This document shows, piece by piece, positions 1-46,505 of a stretch of DNA of 46,505 nucleotides. The DNA lies in IMG/VR virus record IMGVR_UViG_3300027896_000003, positions 1 through 46,505 of that record; one strand, 5' to 3'. The notes under the pieces are model-generated. The model was not told where the DNA came from and did not search any database. It saw only the letters and a list, made by a program, of their open reading frames with translations. The stretch is from a virus. The first letter of the stretch is position 1. Every line of letters begins with the position of its first letter. Position numbers and translations under genes: made by a program.

Positions 1-127
1 AACAATAGTCTGCGATATTTTCCTTATCCAGTTTACTCATGTCGTAATCCTTATAATCACCCTTGCGCCAATTCAGCTTTGAAAAGTGTTCCAATGTATG
101 AAAAGCATGTATGTGATAATCGTTTTC
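1..127. repeat. terminal direct repeat, left copy (circular overlap)
   Basis: Identical to the last 127 bases of the window. It lies wholly inside a coding gene that continues in frame across the junction. A length of 127 is a common maximal assembly k-mer, so this is most simply the overlap left when a circular or terminally redundant genome is assembled, not a biological terminal repeat. The unique genome length is then 46,378 bp. Confidence 0.95.
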
Positions 128-817
128 ACACATCTTCTCTCTTGCCATACAGTGAACATCTACGCCGCCCATTGTTATTCCAGACCCGAACAGAGAATTT
201 GCCGCCAGCATCCCTGCATACATTGTCAATACCCCAAAATACCATTGAGGCCATGTCCCGTACCCGTCTGGAAATTCATCCGCCCTTAGCTTCTTGCAAT
301 ACTCCATGTGTATCTGAGCGTATAAAAGCGTCATATTGCTATGAGCCATAAATGTAGAGCCGACACTATTAAAAATAGGCTGAATGCCCCATTTAAAAGC
401 TATCTCTGCCAGCCTTGCTACGACAATGGATTCTGTGGCGTATAGACCTATGCCGAATGCAGCTAATCTAGGCCTTAACTTTTGGAAATGAGGGGTAAGA
501 AAACAGTCATTATCCGTCTTTAATACATACTTGTATTTTGCTAATTCCGCAGCTTCGGGGGTAGTCAGAAAATGAGTGCTGTTAATAAAAGGGTAATCCT
601 TCCAACTCGCATCCATCTCCGTTAATGGCTTTAAAGGAATATAACAAATGCCGTTTTCTTGCGGTAACGATTCTTTTGGAATGCTTGGATTATGGAATGC
701 AACGATTTCCGAAGTTCGCCATGACCCGCTGTATATCCACGATCTGCACAACCAACCGAACTCTTTAATCAGCCATTCGTTATTATCAATGTATGTCGTG
801 ACCGCCACATCTATCAT
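1..817 (-). CDS. GT-A-like glycosyltransferase, C-terminus continues across the circular junction
   Basis: Starts at ATG 817-815, overlapping the TGA of the upstream methyltransferase-like gene (ATGA). It reads to base 1 and continues through 46378 to a TGA at 46355-46353, giving about 280 residues in the closed genome. The N-terminus (MIDVAVTTYID) looks like a nucleotide-sugar-binding GT-A start. A DND acidic motif (LKTDNDCF, near residue 100) fits the metal-binding DxD motif of GT-A enzymes. It sits between a SAM-methyltransferase-like gene and a GT-B-like gene, so it probably takes part in making or adding a glycan. Whether the acceptor is the virion or the host surface cannot be told. The fold call is from motif and context only. 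Confidence 0.7.
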   Translation of the reverse strand, partial: MIDVAVTTYIDNNEWLIKEFGWLCRSWIYSGSWRTSEIVAFHNPSIPKESLPQENGICYIPLKPLTEMDASWKDYPFINSTHFLTTPEAAELAKYKYVLKTDNDCFLTPHFQKLRPRLAAFGIGLYATESIVVARLAEIAFKWGIQPIFNSVGSTFMAHSNMTLLYAQIHMEYCKKLRADEFPDGYGTWPQWYFGVLTMYAGMLAANSLFGSGITMGGVDVHCMAREKMCENDYHIHAFHTLEHFSKLNWRKGDYKDYDMSKLDKENIADYC

Positions 818-1326
818 AGGCACATCCTCGCAAACTCTTTTGCCACGTTTATGGTATTACTGACCGCCGTTGTTCGTGGGAAATACTCAGCCATATACCT
901 TCCATCTATCTTCCAATCCCAACGGTACTTAAATTCACTAAGAATAGGTTCATAATGGTAAATATGAGAATAGCAGGTGTCGTGAACTACCAATAAGTCG
1001 GCATCTTTTAACATTCTAACTGAATGACCCCGTTGTTCTCCTATTCCATGATCTACAAATACCAATCCCCACTTTTGGCTATATTCAGGCAAGTCAATAA
1101 AACTATCAACCTGCCTGAAGTTATGCCATGTTCTTCCGTAATTCAGAAACTTGAGTAACCATTCTTTATCGGACTCAATCGTTGTCAAAGAGCGTTTTAA
1201 ACTTCCACATAAACCATGTAGAAGAAGTGTTGAACCGTACCCTGCCCCCAATTCGAGGACAGGGCCGGATGTTATTGTTATCGCCCCTGCTAATAGGGGA
1301 ATGTGACTACAGAACTCATAGTTCAT
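814..1326 (-). CDS. class I SAM-dependent methyltransferase-like protein
   Basis: 170 residues. It has the glycine-rich SAM-binding motif I (VLELGAGYGST, about residues 23-33), an acidic residue after the next strand (TIESDKEW) and a motif IV-like WGLVFVDHG. These fit a Rossmann-fold class I methyltransferase. Its TGA overlaps the ATG of the GT-A gene, so the two are translationally coupled. With the two glycosyltransferases downstream it forms a three-gene cassette between head and tail genes, which suggests sugar or small-molecule methylation, not DNA methylation. The substrate is unknown. Confidence 0.7.
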   Translation of the reverse strand: MNYEFCSHIPLLAGAITITSGPVLELGAGYGSTLLLHGLCGSLKRSLTTIESDKEWLLKFLNYGRTWHNFRQVDSFIDLPEYSQKWGLVFVDHGIGEQRGHSVRMLKDADLLVVHDTCYSHIYHYEPILSEFKYRWDWKIDGRYMAEYFPRTTAVSNTINVAKEFARMCL

Positions 1327-1327
1327 C

Positions 1328-2902
1328 TTAACCGCATTTCGATTTAATGTAGGAAATCACCAACCCGATACTGATTAACGTACTTTGGATCTGTGACGTC
1401 GCTACGCCAATACTTGTACCTTGGCTGATACCTGAACTCGATGTGGTAGAAACCTGAGTGCCGACGCTGGACAACACGCTAAGATTAGAACTCTGCGTAG
1501 TTGATACCTGAGCAGTAATACTGGTTGCCTGAGAAGCAACACTCAAGACATTTGCCGCCGCCGCAGAGGTCTGAATACCGATACTGGATAACTGACTCAA
1601 CCCAGTAGAAAGCCCAGTGCCGACACTAATCACCCTACTTACGTTTGTCGAAAGGTTTGTTCCGACACTAACAACCGCTACACCCGTACTTGAGGTAAGA
1701 CTTGTGTTTGTGGAAACAGCTACACCGACACTACCAATAGCACTGGTATTGATAGACGCTGTTGCGCCCACGCTGACAAGTTTACTGTCAACGGTAGAGG
1801 TTCCAACGCTCACCAGAGAAGCCTGCTGACCAACACTATAGGTGTAACTCTGAATCGTAGAAGCCTGTACTCCAACACTCTGAGTGAGACTTGTGTTGGT
1901 TGAAATAGAAACCCCGACACTTCCAATGCCGGATGTGTTGGTAGATACTCCAACGCCAACACTATCAGCCTTGCTCTGAACAACAGATGCCTGAACGCCA
2001 ACACTATTAACCGCCGCTGTAATATCAGTTGCTGCACCAAGAGCCGAACCGCCCGTACCATCAGAAGCGTACCCAAGACAACCCATCCCCCATTGTAGTT
2101 TTGCCTGACTCGATACATAAGTAGTACCGGAAGCAATGCGGAGTTTCACGTCTTCCGCAAAACCTGTGGTATTTGCGTGAAGAGTCAAACCGGGGGCCGG
2201 ACTTGCATTAAGATTGTTTAGATTCATCTGATACAGGTTAATATTTGTGATTGCCGCTGATATATCAACAGGACTAGTGGAAAAATCACCCGTAATGTTG
2301 ATATTTTTCAACACAACACCATTGAGTGCGCCAGCGGTTTTTATACCATCTGTCTTCTGTGTGCCGCCTGTACTCTCATAATATTGATAACCGTCAATAA
2401 TCATACGGTTTGCCGCTGAAGTCGTAAGAACCTGAATAGTAGTTGATTTTGATGTTGCATCATAATATTCGACATTCTGCATTTTGAAATCAGCAGCCTG
2501 AACATTAATAGCCGCCGCAACAGCATCAATACCTGTGAGAAAACGAGGATTAAGAAGTGTTACGCCTGCTGCGCTTACTACAAGCGTAGCTCCCGTTGCG
2601 GTAAATGTGATTGTGGCTTTGTTCGATCCCGAACCCAAAAACTCAACAAAAAGATTTGCAACGCTGAATGTAAGCCCCCCTGCTGTTGCTACCGTTTCCG
2701 TATGCCCCGGCATTACAAAAACGTAATCCCCTGCCGATGCCCTGGTAATAACTTTTGCTATTGTAGCAAAAGGCAATTCAGGCCGTGTGCCTGTATTATC
2801 ATCTGAACCAGACACACTATCTGCATACCAGACATTGCTTCCGGTTTTCATACCTGCGGGGAAACGGTTTACATCGTTCCTCCACCTTATACTCTGATCC
2901 AT
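1328..2902 (-). CDS. head-proximal fibre-like protein: beta-helix plus heptad-repeat stalk
   Basis: 524 residues. The N-terminal part (about 20-270) begins with an exported-beta-helix-like module (WYADSVSGSDDNTGT, then PFATIAKV and a VMPGH turn) and repetitive strands typical of right-handed beta-helices. From about residue 300 to the C-terminus the sequence becomes a low-complexity stalk of 14-residue units (SVGVxxSTNTSxxx) with V/I/L spaced in heptads, as in trimeric fibres and autotransporter stalks. It lies directly after the coat protein gene and before the methyltransferase and glycosyltransferase cassette, so a capsid-attached fibre or decoration is plausible. It could also be a tail fibre. 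It ends in a Cys-Gly tail. Confidence 0.65.
   Translation of the reverse strand: MDQSIRWRNDVNRFPAGMKTGSNVWYADSVSGSDDNTGTRPELPFATIAKVITRASAGDYVFVMPGHTETVATAGGLTFSVANLFVEFLGSGSNKATITFTATGATLVVSAAGVTLLNPRFLTGIDAVAAAINVQAADFKMQNVEYYDATSKSTTIQVLTTSAANRMIIDGYQYYESTGGTQKTDGIKTAGALNGVVLKNINITGDFSTSPVDISAAITNINLYQMNLNNLNASPAPGLTLHANTTGFAEDVKLRIASGTTYVSSQAKLQWGMGCLGYASDGTGGSALGAATDITAAVNSVGVQASVVQSKADSVGVGVSTNTSGIGSVGVSISTNTSLTQSVGVQASTIQSYTYSVGQQASLVSVGTSTVDSKLVSVGATASINTSAIGSVGVAVSTNTSLTSSTGVAVVSVGTNLSTNVSRVISVGTGLSTGLSQLSSIGIQTSAAAANVLSVASQATSITAQVSTTQSSNLSVLSSVGTQVSTTSSSGISQGTSIGVATSQIQSTLISIGLVISYIKSKCG
1331..2005 (-). repeat. 14-residue (42-bp) coding repeats of the fibre stalk
   Basis: About 225 residues made of degenerate two-heptad units with SVG at each unit start and S/T-N-T-S in the middle. 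Some units are expanded to 21 residues (three heptads). The pattern is in protein phase and the DNA copies are diverged, so this is a structural repeat, not a recent tandem duplication. Confidence 0.8.
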
Positions 2903-2968
2903 AATTGAATCCTCCTATGCCAACCTACCAACCCACCCTATGGCATGGTAGAAAAATATTGTTAATAG

Positions 2969-3895
2969 TTACGCAGGGATGACTCCGTACCAATCCCTCT
3001 CGTCTGCCACCTCGATACTGAACCGCTGGTCTGCCTTTGCCATGATGTCGCCTGTCTGGAAATCCTTCTCACGCCCGAACCGGGTCTTACGCCGCCAGAA
3101 GAAGATAATTCCCCTTCCTTCGCACTGTAAGAACCAACTCGTAGCACCTGTTAGCTGTTGCCATTTCCGCAGGGTAACCGAGCGTCCGCTCTGAGCATAG
3201 GCATTGATCGCCCTGTTCGGAGTGTCCGGCCTGTCTGGTGATTTGGTAATTTCCGCACCCTTCATTTCCAGCTGAGGCGGAATCCAGAGAGCCTTAACTT
3301 TTTTCGTAATCTTGTGCTGGCGATAACCAACCTGATTTTCAGCGGCGATAAGAATAGCCCAGAAAGTTTCATAGGTTAAATCTGTCAGCGTGGATTTATT
3401 GGAGAAAGTCGTGCCGTCCGCCCTGTACTGCGTAGTCGCGAACAGTGCGGTATTGAACCTTGTCGTATGGTAAGTCGTTGCGTTCCCGTAATTCAGCACT
3501 TTAGCGCACTGAATTTCAAGGTTTTCCGCCATTGACTCGCCAAGGTCATAGAACATATCCTGGAGGTCTTCGGCATTGCCGCCGCCGCCAAGCTCATACA
3601 GGTTGTCTTCAATCGCTTCCTCTGTAATCCTGATACCGAGCGCCCATACGTCATGCACCCAGGTCTGGAGAGGCGTTGCAATCTGAACATCGTACTTAAT
3701 CGGAGTCCCTTCAGCCTTTCTCAAAGGGAATGCGAGTCCAGATCTTCCGACATCCTGCTCTCTTTTCTTTTTCGATTCTTTGATGTCCACCATATAAGTG
3801 TACATCCCTTCCGCTCGTTTCGATACGAAGCTATCCACAGCAACGGTAAAGAGGCCGGGGATATACTCCTGAACAAATCTACCTCGTGTCCACAT
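2969..3895 (-). CDS. major capsid (coat) protein
   Basis: 308 residues, preceded by a strong ribosome-binding site (AAGGGGG). The assignment rests on position and character. It follows the portal, scaffold and two accessory head genes in the normal head-gene order, and its length suits an HK97-fold coat. Segments such as ITEEAIEDNLYE, followed by a long amphipathic stretch rich in M, E and D (about residues 92-125), resemble the spine helix region. Downstream lies the fibre gene. No protease was recognised nearby, so a scaffold-based route fits. Family membership cannot be proven without structure prediction. Confidence 0.75.
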   Translation of the reverse strand: MWTRGRFVQEYIPGLFTVAVDSFVSKRAEGMYTYMVDIKESKKKREQDVGRSGLAFPLRKAEGTPIKYDVQIATPLQTWVHDVWALGIRITEEAIEDNLYELGGGGNAEDLQDMFYDLGESMAENLEIQCAKVLNYGNATTYHTTRFNTALFATTQYRADGTTFSNKSTLTDLTYETFWAILIAAENQVGYRQHKITKKVKALWIPPQLEMKGAEITKSPDRPDTPNRAINAYAQSGRSVTLRKWQQLTGATSWFLQCEGRGIIFFWRRKTRFGREKDFQTGDIMAKADQRFSIEVADERDWYGVIPA

Positions 3896-3914
3896 ATCTA
3901 TTTACCCCCTTCCC

Positions 3915-4529
3915 TTAAATACCGACAACGTTCGGTGCATTGTGGTGAGCATTGACCATCACAATAAAACGCTGATATATCGTTGCCGCTGTGTCAAATT
4001 CGTACAGTTCAAGAATCTTCAGTGAGTAGGTGTTGTTCGTGTTCACGCTTGAAGAATGCAGTGTATGGCCGGAAAGACCCGTAAGGGTACTTCCAGACCC
4101 TAAAGCGATTTCCGCATTCAACCCGACAGATGCGGCAGCTACTGCTCCGCCTGCACCATCTTCCTGAACCAGAAAACGCTGCATTGGGCTATCTGCAATC
4201 AAAACATAACCTGCTACAACGCCATCACCCACGGTTGACGCCGGCATGTAACCTGCTGCATCCGCAAATAAATCCATATTTGAATCAAATATCGCCAGTA
4301 TAGGCCCAAGGTTCGCTCCAAGGGCCCCAGTGGCACTTGCCAGCACCGCAGCGGGAATCCCCGTTCCCTTTTTGGTTGCGTAGGATGTTCCGCCGTGCAT
4401 CATCAAATCGCCTACAAATAACGCCGTTGCAGCATTGAGAGTGGCAATCCCATAGATATGAGATTCAATCTCCGTATGCCTGATTTCAACGGGCATTAAT
4501 CCGAAAGGCGCGTTATATCCAGTGGACAT
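3915..4529 (-). CDS. accessory head protein, possible capsid decoration
   Basis: 204 residues, Ala/Gly/Thr-rich and beta-prone, with no membrane segment or catalytic motif. It sits immediately upstream of the coat gene (19 bp gap) and directly downstream of a 245-residue head-module gene. Small beta-rich proteins in this position are often decoration or head-stabilising proteins. The function is inferred from position only. Confidence 0.55.
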   Translation of the reverse strand: MSTGYNAPFGLMPVEIRHTEIESHIYGIATLNAATALFVGDLMMHGGTSYATKKGTGIPAAVLASATGALGANLGPILAIFDSNMDLFADAAGYMPASTVGDGVVAGYVLIADSPMQRFLVQEDGAGGAVAAASVGLNAEIALGSGSTLTGLSGHTLHSSSVNTNNTYSLKILELYEFDTAATIYQRFIVMVNAHHNAPNVVGI

Positions 4530-4547
4530 ATTATGTCCCTCCTTTCA

Positions 4548-5285
4548 TCATTCTTCTTGTATTTGCATATCGGCCTCGGTTACCGCAGGAGTGTTAATCC
4601 CCATTGATTTGTCGATAGCCGCCTCATCCGCGAAGATAACGTCATCTCCGCCTACCTTGGCGCGTGCATGACCCGTCCTGTCGTCTTCATCACCTTTGAA
4701 TGCCATGTATTCCCCCCACTCACGTTTTTCGCCGTCTTTGGAAAGAATGTCGCCTTTTGTGTAAGCATCGGTTTTCGCTAACTCAATTGCCATTTCCTTT
4801 TCGTGCATCCACCAGGGCTTGAATAAAAGCATCTGGTCAAGTTTGCACACACAGCCGAGTACCGGATCAATAGAGTCCAGAAGAAAAGGGGTGTTGCTTG
4901 CATTACAGATCCACCATCTGAATGGCGGCTGCTTGCTTCTTTCTACGTCAAGTCTTCGTGGGTTTCTTTCAATCCACCTGAACTTGAATTGTTTCTCCTT
5001 TTCCATTTCTATGGCTGCGTCAGGAAGTTTCATCGGGTCTTCGGCAAGGGAATAATCCAGTACCGAGTCCTCGCCTATTGTGCGCCAGTCATCCCGTTCA
5101 TTCTGGATACGATGAAACAGGGCTGATTCATCCGGCGACAAGGCGGCATGTGGTTCTGTTTTTGGCTGAACAGGTCTTCCCTGTTCGGATATAATATCTG
5201 TACCCTTTACAGGTATATCTTTAACGGATGGTTTCTCTTCCGGTCTTTGTCCTCTTTTGTAAAAGTTCTTCGGTGTTGTTGACAT
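4548..5285 (-). CDS. uncharacterised head-module protein
   Basis: 245 residues. The N-terminal third is charged and probably disordered. The middle holds a Trp/Arg-rich block (FKFRWIERNPRR, PPFRWWICNAS) with a few cysteines, and the end is acidic. It starts 3 bp after the scaffold gene stop and ends before the accessory head gene. I do not recognise the family. A virion assembly role follows from synteny. Confidence 0.6.
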   Translation of the reverse strand: MSTTPKNFYKRGQRPEEKPSVKDIPVKGTDIISEQGRPVQPKTEPHAALSPDESALFHRIQNERDDWRTIGEDSVLDYSLAEDPMKLPDAAIEMEKEKQFKFRWIERNPRRLDVERSKQPPFRWWICNASNTPFLLDSIDPVLGCVCKLDQMLLFKPWWMHEKEMAIELAKTDAYTKGDILSKDGEKREWGEYMAFKGDEDDRTGHARAKVGGDDVIFADEAAIDKSMGINTPAVTEADMQIQEE

Positions 5286-5288
5286 GGC

Positions 5289-6179
5289 TTATGCCTCCCC
5301 TCTTTGTGATTTAAGTATTGATGCGTAGCGGTCGATGCTCTTTTTGGGATTGCCTACCCCGTATCCGAGCCTCTTAGCGATTTCCATTTCTGCGGCGGAA
5401 AGTCCTGAATTGCCTTTTTTACCATCCCCGCCTTTTTTCTTCCCATCGCCGAGTTTGTTCTGCTCTATGCCTTTTAACCGCTCCTCTTCGGAAAGCCCTT
5501 TTGTGGCTTCCGCTTTGCCCGCCTCAAACCACTGCTTTTGAAGGTTCGGCAATGCCCTTAACAACGACACGCCCACGCCAAATAAATCACCATAGGGATG
5601 GTCAACAATGTCAAACTCTGACTTCACGCCATCAACGTCTGTTCTGACATCAGATGTCGGGTCATCCCATTTGTCCTTGAATACGTTACGGAAATTTTTA
5701 TCAACTTCCCTCTTTTTGGCTATGACATCGGCCTCAGTCAATGCCGATACCTTTGCCCCTTTTGCCGCCTGCTCTGCAGCGTATTTCATCACTCTGAGAA
5801 GCGATGCCTTATCGTCTCCCGCATCTTCCATGAACTTTAAAAGCTGTTCGTCGGTTAGTGCGGGTGTGCTGTCATCCTTCTTTCCGTCTTCCTTTTTTTT
5901 GTGCCTATCGTCATAGTGAAGCCGCTTTAATGACTTATCCATGTCGTTGATTCGTGCTTCTAGGCTCTTAATGATCTGGTCTTTCGCATCACCCTCAACT
6001 ACTTCGGGCTGCGCTTTCTCCTTTTTGGGCTTTGGTTCGCCTCCCTTTTCAACAGGTTCTTCGGTTTGCTTGTCGTCAAAAACATCCATCTGGCTCAAGT
6101 CAATATTGCCGTCGTCAACGTCTGGCGGTTTATCGCCGTCTTTTATTTGGTCTTGTAATTCTTTGTCTTCGTCTGCCAT
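5289..6179 (-). CDS. scaffolding protein
   Basis: 296 residues, very rich in Lys, Asp and Glu, and predicted mostly helical or disordered. There is an acidic N-terminus (MADEDKELQDQIKDGDKP), a central coiled-coil stretch (SLEARINDMDKSLKRL) and a Lys/Gly-rich region before a basic C-terminal helix, the usual place of coat-binding elements in scaffolds. It lies between portal and coat genes as in P22-like head modules. It has its own leader with hairpins and a terminator upstream, so its expression may be set apart from the portal segment. Confidence 0.75.
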   Translation of the reverse strand: MADEDKELQDQIKDGDKPPDVDDGNIDLSQMDVFDDKQTEEPVEKGGEPKPKKEKAQPEVVEGDAKDQIIKSLEARINDMDKSLKRLHYDDRHKKKEDGKKDDSTPALTDEQLLKFMEDAGDDKASLLRVMKYAAEQAAKGAKVSALTEADVIAKKREVDKNFRNVFKDKWDDPTSDVRTDVDGVKSEFDIVDHPYGDLFGVGVSLLRALPNLQKQWFEAGKAEATKGLSEEERLKGIEQNKLGDGKKKGGDGKKGNSGLSAAEMEIAKRLGYGVGNPKKSIDRYASILKSQRGEA

Positions 6180-6203
6180 CGCATTACCTCTTTTATTTAG
6201 TCT

Positions 6204-6221
6204 CGGAGATAACCCTCTCCG
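6204..6221 (-). promoter_or_regulatory. hairpin in scaffold gene leader
   Basis: Perfect 6-bp inverted repeat (CGGAGA/TCTCCG) with a 6-nt loop, between the terminator and the scaffold start codon. It may stabilise the 5' end of a processed message. Its function is unknown. Confidence 0.4.
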
Positions 6222-6234
6222 GAAAGGTCACAAT

Positions 6235-6270
6235 AAAAAAGCCCCTCAATGTTTTCACATCAAGAGGCTT
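6235..6270 (-). terminator. intrinsic terminator between portal segment and scaffold
   Basis: Read on the minus strand, AAGCCTC pairs with GGGGCTT (one G-T pair), an inner ATGT/ACAT helix closes a GAAA loop, and a run of six T follows. This is a good rho-independent terminator inside the late unit. It probably lowers read-through, or it may be bypassed by antitermination. No clear promoter was seen after it. Confidence 0.7.
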
Positions 6271-6284
6271 TCGCGTTTTGATCT

Positions 6285-6313
6285 CTTTGCTTACGCTTAC
6301 AGGATAAGCAAAG
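6285..6313. repeat. 9-bp perfect inverted repeat
   Basis: CTTTGCTTA at 6285-6293 is repeated in inverse at 6305-6313 with an 11-nt loop. It lies just after the stop of a 32-residue gene and before the terminator. It could be an mRNA hairpin or an operator. Confidence 0.5.
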
Positions 6314-6329
6314 GTTATATATTATTTAT

Positions 6330-6428
6330 CTATATCTTTTCGCCCTTCTCCACTTTTTCAAGCAGGCTAACAAGAAATTTGGCGGCTCGTATCAACGCTC
6401 TGATAATCTGCTTTGTGTCGTCACTCAT
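6330..6428 (-). CDS. 32-residue hypothetical protein
   Basis: A very small ORF whose ATG overlaps the TGA of the previous gene (ATGA). The peptide starts MSDDTKQIIRALIRAAKFL and forms one amphipathic helix ending in a lysine-rich tail. The coupling and codon sense support translation. The function is unknown. Confidence 0.5.
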   Translation of the reverse strand: MSDDTKQIIRALIRAAKFLVSLLEKVEKGEKI

Positions 6429-6583
6429 TTAGACAGCTCGTTTATTTCTTCCAGCCTTTTAATAAGAGTTTCCCTTGATAATTCTCCGTATTTATATAAT
6501 GGAAATAAGTAATCTAATGAATGCACTTTGACCATCAGTTCTATTTCTTTTTCAGTAAATAATGTTTTCAGAAATTCACTCAT
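6425..6583 (-). CDS. 52-residue hypothetical protein
   Basis: Small helical, charged protein (starts MSEFLKTLFTEKEIEL). It overlaps the end of the 87-residue gene upstream and is coupled by ATGA to the 32-residue gene downstream. Its place right after the portal suggests a small head assembly or regulatory factor. The family is not recognised. Confidence 0.6.
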   Translation of the reverse strand: MSEFLKTLFTEKEIELMVKVHSLDYLFPLYKYGELSRETLIKRLEEINELSK

Positions 6584-6839
6584 TCAGCAACCTTCTCATC
6601 ATCTGACGTTCAAATATATTAAAAGACTTCTCAACCAGTGCCGCCGCGTATTCTATATTTTTATCGCCCTTCGCATGTTCTTGAGGTATGCAGAGTATCT
6701 TTTTAAGCATCTCAACTGCCCCTCTAAAATATTCCGGCGATTCGTGACCTTCCATCAACTTTTTTAAAACATCTACGCCTATTTCTATTTCAAGGGCGCG
6801 GTACGCCGCAAAATCCTCACTGCGTAACAGTTCCTGCAT
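6576..6839 (-). CDS. 87-residue hypothetical protein downstream of portal
   Basis: Entirely helical by composition (MQELLRSEDFAAYRALEIE and later repeats of charged heptads). It overlaps the 3' end of the portal gene by 23 bp. Small helical proteins after a portal can be accessory scaffold or head-completion factors, but nothing specific is recognised. Confidence 0.65.
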   Translation of the reverse strand: MQELLRSEDFAAYRALEIEIGVDVLKKLMEGHESPEYFRGAVEMLKKILCIPQEHAKGDKNIEYAAALVEKSFNIFERQMMRRLLNE

Positions 6840-8730
6840 TCGCCCCGCCGCCTATCTTCTTCATAGTTTCAGCCTTTGTCTTTAGATAAGGCTGGATTAT
6901 CTGAGGCACAATCTCTGGATTCTGAACCAGCAACATCATTGCTTGCATTAACTGAGGGTTCATGTATTCCTTTGTATTAAACCGCTTATAGCTTTCTAAC
7001 ACATCCTCACGCAATTTAATAGGATTCATAAGCTGATCCTGATTGAACATCTGCATCAATTCAATGGCTTCCTGCCTTGCAACCATATTATTTGCCATGT
7101 CGGTAGAGCCCCGCATGACAAAACGATAACCCCGCTTCATTGCCTGCCTTGGTATAGGCACTTGCTTGCCCTGGTATTCAAACGTTTTATCAAAGGGCAT
7201 GTTCTGATAATAGAGGTCATACAGTGTATGAATTACGCCCACATATTCATCCTGTGTAATTTTTGCCTGGTAGTTATGCTTTATCGTGCCTTCCATCAAC
7301 ACGCTCTGGACTTCTCCGAGTGTGCGCTTTCCGCCCGTTTTGCTCGGCAGTCCAAGCTGATAGTCCCCAAGGCTTCCTATCCGTTCCCATAAGGTGAACA
7401 GGGTTTCAAGCATCGGCAGGTAGTGTTGCGGATTAAGATTGAATGTCGGGAATTTGATACCTTCCACATTGTCAACCTTTACGCCTTTGCCCGGGTAAAG
7501 CTCTTTCTGCCCCGTAAGAGTATTGCCTGCCCTTGAATCGAAAAAGAACCAGGGAATTAAGGTAACAAGAGCTGCGTCAATCATCCTGTTATAGATGTCG
7601 CTTGCCCCTGTCTGCACCGCTTTTAGTTTCCCGTATATAGATGTTCCAAAAGACCGCCCTTCCTCTGGGAATAGCCGAATACGCCTTATAATCGCTTTGT
7701 TCTCCATGTAAATGTCAACACGCCTGCGGAGAAATAAAAGCGTCTTTGTTTTCTTTTCGATAATTGCCACGATGTATTGTTCCTTGAAATCCGTCTGTTC
7801 TTCTTCCGGCAAATCAAGGTCGTGACCAATCGGAAAACTGATATGGCATAACAGACATTCAATGTTTTCCTTGCCCGTTATTTCCATCTTCGATACTTCT
7901 TCGATAGGGGATCGCTTCTCTTTCTGTTTGCGCCGTTTCTGTTTTTGCGGTACGAGATAAGGGCCAATATTCATCCAGCCTTCTTGTCCCGTTTTCAGCA
8001 TCAATTCCCCGTAAGTGACGTTCCAGTTTACTAATACATCCGCCCGTTCCCATTCTTCGGAAGTGCCTACATCATCGGCGCAAAACACATCGTTAAACGG
8101 TATAGGTACACAACGCCCACCTTCAAACAGGCTTACTTCTCTTTCGACAATTTTAGGCTTCGGGCCTTCCATTATCATCATGCCCCTCTGGTCAAAGGCA
8201 AAGTCTTTTTTTGTAACCTTTTCCGAATCGTACAGAGGATAGTAATACACCGTACCATCAAGCAGGATGTTGTGAACAGTGTTCATGGTGAACTTCTCTA
8301 TCTTCACCACATCTTTCAGTTCCTTATTCCACCATCCTTGAATGAGTTTTGTCGCTTCATCCTTGTCGGTCTTCCCCTGCATCTCAAAATCAATAAACGG
8401 CTCCCTGCCAAGAAGACCGGCAACTAAACGGGGCTCAAGGTTATCAACGGTAATCATGGATAACGGGATCACGATGTTTGAACAGTCAGTCCAGGGAAAT
8501 GTCTTCGGGTCTGCGATCTGATCGTAGGCCTTTCGTGACTGCGTTATTTCCTCAATCTTATTCTTCCGGTACTCGGACATATTTTTGCTGTCATTGCCGC
8601 CAAATTCTTCATAGAGCTTAAAGCAATGGTCAACCAACGGCTGAAGCATCCCGTTACCGGGTGCGGCCGTCATGTCCTTTACCTGTGTCGTTTCGTGACC
8701 GTGTTCGCCAATAGTCGCTACTTCTTCCAT
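6817..8730 (-). CDS. portal protein (P22-type size)
   Basis: 637 residues. An N-terminal segment with many charged helices is followed by the PFTDxS-like FPWTDCSNIVIPLS motif (about residues 78-91), which is common in podovirus-type portals. Later parts include a beta-rich clip region and a long C-terminal helical zone ending near residue 637. It forms the dodecameric DNA channel at one capsid vertex. It lies between GroES and terminase genes upstream and the scaffold and coat downstream, the standard order. Its length fits P22-like portals, not the roughly 450-residue siphovirus portals. Confidence 0.85.
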   Translation of the reverse strand: MEEVATIGEHGHETTQVKDMTAAPGNGMLQPLVDHCFKLYEEFGGNDSKNMSEYRKNKIEEITQSRKAYDQIADPKTFPWTDCSNIVIPLSMITVDNLEPRLVAGLLGREPFIDFEMQGKTDKDEATKLIQGWWNKELKDVVKIEKFTMNTVHNILLDGTVYYYPLYDSEKVTKKDFAFDQRGMMIMEGPKPKIVEREVSLFEGGRCVPIPFNDVFCADDVGTSEEWERADVLVNWNVTYGELMLKTGQEGWMNIGPYLVPQKQKRRKQKEKRSPIEEVSKMEITGKENIECLLCHISFPIGHDLDLPEEEQTDFKEQYIVAIIEKKTKTLLFLRRRVDIYMENKAIIRRIRLFPEEGRSFGTSIYGKLKAVQTGASDIYNRMIDAALVTLIPWFFFDSRAGNTLTGQKELYPGKGVKVDNVEGIKFPTFNLNPQHYLPMLETLFTLWERIGSLGDYQLGLPSKTGGKRTLGEVQSVLMEGTIKHNYQAKITQDEYVGVIHTLYDLYYQNMPFDKTFEYQGKQVPIPRQAMKRGYRFVMRGSTDMANNMVARQEAIELMQMFNQDQLMNPIKLREDVLESYKRFNTKEYMNPQLMQAMMLLVQNPEIVPQIIQPYLKTKAETMKKIGGGANAGTVTQ

Positions 8731-8918
8731 CTTTTCTCCAAATACTCAGGGAATGTAAAAGCCTTTGACAGTTTCCGGTTTTCAGCCTTTGTTGCACCTA
8801 ATGGACCGGACGGAACTTTATCAACATACTCCCATTCGCCGTCACGGAAGAGGCCGAATATCGTTCCCTTATCGTAAACTTCCCATGCCTTCTTTATTTC
8901 ATCGAGAGTAAATGTCAT
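8718..8918 (-). CDS. 66-residue hypothetical protein upstream of portal
   Basis: Small charged protein with a WEVYDKG segment and a basic C-terminal helix (EYLEKRWKK). It overlaps the portal start by 13 bp and the preceding small gene by 20 bp, which supports a coupled late gene. The function is unknown. Confidence 0.6.
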   Translation of the reverse strand: MTFTLDEIKKAWEVYDKGTIFGLFRDGEWEYVDKVPSGPLGATKAENRKLSKAFTFPEYLEKRWKK

Positions 8919-9063
8919 TATCCCACCTTATCCGGTCAAAGTTCTTTTTGCCCTGTGGACTTAAAACCTTCTGACCCTGACAAAAGATGTTTGAACTATC
9001 CGTGGTTTCATTGATTTCCTTGCCGCCGTTTACCCTGTAGGGGTATCGCTTACGCCGCTTCAC
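8899..9063 (-). CDS. 54-residue basic protein with GTG start
   Basis: Begins at GTG 9063 inside the end of the GroES gene and stops at TGA 8901-8899. The N-terminus is strongly basic (KRRKRYPYR) and the rest is polar. The 14-bp overlap with GroES and the 20-bp overlap with the next gene fit this densely packed segment. The start codon is not certain. Confidence 0.5.
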   Translation of the reverse strand: MKRRKRYPYRVNGGKEINETTDSSNIFCQGQKVLSPQGKKNFDRIRWDNDIYSR

Positions 9064-9370
9064 CTTCGGTTTCGTCATCCCTCAGCACTCCCAACACATC
9101 ACGCTCTTTAATTATTAAATAATTTGTATTGCCTAACATAAAATCCGTTCCTGCATACTTGCTGAATATCACCAGGTCATTCAGTTGCACTGACAGTGGT
9201 ATCCTTTCTCCGTTTTCCCTCACAACCCCATTACCGATAGCCACGACAGTGCCCGTAGCTGGTTTTTCAGTTAGCGTATCCGGAATAATTATTAATCCGG
9301 ATTTGGTTGTTTTCGCTTCCTCGCTTCGCTGAATTAGAATGTTGTCATTAATCATGCAAATAATGGGCAT
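9050..9370 (-). CDS. groES: GroES-like co-chaperonin
   Basis: 106 residues, close to the usual size of about 97. It matches Cpn10 along its length: the N-terminal NDNILIQRSEE strand, the mobile loop region with SGLIIIPDT, the EKPATGTVVAIGNG turn, FSKYAGTDF and the C-terminal YLIIKERDVLGVL. GroES caps the GroEL chamber. Some phages encode their own, as with T4 gp31, to help fold large coat proteins. It sits two small genes upstream of the portal, in line with a role in head assembly with host GroEL. No GroEL gene is present. Confidence 0.92.
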   Translation of the reverse strand: MPIICMINDNILIQRSEEAKTTKSGLIIIPDTLTEKPATGTVVAIGNGVVRENGERIPLSVQLNDLVIFSKYAGTDFMLGNTNYLIIKERDVLGVLRDDETEGEAA

Positions 9371-9509
9371 TAAGTATCTCCTCTATCTTTTTATCAATTA
9401 CCTCTGCCATATTTTTACCAATCTCTTTCCATGCTTCGCTCGCTTCATCGTCTAGCATGTCTTGAGGATAGTAATCTTTTTTTAATTTAAGGTCTGTTAT
9501 GTTACTCAA
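9348..9509 (-). CDS. 53-residue hypothetical protein with TTG start
   Basis: Starts at TTG overlapping the TGA of the upstream gene (TTGA) and ends 23 bp inside the GroES start. It is acidic and helical (DDEASEAWKEIGKNM). An internal ATG is an alternative start. The function is unknown. Confidence 0.5.
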   Translation of the reverse strand: MSNITDLKLKKDYYPQDMLDDEASEAWKEIGKNMAEVIDKKIEEILNAHYLHD

Positions 9510-9976
9510 AATTTATGGCCGCCTATATCTTCAAACTCCATGATTATTCTACCGTTTTTCGCATTACCCGCGTTCGCTATGGTAAGCGTTATCTCGCTGT
9601 CTATGATGATCTTTGATGCAGGGACAACCTTCTGGGCTACAGTTGCGCTTCTGTCCGCAAGTTGCCCGCCTGCTATGTCAAAGCTATATTTATCAAGCAG
9701 GGTGATGTCATATAAATCGGTAGGCGGGTTAGTGGCTGGCGCGCCCAGTAGTCCTGGTATGGTTTCGATAGACCGTATCACACCGAGTATTTTTACGGGC
9801 TGGAAGCTGAACGGATTCGCCGCAAGCTGCGCTGCGCTGTAAGTTGAGCATATCGCAAGGCTTACCGCGCCGCCATCAGTTGACAGCCAATCAAGCGTAA
9901 TGCTGAAATTACCTCCTACAGAACCATCAAGAGACGGGTTTTTTTGCGCCGTTACGGTTAAAGTAGCAAGTGACAT
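9506..9976 (-). CDS. hypothetical beta-rich structural protein
   Basis: 156 residues, starting after a G-rich ribosome-binding site. Its composition (many S, T, V, I and G, alternating hydrophobics, few charges) suggests a beta-sandwich. It has no signal peptide. It lies in the terminase-portal interval, where head-completion or decoration proteins can occur. The family is not recognised. Confidence 0.55.
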   Translation of the reverse strand: MSLATLTVTAQKNPSLDGSVGGNFSITLDWLSTDGGAVSLAICSTYSAAQLAANPFSFQPVKILGVIRSIETIPGLLGAPATNPPTDLYDITLLDKYSFDIAGGQLADRSATVAQKVVPASKIIIDSEITLTIANAGNAKNGRIIMEFEDIGGHKF

Positions 9977-9992
9977 ATATTATATCCCCCCT

Positions 9993-10295
9993 TTAATGTT
10001 TGCCTATTACAGAACCCGGAACAATCAGGCTTGATGTTCGGGGAACCAGTATCTTCTTCACCTTCTCGTCATTTAACTTCTTTTGGTTCTGTGCGAAGTT
10101 CTTATTCACCATCACCGCACCACAAGCAGGGCAGCAATGAAATACAACCCCGTATATCATTATCAGACCGCCTGGAACCACAGACAAAGCCGGAAAACAG
10201 AGAAAGCCGCCGTGGTCTTTTACTATCGTTTCTAAATCCAGGCCGCATCCGTTGCATTTGTCCGGCGCTATTATCTCAGGGTTTTCCAACGCCAT
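9993..10295 (-). CDS. zinc-ribbon-like small protein
   Basis: 100 residues with two CxxC pairs (CNGC near residue 14 and CPAC near residue 55) that could bind one zinc ion, joined by a hydrophobic strand region. The remainder is basic and beta-prone. It overlaps the preceding proline-rich gene by 20 bp. The function is unknown. Similar small zinc ribbons recur across this genome. Confidence 0.6.
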   Translation of the reverse strand: MALENPEIIAPDKCNGCGLDLETIVKDHGGFLCFPALSVVPGGLIMIYGVVFHCCPACGAVMVNKNFAQNQKKLNDEKVKKILVPRTSSLIVPGSVIGKH

Positions 10296-10518
10296 TTCTA
10301 TATCCCCCTATTGTATATGAAGGCATATTTGATAATATAATTGAATCGATTAATAGATTCAATAACCTCCGTTGTTCTGATGTTATTGGTAAACCTGGCG
10401 ATAAGTGATCTTTTGTTGCGCCCTCCCACGGAGATTGTACCTCCACTGGATGCAGGGGCGGCGGCCCACCTTTTGGCCTTGGTATATTTGGTATATTCCC
10501 TGCTCCGCCTTTTGCCAT
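10276..10518 (-). CDS. 80-residue Pro/Gly-rich hypothetical protein
   Basis: The N-terminal half is proline- and glycine-rich and probably disordered (NIPRPKGGPPPLHP). A helical segment follows (SEQRRLLNLLIDSII). It starts 9 bp after the TerL stop with a GGAG site. The function is unknown. Confidence 0.55.
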   Translation of the reverse strand: MAKGGAGNIPNIPRPKGGPPPLHPVEVQSPWEGATKDHLSPGLPITSEQRRLLNLLIDSIILSNMPSYTIGGYRNGVGKP

Positions 10519-10526
10519 ATTATCTC

Positions 10527-12326
10527 CTACTCTGCGTAAAACTGCCTGTATTCTCCGTCATCCATCTCCCTTTTTTGATGACTTTTCATAAAGGAACCAA
10601 TAACCACATCGTCATCGTATACATCGCCCCTACGCCCGGCGTTACCCCTACCGGCAGGCAATAACAACATCATCTGTGAAGCCATTCCCGCACAGTCAAC
10701 ACGTTCATCGTGACAGCCAACCTCTGCATTAAACGACATATCTTCCTCAATAAATGTCCGCATTTCAGATACGGTTTCCTTACACCGGATACCCAACCCG
10801 CCGTCACGCGCCTGCTCATACAGCCCGTCAACCATTTTCGGCTTCGTCTTCGATGACGTATGCCAGCCAGGTTCATCCACCTTCGCCTCAAACATCGGGT
10901 ATTGCTTTTTCTTTAAATCAGCCACTACCGTATAGCCATGATTCTGAAGCTCAACACACGCAATGGCGTGATTAAACCAGTTGCCTATCAACTCCACGAC
11001 ATCCGCAATCAAATCATATTCAATATGTCCATGCCACTGAGCGCACTGCAATCCGCTGTTTCTGTCATAGACATCAATACAGGAGGGGTCAGGTTCACGT
11101 TTCTCTTTCTTCTGTGATGCCTTTTTTCCCCCTGCGGAGTCAACCGTCAGAAAATACATCTCACCTTTGACCGGCTTCTGCCATACCCTGAAATGACCCA
11201 TCGAGTTAGGCCGGACGGCAGGCTTACCCATACGTTCAACGACATCGCCAACCAAAACAGGGTCAGTACAATTTTCTTCCAGCATGTCACAGAGATCCTT
11301 CGGGTAAACATTAGAACCCGTACTTAAAAATGATTCATGTATCGTGCAGGGATACTCAACCCGGAACTTCTCAACCCTGCCCTTATAGTCGTTTTCAATC
11401 TTCCAGTGCCGCCAATGAAGCTGCTCCAGGCTCAATTTAAACTGCTTCTGTAACTTCAATGCCTCGGATTCTTCCCATACCATCAACTCTTTATTAAGAA
11501 CCGGCTTGTTAATCTCTTTTATAAAAGCATCCCTTGCCGTATCGCTGTCAAACTTCTTACTGTACTGTGGATGCACAAACCACGGGATAAAGACAAGTAC
11601 CCAATCAGACCCGGGCCTCTTCCACGCGTAAACGACATCGTCCTTCACATAGTACGGATAACGGCCCTCGCAATAAATTTCATAAACATCCTTTTGAAAC
11701 CTGTTGCCAAAGCCGTTGCCGGTTGATTCTAAAAAGACTTCCGTTTCCATGGGTAAAGGCGGAATACAGGCCAACAAACCATCAAGTAGCGTATCCGCGT
11801 CCCTCCAGAACGCCACCTCAGACCCATGGAAATAATGGATACCCTGTGACCTGCCTGCATCCGTATTCTTCGCACATGCCAACGAATACTCACTCTTCAA
11901 CCCCTTTCCCTTTTCATCATCAAAAACCAACTCCTTCTTGGATGAATACCTTGTGCGGGGTTTTATCGGGTTACGCTCATGAAACAACTTCGCCATGCCA
12001 AATAGCGTGTCAGTGGAGTCATCCTCATGCCCGACAATAAAAGCGTTCCTATTCTCATTCAATGCAGTACGCCAGTAATACCGACCTTCTATATATGTCG
12101 AAACGCCCTCGCGCCGTGCCTTATCCACCACTATCCGAACATAACCCATTTCCTTCAACTGCTTCTCTACTACCTCGTGCAATACCTCCTGCGCCGGATT
12201 CATCTCAAACGGCACTATCAACGCCGTAGCATGATCCCTCACCTGTTCACACTCACGCGCAAACACCCTGAAATCCTCAAGATAACTCTTCACCTTCTCT
12301 ATACTAAAGGGACTTATCTGCGCCAT
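10527..12326 (-). CDS. terL: terminase large subunit
   Basis: 599 residues. The N-terminal ATPase has the terminase-type Walker A KARREGVST (residues 69-77) and an acidic Walker-B-like stretch HGSEVAFW (about 167-174), followed by the coupling-like FLESTGNG. The C-terminal RNase H-like nuclease starts at FLTVDSAGG (D396). It packs DNA into the procapsid and cuts it. Start: ATG after AAGGAAG, overlapping the lipoprotein gene by 23 bp. The small subunit lies about 1.1 kb upstream, with four small genes between. Headful cutting is suggested by P22-like neighbours but not shown. Confidence 0.92.
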   Translation of the reverse strand: MAQISPFSIEKVKSYLEDFRVFARECEQVRDHATALIVPFEMNPAQEVLHEVVEKQLKEMGYVRIVVDKARREGVSTYIEGRYYWRTALNENRNAFIVGHEDDSTDTLFGMAKLFHERNPIKPRTRYSSKKELVFDDEKGKGLKSEYSLACAKNTDAGRSQGIHYFHGSEVAFWRDADTLLDGLLACIPPLPMETEVFLESTGNGFGNRFQKDVYEIYCEGRYPYYVKDDVVYAWKRPGSDWVLVFIPWFVHPQYSKKFDSDTARDAFIKEINKPVLNKELMVWEESEALKLQKQFKLSLEQLHWRHWKIENDYKGRVEKFRVEYPCTIHESFLSTGSNVYPKDLCDMLEENCTDPVLVGDVVERMGKPAVRPNSMGHFRVWQKPVKGEMYFLTVDSAGGKKASQKKEKREPDPSCIDVYDRNSGLQCAQWHGHIEYDLIADVVELIGNWFNHAIACVELQNHGYTVVADLKKKQYPMFEAKVDEPGWHTSSKTKPKMVDGLYEQARDGGLGIRCKETVSEMRTFIEEDMSFNAEVGCHDERVDCAGMASQMMLLLPAGRGNAGRRGDVYDDDVVIGSFMKSHQKREMDDGEYRQFYAE

Positions 12327-12531
12327 TCACCACTTCCTTGCACTCACGGTCATACTTAAAACTCACCACGCCACCCGCCACACCCACAAACCAGGGAACC
12401 ACCGCCCTTTTGTGAGTGCAAATAGTATCAGTAACCACCCCGTCCCTCTCCACACTCTTCACTACATAAGGCTTGCTAGTGCAGCCAACCAGAATCAAAA
12501 CCAACAAGCTAAATATCACTTTTCTCATCAT
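12304..12531 (-). CDS. small lipoprotein
   Basis: The start was chosen at ATG 12531 (MMRKVIF...), which gives a signal peptide with a hydrophobic core and the lipobox LVGC. The mature part is about 55 residues with two further cysteines and a hydrophobic VPWFVGVAGGVVSF segment. It should be lipidated in the cell envelope. Phage lipoproteins of this size can block receptors (superinfection exclusion) or act as outer spanins. The position next to TerL favours neither. It overlaps neighbours on both sides by 23 bp. Confidence 0.65.
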   Translation of the reverse strand: MMRKVIFSLLVLILVGCTSKPYVVKSVERDGVVTDTICTHKRAVVPWFVGVAGGVVSFKYDRECKEVVNGADKSL

Positions 12532-12763
12532 ATTCCCCGCACTCATACGCCCGACACTCCACCGGACGCTCATTATAAATTTTACAACCATCAACACCTA
12601 AGTGCTGGCAAACCACATTCACCACCACACTCAACTCAGGACTGCCAGTAATCACCATTCCCATTGTTATAAGAAAATTCATAAACGATACACCCACATC
12701 CTTCGCTACAGGAACCAGTACAGCCTTACAACACTCCTGGCATTCTATACAGTGATTACTCAC
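12509..12763 (-). CDS. YkgJ-like cysteine-cluster protein
   Basis: 84 residues with the pattern CIECQECC near the N-terminus and a C-terminal C...DGCKIYNERPVECRAYEC. This matches the CxxCxxCC (UPF0153/YkgJ) family, thought to bind zinc or an iron-sulphur cluster. The function is unknown even in cellular members. It overlaps the previous gene by ATGA. Confidence 0.65.
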   Translation of the reverse strand: MSNHCIECQECCKAVLVPVAKDVGVSFMNFLITMGMVITGSPELSVVVNVVCQHLGVDGCKIYNERPVECRAYECGEYDEKSDI

Positions 12764-12993
12764 ACCTTTACCCCAGAACAGCCATAAGAAGCCGCACTCC
12801 TCTGTAACTCCCTAAAACCCCAACAGTCACAAACCCACGAAAGAAACACCTGACCATATAACATAACTCTCGATTCTTTTAACTTACCCTTACATAAAGG
12901 ACACTCTATTTCTGGCAGTAAACGGGGGAAATTAGCCTTACTACCCATCAACGCCACCTTTCTGTCTTCACCTATTAAAACCCCTTCTATCAT
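12760..12993 (-). CDS. zinc-ribbon-like small protein
   Basis: 77 residues from the ATG after GGGGG (an upstream in-frame TTG would add two residues). The central CPLC pair and a later CDC form a probable metal site, and W-V-C-D-C-W-G-F resembles transcription-factor-type ribbons. It is coupled by ATGA to the YkgJ-like gene. The function is unknown. Confidence 0.6.
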   Translation of the reverse strand: MIEGVLIGEDRKVALMGSKANFPRLLPEIECPLCKGKLKESRVMLYGQVFLSWVCDCWGFRELQRSAASYGCSGVKV

Positions 12994-13074
12994 ATTCAAC
13001 CCCCATTTTAAGTTTCCAAAAAAATTGGCCGTGAACGTTTTGAGGTTACCACCCTTTTACACACCCACCCCGTC

Positions 13075-13263
13075 TTAAAGATGCCTATGGAGTGGGTACG
13101 GGGGGGTAGGTAGGCGCATGTTCTCTAGCCTCTGCCTCTCAGCCTGTCCCTGGATCGCCTCAACCGCATCATCTAGTCTGCCGTATCCTCTCTCTCTCGA
13201 CCATTCATCCAGCTCTTTATGTACGTCAATTATTTGACAGTCGGTAGTAGTAATATTAAGCAC
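13075..13263 (-). CDS. 62-residue hypothetical protein with GTG start
   Basis: Short charged protein (HKELDEWSRERGYGRLDDAVEAI) with a C-terminal Pro/His-rich tail. It starts from GTG downstream of GAGAGG. It lies alone between TerS and the small cysteine-rich genes, flanked by AT-rich DNA. Moderate coding support only. Confidence 0.45.
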   Translation of the reverse strand: MLNITTTDCQIIDVHKELDEWSRERGYGRLDDAVEAIQGQAERQRLENMRLPTPPYPLHRHL

Positions 13264-13402
13264 TTAGAATCATTACCTCTCGTTTACTTATAGTTTACAT
13301 AACGTATCTTATAAGACGTGTTTGATACTTACTTAATACTATTATATACTTAACTTGGTTCTTACTGTTCGTACCTATCGAAAGGTTGTAGTGCTCCATA
13401 TA

Positions 13403-13903
13403 CTATCTATCACTGTCCGGTTTCCTGATCGATCTTAGTATTTCCTCAATTCCTGGGGCTTCGATACTCGTCTTGTCCGTTACATGCCCTTTCACCTTAG
13501 CAGCGAACTTCGTCATATCTGCTTGTATTGACAGGGCTTCCACTTCGCGCTCGTCCGTTACGATGCCCTTGTCGCTGAAGAACTTAGTTTCTTTGGCAAA
13601 CGCGAGGTCGTTAATTCGGCACGCTAATACTTCATCCGACAGGCCAGCAGCCGTGAGAATATCTTTAAATGCTTTCTGTGTGTTCGGTTCGCTTAAGATT
13701 TGTGGAACCTGAGTTCTTACTGATTGAGGGCTTAAACCTGTTGATATTGCTACTGCTTTAACATCTTTACCGTCAAGGGCAGCTTCGATTATCTTTCTTC
13801 TTCGTAGTTTGGTAAGTAATCTATTTTTAGATGCGTGGTGTTTTGGCTGTATTCCTTTTGGTTTTCTGGTAGGTTTATCAGGCTTTTTCACTTGAGCGGT
13901 CAT
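13403..13903 (-). CDS. terS: terminase small subunit-like protein
   Basis: 166 residues. There is a basic N-terminal tail (about 1-35) and then a helix-turn-helix (KIIEAALDGKDVKAVAIST-GLS, about 36-60), as in small terminases that bind the packaging site. A helical oligomerisation zone and an acidic C-terminus follow. It lies upstream of TerL in the same unit. Two perfect tandem hairpins stand just before it. It could also be a DNA-binding regulator, but position and domain plan favour TerS. Confidence 0.65.
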   Translation of the reverse strand: MTAQVKKPDKPTRKPKGIQPKHHASKNRLLTKLRRRKIIEAALDGKDVKAVAISTGLSPQSVRTQVPQILSEPNTQKAFKDILTAAGLSDEVLACRINDLAFAKETKFFSDKGIVTDEREVEALSIQADMTKFAAKVKGHVTDKTSIEAPGIEEILRSIRKPDSDR

Positions 13904-13971
13904 GGTGTAGTCCGTTGGGTGATGGTGTTGGTTTGTTATTCTGTTTTACATCATCTCTTTAATCGACCCTT

Positions 13972-14003
13972 ACCCTGTCCAGGGTGGCCTCGCTAAAGCG
14001 AGG
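13972..14003. repeat. two tandem perfect hairpins upstream of terS
   Basis: ACCCTG-TC-CAGGGT (13972-13985) is followed after two bases by CCTCGC-TAAA-GCGAGG (13988-14003). There is no T-run on either strand, so these are not ordinary terminators. Their place between the regulator gene and terS makes a packaging-site, RNA-processing or regulatory role possible. Confidence 0.55.
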
Positions 14004-14033
14004 AAGGAAGAAGAACATATATAATAATGGTTA

Positions 14034-14363
14034 TTAGAGGCTGTTTTTTGGGTGAGTTCGGTGTGATTTATGTAAGTATTTATTGATGACCTGGTAGACA
14101 TATGATGGGGAATAGTAAGTAATATCAATTATTTCCTGTACTGTTTTGTGGTCGTAAAAAAAAAGTTCATAAATCACAAATATTTTTTTTCTATCGGAAT
14201 AATTGAATATGTTTTGTGAGTGGGGGATTGTTTCCTTGTCACATCCTAAGTATGATAATGGTATTTCTTTTGATGTACGTTCTATGGTCTTGAGATATGC
14301 CTCGATTGCTTTACATAGTGCCTTGCATTTGTTTCTTTTTTTACAATCCTTACAATATGCCAT
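14034..14363 (-). CDS. sigma region 4-like late regulator with cysteine cluster
   Basis: 109 residues from ATG 14363; a longer ORF reads further upstream, but it would run through the promoter and dyads. The N-terminus has a cysteine cluster (CKDCKKRNKCKALC). The C-terminal third, from FVIYELFFYDHKTVQEIID to SYVYQVINKYLHK, looks like the sigma-70 region 4 helix-turn-helix. It is the first gene of the late unit, where an activator of late transcription is expected. Regulation: a TATACA-17-TATGAT promoter precedes it, with dyad sites just upstream. Confidence 0.65.
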   Translation of the reverse strand: MAYCKDCKKRNKCKALCKAIEAYLKTIERTSKEIPLSYLGCDKETIPHSQNIFNYSDRKKIFVIYELFFYDHKTVQEIIDITYYSPSYVYQVINKYLHKSHRTHPKNSL

Positions 14364-14381
14364 ATTGCACCGATTTCTTTT

Positions 14382-14410
14382 ATCATACCTTATTCTGTTG
14401 ACCTTGTATA
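14382..14410 (-). promoter_or_regulatory. leftward promoter of the late unit
   Basis: On the minus strand, -35 TATACA (14410-14405), 17-bp spacer, -10 TATGAT (14387-14382). The start site would lie about 12 bases before ATG 14363. The -35 is a 4/6 match, which fits a promoter helped by an activator bound at the dyads next to it. Confidence 0.5.
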
Positions 14411-14419
14411 GTGATTTAT

Positions 14420-14438
14420 TGCGTAATCTACTTCGCAC
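14420..14438. promoter_or_regulatory. dyad site 1 (TGCGTAATCTACTTCGCAC)
   Basis: 19-bp imperfect dyad with TGCG/CGCA ends. An identical copy lies 22 bp further on and a variant at 14510. It is adjacent to the -35 of the leftward promoter, as expected for an activator or repressor site. Confidence 0.6.
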
Positions 14439-14441
14439 TAC

Positions 14442-14460
14442 TGCGTAATCTACTTCGCAC
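14442..14460. promoter_or_regulatory. dyad site 2, identical to site 1
   Basis: Exact 19-bp copy of site 1 at a 22-bp spacing, about two helical turns, so two bound dimers would lie on the same face of the DNA. Confidence 0.6.
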
Positions 14461-14509
14461 CTCTATTATATTGATATTATGGTATATTTCCATTTTAACC
14501 ATATTATAC

Positions 14510-14528
14510 TGCGTAATGGTTTACGCAC
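14510..14528. promoter_or_regulatory. dyad site 3 (TGCGTAATGGTTTACGCAC)
   Basis: Perfect dyad TGCGTAA-TGGT-TTACGCA sharing the outer half-sites of sites 1 and 2. It lies about 100 bp upstream of the sigma-54-type start, where enhancer-binding proteins bind. Confidence 0.6.
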
Positions 14529-14602
14529 TTGGTATATTTCTTTCGTTTGGCTGTTTTGCTGATTATATTGCAATATTATGTACTTACGATTTATTGACGT
14601 GT

Positions 14603-14618
14603 TGGCACTTGATTTGCA
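14603..14618 (+). promoter_or_regulatory. sigma-54-type (-24/-12) promoter
   Basis: TGGCAC-TTGAT-TTGCA matches the RpoN consensus, with GG and GC exactly 10 bases apart. The predicted start near 14629 lies just before the AAAGGAG ribosome-binding site of the gene at 14647. No good sigma-70 alternative was found at this spot. Confidence 0.65.
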
Positions 14619-14646
14619 AGGTAATAAATCGAAAGGAGAAAACATC

Positions 14647-14808
14647 ATGACAATAGATAAAGACAAATTATTGGATGTTATGAGGGATAATATCAAAGAG
14701 AAAGAGAAGTATATTGATGATTTACTCACCGAAAACGTTCAATTAAAGAAAGAAAACAAGAAATTACGGGAGGTTATAGAAATTGAAAGAAAGAACACTA
14801 AAAATTAA
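14647..14808 (+). CDS. 53-residue coiled-coil protein
   Basis: Starts at ATG after AAAGGAG. Nearly all charged and helical (KEKEKYIDDLLTENVQL then KKENKKL), with leucines in heptads, so it is a short coiled coil. First gene of the sigma-54-driven unit. Basic and acidic residues alternate. No catalytic motif. Possibly a partner or inhibitor protein; the function is unknown. Confidence 0.65.
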   Translation: MTIDKDKLLDVMRDNIKEKEKYIDDLLTENVQLKKENKKLREVIEIERKNTKN

Positions 14809-14885
14809 TAATCGAAGTAAACAAGTGGATTGGATTGGAATGTAACAGAAGGCACGAAAAGAGAGTGCAGAAAGAATGGTGAGTG

Positions 14886-14972
14886 ATGAAAACATACTTC
14901 ATTGAATCAGTAAAAGCGGTTTTGTTTCTACTTTGGTTATCGTTAATAACATACATATTTTTGTGGGTATAG
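14886..14972 (+). CDS. 28-residue single-span membrane peptide
   Basis: Short ORF (MKTYFIESVKAVLFLLWLSL and on) with GGTGAG upstream. After a short polar N-terminus it is one continuous hydrophobic span. It ends 8 bp before the next gene. Probably a small inner-membrane protein; the role is unknown. Confidence 0.5.
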   Translation: MKTYFIESVKAVLFLLWLSLITYIFLWV

Positions 14973-14980
14973 GTGAAGAA

Positions 14981-15181
14981 ATGAACATGATAATTGAAAT
15001 TAACGATTTAAAGTCAAGGCTTGACTCAGCTCGACAGAACGTTAAAGAGAATCAGGAGCTTTTGGCAATAGCATGGGAGAAAATCAGGAAAATGCAGGAA
15101 GAACGTGACATGATAATAAAAATCTTAACAGAACCGGTGTTTATGCTCCGACACCAATGGATATTGACGGAGAGGATGTAA
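14981..15181 (+). CDS. 66-residue coiled-coil protein
   Basis: ATG chosen after AGGTGAAGA. Residues 8-45 form a helix with heptad leucines and isoleucines (INDLKSRLDSARQNVKENQEL). Last gene before the terminator at 15204. The function is unknown. Confidence 0.6.
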   Translation: MNMIIEINDLKSRLDSARQNVKENQELLAIAWEKIRKMQEERDMIIKILTEPVFMLRHQWILTERM

Positions 15182-15203
15182 TCTGCATTAACTGAAAATA
15201 ATC

Positions 15204-15231
15204 GGGGAGAGCCTACGCACTCTCCCCTTTT
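15204..15231 (+). terminator. strong intrinsic terminator
   Basis: Perfect 8-bp stem GGGGAGAG/CTCTCCCC with an 8-nt loop, followed by TTTTCT on the plus strand. It ends the 14.65-15.18 kb unit and lies between two convergent units, so it may also stop leftward transcripts coming from 15248. Confidence 0.85.
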
Positions 15232-15247
15232 CTACCCCACTAATCCG

Positions 15248-15451
15248 CTATTTGTCTATATTGCCACCTCCTTTTTGTAATAAACTATCCCAAATTATAA
15301 CGCCTGATTTTATGACTTTTACAGGAAGTTTACGGGAACTATGAAGCACGCTCGCCATATTAATCGCATTGTAATCATTCCTATGCCGTGACATTACAAT
15401 CCAGGTATTGTCCTTTAGCATTTCCACCTTGAAGAATTTAGCTGAAGTCAT
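15248..15451 (-). CDS. 67-residue hypothetical protein
   Basis: Starts in a TGATG overlap with the upstream gene. Its pattern (FFKVEMLKDNTWIVMSRHR, later ASVLHSSRKLPVKVI) looks like a small alpha/beta domain. Last gene of the repressor-primase unit. The function is unknown. Confidence 0.65.
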   Translation of the reverse strand: MTSAKFFKVEMLKDNTWIVMSRHRNDYNAINMASVLHSSRKLPVKVIKSGVIIWDSLLQKGGGNIDK

Positions 15452-15702
15452 CAGAAAGGTGCCTCGCTTTCACCACCCAGGCTTACCAGGATCGCTTTTA
15501 AGGCACTTATCGCCTGCTCCCTTGTACCTATCTTGATTGAAATAGGAGCCGTCTTCTCGACCTTCTCACCGGTCTTGCCAAATTCTCGTTTGCAGAAGTT
15601 TGGCTTGAAAGTTCCTTCCTTTACCCATCCCTCAACCAGACTAAAAGTGTTATTGTATTCCTGTAACTGTAACATTGTGTACTTGTCGATTGTAATTAGC
15701 AT
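15451..15702 (-). CDS. 83-residue hypothetical protein
   Basis: Preceded by AAGGAG. Soluble, with LQEYNNTFSLVEGWV followed by a basic segment (KPNFCKREFGKTGEKVEKT) and an amphipathic C-terminal helix. It sits behind the primase-polymerase gene, so a replication accessory role is possible but unproven. Confidence 0.65.
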   Translation of the reverse strand: MLITIDKYTMLQLQEYNNTFSLVEGWVKEGTFKPNFCKREFGKTGEKVEKTAPISIKIGTREQAISALKAILVSLGGESEAPF

Positions 15703-15911
15703 TTTGTCTCCTTAAATTCTACTTCAATAGTTATTTTAAAATTGTCCTTTTCACCATTAAAATAATTCATTACCATTCGTGGCAATACCCCTTGTTTTTT
15801 AGCTATTTGTCTACACATAATTAACCATGCTTGCTTACAGGTATAAGCATAAGCATATTTGATATACACTTCTTTATTAAAATTAAATACTCCTCTGAAT
15901 AGCGTTTTCAT
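15696..15911 (-). CDS. 71-residue hypothetical protein
   Basis: The start was chosen at ATG 15911, which overlaps the TGA of the primase gene (ATGA). It is basic and aromatic (VYIKYAYAYTCKQAWLIMCRQIAKKQG), with a beta-rich end. The next gene begins 7 bp before its stop. The function is unknown. Confidence 0.6.
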   Translation of the reverse strand: MKTLFRGVFNFNKEVYIKYAYAYTCKQAWLIMCRQIAKKQGVLPRMVMNYFNGEKDNFKITIEVEFKETKC

Positions 15912-17494
15912 GGGTGCATCCATTCTCCAACCCTCTGAAATCTGCAACCTGCAGCCAAGGTAAATCTACAATGCATTCCGTTGGGGTTTACCATTTTATT
16001 CTTCCATATTTTCCCTTTCTTTATCGTTAAAATGTTATCAGTGGTTATGTTCATATATAATCTTGATCTATTTAATGTTCCCGAACCGCCATAACCAAAA
16101 TCTTTGTTAGGGTCTTTTTGTATTGAAACTAATGCTATCCCAGTTTTCAATTTATCCGCTATTGCTCTCAACCTTGCCGGCATTCTGTGTGCTTCCTCAT
16201 CACTTCCTTCATCGAGATAATCAATTATATTAAGACCATCTGGTTCTATTTTATCTGGAAAATTATCAGTTCTAAATTGAAATTTAATGGGTTTCCAGGA
16301 ACTTAACGGTTTATTAAATTCATCCATTCTTATTCTTAATTCAGCCCCATTCTGCATTTCACTACTCATATAGTTGACTTTAAAATCTTTTGCATTTTTA
16401 ATGGCGACATTTAATAAAAACGCTGTTTTCCCTGCATTAGATTCACCTGCTATTACAATAATATTCCCTTTGTGGATTGTTACATACTCATGCACATCTA
16501 ATGGTAGTTTTATATCATAAGGTGTCAAATCAACATTTTCATAATCTATTAATTCTTCATCACCTTCTATTGTTCTCCAACAACCATTTTTATTTCCATG
16601 CTTAACAATTAAACCTTCGTTGATGGCACGCTTTAAACAGGTCGAAAGGTTCTTTAATTCATCCCGTGTAGACAAATGTAGACGTTTTGCCATTTCTGAC
16701 GACATCCAGACGCCATTTGTAGACAAAATATCTTCCCGAACCTCTTGCATTAGATTTCTCTCTTTAGACCTTGCACGTTTAAAAGCACTCTCTATTTTAC
16801 TTTCAATCCATTTTCTGTCTGGAACTTCTCCCCAAGAAATAATCATTCTTTCAAGTACTTGATATACTTCTTGCTCTTTAGCTTTTCCAATTGCCATACA
16901 AAAAGCAACATGAAATAAACCCTCATCACGTGTTCCATAGGTAAATTCTGTGTAGACATTTGTCGACAAAGTAGACCTTTGTTGACTTGTCTTGATATGC
17001 CCCACGTGCGTATATATATTATATATATTATTAATTAAGGGAAAAGATACGATGGAGGCGGGTTTCACGATCCATTCATAACATTTTCCATTTGCACCTC
17101 TTGATGGTGGTAAAACGATAGTGCTTCCTTCAGCTTGAAAATCTGTATTTGTTCTAAATCCGACCTTCTTTTGCATTTTTTCAGTGGATGCAAAATAGTA
17201 ATGTCTACCGCCTCGTGGAGTTTGAACACATGGAACCTCTATACTGTCTGGAAGGTCACTTTCTATTATATCAATAGCTTCTTGCGAATCACAATCTACA
17301 ACCACAACATTAGATATTGAACCGACTACAGCAGATATTCCGGCATCGGGGTTTATTGTCCACCATTCCTTTATTTCTTCATCGGATGCTATGCGGTTTT
17401 GAAATTCAGACCACGGTACTATAGGAGATTTATTTTTCTGAGGAACTATAGAAAAACCAAGTTTATGTTTATACCACAATGCTGTATTAATCAT
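15908..17494 (-). CDS. primase-polymerase with C-terminal RecA/DnaB-like ATPase
   Basis: 528 residues. The N-terminal half matches the bifunctional primase-polymerase (archaeo-eukaryotic primase) domain: the VVVVDCDS acidic motif (D67, D69) and TPRGGRHYYF with the conserved His (H98), then TIVLPPS. A middle helical linker (about 180-300) resembles primase C-terminal and winged-helix regions. The C-terminal ATPase has Walker A GESNAGKT (350-357) and a strand with LDEGSDEE. It would prime and unwind phage DNA at replication. It is transcribed leftward in the same unit as the repressor, not in the early operon. Confidence 0.85.
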   Translation of the reverse strand: MINTALWYKHKLGFSIVPQKNKSPIVPWSEFQNRIASDEEIKEWWTINPDAGISAVVGSISNVVVVDCDSQEAIDIIESDLPDSIEVPCVQTPRGGRHYYFASTEKMQKKVGFRTNTDFQAEGSTIVLPPSRGANGKCYEWIVKPASIVSFPLINNIYNIYTHVGHIKTSQQRSTLSTNVYTEFTYGTRDEGLFHVAFCMAIGKAKEQEVYQVLERMIISWGEVPDRKWIESKIESAFKRARSKERNLMQEVREDILSTNGVWMSSEMAKRLHLSTRDELKNLSTCLKRAINEGLIVKHGNKNGCWRTIEGDEELIDYENVDLTPYDIKLPLDVHEYVTIHKGNIIVIAGESNAGKTAFLLNVAIKNAKDFKVNYMSSEMQNGAELRIRMDEFNKPLSSWKPIKFQFRTDNFPDKIEPDGLNIIDYLDEGSDEEAHRMPARLRAIADKLKTGIALVSIQKDPNKDFGYGGSGTLNRSRLYMNITTDNILTIKKGKIWKNKMVNPNGMHCRFTLAAGCRFQRVGEWMHP

Positions 17495-17501
17495 TTTTAC
17501 A

Positions 17502-17693
17502 TCACCGGTCTGCTAAAAACAAGATAGTATCCATTAACCTATGGGCATCGAAGATATACTTATCCTCTGCATTAGAAAATTTAATCAGTAGCCATTCCTG
17601 ATCTTTATTATAGGTAACTTCTGCCATTATTGGCAAATAACCATCCTTTAAATACCCGCAATTTAAAACGACTTTGTCCTCTTGCTGTCTCAT
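17502..17693 (-). CDS. 63-residue hypothetical protein
   Basis: Preceded by GGGGAGG. Predicted beta-rich (KVVLNCGYL, MAEVTYNKDQEWLLIKFSN) with a helical end. It lies between a structured terminator region and the primase gene. The function is unknown. Confidence 0.65.
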   Translation of the reverse strand: MRQQEDKVVLNCGYLKDGYLPIMAEVTYNKDQEWLLIKFSNAEDKYIFDAHRLMDTILFLADR

Positions 17694-17711
17694 GTCTATA
17701 CCTCCCCATAG

Positions 17712-17764
17712 AAAAGCCCCTGCAAAGGGCTCTCCACTGGCGAAACCAATGGCAGTACAGGGGC
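17712..17764 (-). terminator. structured terminator or attenuator leader
   Basis: On the minus strand, GCCCCTG can pair with CAGGGGC over a 35-nt interval that holds a CCATTGG/CCAGTGG hairpin. A competing short hairpin AGCCC-TTTGCA-GGGGCT uses the same 3' arm. Both are followed by TTTTC. It stands between the repressor and the gene at 17693, so it could limit read-through into the replication genes. Confidence 0.6.
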
Positions 17765-17877
17765 AATTCCATGAGTTGTTGTTTGGTTTATTGAGTTCAT
17801 TTGATACGGGAGCCTCCGTTATTAATTACACTATTTCACAAAATCTTTCTCTTTGCAAGTGCAAAAGTGAATTTTTT

Positions 17878-18072
17878 TCACAAGAGTAAATCTTTTGTTG
17901 GTCGATTGAAAAGTTTTCCGAACTTAGTGGCGTATGAAACGGGCTTTTCATGGAAGATGTACCAGGCGAGTTGCCGTGAAATCCTCCACTTTTTACACAG
18001 CATGGGTCTTGTCATGCCGATCCGTTTCATTTCTTTGTCGATTAATTTTGTATTTAGTGATAGTGTCTTCAT
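17878..18072 (-). CDS. Cro/CI-like (XRE) helix-turn-helix repressor
   Basis: 64 residues from ATG 18072. A longer frame from TTG 18108 would use the -35 box as its start codon and is rejected. The body has the XRE pattern (IDKEMKRIGMTRPMLCKKW then SRQLAWYIFHEKP) and ends in a typical KLFNRPTKDLLL. The size fits Cro-like, single-domain regulators. It faces the early operon across two consensus promoters. The predicted message begins at or next to the ATG, so translation is probably leaderless, as with lambda cI from PRM. Confidence 0.75.
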   Translation of the reverse strand: MKTLSLNTKLIDKEMKRIGMTRPMLCKKWRISRQLAWYIFHEKPVSYATKFGKLFNRPTKDLLL

Positions 18073-18079
18073 GCCCCGT

Positions 18080-18108
18080 ATGATATAGGATGATAAAGAT
18101 TGTGTCAA
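18080..18108 (-). promoter_or_regulatory. leftward repressor promoter
   Basis: TTGACA (18108-18103), 17-bp spacer, TATCAT (18085-18080). Only 7 bases separate the -10 from ATG 18072, so the start site falls on or beside the start codon. Confidence 0.8.
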
Positions 18109-18117
18109 GTGGAAATA

Positions 18118-18151
18118 TTACATTATTTTTTTAATTTCAAAATAAATGTAA
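18118..18151. promoter_or_regulatory. AT-rich inverted repeat, candidate operator
   Basis: TTACATTATTTT faces AAAATAAATGTAA with one extra base and a 9-nt centre, between the two divergent promoters. Placement suits a repressor operator, but AT-richness weakens the case. Confidence 0.35.
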
Positions 18152-18160
18152 AAAAAAGGC

Positions 18161-18189
18161 TTGACATTGCGGAAACCCTCATGTATAAA
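18161..18189 (+). promoter_or_regulatory. rightward early promoter
   Basis: TTGACA (18161-18166), 17-bp spacer, TATAAA (18184-18189), close to sigma-70 consensus. The start would be near 18196, about 80 bases before the first clear early gene. Confidence 0.8.
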
Positions 18190-18273
18190 GGAATCAACAA
18201 ACGGACAGGGAGCAGGAAATAAGACGGATGGCGAGGGAAGCGAGAAGGGAATTTGACATGAAAGGAGAAAGCA

Positions 18274-18414
18274 ATGGCAATGTATCTGGAACTTGAAAGG
18301 GCGCAACTACGGAAGGAACGCAATTACAGGTTACTTGGTTATGGGTTGACCGTACTGGCAGCGGTGTTGTTTTACGGTCTGCTGTACTGGTTTTGCAAGA
18401 GTATAGGGGGGTAG
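18274..18414 (+). CDS. 46-residue small membrane protein
   Basis: ATG after AAAGGAG. The N-terminus is charged (YLELERAQLRKERNYR) and is followed by a transmembrane span (LTVLAAVLFYGLLYWF). First gene of the early operon. Small membrane peptides in this position are often host-takeover or exclusion factors; that is inference. Confidence 0.65.
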   Translation: MAMYLELERAQLRKERNYRLLGYGLTVLAAVLFYGLLYWFCKSIGG

Positions 18415-18416
18415 CC

Positions 18417-18767
18417 ATGACCAAGAAGGAGAAGATATTGGCTTTAGCGGAATACTGGAAGCCTGAAGAGATATGCAAGAGGGCGAAGGTGTCAATCAGT
18501 TACGTTCAGAAGGTACTGGCAGAGAAGCATCATGCTTGCAAGAGAAACAAGGTTCTGCCGGAGTATGAAGTATCCTGTATCTGTCCTAAATGCAGGGCAA
18601 TGCACACGGTTATAATGAGCCAGAAGCCGTTTATTCTGCCACGTGTGTACTGCGAGAAGTGTTCGCATCTGAGGACACAAGGCGATTGGGTGGTAAACGA
18701 TGCTGACGGTCTGAGTGAGATACACCCTCTGCAATGCTACACCGTGGCGGGGCTTAGGAGCATATGA
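18417..18767 (+). CDS. helix-turn-helix plus zinc-ribbon regulator
   Basis: 116 residues from the ATG after a G-run (an upstream in-frame start is weaker). The N-terminal HTH (about 5-35: ILALAEYWKPEEICKRAKVS and the recognition helix SYVQKVLAE) is followed by a zinc ribbon with CPKC and CEKC pairs. This plan fits an early transcription regulator. It is coupled by ATGA to the next gene. Confidence 0.7.
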   Translation: MTKKEKILALAEYWKPEEICKRAKVSISYVQKVLAEKHHACKRNKVLPEYEVSCICPKCRAMHTVIMSQKPFILPRVYCEKCSHLRTQGDWVVNDADGLSEIHPLQCYTVAGLRSI

Positions 18768-19342
18768 AAGTTTTAGTAGCCTGCGAATTTTCGGGAATCG
18801 TCCGTGATGCCTTTGCAAAGAGAGGGCATGATGCGTGGAGTTGTGACCTGTTGCCTACGGAAAGACTAGGGAATCATATACAGGGCGATGTTTTGGCTAT
18901 CCTGAATGACGGATGGGATTTGATGATTGCTCATCCACCGTGTACTTATTTGAGCAATGCTGGTGCAAGGTTTTTATATCCGGGGGGTATTTTAGATGAA
19001 AACAGGTTGCAACTTGCATTGACAGCAAAAGAACTTTTTATGTCTTTATTTGACGCCCCCATTAAAAAAATAGCTATAGAAAATCCAATACCATCAACAA
19101 TTATAGGATTGCCAATGGCTTCCCAAATAATCCAACCGTATTATTTCGGGGATTCTGTACAGAAGAAAACTTGTTTATGGTTGAAAAATTTGCCTCCCCT
19201 TATGTCCACTTCTATTTGCACAAAACCACAAAGCACAAAGATACCGGGCAACTGGTTTAATAAGGGCGGAAAAGACCGACAAAAAAATAGGGCAAAAACC
19301 TTTCAGGGAATCGCCGATGCAATGGCTGAACAGTGGGGATAA
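18764..19342 (+). CDS. C5-cytosine methyltransferase-like phage protein
   Basis: 192 residues. It starts with the Rossmann motif VLVACEFSGIVRDAF and carries HPPCTYLSNAG (about 57-67), which resembles the catalytic PC motif of DNA cytosine methylases, followed by IAIENPIPS, similar to the ENV-type motif. It is much shorter than full C5 methylases and lacks an evident target-recognition domain, so it may be a diverged or non-DNA enzyme. It is common in early operons of tailed phages. Confidence 0.65.
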   Translation: MKVLVACEFSGIVRDAFAKRGHDAWSCDLLPTERLGNHIQGDVLAILNDGWDLMIAHPPCTYLSNAGARFLYPGGILDENRLQLALTAKELFMSLFDAPIKKIAIENPIPSTIIGLPMASQIIQPYYFGDSVQKKTCLWLKNLPPLMSTSICTKPQSTKIPGNWFNKGGKDRQKNRAKTFQGIADAMAEQWG

Positions 19343-19344
19343 TA

Positions 19345-19581
19345 ATGCGCCTACTATACGCACTCGCAATCATACTAATCGTCATCATGCAGATATTGTT
19401 CATCATGTTTGTGAATTTTGAACACAAGGTTATGTCAGAGAAGCAGAAAGTTATCCATTTTGATAAGATTGAGAAACGGGGATTTTGGGTAGGTAAGGAA
19501 CATAAACGCCCTTGGATTATAGTCAGGGATACGAGAGGAAAATTGGAATTACACACTGAGAAAGGTTGGATATCATTATGA
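19345..19581 (+). CDS. 78-residue small membrane protein
   Basis: ATG 19345 follows GGGGAT; a GTG 12 bases earlier is an alternative. A single N-terminal membrane span (LLYALAIILIVIMQILFIMFV) precedes a basic, soluble C-terminal part. It is coupled to the next gene by ATGA. The role is unknown. Confidence 0.6.
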   Translation: MRLLYALAIILIVIMQILFIMFVNFEHKVMSEKQKVIHFDKIEKRGFWVGKEHKRPWIIVRDTRGKLELHTEKGWISL

Positions 19582-19820
19582 GCATCGAACAAACAACACC
19601 GTCACACACTGACGAGGAAAAGGCAAGGGGAGAAGCACGGGAAAAGCGTTGGGCTGACGAAGAACGGTACGACAGGATACGGGGCAATATTATGTTTGAA
19701 ATTGACAAGGCATTGGCTATCCTGGCTGGCAAATTGGATTACAACGACAGGCTGAATACTTTTCAGGAACGGCTATCAGAATTATATGTCATGGTTGAGG
19801 AAATTGAGAGGTTTAAGTGA
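19578..19820 (+). CDS. 80-residue charged helical protein
   Basis: Starts in an ATGA overlap (MSIEQTTPSH). Long, charged helix-forming segments (ARGEAREKRWADEERYDRI) with no catalytic motif. Early operon small protein of unknown function. Confidence 0.6.
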   Translation: MSIEQTTPSHTDEEKARGEAREKRWADEERYDRIRGNIMFEIDKALAILAGKLDYNDRLNTFQERLSELYVMVEEIERFK

Positions 19821-19972
19821 TGAAAAGTTGTATTTTTGAAGACTATTTTAAAGACGGAAAAGAATGTGACATGGATTATAACTGTGATGAATGTTCCACA
19901 AAGTACGCAATCAGGGAAGTTGTAATGCGAGAGAGTAAAAAACAGGAAGGAAGGGGAGAGGATAAGCCATGA
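19820..19972 (+). CDS. 50-residue cysteine-rich protein
   Basis: Starts in a TGATG overlap and ends in an ATGA overlap with the next gene. Four cysteines (C4, C16, C22, C25) could bind a metal. The tail is basic. The function is unknown. Confidence 0.6.
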   Translation: MKSCIFEDYFKDGKECDMDYNCDECSTKYAIREVVMRESKKQEGRGEDKP

Positions 19973-20196
19973 AATTCAGTGAAGCTAAAGACAGGCTAAA
20001 GGAACTGGCAGGGGGTAGGTATCACTCTATACACTTCGAAATGTCAGAGTATACAACAGGGGAGCAGGAGACGGAATGTTGGCTCTATATCGATGATCGT
20101 TGCTCTGTGAAGGGGCAAACGTGGGAGCAGGCTTTCTGTAAAATGGAAGAAAGGCTCATGAAGCAGATCGAAGAAATGCCAGACGTTGAGGCGTGA
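19969..20196 (+). CDS. 75-residue hypothetical protein
   Basis: Small alpha/beta protein with a helical start (KFSEAKDRLKELAGG), two or three strands (HSIHFEMSEY, ECWLYIDDR) and a helical end. The plan resembles small phage proteins of unknown role. ATGA-coupled upstream. Confidence 0.6.
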   Translation: MKFSEAKDRLKELAGGRYHSIHFEMSEYTTGEQETECWLYIDDRCSVKGQTWEQAFCKMEERLMKQIEEMPDVEA

Positions 20197-20206
20197 AAGG
20201 AGTGTT

Positions 20207-20380
20207 ATGGGGAAGATCGAACTGACTATATTTCAAAAGTGGCTATCTCGCAGATTGAGAGAATATGCCAAGCCGATAAGTGATGAAGTTATCAAGCAGG
20301 CGTTTCCCAATTACCATTTAGCGAAGAATCCGCCAAAAGGCAGAAAGAAGGTGAAGGATGATAGCGGACTTAATACATAA
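20207..20380 (+). CDS. 57-residue basic hypothetical protein
   Basis: ATG after AAAGGAG. Basic (SRRLREYAKPISDEVIKQAF, later PPKGRKKVKDD). It overlaps the nuclease gene start by 23 bp. It may bind nucleic acid; the function is unknown. Confidence 0.55.
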   Translation: MGKIELTIFQKWLSRRLREYAKPISDEVIKQAFPNYHLAKNPPKGRKKVKDDSGLNT

Positions 20381-21362
20381 GATAGCGAGTTTCGATCAGG
20401 AAGATCACGTATATTATCCCCGCCCTTCATTGGCTGGAACTGATAGATGTATCAGGCAAATGGTTTATTGGGGATTAGGTTTTGAAAGAACGCCGCTTCC
20501 AGGGAGAACACTTGTAATCTTTTCCGATTCATCTTTTCATGAAGACCTTACCCTTGATTGGTTGCGGAAGTCAGCCTTTAAGGTGCATTCCGAGCAAATG
20601 AAAGTAGATTGTAAATACCCCATGCGAACAGGCTCAATAGATGCACTTATAACCGATATGACTGGAAGGGATTGGCTCCTTGAGCATAAGGCTATAAACC
20701 ATTTCACCTTTGAGAAATACTGGAATGGTGAAATCCCCAATGATTATTTTTCTCAGACCTGCATCTATTACGATGCGCTCTTAAAAGTGAGTGCTGATAT
20801 TGCCGGAGCAATTCTTTTAATAAAAAATAAAAACACAGCGGCATATCTTGAATATCTTATTACTTATGACGGTTTAAATTATGTGACAAAATGCCGGACA
20901 AATTCTCAAGGCGAAACAAAACAAATGAATGTAATCCTTGAAAATATCGTGGACAAAAGTTGTGACAAATTCCTTACTGTAACCGATTATATTAACAAGA
21001 AAACCCTTCCCAAACGGCAATATGAAGTTGACGACTGGCAGTGTAATTACTGCGGGTATTCCGGTCACTGTTGGGGAGATTATCAAAAAGAGTTTTTTGA
21101 ACTCAAAACGGATGCAATGCTACCGGAAGAAGTTGCAACGATGGTGAAATATTACAAGGAACTTGGAAGCCAGAAGTCTGACACAACAAAGGAATATGAC
21201 GGCTTAAGGGATAAAATAAAAGCGGTTATGAAAGAGAATAGCGTTCGGCAAGGATATGCGGGTGAATATGTCTGCGAATTGAAGTTACAGAAAAATAACA
21301 CTGAACGGCTTTATATTAAAAATATGTATAAACTGGAGAAGGGAGAAAGCGATAATGGGTAA
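20358..21362 (+). CDS. Cas4/RecB-like PD-(D/E)xK exonuclease with Fe-S cysteines
   Basis: 334 residues. The catalytic core reads GSIDALI (D95) followed by LLEHKAI (E109-x-K111), the PD-(D/E)xK signature. Cysteines C31, C229, C232 and C238 match the C...CxxC-x5-C pattern that holds a 4Fe-4S cluster in Cas4 and AddB nucleases. It would resect DNA ends during recombination or replication. It overlaps the next gene (gp3-like) by 8 bp, so the two are coupled. No cas1 or cas2 is present, so this is a phage recombination nuclease, not CRISPR adaptation. Confidence 0.8.
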   Translation: MIADLIHKIASFDQEDHVYYPRPSLAGTDRCIRQMVYWGLGFERTPLPGRTLVIFSDSSFHEDLTLDWLRKSAFKVHSEQMKVDCKYPMRTGSIDALITDMTGRDWLLEHKAINHFTFEKYWNGEIPNDYFSQTCIYYDALLKVSADIAGAILLIKNKNTAAYLEYLITYDGLNYVTKCRTNSQGETKQMNVILENIVDKSCDKFLTVTDYINKKTLPKRQYEVDDWQCNYCGYSGHCWGDYQKEFFELKTDAMLPEEVATMVKYYKELGSQKSDTTKEYDGLRDKIKAVMKENSVRQGYAGEYVCELKLQKNNTERLYIKNMYKLEKGESDNG

Positions 21363-22407
21363 CGGATTTGCTCAGAAAATAACGAGGATAAAAGGGTTAA
21401 GCGATCAAAGGCGTTTACCAAGATTAGGGGTTATACGCTTAGGGTTAAAGGCAAAAACAGCAAGGGGGGTTGAATACCCCACAGAGGTTTCATACTTTGT
21501 ATGTCCTGACGAAGTGCGAAAGGTCTACGGGGAAAGACCAACCGAACTTGATGTAATGATACCCATTAACGAAATTGATTCCGTGTTCCCTGTAGCTTAC
21601 AAGTTTTACGGTTCATCAAAGGGGTTGCGGTGTTCCGGTAACGGCGAACTTGCTTATTGCGTGAACGATAAAAAAGAAATGGAACAACGGGAATGCCCTT
21701 GTGAAAATCTTGAAAGCGGAAAATGCAAACAATCGGGAACGCTCATGGTGATATTGCCTCAAGTTTCAGTAGGCGGTATTTATCAAATTCGCACAAGCTC
21801 TTTTAACAGCATCATAGATGTTCAATCAGGTCTGGATTATGTATCTGCCCTGCTTGGTAGGTTTGCGCTCGTACCCCTTAAACTGAGGAGAGTGAAGACA
21901 GAAACGCACCACGATGAAAAGAAGCAAAACCATTACACGATGCAGATCATCTTTGACGGAGACATTCATACGCTCAATGCTTTGCGATCTGACACGCTCA
22001 GGGTATTAGAACATCCGAGGTATCAACTGCCAGCCCCCCTAGAAGAAAATCCCGAAATGGATGAACCAGACATAATAGACATTCACGATGAAGAACCACT
22101 ACCAGAAAAGGCTGATACGGATTCACAGGATGTCCCAAAAAGCAACGATCAGGGGAAGGACACCCAATTACCCAAAAAGGAATTGTCTGCTAACCGCAAA
22201 GCCCTTGAAGCCAAAATGTCAGAGAACGGATGGGATAGGACACTCTTTAAACTCTGGCTCAACGACATAGGTAAATTAGAGAGGGTTGACGGAACACTAA
22301 GCATGAACAATCTGACGGATGACACCATTAACAAGCTATTCGCTCCAAAAACATGGGAATGGGTTGTCAAGCATTTCAACCTCTGGATAGACAAGAGGGC
22401 AGCATGA
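21355..22407 (+). CDS. gp3-like recombination directionality factor-type protein
   Basis: 350 residues. The N-terminal half (KITRIKGLSDQRRLPRLG start, then FVCPDEVRKVYGE, and the cysteines in CPCENLESGKC near 119-129) resembles phage proteins labelled metal-binding or gp3-like recombination directionality factors. The middle LLGRFALVPLKLRRV is also typical. After an acidic linker (about 225-275) comes a small helical tail. In this operon, directly behind a nuclease, a role with single-stranded DNA or recombination is more likely than excision, since no integrase is present. Family call from memory of patterns. Confidence 0.6.
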   Translation: MGNGFAQKITRIKGLSDQRRLPRLGVIRLGLKAKTARGVEYPTEVSYFVCPDEVRKVYGERPTELDVMIPINEIDSVFPVAYKFYGSSKGLRCSGNGELAYCVNDKKEMEQRECPCENLESGKCKQSGTLMVILPQVSVGGIYQIRTSSFNSIIDVQSGLDYVSALLGRFALVPLKLRRVKTETHHDEKKQNHYTMQIIFDGDIHTLNALRSDTLRVLEHPRYQLPAPLEENPEMDEPDIIDIHDEEPLPEKADTDSQDVPKSNDQGKDTQLPKKELSANRKALEAKMSENGWDRTLFKLWLNDIGKLERVDGTLSMNNLTDDTINKLFAPKTWEWVVKHFNLWIDKRAA

Positions 22408-22559
22408 CACCCAAGCAAGACACCCCCCTCACCCCCAAGGAGCTGGACGCACTTGAGGCGAAGTACAAGCGTTACGACTTCACCGAGGCGGGGCGGGCGG
22501 TGTTGAGGCTGATAAAATCGTACAGGGAAGTTAAAGAAAGGGCTGATGCGGGAGGTTAG
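22404..22559 (+). CDS. 51-residue hypothetical protein
   Basis: Starts in an ATGA overlap. Helical and charged (PKELDALEAKYKRYDFTEAG). Between the gp3-like gene and the helicase-methylase. The function is unknown. Confidence 0.55.
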   Translation: MTPKQDTPLTPKELDALEAKYKRYDFTEAGRAVLRLIKSYREVKERADAGG

Positions 22560-22570
22560 GGAGGGGTGAA

Positions 22571-24832
22571 ATGAAATACGAAGAATTTCTTGAGAAAAAA
22601 GAAATTGTAGATATTCGATCAGGGTTTGAGCCGGATAGCCTAAATGAGATGCTGTTCCCGTTTCAAAAAGCAATAACCCGTTGGGCGTTGCGCCGTGGCA
22701 GAGCTGCCATTTTCGCCGATTGCGGCCTTGGTAAAAGCCCAATGCAATTAGAGTGGGCGAATCAGGTTCATAAAAAAACGGATAGTCCCGTTTTAATTCT
22801 TGCTCCCCTTGCCGTATCAAAACAGACTAAGCGTGAAGGTGAAAAATTCCATATTCCGGTGAATATATGTGAATCGCAGGAAGATGTTATAAACGGAATC
22901 AACATAACGAATTATGAAAAACTGCACAAATTCGATGCCTCTGTATTTTCCGGCATAGTCCTTGATGAATCCAGTATTTTGAAATCGTATACGGGTAAAT
23001 TCAGAAACTACATCATAGACCAGTTCAGGGCTACCCCTTATAAATTGGCATGTACCGCAACGCCTGCCCCGAATGACTTTGTTGAATTAGGGAATCATTC
23101 AGAATTTTTAAATGTATTGACAAGACCCGAAATGCTTTCCCTTTTCTTTATCAACGATACATCAAATGTGGGTACGTGGCGACTTAAGAAGCACGGCCAA
23201 GAGAAGTTTTGGGAATGGCTATGCTCATGGGCGGTAATGCTGTCAATGCCCTCAGATTTGGGTTTTGATGATAATGGCTTCGTCCTTCCAGAATTGAACA
23301 TCATAGAGCATGTTATTGAACACGGCACGCCAATCCCCGGCCAGTTGTTTGTTCAGAAGGCTGATACCCTAAGTGAGCGGCGAGAGGCACGGAAAGAATC
23401 AATACCGGAAAAGATAGAACTATTAAAGACAGTGATAAAAAAAGATGAACCGTGGCTGATCTGGTGTGACTACAACAAGGAAAGCGAAACAGTGGCAAAA
23501 GAGATTGCCGGTGCGAGAGAGGTTACTGGATCTCAAGAAGACCATATCAAAGAAAATCTGCTCATGGGATTTATTAAACAGGAATACGAAATACTTGTTA
23601 CTAAATCCCGAATCGCCGGGTTTGGTCTTAACCTTCAACATTGTAACAACATAGCTTTTATGGGGTTATCGGATAGTTATGAATCCTTTTATCAGGCAAT
23701 GAGAAGGTGTTGGCGGTTCGGGCAGTTAAGGCCTGTTAATTGCCATATTATAACCACGGATATTGAGGGAAATATTTTAGAAAATATCAAGCGCAAAGAA
23801 AGGGATGCCCAAAGGATGAAAGCGGAAATGATAAAAAATATGAAAGACATTTCGAAAGACCAACTTCAAGAAGTTTCGCATACATCATATGATTATAAAG
23901 TTGATAGCTATAAAACGGATAGATGTGAACTACACCTCGGCGATAACATAGAACTTATAAAACCATTAGAAGATGAATCGGTAGGGTTTTCTATATTCAG
24001 CCCGCCTTTTGCTTCGCTTTTTACCTATACGAACTCGATTAGAGACATGGGGAATTGTAGAGACAAGCAAGACTTTTTGAATCATTTTAAATTCCTTGTC
24101 ACTGAACTTTATCGGGTGTTGATGCCAGGTCGAGTCATTTCTATTCATTGTATGAACCTTCCGGCTACGATTACGCATGATGGATATATGGGATTACATG
24201 ACTTCAGGGGTGACATTATCCGGCTTTTTGAGTCTGAAAAGTTCATCTATCATTCGGAAATTTGCATCTGGAAAGACCCTCTCGTTCAGGCGGTAAGAAC
24301 TAAGGTTTTATCGTTAGCGCATAAGCAGGTGGTTAAAGATTCCTCTCGTTGCGGTCAGGGATTAGCTGATTATGTCGTTGTCATGCGTAAGCCTGGGAAT
24401 AACCCCATTCCTATTACGAGAAAGAAGGGATTTACTGAATATATCGGCGAACGGGAATTTCTCAATACGAATTTCAATGAAGATCAACGCAAGAATAAAC
24501 TGAGCCACGAAATATGGCAAAGATACGCATCGCCCGTATGGATGGACATTAGACAGACGAGAGTATTGAGTTCCGATATTGCGAGAGATGAAAAAGATGA
24601 AAAGCATGTATGCCCGTTGCAATTAGATACAATCGAAAGGTGCTTAGAGTTATGGAGCGCAAAGGGCGACACTGTATTAGACCCCTTCAGTGGAATTGGT
24701 TCTACAGTCTATTCAGCCGTGAAAATGGGGCGGTACGGAATAGGGTTTGAGTTAAAGGAAAGTTATTACAAACAGTCAATAAAGAATCTTGAATTTCTTG
24801 AAATGGAAGAACGGCAAAGCGTATTATTATGA
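22571..24832 (+). CDS. SNF2-like helicase fused to an amino-methylating DNA methyltransferase
   Basis: 753 residues. The N-terminal SF2 helicase has Walker A GLGKS (52-56), DESS in place of DEAH (132-135), TATP motif III (about 162-165) and motif VI QAMRRCWRFGQ (375-385). From about 440 follows a beta-class DNA methylase in which motif IV (SPPF, 477-480) precedes motif I (LDPFSGIGST, 703-712). This order and SPPF fit m4C or m6A enzymes. A helicase that moves on DNA while a fused enzyme methylates would protect phage DNA or mark replicated DNA. It is followed by a coupled cysteine-rich gene. Similar fusions occur in other phages, but none is firmly characterised to my knowledge. Confidence 0.85.
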   Translation: MKYEEFLEKKEIVDIRSGFEPDSLNEMLFPFQKAITRWALRRGRAAIFADCGLGKSPMQLEWANQVHKKTDSPVLILAPLAVSKQTKREGEKFHIPVNICESQEDVINGINITNYEKLHKFDASVFSGIVLDESSILKSYTGKFRNYIIDQFRATPYKLACTATPAPNDFVELGNHSEFLNVLTRPEMLSLFFINDTSNVGTWRLKKHGQEKFWEWLCSWAVMLSMPSDLGFDDNGFVLPELNIIEHVIEHGTPIPGQLFVQKADTLSERREARKESIPEKIELLKTVIKKDEPWLIWCDYNKESETVAKEIAGAREVTGSQEDHIKENLLMGFIKQEYEILVTKSRIAGFGLNLQHCNNIAFMGLSDSYESFYQAMRRCWRFGQLRPVNCHIITTDIEGNILENIKRKERDAQRMKAEMIKNMKDISKDQLQEVSHTSYDYKVDSYKTDRCELHLGDNIELIKPLEDESVGFSIFSPPFASLFTYTNSIRDMGNCRDKQDFLNHFKFLVTELYRVLMPGRVISIHCMNLPATITHDGYMGLHDFRGDIIRLFESEKFIYHSEICIWKDPLVQAVRTKVLSLAHKQVVKDSSRCGQGLADYVVVMRKPGNNPIPITRKKGFTEYIGEREFLNTNFNEDQRKNKLSHEIWQRYASPVWMDIRQTRVLSSDIARDEKDEKHVCPLQLDTIERCLELWSAKGDTVLDPFSGIGSTVYSAVKMGRYGIGFELKESYYKQSIKNLEFLEMEERQSVLL

Positions 24833-24999
24833 ACTGCCTAACCTGTAAATGGGCGTACCTGAGAGATGAAGCGCACAAAGACTATAATTACGAGGGTTGC
24901 CGATTAGGGATGCTCCCATATGTACCCAAATTATCAGAAAAAGACAAGTGCGAGCTATGGGAAACCAAGCCTACCAACGCCACGAGGGGGAGGGGATGA
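24829..24999 (+). CDS. 56-residue cysteine-rich protein
   Basis: ATGA-coupled on both sides. CLTC near the start and further cysteines at C25 and C43 suggest a metal site. Early operon small protein of unknown function. Confidence 0.6.
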   Translation: MNCLTCKWAYLRDEAHKDYNYEGCRLGMLPYVPKLSEKDKCELWETKPTNATRGRG

Positions 25000-25211
25000 C
25001 GCAGCACTACCAACGTAATACCACCGGAATTACGAAATACTGCCCGACCTGTAACCGCATGACGCTTCACCGTGTCGATGATCGAAGGGTAGGTGTTTGC
25101 ACGGAGCAGCATGTTAAGGGAATGTCTAAGGCGCAGCAAAAGAGGGCAGAGAAAAAAGAGAAGGAAGAACGGGAAAAAGAGAAGGCTGAACGGGAACCGG
25201 AGTTGTTTTAA
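24996..25211 (+). CDS. 71-residue zinc-ribbon protein with charged tail
   Basis: Starts in an ATGA overlap. KYCPTCNRMTLHRV and a later single Cys form a half-ribbon, and the last 25 residues are a highly charged helix (KKEKEEREKEKAEREPE). Found before the DUF1064 nuclease gene. The function is unknown. Confidence 0.6.
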   Translation: MTQHYQRNTTGITKYCPTCNRMTLHRVDDRRVGVCTEQHVKGMSKAQQKRAEKKEKEEREKEKAEREPELF

Positions 25212-25570
25212 TGAGATTTAACACCGAAGCAGATTTCTTGGCATGGAAGGAGCAGCGAGACAAGAAACCTCCAAATTCAGGCAAGTTTCACGCTGTGATC
25301 TGTGAAGCGGACGGCATTAAGTTTAGGAGCAAGAAGGAACGGAAGCGGTATCTTGAACTGTGCGCTTTAAAGACTGCCAAGATGTGTTGGTTTTTACGCC
25401 AAGTTCCTTTTGCGCTCCCAGGAAACACGAAGTACGTAATTGATTTCGTGGTCTTCTGGCATGATGGGAATATAACCTTCGAGGATGTAAAGGGGTTTAA
25501 AAATCCTATGTACTTGCTCAAGAAACGGCAAGTAGAGGCTTTATATCCCATACGGATAACGGAGAATTAA
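25211..25570 (+). CDS. DUF1064-like predicted nuclease
   Basis: 119 residues. The pattern FRSKKERKRYLEL, a middle strand with VPFALP, then YVIDFVVFW and TFEDVKGFKNP (D..., D-V-K) fits the PD-(D/E)xK-like DUF1064 family often found beside RusA-type genes in phages. It may resolve or nick branched DNA. It starts within the stop of the previous gene (TAATG). Confidence 0.7.
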   Translation: MRFNTEADFLAWKEQRDKKPPNSGKFHAVICEADGIKFRSKKERKRYLELCALKTAKMCWFLRQVPFALPGNTKYVIDFVVFWHDGNITFEDVKGFKNPMYLLKKRQVEALYPIRITEN

Positions 25571-25587
25571 GGAAGCAATATATGGCG

Positions 25588-25739
25588 GCGGGTATGCAGA
25601 AAGTATCAGTGTGTGCGACCGTGAACCATGGGAACGGTGCTATCTGTCAAGGAAGAAATCTGAGGCTTAAGGCGAAAGCGCGCGCCGTATGCAGTTTCAA
25701 CATGCTACAGAGTAAATAGCCGAGAACCCTGCTACCCGC
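25588..25739 (+). ncRNA. candidate structured RNA in the early operon
   Basis: The only sizeable gap (about 206 bp) in the otherwise overlapping operon. An 11-bp helix with one bulge closes the element: GCGGGTATGCAG (25588-25599) with CTGCTACCCGC (25729-25739). Inside are ACCGT/ACGGT and GTATGC/GCTAC hairpins and a GCGAAAGC tetraloop-like hairpin. A 45-residue ORF (25582-25719) with an AAGGAAG site overlaps it and is the rival explanation. No known RNA family was recognised. Confidence 0.4.
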
Positions 25740-25776
25740 TAACAATAACGGAGAACTGACCACCGGAGGGAGGGAA

Positions 25777-26001
25777 ATGAGTGAGAAAAATAGATTGTTA
25801 GCTGACAAGTTGCAGAAGTTCTTTTTAAATTATGAATATAGACGGGTACATCCTCCACGGACAATAGAGGAGTTTAACACTTCTGAAACGTTGGCACTTG
25901 AAGAGTATTTGCATGATCCACAGATATATAGGCTAATTAATACGTTAACAGATCATGTTTTATCTATTATCGAGGAGTCCGACCATGAAGCCAAGCGTTG
26001 A
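25777..26001 (+). CDS. 74-residue hypothetical protein
   Basis: ATG after GGAGGGAGG. Helical and charged (KNRLLADKLQKFFLNYEYR, later EYLHDPQIYRLINTLTDHV). It overlaps the next gene by 17 bp. The function is unknown. Confidence 0.6.
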   Translation: MSEKNRLLADKLQKFFLNYEYRRVHPPRTIEEFNTSETLALEEYLHDPQIYRLINTLTDHVLSIIEESDHEAKR

Positions 26002-26335
26002 ACAATGTAAGATGCTGACGGAGTTGATAGGGGAGTGCTTTCATGTTTATAACGGTACTGCATGGGTATGTCTAAATGCTGGTTGTCAAGCTCATGTAAA
26101 TGAAAACCCAAACCGCACTTTCACCTCTTGGGCAGACATCGAGCCTGTGATGAAGGCGTTGGTGGAGAAGGGGTTATGGATGAAATTTATGTATCATGTA
26201 GAGTTTTGTGAACAAACAGGAGACACAAATTGGTACAGACGCATCGCATGGCTCTTCGGCACAGACCAAGACGGGGATTATCGGTTTTGTGGACTGGTAA
26301 TTTCCTTCCTTGAAACGGAGAAGAAGAATGTATAA
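25985..26335 (+). CDS. 116-residue hypothetical protein
   Basis: The start at ATG 25985 follows GAGGAG; a longer in-frame start is not needed. It has conserved-looking aromatic and cysteine positions (CFHVYNGTAWVCLNAGC) and a helical middle. A small single-domain protein of unknown function, followed directly by an HNH gene with an 8-bp overlap. Confidence 0.6.
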   Translation: MKPSVEQCKMLTELIGECFHVYNGTAWVCLNAGCQAHVNENPNRTFTSWADIEPVMKALVEKGLWMKFMYHVEFCEQTGDTNWYRRIAWLFGTDQDGDYRFCGLVISFLETEKKNV

Positions 26336-26672
26336 CCATACCGAGTATATGAGAAAATGGAGAAAGGAAAATCCCGAAAAGGTTCGTGCTATTAAAAAAA
26401 GATACAGAGCAACGCACAAGGAAAAAAATTCCGAGGCGAAGAGAAGGGGACAAAAGGCGTGGGAAAAGAGAAACAGAGAAAAGCATTTAGCACATAGGGC
26501 AATAGACGATCTTGTTAATCGCCTGAGATTTCAAAAGCCTAAAAATTGTCAACAATGCGGGGCTGAATGTCTTACCCAAGGACACCATGAAGATTATTCT
26601 AAACGATATGAAGTTATATGGTTGTGTTATAGATGTCATAGAGAAAAGCATCCAATAGCCAATACTGGATAA
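26328..26672 (+). CDS. HNH endonuclease-like protein
   Basis: 114 residues. The N-terminal part is a basic helix (KWRKENPEKVRAIKKRYRA). The C-terminal part has CQQCG, GHHEDYSKRYEVIWLC and CHREKHP, the HNH/zinc layout. It could be a free-standing homing or packaging-type endonuclease. It overlaps the stop of the upstream gene and sits in the early operon, not next to the terminase. Confidence 0.75.
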   Translation: MYNHTEYMRKWRKENPEKVRAIKKRYRATHKEKNSEAKRRGQKAWEKRNREKHLAHRAIDDLVNRLRFQKPKNCQQCGAECLTQGHHEDYSKRYEVIWLCYRCHREKHPIANTG

Positions 26673-26687
26673 AGGAGATAGCAAGGG

Positions 26688-27176
26688 ATGAGTCAATATC
26701 TTTATCACAAATGTGTGGAGTGTAATTATCGATATTATGGAGGGCAAGATAGTTCTACACCATGTCCATACTGTGAAATCGCCCTCCTGACCGAGCAGTT
26801 GGCGGAGAAGACGGCATTAATAGATATTTTACAGAAAACGGTTAAGTCTGCGGGTGAATACTGTGAATCATCCTGTGTTTATAAAGCCGAGAACGCCTCG
26901 CTGAAAGAGGAAAAGAAAGGTTTAGCAGACAGTTATTGGTCAGCAGATCAGAGAGCAACAGAAGCGGAAGCCAAACTTGCGGAGTCGAAAAAGAGGTTGG
27001 ATAAGCTGGAAATGGCATTATGCAAGATTATCGACCCTATATCTGTAATGAGAGAACGTGCAGCAAAAGAAGGCAGTTCTCTTGATGGAATGATAGCAGT
27101 CAGATTATCAGAAGACCATAATTATTTAAAGTCAATCGCCAAGGAAGCCATCCGGCAATCGCAGGAGAAGGAATGA
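26688..27176 (+). CDS. zinc-ribbon plus coiled-coil protein
   Basis: 162 residues. Residues 9-30 have CVEC and CPYC, a two-pair zinc ribbon. Residues 35-115 form a coiled coil (ALLTEQLAEKTALIDILQK, LAESKKRLDKLE). Last clear gene of the early operon, ending convergent with the holin gene. It may be a DNA-binding or adaptor protein. The function is unknown. Confidence 0.65.
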   Translation: MSQYLYHKCVECNYRYYGGQDSSTPCPYCEIALLTEQLAEKTALIDILQKTVKSAGEYCESSCVYKAENASLKEEKKGLADSYWSADQRATEAEAKLAESKKRLDKLEMALCKIIDPISVMRERAAKEGSSLDGMIAVRLSEDHNYLKSIAKEAIRQSQEKE

Positions 27177-27200
27177 CCGAAGAGACAAAAGCGAGACAGG

Positions 27201-27638
27201 CTATTTACTCGCTACTCCATTAATTTTCTCAACACTTCTCATGGCTCCGAGTCCTAACATCCCGCCAAGTAACGTGAAAAGTTCGGTAGTTTCAAGTGCT
27301 GGCATATCGGGAGCGGAAGATGTGTAGAACTTACATAAATAGACCGTTAAGGGCATGATAATGTAATTGTAAGCCATTGCAAGGCCGCACACCCAACCGA
27401 CAAAAGGTCGCCAGCCTGAAACGAATACTGAGGCATTTGCGGCCTCCACAGCATTGACTTTTATCTGTTCAATGGCAAGGTTTGTCTTTTCTTCAAGTTC
27501 TTTAAATGTCCCTGCCTGTTGCATCTGCAATAATGCAAGTTTAGCTTTATCTGCCTCATCTTTGTTTGGGAATATCTTATCAAGTATTGCAGTTCCAAAC
27601 TCAAAGACTGAACCTAATCCTGTAATATCGAGCGACAT
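27201..27638 (-). CDS. GTA-type holin with 3-TM-like domain
   Basis: 145 residues. A short amphipathic N-terminus and a helical KDEADKAKLALLQMQQAGTF region are followed by hydrophobic spans (SGWRPFVGWVCGLAMAYNYI, MPLTVYLCKF, LFTLLGGMLGLGAM). The GWRPFVGW motif is typical of the GTA holin 3TM family. It would permeabilise the inner membrane so that the endolysin can act. Last gene of the late unit. Confidence 0.8.
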   Translation of the reverse strand: MSLDITGLGSVFEFGTAILDKIFPNKDEADKAKLALLQMQQAGTFKELEEKTNLAIEQIKVNAVEAANASVFVSGWRPFVGWVCGLAMAYNYIIMPLTVYLCKFYTSSAPDMPALETTELFTLLGGMLGLGAMRSVEKINGVASK

Positions 27639-27650
27639 AACTTCTCCTTT

Positions 27651-27812
27651 CTATTTGTTCTTCTTACTCAAGTAACCAACAAGCCCTGAAACTACGCATA
27701 GGGCAATTTCCTTCTGCTCCCATTGCAAAGCCTCAAATGCCAACACACCAAGGCATATGACCACTACGCAATTTTGAAACTCACAGAGGAGTTCTTTGCT
27801 CCAGTCTTTCAT
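27651..27812 (-). CDS. 53-residue small membrane protein
   Basis: Below the usual size cut-off. It starts at 27812, 1 bp after the stop of the previous gene, and has two hydrophobic stretches (CVVVICLGVLAFEALQW and IALCVVSGLVGYL). It sits between two membrane genes of the lysis cluster, so a holin partner or antiholin is possible. Confidence 0.6.
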   Translation of the reverse strand: MKDWSKELLCEFQNCVVVICLGVLAFEALQWEQKEIALCVVSGLVGYLSKKNK

Positions 27813-27813
27813 T

Positions 27814-28185
27814 TCACTTCCATAAATGCAGTGCTATGTTTATCATTATAAAGAATATCGCTATCGCCGCTGTCCATACGAAAGACCTTGTTTCCATCAC
27901 GGTAAGACGGGCATTTACAAGAGGGATCCAATCATCATATCTTTTAATCTTATCGTCATACGCATCTTTCCGTAAGAACATTTCCCTGTCTTTTACTACG
28001 TCTGTTCGTAACTCGTTGAGCAATGCGAGCCGTTTATCAAGTTCTGTTTTTGCTACAACCAACGCATCGTCTGAGGCTTTGAATTTATCCAACCACCGTT
28101 TGTCACGTTCAAGAAGGATAAGGGTAAAGTGGTCTTTGAGATTGATGTAGCCTTCTTTCAACTCCTTCTTGTCGATTTCAGTCAT
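27814..28185 (-). CDS. coiled-coil protein with C-terminal membrane anchor
   Basis: 123 residues. A long charged coiled coil (about 5-95) ends in a single C-terminal span (FVWTAAIAIFFIMINIALHLW). This tail-anchored plan occurs in small phage lysis or membrane proteins. It overlaps the upstream gene start by one base and lies inside the lysis cluster. Confidence 0.6.
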   Translation of the reverse strand: MTEIDKKELKEGYINLKDHFTLILLERDKRWLDKFKASDDALVVAKTELDKRLALLNELRTDVVKDREMFLRKDAYDDKIKRYDDWIPLVNARLTVMETRSFVWTAAIAIFFIMINIALHLWK

Positions 28186-28403
28186 TACACACCGCCGTTC
28201 CGCTGACTGAGATGGTCTATAATTAATCCCCGTATCTCCCTAATGTCCGTGTGCATGTCGTCATTCTTTTTGCATAGTGCATCAAATTGCGTTTTAATCT
28301 TGCTATGCTCTTTTTCACATTCTTTACGAGAAGGTCGTGAATTGTGAACATAGCCTAACCAACCCGTGAGTCCAGTAGCAACAGCCCCAAATAACTTCTC
28401 CAT
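28185..28403 (-). CDS. small membrane protein with coiled coil (spanin- or holin-like)
   Basis: 72 residues. A weak N-terminal membrane segment (LFGAVATGLTGWLGYV) is followed by a charged helix (CEKEHSKIKTQFDALCKKND). The layout resembles small inner-membrane spanin-like proteins, though it is short. No outer-membrane lipoprotein partner is encoded next to it. Confidence 0.5.
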   Translation of the reverse strand: MEKLFGAVATGLTGWLGYVHNSRPSRKECEKEHSKIKTQFDALCKKNDDMHTDIREIRGLIIDHLSQRNGGV

Positions 28404-28428
28404 TCAGCACAACCTCCACAGAGTATTA

Positions 28429-28809
28429 TCAGCCCATCTGAAGATGAGCAAATTCCTTAACGTGTCCATCGCTACCAATCACCTGAGTAAGACCAAGGTT
28501 CTTTCCTATCTCGACAGCCTTTTTCCAACCTTCGGGATTCATGGTCATATTCCAGTCAGGCTTCCCATTCCAAAGGATACAAAAATCAAAAGCAAGTCCT
28601 TCGATATGCTTAGAATGTAAAGTCCATGTTACTTTTGGATGATCTATATTCACAGTCCTACCGATAGCCCAAAGGTCGTTTTGCTCTTCCTGAGTACGTT
28701 TCGTACAAGTTATCAAATAGTCAATCCCTGCATCCTGCATCTGCTTCACCCACTCATTGACCTTCTCTTGCATCTCCGGTGTCAGGTCTTCTATTCTTCT
28801 ATCTGCCAT
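28429..28809 (-). CDS. endolysin, M15-type L-alanyl-D-glutamate peptidase
   Basis: 126 residues, the usual size of single-domain M15C endolysins. The zinc site is SKHIEGLAFDF (H68, D75) and a C-terminal KEFAHLQ with catalytic E119 and ligand H122. ITCTKRTQEEQNDLWAIGRT precedes it, as in this family. It would cut the stem peptide of peptidoglycan. It has no signal peptide, so it needs the holin. Its start lies 1 bp after the preceding small gene. Confidence 0.85.
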   Translation of the reverse strand: MADRRIEDLTPEMQEKVNEWVKQMQDAGIDYLITCTKRTQEEQNDLWAIGRTVNIDHPKVTWTLHSKHIEGLAFDFCILWNGKPDWNMTMNPEGWKKAVEIGKNLGLTQVIGSDGHVKEFAHLQMG

Positions 28810-28810
28810 A

Positions 28811-28966
28811 TCAATTCACCATTTTCTTAAAACATTCAACGCATATCAATTTTGTTATGTAACTCTGCTTATCCGTATTAACCTCTATCAGTTCAATCAC
28901 CTTATCAACGTACTGAAAGCACACTCCGCAGAATAGTCTAAGTTCCTTTTGGAGTTCGGGTATCAT
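28811..28966 (-). CDS. 51-residue cysteine-pair protein
   Basis: Below the usual size cut-off. It starts MIPELQKELRLFCGVCF and ends with CVECFKKMVN. The two CxxC pairs suggest a zinc ribbon. It is spaced by a few bases from genes on both sides. The function is unknown. Confidence 0.55.
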   Translation of the reverse strand: MIPELQKELRLFCGVCFQYVDKVIELIEVNTDKQSYITKLICVECFKKMVN

Positions 28967-28973
28967 ACCTCAC

Positions 28974-30593
28974 CTATTGAAAGTAGCCACTGCATGTGCC
29001 TTGGGTACAAGGAAAACCGCCTGTGTATTCAAAACACCCAATGTCCCATGCCGAACCTTGTGGACGGATAATGCCAAGAATGTCGGTGGTAAAATAGGAC
29101 AGTAAAGATACCCCAATATCTTTTGCAGGAGAAGTAATTGTTAGTTTGTAATTCGAATCTAACAAAGGATCAGATGTACCTGATGTAATATTTGCTTGAG
29201 GAAGAAAAATGGGATCAGTATTTGCGGCTCGGAAATTAGCATAAGTATAAACGGTGTTTTTTACAGATACCCCACTTTGCCCCTGTGTTCCGGGACTTAC
29301 AACATTATAATCAAATTCAATAGACTTCCCCGACCCGTATCCTCCTATTGTCCACGAACCTGATAATGCTCCACCAAGTTCTATACTGTTTGTCGTTCCA
29401 CTTAATCGAGAACAGTTATGAACAATATTATTTAGGAAATAGATAGTGCTGACCGTTGCCCCTATTTCTAAGTTTGCGGCGGTAAGATAAAATGAAAGTC
29501 CATTCAAATCCATATTTACAAAGGTGTTATTTGCTACGAGTATATCAGTAATACTGCTATACGTAGAACCAACAGATTGCCTTTGAAAAGACATCTCCAT
29601 TCCTCGTAAAACATCTCCGGTGCGAGCAGAGGAGGTAGATAAATATCCAAGATTGTTATAAATACGAATACAACATCTTGTCTCGCCCACAGCATCCGTG
29701 CCGGGATTGTAATAAATCATTGAATTGGAATTGCCCACTACTAACGGATCATAAAAATCGTAAAGAAGATTATTGTATATTTTCCCATAACTTCCCATAA
29801 TAACAAGTCCATCAGGGTGTCCTGCGCCCTTAGCGGGGGTAGAAATAATTCCGTGAACTATATTATTATAAATACTAATACTATTCGCACCTGTTTCTAT
29901 TCCATCATCATAGGTATTATAAAGTTCATTGTGGTGAATTAATATCTGATCATATTCAGAATCAACTGATCCATTACCATGAATACCATCCTGCCAATTG
30001 TCATGGATTAAGCAATATCTGATTTCCAGCTTTGTTGAGGCATGATTGGAAGAACTAAAATTAAAGGTTATACCATCGTCTGCTCCACTTGTTCCTGCTG
30101 TACCATTATTGTCTATCTCTAAATATTCTACAACAGCATTTTGAGTGTTAGCCCCAAAATCAATACCGCTTTTATTACATCCGGTTATCTGTATGTTTCT
30201 ATTACCACCAATATTTCCTGAAATAGTTATGTAACTTTTATACTGTACAATTCCATAGCCGCTCGTATTAGTGATAATCACTTTTCCGTTTTTGCCTGCG
30301 GTATCCCAGACCTTAATTGTTATGATATTGCCTGCGGTTCCACTCGTGCCGATTGTCAGTCCTTCATTGTAGGTTTGGCTTACCGCTCCACCACTTATAT
30401 TGACCGTATCTCCGGGACAAACCTTAGATTCAGGGCACGATGTTCCCCATTGAATATCAGAAAGATTCTGCCACGGACTTCCTGATGAACCATCACCGCT
30501 GCTCCCAACAGAATTATCCACATACCAATCCGATGCATAAGCAGGGGTAGAAAACATAAATAGCAACAATGCATATAGAAATAATTTCTTCAC
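28974..30593 (-). CDS. exported right-handed beta-helix protein
   Basis: The start was moved to GTG 30593, which follows AAAGGTGA. The longer ATG form would only overlap the upstream gene. A Sec signal peptide (KKLFLYALLLFMFSTPAYA, cleaved after AYA) precedes a parallel beta-helix (GSSGSPWQNLS then repeated NN.. and I-x-I strands) resembling pectate-lyase-type or surface-layer helices. About 539 residues. The signal peptide implies export by the host, which is unusual for a virion part. It lies between tailspike-related genes and the lysis genes, so it may be a secreted glycan-acting or adhesion protein. Confidence 0.65.
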   Translation of the reverse strand: MKKLFLYALLLFMFSTPAYASDWYVDNSVGSSGDGSSGSPWQNLSDIQWGTSCPESKVCPGDTVNISGGAVSQTYNEGLTIGTSGTAGNIITIKVWDTAGKNGKVIITNTSGYGIVQYKSYITISGNIGGNRNIQITGCNKSGIDFGANTQNAVVEYLEIDNNGTAGTSGADDGITFNFSSSNHASTKLEIRYCLIHDNWQDGIHGNGSVDSEYDQILIHHNELYNTYDDGIETGANSISIYNNIVHGIISTPAKGAGHPDGLVIMGSYGKIYNNLLYDFYDPLVVGNSNSMIYYNPGTDAVGETRCCIRIYNNLGYLSTSSARTGDVLRGMEMSFQRQSVGSTYSSITDILVANNTFVNMDLNGLSFYLTAANLEIGATVSTIYFLNNIVHNCSRLSGTTNSIELGGALSGSWTIGGYGSGKSIEFDYNVVSPGTQGQSGVSVKNTVYTYANFRAANTDPIFLPQANITSGTSDPLLDSNYKLTITSPAKDIGVSLLSYFTTDILGIIRPQGSAWDIGCFEYTGGFPCTQGTCSGYFQ

Positions 30594-30603
30594 GACTTCA
30601 CCT

Positions 30604-31371
30604 TTACGGAGCAACTGCATTTACATACATATAAGCATAACTAATATCCAGTGCTTCTCCAGCACCACATCCAAGAGCCTCTCCAATTTGAAGTAATTTC
30701 AATCCATAATCACCTTTTGTTATATTAACAGCATCTCCATTATCAACCTTTATTGTTCCGGCTGTTCCAGATGTAAGGATAATAGTTAATGTATGCCACG
30801 TTGCAAGAGATATTGCCTGTGTGGAAGTACCTCCCGACCCTGTATTAAATCTTATAAATAAATTAGTTGCAGATGTGCATTGAGCTGCCTGATCACAATA
30901 AAGTTTTACATATCCAATCTTATTGGATAAATGATCATCAAGAATTACTATTGAAAAAGTCGAATACCCATCCAATGCAATTGATGCAATATAAAACTGT
31001 ACAACTATAGTATGGGTATAAGTTTTATCTGTTTCAGTTGTCAATGTTAGTAATGAATAAGCATTTCCTGCTGCTACATTAGCTCTTAAACACTGAAGAC
31101 ATCCACCAGTCAAGACAGTGCCAGGACATGAATAATCATTATCCATAGTTCCTGATTCATTTAAATTCCATGCTCCCCCTACTCCGCCAGAATCAAAACC
31201 AGTTCCCTCAAAACCTTCATTGTGGATATTTCCAGTGGAGGGTGTCGTACAAACCGCCGCCGCACTCCCGCCGCCCACTATCCCCTGAAGCATCTGAAGG
31301 TGAGCATTTTGGGGGAAAGCCACAATCAATAATAAGACAAGAAGTATGTACCTGAATATATTTTTCATCAT
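30604..31371 (-). CDS. exported protein with lectin-like beta-sandwich
   Basis: 255 residues from ATG 31371 after GTGGAG. An N-terminal signal-like hydrophobic segment (FRYILLVLLLIVAF) precedes a Gly-rich linker and a beta-rich domain of strand pairs (TWHTLTIILTSGTAGTIKV, DGYSTFSIVILDD) that resembles concanavalin A-like/LamG lectins. Four or more cysteines suggest disulphides after export. ATGA-coupled to the HNH gene upstream. The role is unknown. Confidence 0.6.
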   Translation of the reverse strand: MMKNIFRYILLVLLLIVAFPQNAHLQMLQGIVGGGSAAAVCTTPSTGNIHNEGFEGTGFDSGGVGGAWNLNESGTMDNDYSCPGTVLTGGCLQCLRANVAAGNAYSLLTLTTETDKTYTHTIVVQFYIASIALDGYSTFSIVILDDHLSNKIGYVKLYCDQAAQCTSATNLFIRFNTGSGGTSTQAISLATWHTLTIILTSGTAGTIKVDNGDAVNITKGDYGLKLLQIGEALGCGAGEALDISYAYMYVNAVAP

Positions 31372-31820
31372 AGGTATCTCCACTTTACTCCGTTTTTTAT
31401 TCTACTAACTTGAGGTTGAGCGATTCCGTATTGTATTCCTATAGTCTTTTGTGGTCTCACATCGTTTCGTATAGCAATAACTTGGTCTTCTGTTAATTTA
31501 GCAAGGCCATGTTTCTCGCCATTGACATTCACTCTCCTCTTTTTAGAAATGCAATCTGCAACATTCTCTTTCTGTGTTCCCACAAACAGATGATCTGGAT
31601 TAATACAAGTTTTTACATCACATGAATGAAGAATAAACATTCCGTCAGGAATTGGGCCTTTACATTCTATATATGCAGCACGATGAACCGAAATATGCCT
31701 TTTGGGGTTGCGAATGGTCATTAACCCATACCCAGCCTTAGTTGTATAGCCTCTCCATATATGGCATCCATTATCCTTTTTGATGCTATGATCTTTTAAT
31801 CGGTCTATTAGTTTTTTCAT
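31368..31820 (-). CDS. HNH homing endonuclease with C-terminal DNA-binding helix
   Basis: 150 residues. The start CHIWRGYTTKAGYG and ISVHRAAYIECKG then HSCDVKTCINPDHLFVGTQKENV match the HNH_3-type nuclease of phage homing endonucleases. The C-terminal part (LTEDQVIAIRNDV, GIAQPQVSRIKNG) looks like a NUMOD/HTH DNA-binding element. It lies between two exported-protein genes. The downstream start overlaps its stop (ATGA), so it is well integrated. Confidence 0.85.
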   Translation of the reverse strand: MKKLIDRLKDHSIKKDNGCHIWRGYTTKAGYGLMTIRNPKRHISVHRAAYIECKGPIPDGMFILHSCDVKTCINPDHLFVGTQKENVADCISKKRRVNVNGEKHGLAKLTEDQVIAIRNDVRPQKTIGIQYGIAQPQVSRIKNGVKWRYL

Positions 31821-31829
31821 AGAGGCTCC

Positions 31830-32648
31830 TTAATTTGTCACCCATGCACCAGAATAATTCATAATCAGATAATGGTTCGCACCATCACTGACCACACAAA
31901 TTTGATCGGTAACTGCACCCGCCGATGTGTGGAGTCCTTTTCCTGATGCTGTGTATCCTGTCTTCGCAGGAAGTTCAAAATAATTGCTGGCAATATTCGA
32001 AAGGGTAATAACCGTATTCACGTTATTAGCGTTACGAATACAATACTCATACCCTGCCGTAGTCGGTGCAGGTAGAGCAACAGCACAAGTGGTCGTGCAG
32101 ATATAATACTGCCGAGGCGTAACTATCGTTGGACCGCTTGCTCCCGTTACTGTTGGTGTAGGTGGAATCTGAGCAGCTGGAATACCTGTAATATTTGTCG
32201 CTACAAGGGCAGATGGAGTACCAAGAGCAGGAGTTGTCAGCACCATATTCGTTGCCGCTGTGCTTGCAGGAAGGGTAGATGAAGACGGACACTGAATAAC
32301 CGTCAGACCATCCGCACTCTTGCACATCAGGAACGGCCCGCCCGCAGGTATCGTGTAGAGGGCTGCTGAACCGCAGACAAGATTAGCACTCCCATCACCG
32401 ATTACAGGGTAACCAGTTGTGCAGCCGGCAGGGGTGTTACTACTTACTGCCGCACACGAGCTGCCGTTCCCTATACAAAAGGCGTGGGTACTGGTATTAT
32501 AACAGCCTGTGCCGTTGGTGGTTACGGGGGTGCAAGATGGCTTTAAATACCATCCGTTGCCACTCCATCCGTCCCCCCAACCCTGAGCCAAGGCCAAAAC
32601 AGGTATCAGCAAGAGCCCTGCTATTAATGCGATTAGTTTCTTTTTCAT
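31830..32648 (-). CDS. exported tail-fibre-like protein
   Basis: 272 residues. A clear signal peptide (MKKKLIALIAGLLLIPVLALA) is followed by a Gly/Trp- and Cys-rich N-terminal part, then a stretch TPALGTPSALVATNITGIP that recurs in phage tail-fibre proteins, and a beta-rich C-terminal domain. A tail-fibre motif behind a Sec signal is odd. It may be a host-exported receptor-masking protein, or a fibre that assembles on the outside. Confidence 0.6.
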   Translation of the reverse strand: MKKKLIALIAGLLLIPVLALAQGWGDGWSGNGWYLKPSCTPVTTNGTGCYNTSTHAFCIGNGSSCAAVSSNTPAGCTTGYPVIGDGSANLVCGSAALYTIPAGGPFLMCKSADGLTVIQCPSSSTLPASTAATNMVLTTPALGTPSALVATNITGIPAAQIPPTPTVTGASGPTIVTPRQYYICTTTCAVALPAPTTAGYEYCIRNANNVNTVITLSNIASNYFELPAKTGYTASGKGLHTSAGAVTDQICVVSDGANHYLIMNYSGAWVTN

Positions 32649-32704
32649 TACATCCTCCTGACCTCTTTCTTTAAATTGTCGATGTTCATAAGATTCCCAT
32701 TACT

Positions 32705-34315
32705 TTAATTCATCGCAATCGGATAATTACCGGATATGTAAAAATTTGATGTATTAGAAAAAGACGTATCCGTTAATAGGGACGTCCCCGTTGCACCTTG
32801 CTGCTCAAAGATAATAGCTGTTGAAGTACCCCCAACACCAACGGCAACTGCCCCTGTTAAACCTACCATATTACCGAAATCACCTATAGAAGCAGGACAA
32901 TAAAGCGCAAGATTCGTATAGGGTAATCCTGTAATCTGTGCAGCACCCGTAGCGCTTCCTTTGTTTGTAAGCGATACAAGTAATTCAAAATATATCCTAT
33001 TCCCTATCCTTGAGTATGTTCCTGTATGTGTCGTATATGTTATCCCTGTGGATGCTCCGCCGAACGTTAAAACAGGCGTAAAAGTGCTTTTTTTATTCTT
33101 TTCACTTATGCTCAACGAAGAGGTAAAATCGTAAGTCGTATAATCCAGGCCATATATAAAGTTCCCATAAGTAGAATTATCTACGAAATCCGTACCGTTT
33201 GATTCGCCAACATCGCCACCTATAACAGTATTCCACATGGAATGGGCATTTAATCGTAATCCGGCAACTGTGTTTAACTCACCCAAAAAATTAATTATTG
33301 TATTGGTCGCAGCGTTATTAATACTCATACCATCAGCACCATTACTCTGAGCCATACAGTTGATTGATAATCCAGCATTGTCACCAGGAGAGCCACCGGT
33401 ATTATCATGTATATAAAATCCATGAGCGACGTTTAGGGATGCCCAACATGAATCCAGTAACCATGAATTTTGGTTAGTACCACCAGCATCAGAACCAATC
33501 CTGAATCCAGTACCACCCGCCTTTAGTGATGTGACATTTCTTAACCTGATATTGTTCCCTAAGATAACAATATTATCACCTGTGTTTCCGGTTTGCCCGA
33601 CAACGCCGCCTCCATCTAAACTTATATTATTCGCAGTCAAGGTTAGGGCAGCGGTTGTCATCGTGGATTTTTTTATAAGATATGAACCTGGAAGATGAGT
33701 AAAGTCAGTGCCATGAGTACCGGCAAAATCAAGATGGATGGCTTTATTAACGTTAAAGGTAGAAGATATTAAATAAATATTGTTAAAAGAAAGCGTTTTC
33801 CCTGTTGGCGTGGCAACATAGGCGGCATTGATCGCTGCCGTGTCATCTGTCAAGCCATCACCCTTTGCACCAAACCACTCAGGATGGACTTCTTGGAGTC
33901 CTACAAAAAGAACCGCACCCGTTCCGACACAGTTGAACGCCTGATAAAGTCCAGCTTCAAACGATCCACTGATGGTGAGGGTCTTCCCTGTCGAAATAGT
34001 GAGGAGTGCGCCGGGAACAACCCTCAGCGTAATATTACTCGTAATCGTCAAGTCATCGGTAATTGTCCATGTGCCTGGCCTTAAAACGAGGGAGGCCTTA
34101 TTTGTCGTTCCTATGGCTGCCAAGGCACTTGATATCGTGGCTTTGGTATAATTCACGCCCCCGCCATAGACAATAAGCGCGTCAACTTCACCACCTACCT
34201 TATTGAGCGTTATCGTGCCGCCTGTTGAGGTAGTTCTTGTAAAAGTATCATTTACTCCATCGTATAAATCAGAATCTTGAGCTCCCGAAGGAGCCTTGGT
34301 AATAGCGTTCGTCAT
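32705..34315 (-). CDS. tailspike or tail fibre with pectate-lyase-type beta-helix
   Basis: 536 residues. An N-terminal adapter region is followed by the PEWFGAKGDGLTDDTAAINAA signature (about 145-165), which opens pectate-lyase-3 type beta-helices in tailspikes. Repeated N-rich strands run to about 380, then a beta-sandwich C-terminus (TYTTHTGTYSRIGNRIYFELL) like trimeric fibre ends. It probably binds or cleaves host surface glycan. It is coupled to a short fibre-base gene just upstream. Confidence 0.8.
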   Translation of the reverse strand: MTNAITKAPSGAQDSDLYDGVNDTFTRTTSTGGTITLNKVGGEVDALIVYGGGVNYTKATISSALAAIGTTNKASLVLRPGTWTITDDLTITSNITLRVVPGALLTISTGKTLTISGSFEAGLYQAFNCVGTGAVLFVGLQEVHPEWFGAKGDGLTDDTAAINAAYVATPTGKTLSFNNIYLISSTFNVNKAIHLDFAGTHGTDFTHLPGSYLIKKSTMTTAALTLTANNISLDGGGVVGQTGNTGDNIVILGNNIRLRNVTSLKAGGTGFRIGSDAGGTNQNSWLLDSCWASLNVAHGFYIHDNTGGSPGDNAGLSINCMAQSNGADGMSINNAATNTIINFLGELNTVAGLRLNAHSMWNTVIGGDVGESNGTDFVDNSTYGNFIYGLDYTTYDFTSSLSISEKNKKSTFTPVLTFGGASTGITYTTHTGTYSRIGNRIYFELLVSLTNKGSATGAAQITGLPYTNLALYCPASIGDFGNMVGLTGAVAVGVGGTSTAIIFEQQGATGTSLLTDTSFSNTSNFYISGNYPIAMN

Positions 34316-34803
34316 GCCGTAGCCTCCAAGTTATGTAATACCGTGATGATGTTATTTATTACCGTTTTAATTGCGTCTAATTCGGTCTTTAGCGTGCCGA
34401 GTTTCGTATTTAAGTCCACTAAATTAATATGGTCAACACCCGTCAAGACAACTACCTGAGTAACCGCAACCGCCGGAGTTATCGCTCCTTGTTGGTTCAA
34501 TGCCAATCCAGCAACAGGGTCTAAAACAATGCCAAACCCCGCTTTAGCCATAATTTCAATACCGGAATCGCTTACTGTTACTGCCTTCGTAGCGTTGCCT
34601 TTTGCGATAACCTTATTCCCTGACTTTTCCACCCCTTTGCCCGTACCCAATGTCAGCACATCTTCTGCATCTGTGGTGAACACATCGCCGACATTCGCCC
34701 CGCCGAGCCTGTTTTGATACAGGTCATCCGTAGCCATCTGAAGGTTGTAAATGGCTTCCTTGATGTTGTTTACATCCCCCATAGGAAAAGGTGTCTGTGC
34801 CAT
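34312..34803 (-). CDS. short fibre-base or trimerisation protein
   Basis: 163 residues. A central stretch of Asp/Thr/Gly-rich beta repeats (VFTTDAEDVLTLGTG, KGNATKAVTVSDSG) and a C-terminal coiled coil (LVDLNTKLGTLKTELDAIK) suggest a trimeric connector. It overlaps the tailspike start. Tail role inferred. Confidence 0.6.
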   Translation of the reverse strand: MAQTPFPMGDVNNIKEAIYNLQMATDDLYQNRLGGANVGDVFTTDAEDVLTLGTGKGVEKSGNKVIAKGNATKAVTVSDSGIEIMAKAGFGIVLDPVAGLALNQQGAITPAVAVTQVVVLTGVDHINLVDLNTKLGTLKTELDAIKTVINNIITVLHNLEATA

Positions 34804-37125
34804 CTAGAAATCGATCCCCATTTTTCTCAGCTCTTTGATGTCGTCCATTATCTTATATAGTTCATAAATTGGCGATTTATCTATGTCCCTACCGTCAACT
34901 TTCTTCGCCGTTTCTTCCACATCGACAAGCATTTTATCAAGATTATTGCCCAAGATAACAATATAAATACCGCCGCTTGACCCCTGAACAATATGGTAGT
35001 ACCCTTCTTCATCACGACAGCAGCCCCATAGTTTAATCTTGTTTCTATCCTTCTCCTGTAGGTCAAGGGCAAGCCAGTTATCCTGTGCATGAGAACACTT
35101 GATATTCACAGCGATTACATACTTGCTTGCCGACTCGACTTTAATAGGCAGGGAATTAGTGCAAGCCCACATAACGGGAGTGTAATTTTTAACCCATGCC
35201 GTGTAAACAATTCCTAACGGGGCCGGAAATCTGCAATTTCCTGCCCATGTTGGCTTGCCATTCCTTCTTACATATATAATTTCATTAGGAACAGACACGC
35301 AATAAACATTTCCAACATAATTTTCTCTTGTTATGTGTTTGTATCTTGAATTATCTATATTGAAATCAATCTGACAAAGGCTTTCTCTAACTAAATATAT
35401 ATCATGATTCCTTGTATATTTTTTTCCTCTTGCCTGCATCATAGTTCCCGTTGAGTTTCTGCGAGATACAATTGCAAGATTCCCGACTTTTAATACTAGT
35501 TCTTGTAAATCATCTGCAAGTTGCTTCGATGTAGTAAAAAATAATCTTGCCCCGTTTTCCCTTATTGAGCCGTCCCCTAAACAAAAAGCATCTAAGAAAG
35601 CGTTTATTATGGCCGGAGCTGCATCCTTTATTTCTTGAGGGACATATTTTTCATTACACAAACCAAATTGCTTTAAGTATCGTACCAAGGGAACGCTACT
35701 CATTTGAAATCCGTTTTCATAACTAGAATATTTAATGGGAAAATTATCCAATATTGCCTTCATTTCATTAACCTTAGTTTTTTGTGCAATATTTATTTGT
35801 CCCTTTTGTTTGCAACATCCTTCAGCAAGATAAATACCAAGAAACTTGGCCCATGTAGCCATAGGGATATTTATTTCGCTGTGTTCTGCTACTTTATTTA
35901 TTCCTTTGCCCCTTCCGCTGTGCCATTTTGTTGTAATGCTTGGAATGATAAACGTATCATTCCCCACTCCTTTCCACTTTCCCGTTCTTGGTATTTTTGC
36001 GCCTTGTTTTATGTCCCTGGCTTCCACAAAACCGAAATCTTTATGAGACTGTCGCTGTATATACATTCTATGATCGGGAGTGACTAAAAGGTCAAAATTC
36101 TTTTCTCCCTTTATGGAAATCATTTCGCCGTTATATTCTTTTTCAATATATCCTATCGGTTTTTGATACTCGATATTATGATTATCTCTATTGAGGGTTG
36201 CTACGCTTTCGGATCTATCCAGGTCCTTAAAATATTTCCATCCCTTGTCTGTTAGTATTTCTGTCTGCTCATCAAAACAAGTCCAATCAATAGGAGCCGC
36301 AAAGTGTTTGTTTATTACCTTCTGCTCAATCGAAATAGCCCCTCTATGATTTTTCTCTTGTAATGTAGGCGTTATCTTCTTGATGAAGTCTTCGATGAAT
36401 GCAGGACCGGTTTCGTAAGAACGCCCTATATAGGGAATGCCGTGTTCAATACCTACAAGAAACGGCCTTAAAATTTCCTGTCCGTTAAAAAAAGCATCAA
36501 GTCCCGTTTCTGCCTTTGCTTCTATCCGGTCTTCAATCATGAAGGGTCGTTCTTCACTTAATGGGCCTGTTGCCGCTTCTAATTCAGTAAGATCGCCCTG
36601 AATAGACCGAACGTCTTTTGCGTAAAAGCTCTCTTTATCGCCTCTAAAAACATCGAGTTTTACATACTTATCTGGATTTTTCTCAATGAATGATTCCAGT
36701 TGCTTTACGCCTATTACCTGCCATGTCTTATGTCCTTTTGGGTGTGGCAATCCGATAAGTTTCTCAAGTTTGCGGGTTTCAAACCTATTCCTTTCAAGTT
36801 TTTCTCCCAACCCTGCCCCGTAAACGGGTAATTGCCCTAACTCTCTGAGAAAATGACACGCCCCGCCGTTGCCTATATCAAGAAATAACACCCAATCAAT
36901 AATCCCGTCATTTATAGGCTCGAAAAAGTCTATCACTTTATGGAAATTATCAGCCATATTCATTCCTATGGCATAACCCCTAAAACACGCAGCTTCTTCC
37001 CATGTTGTAAAGTAATGGACTTCTGCTACGTCTTTGGCGAGTCTGACGGCATGGGCCACGTTATCTCCGCTTCCGTCCCAGATTAACAGTCGCATTGATT
37101 TGAAATCGGGGTTATAAGTCTCCAT
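34804..37125 (-). CDS. PurD-like ATP-grasp protein interrupted by an intein
   Basis: 773 residues. Residues 1-282 and 631-773 are the extein (425 after splicing); 283-630 are an intein. The extein starts with a Rossmann-like LLIWDGSGDNVAHAVRLA, then GLGEKLERNRFETRKLEKLIGLP and FMIEDRIEA segments like the ATP-grasp and N-domains of phosphoribosylamine-glycine ligase. The intein splits the loop DWT-CRFPAPLG, which resembles the catalytic N-x-R-F region of PurD-type ATP-grasp enzymes. A C-terminal part (IYIVILGNNLDKMLVDVEE) fits the PurD C-domain. It lies between ejection-protein and tailspike genes. The substrate is unknown. Confidence 0.75.
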   Translation of the reverse strand: METYNPDFKSMRLLIWDGSGDNVAHAVRLAKDVAEVHYFTTWEEAACFRGYAIGMNMADNFHKVIDFFEPINDGIIDWVLFLDIGNGGACHFLRELGQLPVYGAGLGEKLERNRFETRKLEKLIGLPHPKGHKTWQVIGVKQLESFIEKNPDKYVKLDVFRGDKESFYAKDVRSIQGDLTELEAATGPLSEERPFMIEDRIEAKAETGLDAFFNGQEILRPFLVGIEHGIPYIGRSYETGPAFIEDFIKKITPTLQEKNHRGAISIEQKVINKHFAAPIDWTCFDEQTEILTDKGWKYFKDLDRSESVATLNRDNHNIEYQKPIGYIEKEYNGEMISIKGEKNFDLLVTPDHRMYIQRQSHKDFGFVEARDIKQGAKIPRTGKWKGVGNDTFIIPSITTKWHSGRGKGINKVAEHSEINIPMATWAKFLGIYLAEGCCKQKGQINIAQKTKVNEMKAILDNFPIKYSSYENGFQMSSVPLVRYLKQFGLCNEKYVPQEIKDAAPAIINAFLDAFCLGDGSIRENGARLFFTTSKQLADDLQELVLKVGNLAIVSRRNSTGTMMQARGKKYTRNHDIYLVRESLCQIDFNIDNSRYKHITRENYVGNVYCVSVPNEIIYVRRNGKPTWAGNCRFPAPLGIVYTAWVKNYTPVMWACTNSLPIKVESASKYVIAVNIKCSHAQDNWLALDLQEKDRNKIKLWGCCRDEEGYYHIVQGSSGGIYIVILGNNLDKMLVDVEETAKKVDGRDIDKSPIYELYKIMDDIKELRKMGIDF
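35236..36279 (-). other. intein with LAGLIDADG homing endonuclease
   Basis: 348 residues, from C283 (block A CFDEQTEILTD) to N630. Block B is TPDH (349-352). The two endonuclease motifs are LGIYLAEG and FLDAFCLGDG, each with an acidic residue. Blocks F and G end in VYCVSVPNEIIYV and WAGN followed by C631, so splicing nucleophiles C1, N-terminal Asn and C+1 are intact. The usual penultimate His is Gly, as seen in some inteins. The endonuclease looks intact. Confidence 0.9.
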
Positions 37126-37525
37126 GAGCCGCTTCCCATTCCTCTGACAGTTTATCAGCCATTGTGTTATAATCCTTGTCGTAATCCTTCCACTGATACC
37201 CCATTTTTTTGACCACGAATTTACTAAGCCTCATTGCTTTCATGTGCTGTTCTCTATACGGGCAATCTGAATGCGAGCCGGGGTCTTCAAGTTTGGGGTG
37301 TGCAAAATCCCAAGCGTCAACCATAGCCGCCGTGATTCCGGCCTTTTCGCAAAGTCCCCATTCAAATATTTCATGCAAAAGCGTTTCTAATTCTTTATCA
37401 AAGTCCATCCGTGATACGGTGAAATGAAGAACATCGCTTAGTGGAAACCAATCTCCTGTCGAATCATACCTCATCATCCGGTGAGGTACAGAGTTCACAA
37501 TCATCAATGGTAAATGTTCCATCAT
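37112..37525 (-). CDS. putative small metallopeptidase-like protein
   Basis: 137 residues. TLLHEIFEWGLCEKAGI (about 47-63) holds an HExxE-like core found in small phage zinc-protein families, followed by an H-rich segment (DFAHPKLEDPGSHSD). ATGA-coupled to the upstream ejection-protein gene. It could process a virion protein; the activity is unproven. Confidence 0.5.
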   Translation of the reverse strand: MMEHLPLMIVNSVPHRMMRYDSTGDWFPLSDVLHFTVSRMDFDKELETLLHEIFEWGLCEKAGITAAMVDAWDFAHPKLEDPGSHSDCPYREQHMKAMRLSKFVVKKMGYQWKDYDKDYNTMADKLSEEWEAAHGDL

Positions 37526-39426
37526 TTCACCTGCCTTGACGGGATGTACTCGCCGTCACCTTCGAGTAGTTCTGGTTCACGATATTTAAACGCCCCGCCT
37601 TTTTCAGATATTTCAGGTTTTATTTTCTTTATCCGTTGCACATATTCAGGCGGCATAAAATTAGGGGTATATTCTCGCATAAGCGCAGGCGGCGTGCCTG
37701 ATGCACTATCTAAAACAGGTAATTCAGTAAGTGGTGTTTTACCAAATTCAAACCCTTGCCCCGGAGGTAACGCAAGCGGTCTTTGTCCCTTTCCGCCACC
37801 TATAATCGCCCGCAGTTCCTTCATGCCTTCTTTTTCAACGTTAGGATCAATCTTGATCGGGGCAGGCTCAAAAGACCTAAATTCTGGCTTAGGCTCAAAC
37901 ATCTTACTTTTCGTTACAAGTAACCCCGCTCCTTTTTGTTGCTCCATCAATTTTTCAGTATCTTTGAACATATTATTAATATGCCGATTAGGGTCATTCA
38001 TTGCCTTAGTCCACCTTTTTACGCCTTCCCACGTTCCACCCCGTACAACCATCATCGGGTTCATGGTAAGTAGGCCAGCAACAATTTCCCCCCCTGAAAA
38101 AATGCTTGTAAAATCAGCCAATCCTTTTGTATTTTTACGAGCGTCAACCATTGCCCTATGAGATACATCTTGCTCAATAGAAAGAAGTGAGCCGTATTTG
38201 TTTTTTAATGCCTGATACCCTGAACCTTCTGCACCCATTATCTTTGCATCAAGTTGTTTTCTCATAAGGTCTGCAACCGAGGCATCAACCTGGGCTTTGG
38301 CTTTTGTTATTCGTCCCTCATAATATCCACTAAGGGAATTATTGAAGTCTTTTATTCGTGCCTCTATGATTTCGGGAGACTGGCCTTCCAGTTCCGCTAT
38401 TTCTGCCTTCAAAGATTCTGCATATTCCCTTGTTTGTGGGTTTAATTTTAAATCCTGTGATGCTCTGTCAAGTTCGGTAATTATAGGGGTGCTTTCAAAT
38501 ACTGCCCCTTTGCTTCCTGCGGCTACCGCCATTTTGTGATACTGGTTATAAAGACCCTTTTTTGTTTGGTCTATTGCTTCGGCAAGTTGTTTTAATGTCT
38601 TTGGAGCTTGTCCAGTGATTGTTTCGCCTTCTGGACTTGTCAGAGAAAGATTTGTTTTATTTTCCGTAATGGTTTTCACAGCATCACGAGCGCCTTCCAT
38701 GTATTTTTCTGTCTGTACGGCATTTTTAGCATGGGAGGTTGAAGGGCGGATTCCCTTTTCTATCCCCTTATCAATAGAAGTTTTCAACTCTCTGTCAATG
38801 ACTTCAGGGGTCTTTCGTGCCGCTATCCGTGCTATATCAAAAGCCGTTAATGCCCCTTCTTCTGCTAATCCTGCACCTTTGCGAAGTGCCGCCACACCTG
38901 GCATGACCATAGATAGATTAGCAAGAGAACCGATGTCTTTTGAAGCACCTGCATATATTTTATCAAGCCGTTCCGGTATTGAGGCAATATCAACGGCTAA
39001 ATCTCTTTTGCCTGGTCGTTGTTTTAATAGTTCAGCAACTTTTTCTTTGCCCCATGTCTGCACTGATTCGGGGACAAGAGCTTCAACTCCTCTGTTTAAA
39101 ACATCAGCACCCATGCCTGCAGTTTCGCCTGCTACACGCAAAGGGAAACGGGGATTAACACCTGGTAGTTCCTGTGCCGCCGCTTCCATATTAGAAATGC
39201 GTTTTAATACATCCGATTTGACGTTTTCTATGAAACCAGGCTTCGGGGGAGGCTTGGGAGTTTCGATAGGTGCGGCACCATCTTTTAACCCTATTTTCTG
39301 ATAAAATTCTTCCTTCGGCATGTCGGAGTAATATTTACCATGCAGCGCATCGGCAAGTTGGTTGTCTGACATATCGGAATATTGAGGGTACTTTTCTCTT
39401 ACTTGCTGTATTGTTATATCAGCCAT
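37522..39426 (-). CDS. internal virion / DNA ejection protein
   Basis: 634 residues. The start IQQVREKYPQYSDMSDNQLA and a following KYYSDMPKEEF are common at the N-terminus of large phage internal or lysozyme-containing virion proteins. The remainder is mostly helical with long coiled coils and no clear enzyme. It follows two other helix-rich proteins, as the three ejection proteins do in P22-like phages. It may help move DNA across the envelope. Confidence 0.65.
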   Translation of the reverse strand: MADITIQQVREKYPQYSDMSDNQLADALHGKYYSDMPKEEFYQKIGLKDGAAPIETPKPPPKPGFIENVKSDVLKRISNMEAAAQELPGVNPRFPLRVAGETAGMGADVLNRGVEALVPESVQTWGKEKVAELLKQRPGKRDLAVDIASIPERLDKIYAGASKDIGSLANLSMVMPGVAALRKGAGLAEEGALTAFDIARIAARKTPEVIDRELKTSIDKGIEKGIRPSTSHAKNAVQTEKYMEGARDAVKTITENKTNLSLTSPEGETITGQAPKTLKQLAEAIDQTKKGLYNQYHKMAVAAGSKGAVFESTPIITELDRASQDLKLNPQTREYAESLKAEIAELEGQSPEIIEARIKDFNNSLSGYYEGRITKAKAQVDASVADLMRKQLDAKIMGAEGSGYQALKNKYGSLLSIEQDVSHRAMVDARKNTKGLADFTSIFSGGEIVAGLLTMNPMMVVRGGTWEGVKRWTKAMNDPNRHINNMFKDTEKLMEQQKGAGLLVTKSKMFEPKPEFRSFEPAPIKIDPNVEKEGMKELRAIIGGGKGQRPLALPPGQGFEFGKTPLTELPVLDSASGTPPALMREYTPNFMPPEYVQRIKKIKPEISEKGGAFKYREPELLEGDGEYIPSRQVK

Positions 39427-40799
39427 TATTTTCTAAGCCCCAATGGGTCTTCCTTACCCCCGCCTATTGCTTTTTCATATCGTTTCGGGATTCGCCCTTT
39501 CGCTGCTTCTGCTGCGTAATCGTCTATCTGGCTTATAGATGCTTTTAAGTTTTCTGGACTTTGTTTTCCAAAATCCACCATATTCTTAAACTCTTTCATT
39601 ATGTATTCGCTTCCGCGAGAGCCAACGTGCATTTTCATCAACCTTGTTACCATAAGGTCAATATTGGTTTTAATAGCCGTAAACGCAGGGTCTTCTAATC
39701 CTATTTTCCCTTGTTTAAATTCTCGCCACCTGCTTGCCGCTGGCCCTAACCCATTTTCCGCATCTGTTATTTGCTTTTTTAGCTTTTTCGTAAAATCAAG
39801 AACCGCAGGGGCCGACTGTTGCATTGATTTAATGTCTGATGCCGTGGCTTCTTCTTTCACCTGAAGACCGAGATTTTTAACCTGATCGGAACTTAATTCC
39901 ACTTTCCCGTTGTCGGTATTTATAAACCACTTTTTAGAATTTCTATCAAAATAAGCACCTGTTTGCTGATTAGGAATAATACCAAACACGCTCCTCGCAG
40001 CTTGACTTTCTTTTATTTTTTGTTGATGCCACGCGTTGGAAACGCGATTATTCCAAGCTGCATCGGTTTCGACTTGCTTCTTGGGCATCCCTGCTTTAAA
40101 GGTTGCAAAGTCTGATTTAACGTCACTGTCGGCTAAGTGTTTTTCTATTTCTGTTGCCGTTGGTTCTCTCCCAAGTTGTTCTTTAAGAGAACGTGCGGCC
40201 AATTGTTCCTTTGTTAGATTTTTATCTTCCTTAGGTTGAGCTTTTAGTAAAGCCTTTGCCGCATCTTCGCCTTTTGGTGAACCTAACTGAGCATGGGTTT
40301 GAAGTATCTGCTCCGGTGACAAGGGCTTACGCTCAATCATGTTACCTCTAAAGAGTACATCCGGAGACATCTGCTCTGGTTCTGCGCCTGCCATGCCTTG
40401 TGGAGTTAATGTCATTGGTTGTGCTGACACCTTACGCCCTAATTCGGTTTCAACAGCATCATCCTTCTCCATGCCACGTAGTTCTTTTTCAACTTTCCGT
40501 CTTTCTAATAATGACTTAGGGCTTTGTGTTAATTCTGTTGCTTCTTGTTCTGGCATTCCTAATAACTTTGCGGCTTCCTTGCTTGCATTCATAGCATAGG
40601 GCAGGTTGTCATATTTAAGCCCCATTTCGATGTCTTTATGTAAGAGGTTAAGCCGATGCTCAACCATTTTTTCTTGTGTCGCCTTCTCAAGATTGGCTTG
40701 CGCTCTATCGAGCTTAAACTTCTCTACAGCCAAAGGAATGGCAGTCTTAAGAGCCTCGCTTTGAACATCCCAAAAATCATTTCCATCTCTTCCGGGCAT
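39426..40799 (-). CDS. internal virion / ejection protein
   Basis: 457 residues, highly charged and helical, with coiled coils near the start (LDRAQANLEKATQEK) and the end. No membrane span. Second of three neighbouring helix-rich proteins between the tail hub and the tailspike module. Start in a TAATG-type overlap with the next gene. Confidence 0.6.
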   Translation of the reverse strand: MPGRDGNDFWDVQSEALKTAIPLAVEKFKLDRAQANLEKATQEKMVEHRLNLLHKDIEMGLKYDNLPYAMNASKEAAKLLGMPEQEATELTQSPKSLLERRKVEKELRGMEKDDAVETELGRKVSAQPMTLTPQGMAGAEPEQMSPDVLFRGNMIERKPLSPEQILQTHAQLGSPKGEDAAKALLKAQPKEDKNLTKEQLAARSLKEQLGREPTATEIEKHLADSDVKSDFATFKAGMPKKQVETDAAWNNRVSNAWHQQKIKESQAARSVFGIIPNQQTGAYFDRNSKKWFINTDNGKVELSSDQVKNLGLQVKEEATASDIKSMQQSAPAVLDFTKKLKKQITDAENGLGPAASRWREFKQGKIGLEDPAFTAIKTNIDLMVTRLMKMHVGSRGSEYIMKEFKNMVDFGKQSPENLKASISQIDDYAAEAAKGRIPKRYEKAIGGGKEDPLGLRK

Positions 40800-40802
40800 C
40801 TC

Positions 40803-41918
40803 TTACCCTCCCATATTCTGCATCATTGCAACGTAAGGCCACATGCCGCCCGTTTTGCTTGTAGTATTAAGTAACGAATCCCACCAGTTCGAGCCTTGCT
40901 GTGCCTTGGCCTGTGCAATATAGGCGTTTGCGTCAAAGTTAGTCGGTGCGTATGTTTTCGACAAGGCGGTTGCCGCACTCTCGCGCGTTGCTTCTGCTGC
41001 CCGTTCCGCCGAACTTCCATACATGCCACCGCCTCGCCCTGAAGCCGCTCCGTGCGCTCCTGCTTTTCTTCTTGCCGCCGCCTCTGCTGCCGCACCTTCC
41101 CCCATAACACCTTCCATCATTGCGCCTCTGGATTCCGGTGTCCATTTCTGCTTGAAGTAATCATCCAAACTATTTGCAACGGCTTTGTTTTCTCTCTGTG
41201 ATGACATCATGTTTGAGAGCATACCCATTGCAGCCATACCCATGGGGAGTTTGCCTATTCCCTTGCCGCCTGGTTTATTCCACCAATCCTCAAGCCAGTT
41301 ACTATCTCCTCCAGTTGATGTATCTACTCCAAGGCTTTGTCCTTCTGTGTTTATCCCGTAACTTTCAGGTGTAGAAGAAGTCCAATCTGCGCCAGTTGAT
41401 GTACCAAACCCGTAATCATTAAACTCTGGGGCTGTGGATAGCTCCCTTCCACCAATATCATAGGAAAAATCTCTGCCAATCTCGCCAGAATCGGCATAAC
41501 TGGGGTCATAAGAAGTATTTGCAGCACCAGAGTACGGGTCTGACGGTTGATTGTATGCACTGTCTGGCATATCCATTGACGCACCAGCCGATCCTGCATC
41601 TGCCGTCACATCGCCTGCCGAGCTAAAAGCCGAATATCCAGAGCCTACCCCGTAAATCAGTGCCGCTAAATCTGCTGCTTTTATGCCGCCTTGATTTAGT
41701 CCTCGACCAGACCCTAAGAAGTTTTCCGTTCCCATTGCCGTATCGGTCTGTTCGCTAAGACCCTTTCCAACGTAATTACCGTGAAGAAGATCAGACCAGC
41801 CGAGTGATAAGCCGGAATTAGTCGCATTTGTCCATTGCGGGGCGATTGCGTTCGCTGCCGTAGATACACCCCCTGAAAACAATGGCGTTACAATATCGCT
41901 AAACCAACCAAAACCCAT
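40803..41918 (-). CDS. internal virion / ejection protein, Gly/Ser/Ala-rich
   Basis: 371 residues. A Gly/Ser-rich, low-complexity N-terminal two-thirds gives way to an Ala-rich region (MEGVMGEGAAAEAAARRKAG) suited to crossing membranes. Its size and place before the two helical proteins fit the smallest P22-type ejection protein. No other function is evident. Confidence 0.55.
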   Translation of the reverse strand: MGFGWFSDIVTPLFSGGVSTAANAIAPQWTNATNSGLSLGWSDLLHGNYVGKGLSEQTDTAMGTENFLGSGRGLNQGGIKAADLAALIYGVGSGYSAFSSAGDVTADAGSAGASMDMPDSAYNQPSDPYSGAANTSYDPSYADSGEIGRDFSYDIGGRELSTAPEFNDYGFGTSTGADWTSSTPESYGINTEGQSLGVDTSTGGDSNWLEDWWNKPGGKGIGKLPMGMAAMGMLSNMMSSQRENKAVANSLDDYFKQKWTPESRGAMMEGVMGEGAAAEAAARRKAGAHGAASGRGGGMYGSSAERAAEATRESAATALSKTYAPTNFDANAYIAQAKAQQGSNWWDSLLNTTSKTGGMWPYVAMMQNMGG

Positions 41919-41929
41919 GATACTACCTC

Positions 41930-43756
41930 CTATATCGTGGCATCAAACTCCAAATTCCACGGTGAATAAAGTTCAAAAGTCGTAACCGCCCCGTAAATAC
42001 GGAGATTGTAAATATATCCTTCAGCACTTACCGGAAATGATTCAAGGTACTGCACTTCATCACCAGTGCCGCTTATTAATCGATAAGTATCCCCGCTTTC
42101 CCAAGCCATCAACTCGCCGTCAATCGTAATTTCCAGCTTAACGGTTGCCCCATTTGTGTTGAGATTATAATGCAACTTCTTGAGAGTCTTTAGCATGTTG
42201 GCATACTGAATATTGCCGCCAATAAGGTCACGGGTTTTAACATCAACATTTATCGTTTCGTTTGCCGTATCGCTTCTTTTTCTCACATACCCATCTGATC
42301 CGCCTATAAATATATCCCCATTATTCTCATTGATAAATATACAGGTGGAGTTTAGATCAACCCACTTGCCTATCCTGACATCGGGATAGTGGGTTAAATC
42401 AAGCGCAAGGTGTGTGTCCGGCGTGCCGTCTGTGCTGTCCATGCTCGGATAAAAAAGATGGTAATAAACGCCTACATTCTTACCAAAGCTATTGCCGATA
42501 TATGCCTTATTGAGGTCTGTCTTAAGTAAATCTCTCAGCCTTAATGCCGCTACAAATTCTATGCCCTGACCGTTAAAAATAGATAATCCAGGCTCACCGT
42601 CGCCGAATAATGACAGTCCGTAAATTCCGATAGGTTTACTGCCTAACGACATGGTATAAGGTGCGGAAATACCCCAACTGACATAGTTCTTTTTGTAATT
42701 CCACGTAGTCGCGTCATTACCTTCTTTCCGTATCCATGTCTGGTTGAGTGCAAGGTAAAGGTTCTGACCCCATGCTATAATCCCTTGAGGATCAACAAGC
42801 CCCTGAAAGCCAGATACCCTTACATCGTCGAAATCGTTTTCTCCCGAAGCGGTAGGCATGATAATTTCATTTTCAAGCGCATCCGCACCCGTTGCCGCCT
42901 CGCTGTATTGCAGTCTCCACGGTTTATCAACATCAACCACAAACGCCCTGCCGTAATGGTATTCAAGAAATCTGCTGTTAGGTAACGGCCCGAAGTCTGC
43001 AACATCGGAAATGCCACCTGCCGCCGCTTCCGCATCAGTCCAGTTATCGGTATAAGTCGTTGTTGAATTATCGGCTATGGTATCGAGGAAATAAATGCCC
43101 GCCAATGCGCCGAGTGTTCCAGGCCCACGATAGAGTCGCCTTGTGATTGTCGGTGCTGTCCCTGAATATGCCGCATACGGGCATACGGGAATATTACTCC
43201 ATGCTATTTTCTTGCTTGCTACAATAACATCGGCACTTCCAGGGGATAGTCCGGTTTCGTAGGTCATCCCATTAGGCCATGTGATGAAGTAGGACACATA
43301 AAGTTTATAAACGCCGGAAGGATAACCGCCAGACCCGCTATCTGCCCCCGTAGGTGCTGTGGCGGGGTTGTCTATCTGCGCCGGGTAAAGGTTTCCGGAT
43401 ACATCAAAGAATATCGATTCATGTCCATTTACGCCATGTATAAACTCTTTATATTCCCTAAATGTCCAGTGTGCGCCATTCGTAAAAGACGAATAGAGTG
43501 TGTTAAAATCTCCACTCCCCGCATTCCACGCTAATGTACCGCCATATGCTATTAGAAGATTGCCACGGAATACTACGCCGGAAAGAACAGCACCAACGGA
43601 TGTTGAGTTTACTTTATTAAATGAAGGCCTTAACAACTGCTTGCCGTCAACCTCAAAGACAATATTCTCCACTGTTGCGAGAAATCCCGGCTTCTGTAAG
43701 GCAGACCTCACTTCGTAATTCAACCCTTCATGCCAGAATATCTGTTCCTGAGGCAT
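41930..43756 (-). CDS. tail hub / nozzle-like protein (P22 gp10 or T7 gp12 type)
   Basis: 608 residues, beta-rich, with repeated W, Y and G turn motifs (VFRGNLLIAYGG, FVEYHYGRAF-like, QNLYLALNQTW) suggesting a beta-propeller. This fits podovirus tail-closure proteins. It starts right at the stop of the adaptor-like gene and precedes the ejection genes, as in P22-like tail modules. Confidence 0.6.
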   Translation of the reverse strand: MPQEQIFWHEGLNYEVRSALQKPGFLATVENIVFEVDGKQLLRPSFNKVNSTSVGAVLSGVVFRGNLLIAYGGTLAWNAGSGDFNTLYSSFTNGAHWTFREYKEFIHGVNGHESIFFDVSGNLYPAQIDNPATAPTGADSGSGGYPSGVYKLYVSYFITWPNGMTYETGLSPGSADVIVASKKIAWSNIPVCPYAAYSGTAPTITRRLYRGPGTLGALAGIYFLDTIADNSTTTYTDNWTDAEAAAGGISDVADFGPLPNSRFLEYHYGRAFVVDVDKPWRLQYSEAATGADALENEIIMPTASGENDFDDVRVSGFQGLVDPQGIIAWGQNLYLALNQTWIRKEGNDATTWNYKKNYVSWGISAPYTMSLGSKPIGIYGLSLFGDGEPGLSIFNGQGIEFVAALRLRDLLKTDLNKAYIGNSFGKNVGVYYHLFYPSMDSTDGTPDTHLALDLTHYPDVRIGKWVDLNSTCIFINENNGDIFIGGSDGYVRKRSDTANETINVDVKTRDLIGGNIQYANMLKTLKKLHYNLNTNGATVKLEITIDGELMAWESGDTYRLISGTGDEVQYLESFPVSAEGYIYNLRIYGAVTTFELYSPWNLEFDATI

Positions 43757-44884
43757 TTAAGCTCTCCTACGGGAAGGGAATAGGCTTACGGGTTTGTCGC
43801 TAAATGGGCGCATCCCCGCCAATCCCCGACCTTCCGCAAAGTATTGAGCATATTTCTTTTCGTACCATTCGGCACGCTTAAACTCTTTCGTATTTTCGTT
43901 AAACGTAGCAAGGCAATCCGCCACCACTCCCATAGCAAGTGAATGATGATACAAGCGGGGGATTTCCGGCATTGATAACGGTGATCCGGTATCGGGAAAA
44001 GCAGTCGGATAGGGTAAGTAGTCGATTCTGATATTTCCTGCGGGAACTGAAATATTCGTGATAATCCCGAACTCAGAACCGAATAGATATTGTTCGCTGT
44101 CTGTCCATGAAGTGACTACCCCATACTCACCGGAAAGGATATTATAGGAATCCCCCGCCGCGAAGACATTCGCCGATCCGCCGCTTAATGCGGTCAGTGT
44201 CAGTGCTGTTGCCGCTATGGTTGTAATTTGACCCTTGCTATTATCTGAAACATTCCATACGGTCATCCCCGAGACAAGGCCCATAGTCGTGAAATCAACC
44301 GTTGTATCATTCAGCGTGGTTGCGTTGCCGCTTGTCGCCCTTCCAACTACGTTATTGGTCGTTCCGGGTAACGCCCCGCCTACGATAATGCCCGTTTCAG
44401 GGGATAAGGTGTAAGACGTTCCGTCAAGATAGGGCGCTGGATGAACCATTAAAGTAGGTATATTGCCTATCAAGTCACCCGCAAAACAGTATTGCGGAGT
44501 GCTTGGCGGAGTTATCAGCCATCCCTGGTTAAAGTCGTGCATCCACTGAATATCTTTAATGTCGAGATTGATGTAACTTGACGAAGAATAGTAATACTGA
44601 GCAGCTATCAAGCCGCCGTCCATACAGTTGGAAGGGAGCTTGTAATTCATGTAATTGGCTTTGCAGACGAGAAGGGCAGTTTTCTTGATGCACTGCGATT
44701 TCATCACAAACATATTCTGCCGTTCGTTCAGTTTTCGCCTGAGTACCCATTGAGGAAAGCGGTTATAACTCACAGTAACTGGTACACCTGCCGCAGACTG
44801 AACAGCCCCAAGTTCCCACAGTATTAACTCCTCTAATTGGCTTACGGTGTATCCCTGATAATCTGCTGTATTAGTGTCTGCCAT
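43757..44884 (-). CDS. head-tail adaptor-like structural protein
   Basis: 375 residues. The N-terminal third is helical with an Arg-rich stretch (WVLRRKLNERQNMFVMKSQ), and the rest is beta-rich with a repeated GNATTLNDTTVDF element. Placed between a small 138-residue protein and the hub gene. The helical start resembles ring adaptors that bind the portal. Larger than P22 gp4. Confidence 0.5.
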   Translation of the reverse strand: MADTNTADYQGYTVSQLEELILWELGAVQSAAGVPVTVSYNRFPQWVLRRKLNERQNMFVMKSQCIKKTALLVCKANYMNYKLPSNCMDGGLIAAQYYYSSSSYINLDIKDIQWMHDFNQGWLITPPSTPQYCFAGDLIGNIPTLMVHPAPYLDGTSYTLSPETGIIVGGALPGTTNNVVGRATSGNATTLNDTTVDFTTMGLVSGMTVWNVSDNSKGQITTIAATALTLTALSGGSANVFAAGDSYNILSGEYGVVTSWTDSEQYLFGSEFGIITNISVPAGNIRIDYLPYPTAFPDTGSPLSMPEIPRLYHHSLAMGVVADCLATFNENTKEFKRAEWYEKKYAQYFAEGRGLAGMRPFSDKPVSLFPSRRRA

Positions 44885-44887
44885 TAC

Positions 44888-45304
44888 TTACCTCGTTTTT
44901 TCTGGGAAACCCGGCCCAAAGATGTTTCTTGTCACTTCGTCAAAGTCTTCATCCTCAAGCAACTGGCCTCGTTCATTCAGTTCTTCCTTCCGAGTTACCT
45001 TCGTACCAAACCTCAAATCCGTATTGATAAATGAAATAAGGCTGTCTTTTGTCGCCGTGATATAGACTGAAAAAGTATCGCCGTTATTCCATGAAATATC
45101 CGTAGTGATAGTGTCCTCTGTAACGGCCGTAATAAGCCCGTTAATGCCCTGCGTTTCGTTGTAAACCGCCGAGCCTACCGACACATCACAAGACCGGAAA
45201 CATGCCCCCATTTTGCGTATTGTGAGCGTTGCGCTTGCGCCCTGATGTGTGCCTGTGTAAAAAGGAGTATCGTCTAAATGAAGTTCTGCTACACCACCAG
45301 ACAT
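44888..45304 (-). CDS. 138-residue tail-module protein
   Basis: Beta-rich N-terminal 95 residues (a TITTDISWNNGD-type strand pattern) and a charged C-terminal tail (TRKEELNERGQLLEDEDFDE). It starts in a TGATG overlap with the GT-B gene. Perhaps a tail completion or stopper-like protein. Confidence 0.5.
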   Translation of the reverse strand: MSGGVAELHLDDTPFYTGTHQGASATLTIRKMGACFRSCDVSVGSAVYNETQGINGLITAVTEDTITTDISWNNGDTFSVYITATKDSLISFINTDLRFGTKVTRKEELNERGQLLEDEDFDEVTRNIFGPGFPEKTR

Positions 45305-46356
45305 CAGATTATCCTCTTATAAAGTTCATCCATGTAAGAACTGTACTTTGTAAGCGAAAAAGCACTTGCCGCCAAAGCTACTTGGCATTCTACACGATGA
45401 GGGTCGTTATCAAGGTCGTTAATCGCCCTTTTTAGTGTTTCCGCTACATCTTCCGGTTCATCAGTATTTGCTGTCCATGTGGCATATTCACATCCTCTTG
45501 CCGCTATAACAGGAACACCGCAGCATAAAGCCTCACCTATGGAACGGGTCACAATCTTCTGTGGGCTTAGAAGAATATCCGCAGCCCTTATATTTACCTC
45601 TATCCCTGGCACTCTCGCCCATAATTCACCTAAAGTTCCTAACCGTCTTAATTCTGCTATGAGGTAATCCCAACATTTTAACGGGGATTCCATGCCATAA
45701 AAATGAAACTTCACATCGGGCATAGACTTCGATAGTTCTATGGCTCCATGTGTAATTTCATAAGTATCAACATCCTCGCGCCAGCTTTCCGCTATCATTA
45801 TATTAATTCTTCCGCCCATAACGCCATAATCATGGGTAGCGCCTTCGCTTGAAAATCTCTTGCCATCTATCGGCGGAGCTGGCAAACATACCAACTTTTC
45901 TTTCGGTATAATAACTTCCCAAAACTTCATATGATAAGGCCAGAAAGTGACAAAGGATTTAATGCGAGGCCATTTAGCCCAATTCGCCATTAAGGAATAT
46001 GAATGTCCGGCGCCTGCGTATTCAGGAGCGAAACACGCTCTTGGTCTTCCGTGCATTATCAGTACAATAGGTGCTTGACATGGGGCAATCCAGTTGTCTT
46101 GCATTCCTGTATGTGCGATGATTACGTCTGCATTCCACACTTCATCGGGACTTGCTGAAACTACCCTTGTCCCGCCACGTTCATCTACCTTTCCAACTTC
46201 GCCGGGAATATAAGTGCCGCCTTGCGTCAATGTTGAACCGACATCTACAATATGGACTTTATGCCCGGCCTGCATATCTGCTACCGCCATGTCTCTTGCC
46301 GCTTCGTACATGCCACACCCTGCCGGTGCGAATGGTGCAAAATGGACTATCTTCAT
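45304..46356 (-). CDS. GT-B (GT4-like) glycosyltransferase
   Basis: 350 residues. ATG 46356 was preferred over an upstream in-frame start because it overlaps the TGA of the GT-A gene (ATGA). The N-terminal MKIVHFAPFAPAGCGMYEAARDMA is the acceptor-side Rossmann start of GT4 enzymes, and the C-terminal half has MIAESWREDVDTYE, AADILLSPQKIVTRSIGEAL and CGVPVIAA, a nucleotide-sugar site pattern with a conserved Glu. Second transferase of the cassette. Confidence 0.8.
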   Translation of the reverse strand: MKIVHFAPFAPAGCGMYEAARDMAVADMQAGHKVHIVDVGSTLTQGGTYIPGEVGKVDERGGTRVVSASPDEVWNADVIIAHTGMQDNWIAPCQAPIVLIMHGRPRACFAPEYAGAGHSYSLMANWAKWPRIKSFVTFWPYHMKFWEVIIPKEKLVCLPAPPIDGKRFSSEGATHDYGVMGGRINIMIAESWREDVDTYEITHGAIELSKSMPDVKFHFYGMESPLKCWDYLIAELRRLGTLGELWARVPGIEVNIRAADILLSPQKIVTRSIGEALCCGVPVIAARGCEYATWTANTDEPEDVAETLKRAINDLDNDPHRVECQVALAASAFSLTKYSSYMDELYKRII

Positions 46357-46505
46357 GGCGTATTCCCCGCTATCCACAAACAATAGTCTGCGATATTTTC
46401 CTTATCCAGTTTACTCATGTCGTAATCCTTATAATCACCCTTGCGCCAATTCAGCTTTGAAAAGTGTTCCAATGTATGAAAAGCATGTATGTGATAATCG
46501 TTTTC
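46353..46505 (-). CDS. 3' part of the GT-A-like glycosyltransferase (circular continuation)
   Basis: The C-terminal part of the gene listed at 1-817, which in the closed circle ends at TGA 46355-46353. The bases 46379-46505 duplicate 1-127, so only 46353-46378 is additional sequence. The last residues are ...CLWIAGNTP. Confidence 0.85.
   Translation of the reverse strand, partial: ENDYHIHAFHTLEHFSKLNWRKGDYKDYDMSKLDKENIADYCLWIAGNTP
46379..46505. repeat. terminal direct repeat, right copy (circular overlap)
   Basis: Exact copy of bases 1-127. See the left copy for interpretation. Confidence 0.95.

Follow-up and report, generated by a model that had tools for sequence, protein, structure and literature searches.

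Introduction

Inteins that carry a LAGLIDADG endonuclease and end in Gly-Asn are known from Corynebacterium phage P1201 (thymidylate synthase), Gordonia phage GMA6 (terminase), EBPR siphovirus 2 (methylase) and Prevotella phage Lak-A1. The Thr and His of intein block B help the first acyl shift, and a penultimate His is common in inteins without being a defining feature. At position F:4, Asp is the commonest residue in inteins at large and Cys the next (PMC4031507). The class-1 RDF intein of a mycobacteriophage has a penultimate Gly and splices completely, restoring the His slows the reaction, and a His in block F may substitute for a missing penultimate His (PMC5050341).

Here we describe an intein that lacks the penultimate His, encoded in a 46,505-nucleotide stretch of viral DNA (IMG/VR record IMGVR_UViG_3300027896_000003, positions 1 to 46,505; hereafter, the window). 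The window intein would work by chemistry that is already known, and no description of its host enzyme as an intein carrier was found in the literature searched.

Results

A complete LAGLIDADG intein with exact boundaries

By profile and fold, the insert in the precursor (Table 1) is a complete LAGLIDADG intein, with its edges confirmed to the residue. The boundaries given in the original prediction, residues 283–630 (35236–36279), proved exact, and both LAGLIDADG motifs keep the acidic residues that had been noted (E153 and D236). Profile searches of the window intein matched PF14890 Intein_splicing (1.8e-11) and TIGR01445 intein_Nterm (2.5e-6), and a Pfam search matched LAGLIDADG_3 (6.9e-7), each passing its own cut-off in at least one search; the splicing and endonuclease domains that had been expected were thus both detected. 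The PHROG matches of the precursor (thymidylate synthase and ribonucleotide reductase) cover the intein part, from about residue 280 on, and leave the extein uncovered. An AF2 model of the window intein, built from an input of 27 intein sequences in a folding run separate from that of an intein-free homologue, reached a pLDDT of 94.2 and matched the inteins TliVMA (7qsu and 7qss), PI-PkoII and PI-SceI, with 7qsu as the best match (E 1.3e-18).

Table 1 Features of the intein-containing locus and its neighbours in the window
Feature	Position	Strand	Basis or remark
Precursor ORF	34804..37125	(-)	773 aa, translated whole ORF
N-extein, residues 1-282	36280..37125	(-)	Rossmann-like N-terminal domain and most of the ATP-grasp domain; HMM positions 10-282, 230.7 bits
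Intein, residues 283-630, 348 aa	35236..36279	(-)	Hint splicing domain with inserted LAGLIDADG endonuclease
C-extein, residues 631-773	34807..35235	(-)	End of the ATP-grasp domain and GARS_C-like C-terminal domain; HMM positions 283-425, 89.6 bits
D280-W281-T282, first half of the predicted metal/phosphate motif	36280..36288	(-)	Directly before the splice site; D280 invariant in 26/26
C631 (+1 nucleophile) and R632	35230..35235	(-)	Second half of the motif; R632 is R284 of the spliced protein, invariant in 26/26
C283, intein residue 1, N-terminal splice nucleophile	36277..36279	(-)	Translation and intein alignment
VTPDH, intein block B	36070..36084	(-)	Alignment
LGIYLAEG, LAGLIDADG motif 1, acidic residue E153 of the intein	35818..35841	(-)	Profile and alignment
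FLDAFCLGDG, LAGLIDADG motif 2, acidic residue D236 of the intein	35569..35598	(-)	Profile and alignment
VYCVSVPNEIIYVRRNGKPTWAGN, intein blocks F and G	35236..35307	(-)	Cys at F:4, Glu at the block-F His position, penultimate Gly, terminal Asn
K156...R161..E165 of the extein, predicted ATP-binding loop	36631..36660	(-)	All invariant in the family alignment
137-aa gene with HExxE motif	37112..37525	(-)	Upstream; overlaps the ATP-grasp start by 14 nt
Free-standing HNH endonuclease	31368-31820	(-)	phrog_1872, 8.3e-30; ~3.4 kb downstream of the intein

Splice residues of the window intein and its relatives

An IMG/VR search with a profile made from seven inteins retrieved at least 536 relatives. 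The 80 most similar to the window were taken as the sample, so that the counts given here are not frequencies. The splice and endonuclease residues are conserved over the 81 aligned inteins: the N-terminal residue is Cys in all 81, block B has His in all 81 and Thr in 76, and Cys stands at F:4 in 74. At the penultimate position, 79 of the inteins have Gly, that of the window (Gly347) included, and the other two have Ser. The block-F His position is more variable (His in 38, Gly in 29 and Glu in 3 of the 81, with the window counted); the window intein has Glu333.

All splice residues had been reported as present in the window intein. This holds for C1, the TPDH of block B, the terminal N630 and the +1 residue C631. 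Since the penultimate His is replaced by Gly and the block-F His by Glu, the claim was overstated. The Glu in block F also rules out a substitution by a block-F His here, so that splicing of the window intein is likely rather than certain. By analogy, the norm of the family and the published phage intein favour splicing despite the missing His. A class 3 assignment was tried and rejected: the combination of a WCT triplet with no N-terminal nucleophile was not found, C1 being present and block G having Ala, not Thr, though F:4 is Cys.

The joined extein belongs to a phage family

The 425-residue joined extein gave no match in single-sequence searches of Pfam, PHROGs, NCBIfam, PDB, phage records and IMG/VR, the extein family had no match in Pfam, in PHROGs or among 50,697 phage records, and no homologue was found in phage and plasmid records. 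A degenerate DNA pattern for D-W-T-x-R-x-P-x-P-x-G found three uninterrupted homologues in IMG/VR, and profile and further pattern searches extended the set to 25 intein-free members with 22–36% identity, the kind of homologue that the original prediction had proposed to look for. Genome scans by profile and short pattern yielded no cellular member of the family among the matches listed.

To compute homology through the junction, the window sequence was left out of the HMM. Against this model, the joined extein gave one uninterrupted match of 339 bits over model positions 10–425, so that it aligns through the gap to the uninterrupted homologues. The precursor matched the same HMM in two pieces (model 10–283 and 281–425; residues 6–283 and 629–773), split at the intein edges. 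By these sequence criteria, the extein is a member of a phage family that the protein-family libraries have missed.

A PurD-like fold with the insertion in its active-site motif

The fold of the extein was derived from an intein-free homologue, L040, which is about 35% identical to the window extein. Its AF2 model (pLDDT 86) matched GAR synthetases at ranks 1–9 in a Foldseek comparison with the PDB (E 8.1e-22 to 2e-19; best 2yw2, TM 0.71), and matched GAR synthetase and biotin carboxylase at E < 1e-16. The predicted identity of the extein as an ATP-grasp protein with a PurD fold was thus confirmed through this homologue, with the E-value of 8.1e-22 to 2yw2. At the sequence level, searching with the family profile recovered PurD 2yw2 (4.4e-5) and aligned D-x-t-x-R with E-F-N-V-R; an hhalign comparison with a single E. 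coli PurD sequence was weak (local E 0.018) and is given no weight here.

Eight residues (K156, R161, E165, E206, D210, E267, D280 and R284) are invariant in the 26 aligned members, down to 22% identity. They include the Lys, the two acidic metal ligands and the Arg of an ATP-grasp enzyme (K156, E267, D280 and R284), and we take the spacing E267...D280-x-T-x-R284 to fit the two acidic ligands and Arg of ATP-grasps, by comparison with biotin carboxylase. Thr or Cys occupies the position of the typical metal-ligand Asn. The computed position of the intein, D-x-T↓C-R (the arrow marks the insertion point), is the counterpart of the ATP-grasp metal/phosphate motif E-x-N-x-R. D280 and R284, both invariant in 26 of 26, flank the site, in agreement with the earlier proposal that the intein splits an active-site motif.

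The description of the host as a purine-synthesis-like enzyme held only for the fold. The HKR...GPNTGGMG signature of PurD is absent from the window family and present in E. coli PurD, and the Pfam models GARS_A and GARS_C gave no match to the window extein. Given the PurD fold and the invariant residues without the PurD signature, the host is PurD-like in fold only, and PurD activity is unlikely, as are glycine and phosphoribosylamine as substrates. From the conserved residues, the host is probably an active ligase, and its likely reaction couples a carboxylate with an amine of a protein, a peptide or a metabolite.

Related inteins recur in phage ATP-grasp enzymes and shift between sites

The eight nearest inteins among the matches listed (L220–L227; 40–45% identical) all lie in PurD-like phage ATP-grasps, and the +1 residue is the Cys of the motif in every one. 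Five of the eight, L222 (EFT↓CRFG), L223, L224, L225 (EWS↓CRFG) and L227, are interrupted at D-x-T↓C-R or the corresponding site; in the other three (L220, L221 and L226), the intein lies a codon before this point, at D-x↓C-x-R. In L269, L292 and L294, the intein sits at a second active-site motif, G-x-N↓[TS]-G-E-M-G, the counterpart of GPN-TGGMG in PurD. The extein of L269 ends in ...YGLEFTC exactly at the contig end, where a second intein at the D/E-x-T↓C site is possible.

In a tree of 79 inteins, the window intein, L220–L227, L269 and L292 (11 rows) form one clade (99/95) that holds no intein from other genes; the L294 intein lies elsewhere, in another lineage. L223 and L226 carry sister inteins (100/96), the first at D-x-T↓C-R and the second at D-x↓C-x-R, which implies that the insertion point moved by one codon. 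The original prediction had called the ligase an unusual host for a phage intein. This is misleading, since the nearest inteins in IMG/VR repeatedly occupy the same motif of related ATP-grasps in other environmental phages, and the ligase looks instead like a repeatedly colonised host. Among the more distant inteins, one in L058 (3377-6841 (+)), 34% identical to that of the window, lies in a 1154-aa tail tape-measure-like protein. In L016 (3974-8248 (-)), a terminase-like protein carries two inteins (LAGLIDADG and HNH) on the same contig as an intein-free ATP-grasp homologue.

The computed trees of hosts and inteins conflict. The window intein groups with the L222 and L225 inteins (96/87); the window extein groups with the intein-free L040, L068, L075 and L083 (separating branch 99), and the L222 and L225 exteins group with E. 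coli PurD in a second subfamily. This second, more PurD-like subfamily comprises the hosts L222, L225, L269 and L292, and the exteins of L294 and L222, also of this subfamily, pass the GARS_A cut-off across their junctions. The GC content of the intein is 35.7%, versus 42.5% for the exteins. Taken together, the conflict between host and intein trees and the AT-richer intein support a transfer of the intein between diverged ATP-grasp relatives at a homologous site.

Gene neighbourhood

The HExxE gene upstream of the ATP-grasp gene has no Pfam or PHROG match, and its homologues adjoin ATP-grasp homologues in L072, L079, L096, L226 and L227; judged by this gene order, the two genes are a conserved two-gene unit. 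The ATP-grasp gene had been placed in a virion gene block. This is weakly shown in the window itself, where annotatable neighbours are few (the nearest are a tail-spike-like gene, 0.5 kb downstream, and the HNH endonuclease gene), and is better seen in several homologues that lie beside portal, protease or capsid genes. The neighbours are portal, prohead protease and major capsid genes in L042, portal, C39 peptidase and AstE/M14-like hydrolase genes in L040, and polyvalent-type proteins in L041 and L047. The linkage to virion genes is thus a tendency. Elsewhere in the window (22571-24832 (+)), a helicase is fused to an N6/N4 DNA methyltransferase (Helicase_C 3.1e-9; N6_N4_Mtase 2.7e-22).

Discussion

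Very probably, the product of the locus is a phage ATP-grasp ligase with the PurD fold, and a full-length class-1-type intein with a LAGLIDADG homing endonuclease is inserted in its metal/phosphate motif, D-W-T-C-R. Splicing, homing and ligase chemistry are what we infer, the account of splicing and homing following what is established for inteins. In this scheme, the whole precursor would be translated, C283 would take up the N-extein as a thioester and the chain would be handed from C283 to C631. Cyclisation of N630 would free the intein, and an S-to-N shift would leave ...IDWT-CRFPAPLG.... Splicing would be needed to make the motif whole and to let the ligase bind Mg-ATP. The endonuclease would cut intein-free alleles at the conserved site, and the intein would be copied in during mixed infection. 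Such homing into a conserved site would explain why, in enzymes that have diverged deeply, the nearest relatives are found in this motif too or are offset by a single codon.

The intein could be real and yet splice defectively or very slowly, leaving the ligase unspliced or cleaved and the gene effectively broken, which the Gly and Glu in place of the penultimate and block-F His might suggest. We consider this distinctly unlikely, because the Gly-Asn end is shared by 79 of the 81 aligned inteins, the family is widespread in phages (at least 536 stretches), which is unexpected of a dead design, and a phage intein with a penultimate Gly splices fully and is slowed by a restored His (PMC5050341). 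Moreover, the ORF is open over 773 aa, with the invariant extein residues kept on both sides. Alternatively, the defect could lie in the host: a catalytically dead ATP-grasp protein might have a structural or binding role in the virion, with the intein persisting through conservation of the site and not of the activity. The Thr or Cys at the usual metal-binding Asn and the homologues among head genes in some contigs fit this idea; the eight residues invariant in 26 members form the pattern expected for catalysis, and we regard a dead host as unlikely.

That the extein is an ordinary phage PurD boosting purine synthesis appears very unlikely. Purine genes are known in phages generally, and the N, ATP-grasp and C domains of the PurD fold are all present; the PurD signature and the GARS_A/GARS_C matches are missing, however, and the neighbours are the HExxE gene and, in relatives, portal, protease and capsid genes, not other pur genes. 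A Hedgehog/BIL-type Hint domain for secretion or cleavage, to which a weak PF01079 Hint match below cut-off might point, is hardly conceivable. The reading was rejected on motifs and is already contradicted by the complete blocks A, B, F and G, the terminal Asn, the +1 Cys and the LAGLIDADG insert, with VMA inteins as the best structural matches and an exact junction with uninterrupted homologues.

With the interrupted, active ligase as the preferred reading, the locus reveals a phage ATP-grasp family and a conserved partner gene that protein-family libraries have overlooked. It also provides a natural case of one intein lineage at two positions one codon apart and at a distant motif of the same enzyme fold, and thereby a basis for comparative work on the persistence of inteins at nucleotide-binding motifs and on their shifts between sites. 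More tentatively, and with rather less than even confidence, we suggest an undescribed phage ligase system in which the PurD-fold ATP-grasp and its small HExxE partner, possibly a metal-dependent hydrolase, would build or edit an amide bond on a molecule of the virion or of the host. The active-site motif of the ATP-grasp would then be the preferred target of a dedicated intein lineage that has crossed between deeply diverged subfamilies and moved between insertion points a codon apart.

Among the described systems, the inteins of P1201, GMA6, EBPR siphovirus 2 and Lak-A1 resemble that of the window in full-length alignment, C1, the block-F Cys, the Gly-Asn end and the LAGLIDADG insert. They differ in their host genes, in sequence (23–38% identity) and in the window's Glu at the block-F His position. 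The TliVMA and PhoVMA inteins (7qsu, 7qss, 7qst) share the Hint and LAGLIDADG architecture and give the best structural (1.3e-18) and profile (2.9e-17) matches, whereas their host is an archaeal V-ATPase. PurD (2yw2 and the E. coli enzyme) has the same N, ATP-grasp and C domain fold (TM 0.71), with D-x-T-x-R on E-F-N-V-R; unlike PurD, the window extein has neither HKR...GPNTGGMG nor a Pfam GARS match and keeps other partner genes. The inteins of L220–L227, L269 and L292 stand closest, although their exteins have diverged and those of L269 and L292 are interrupted at another motif: they fall in the same clade as the window intein and occupy the same or an adjacent insertion site in 8 of the 10.
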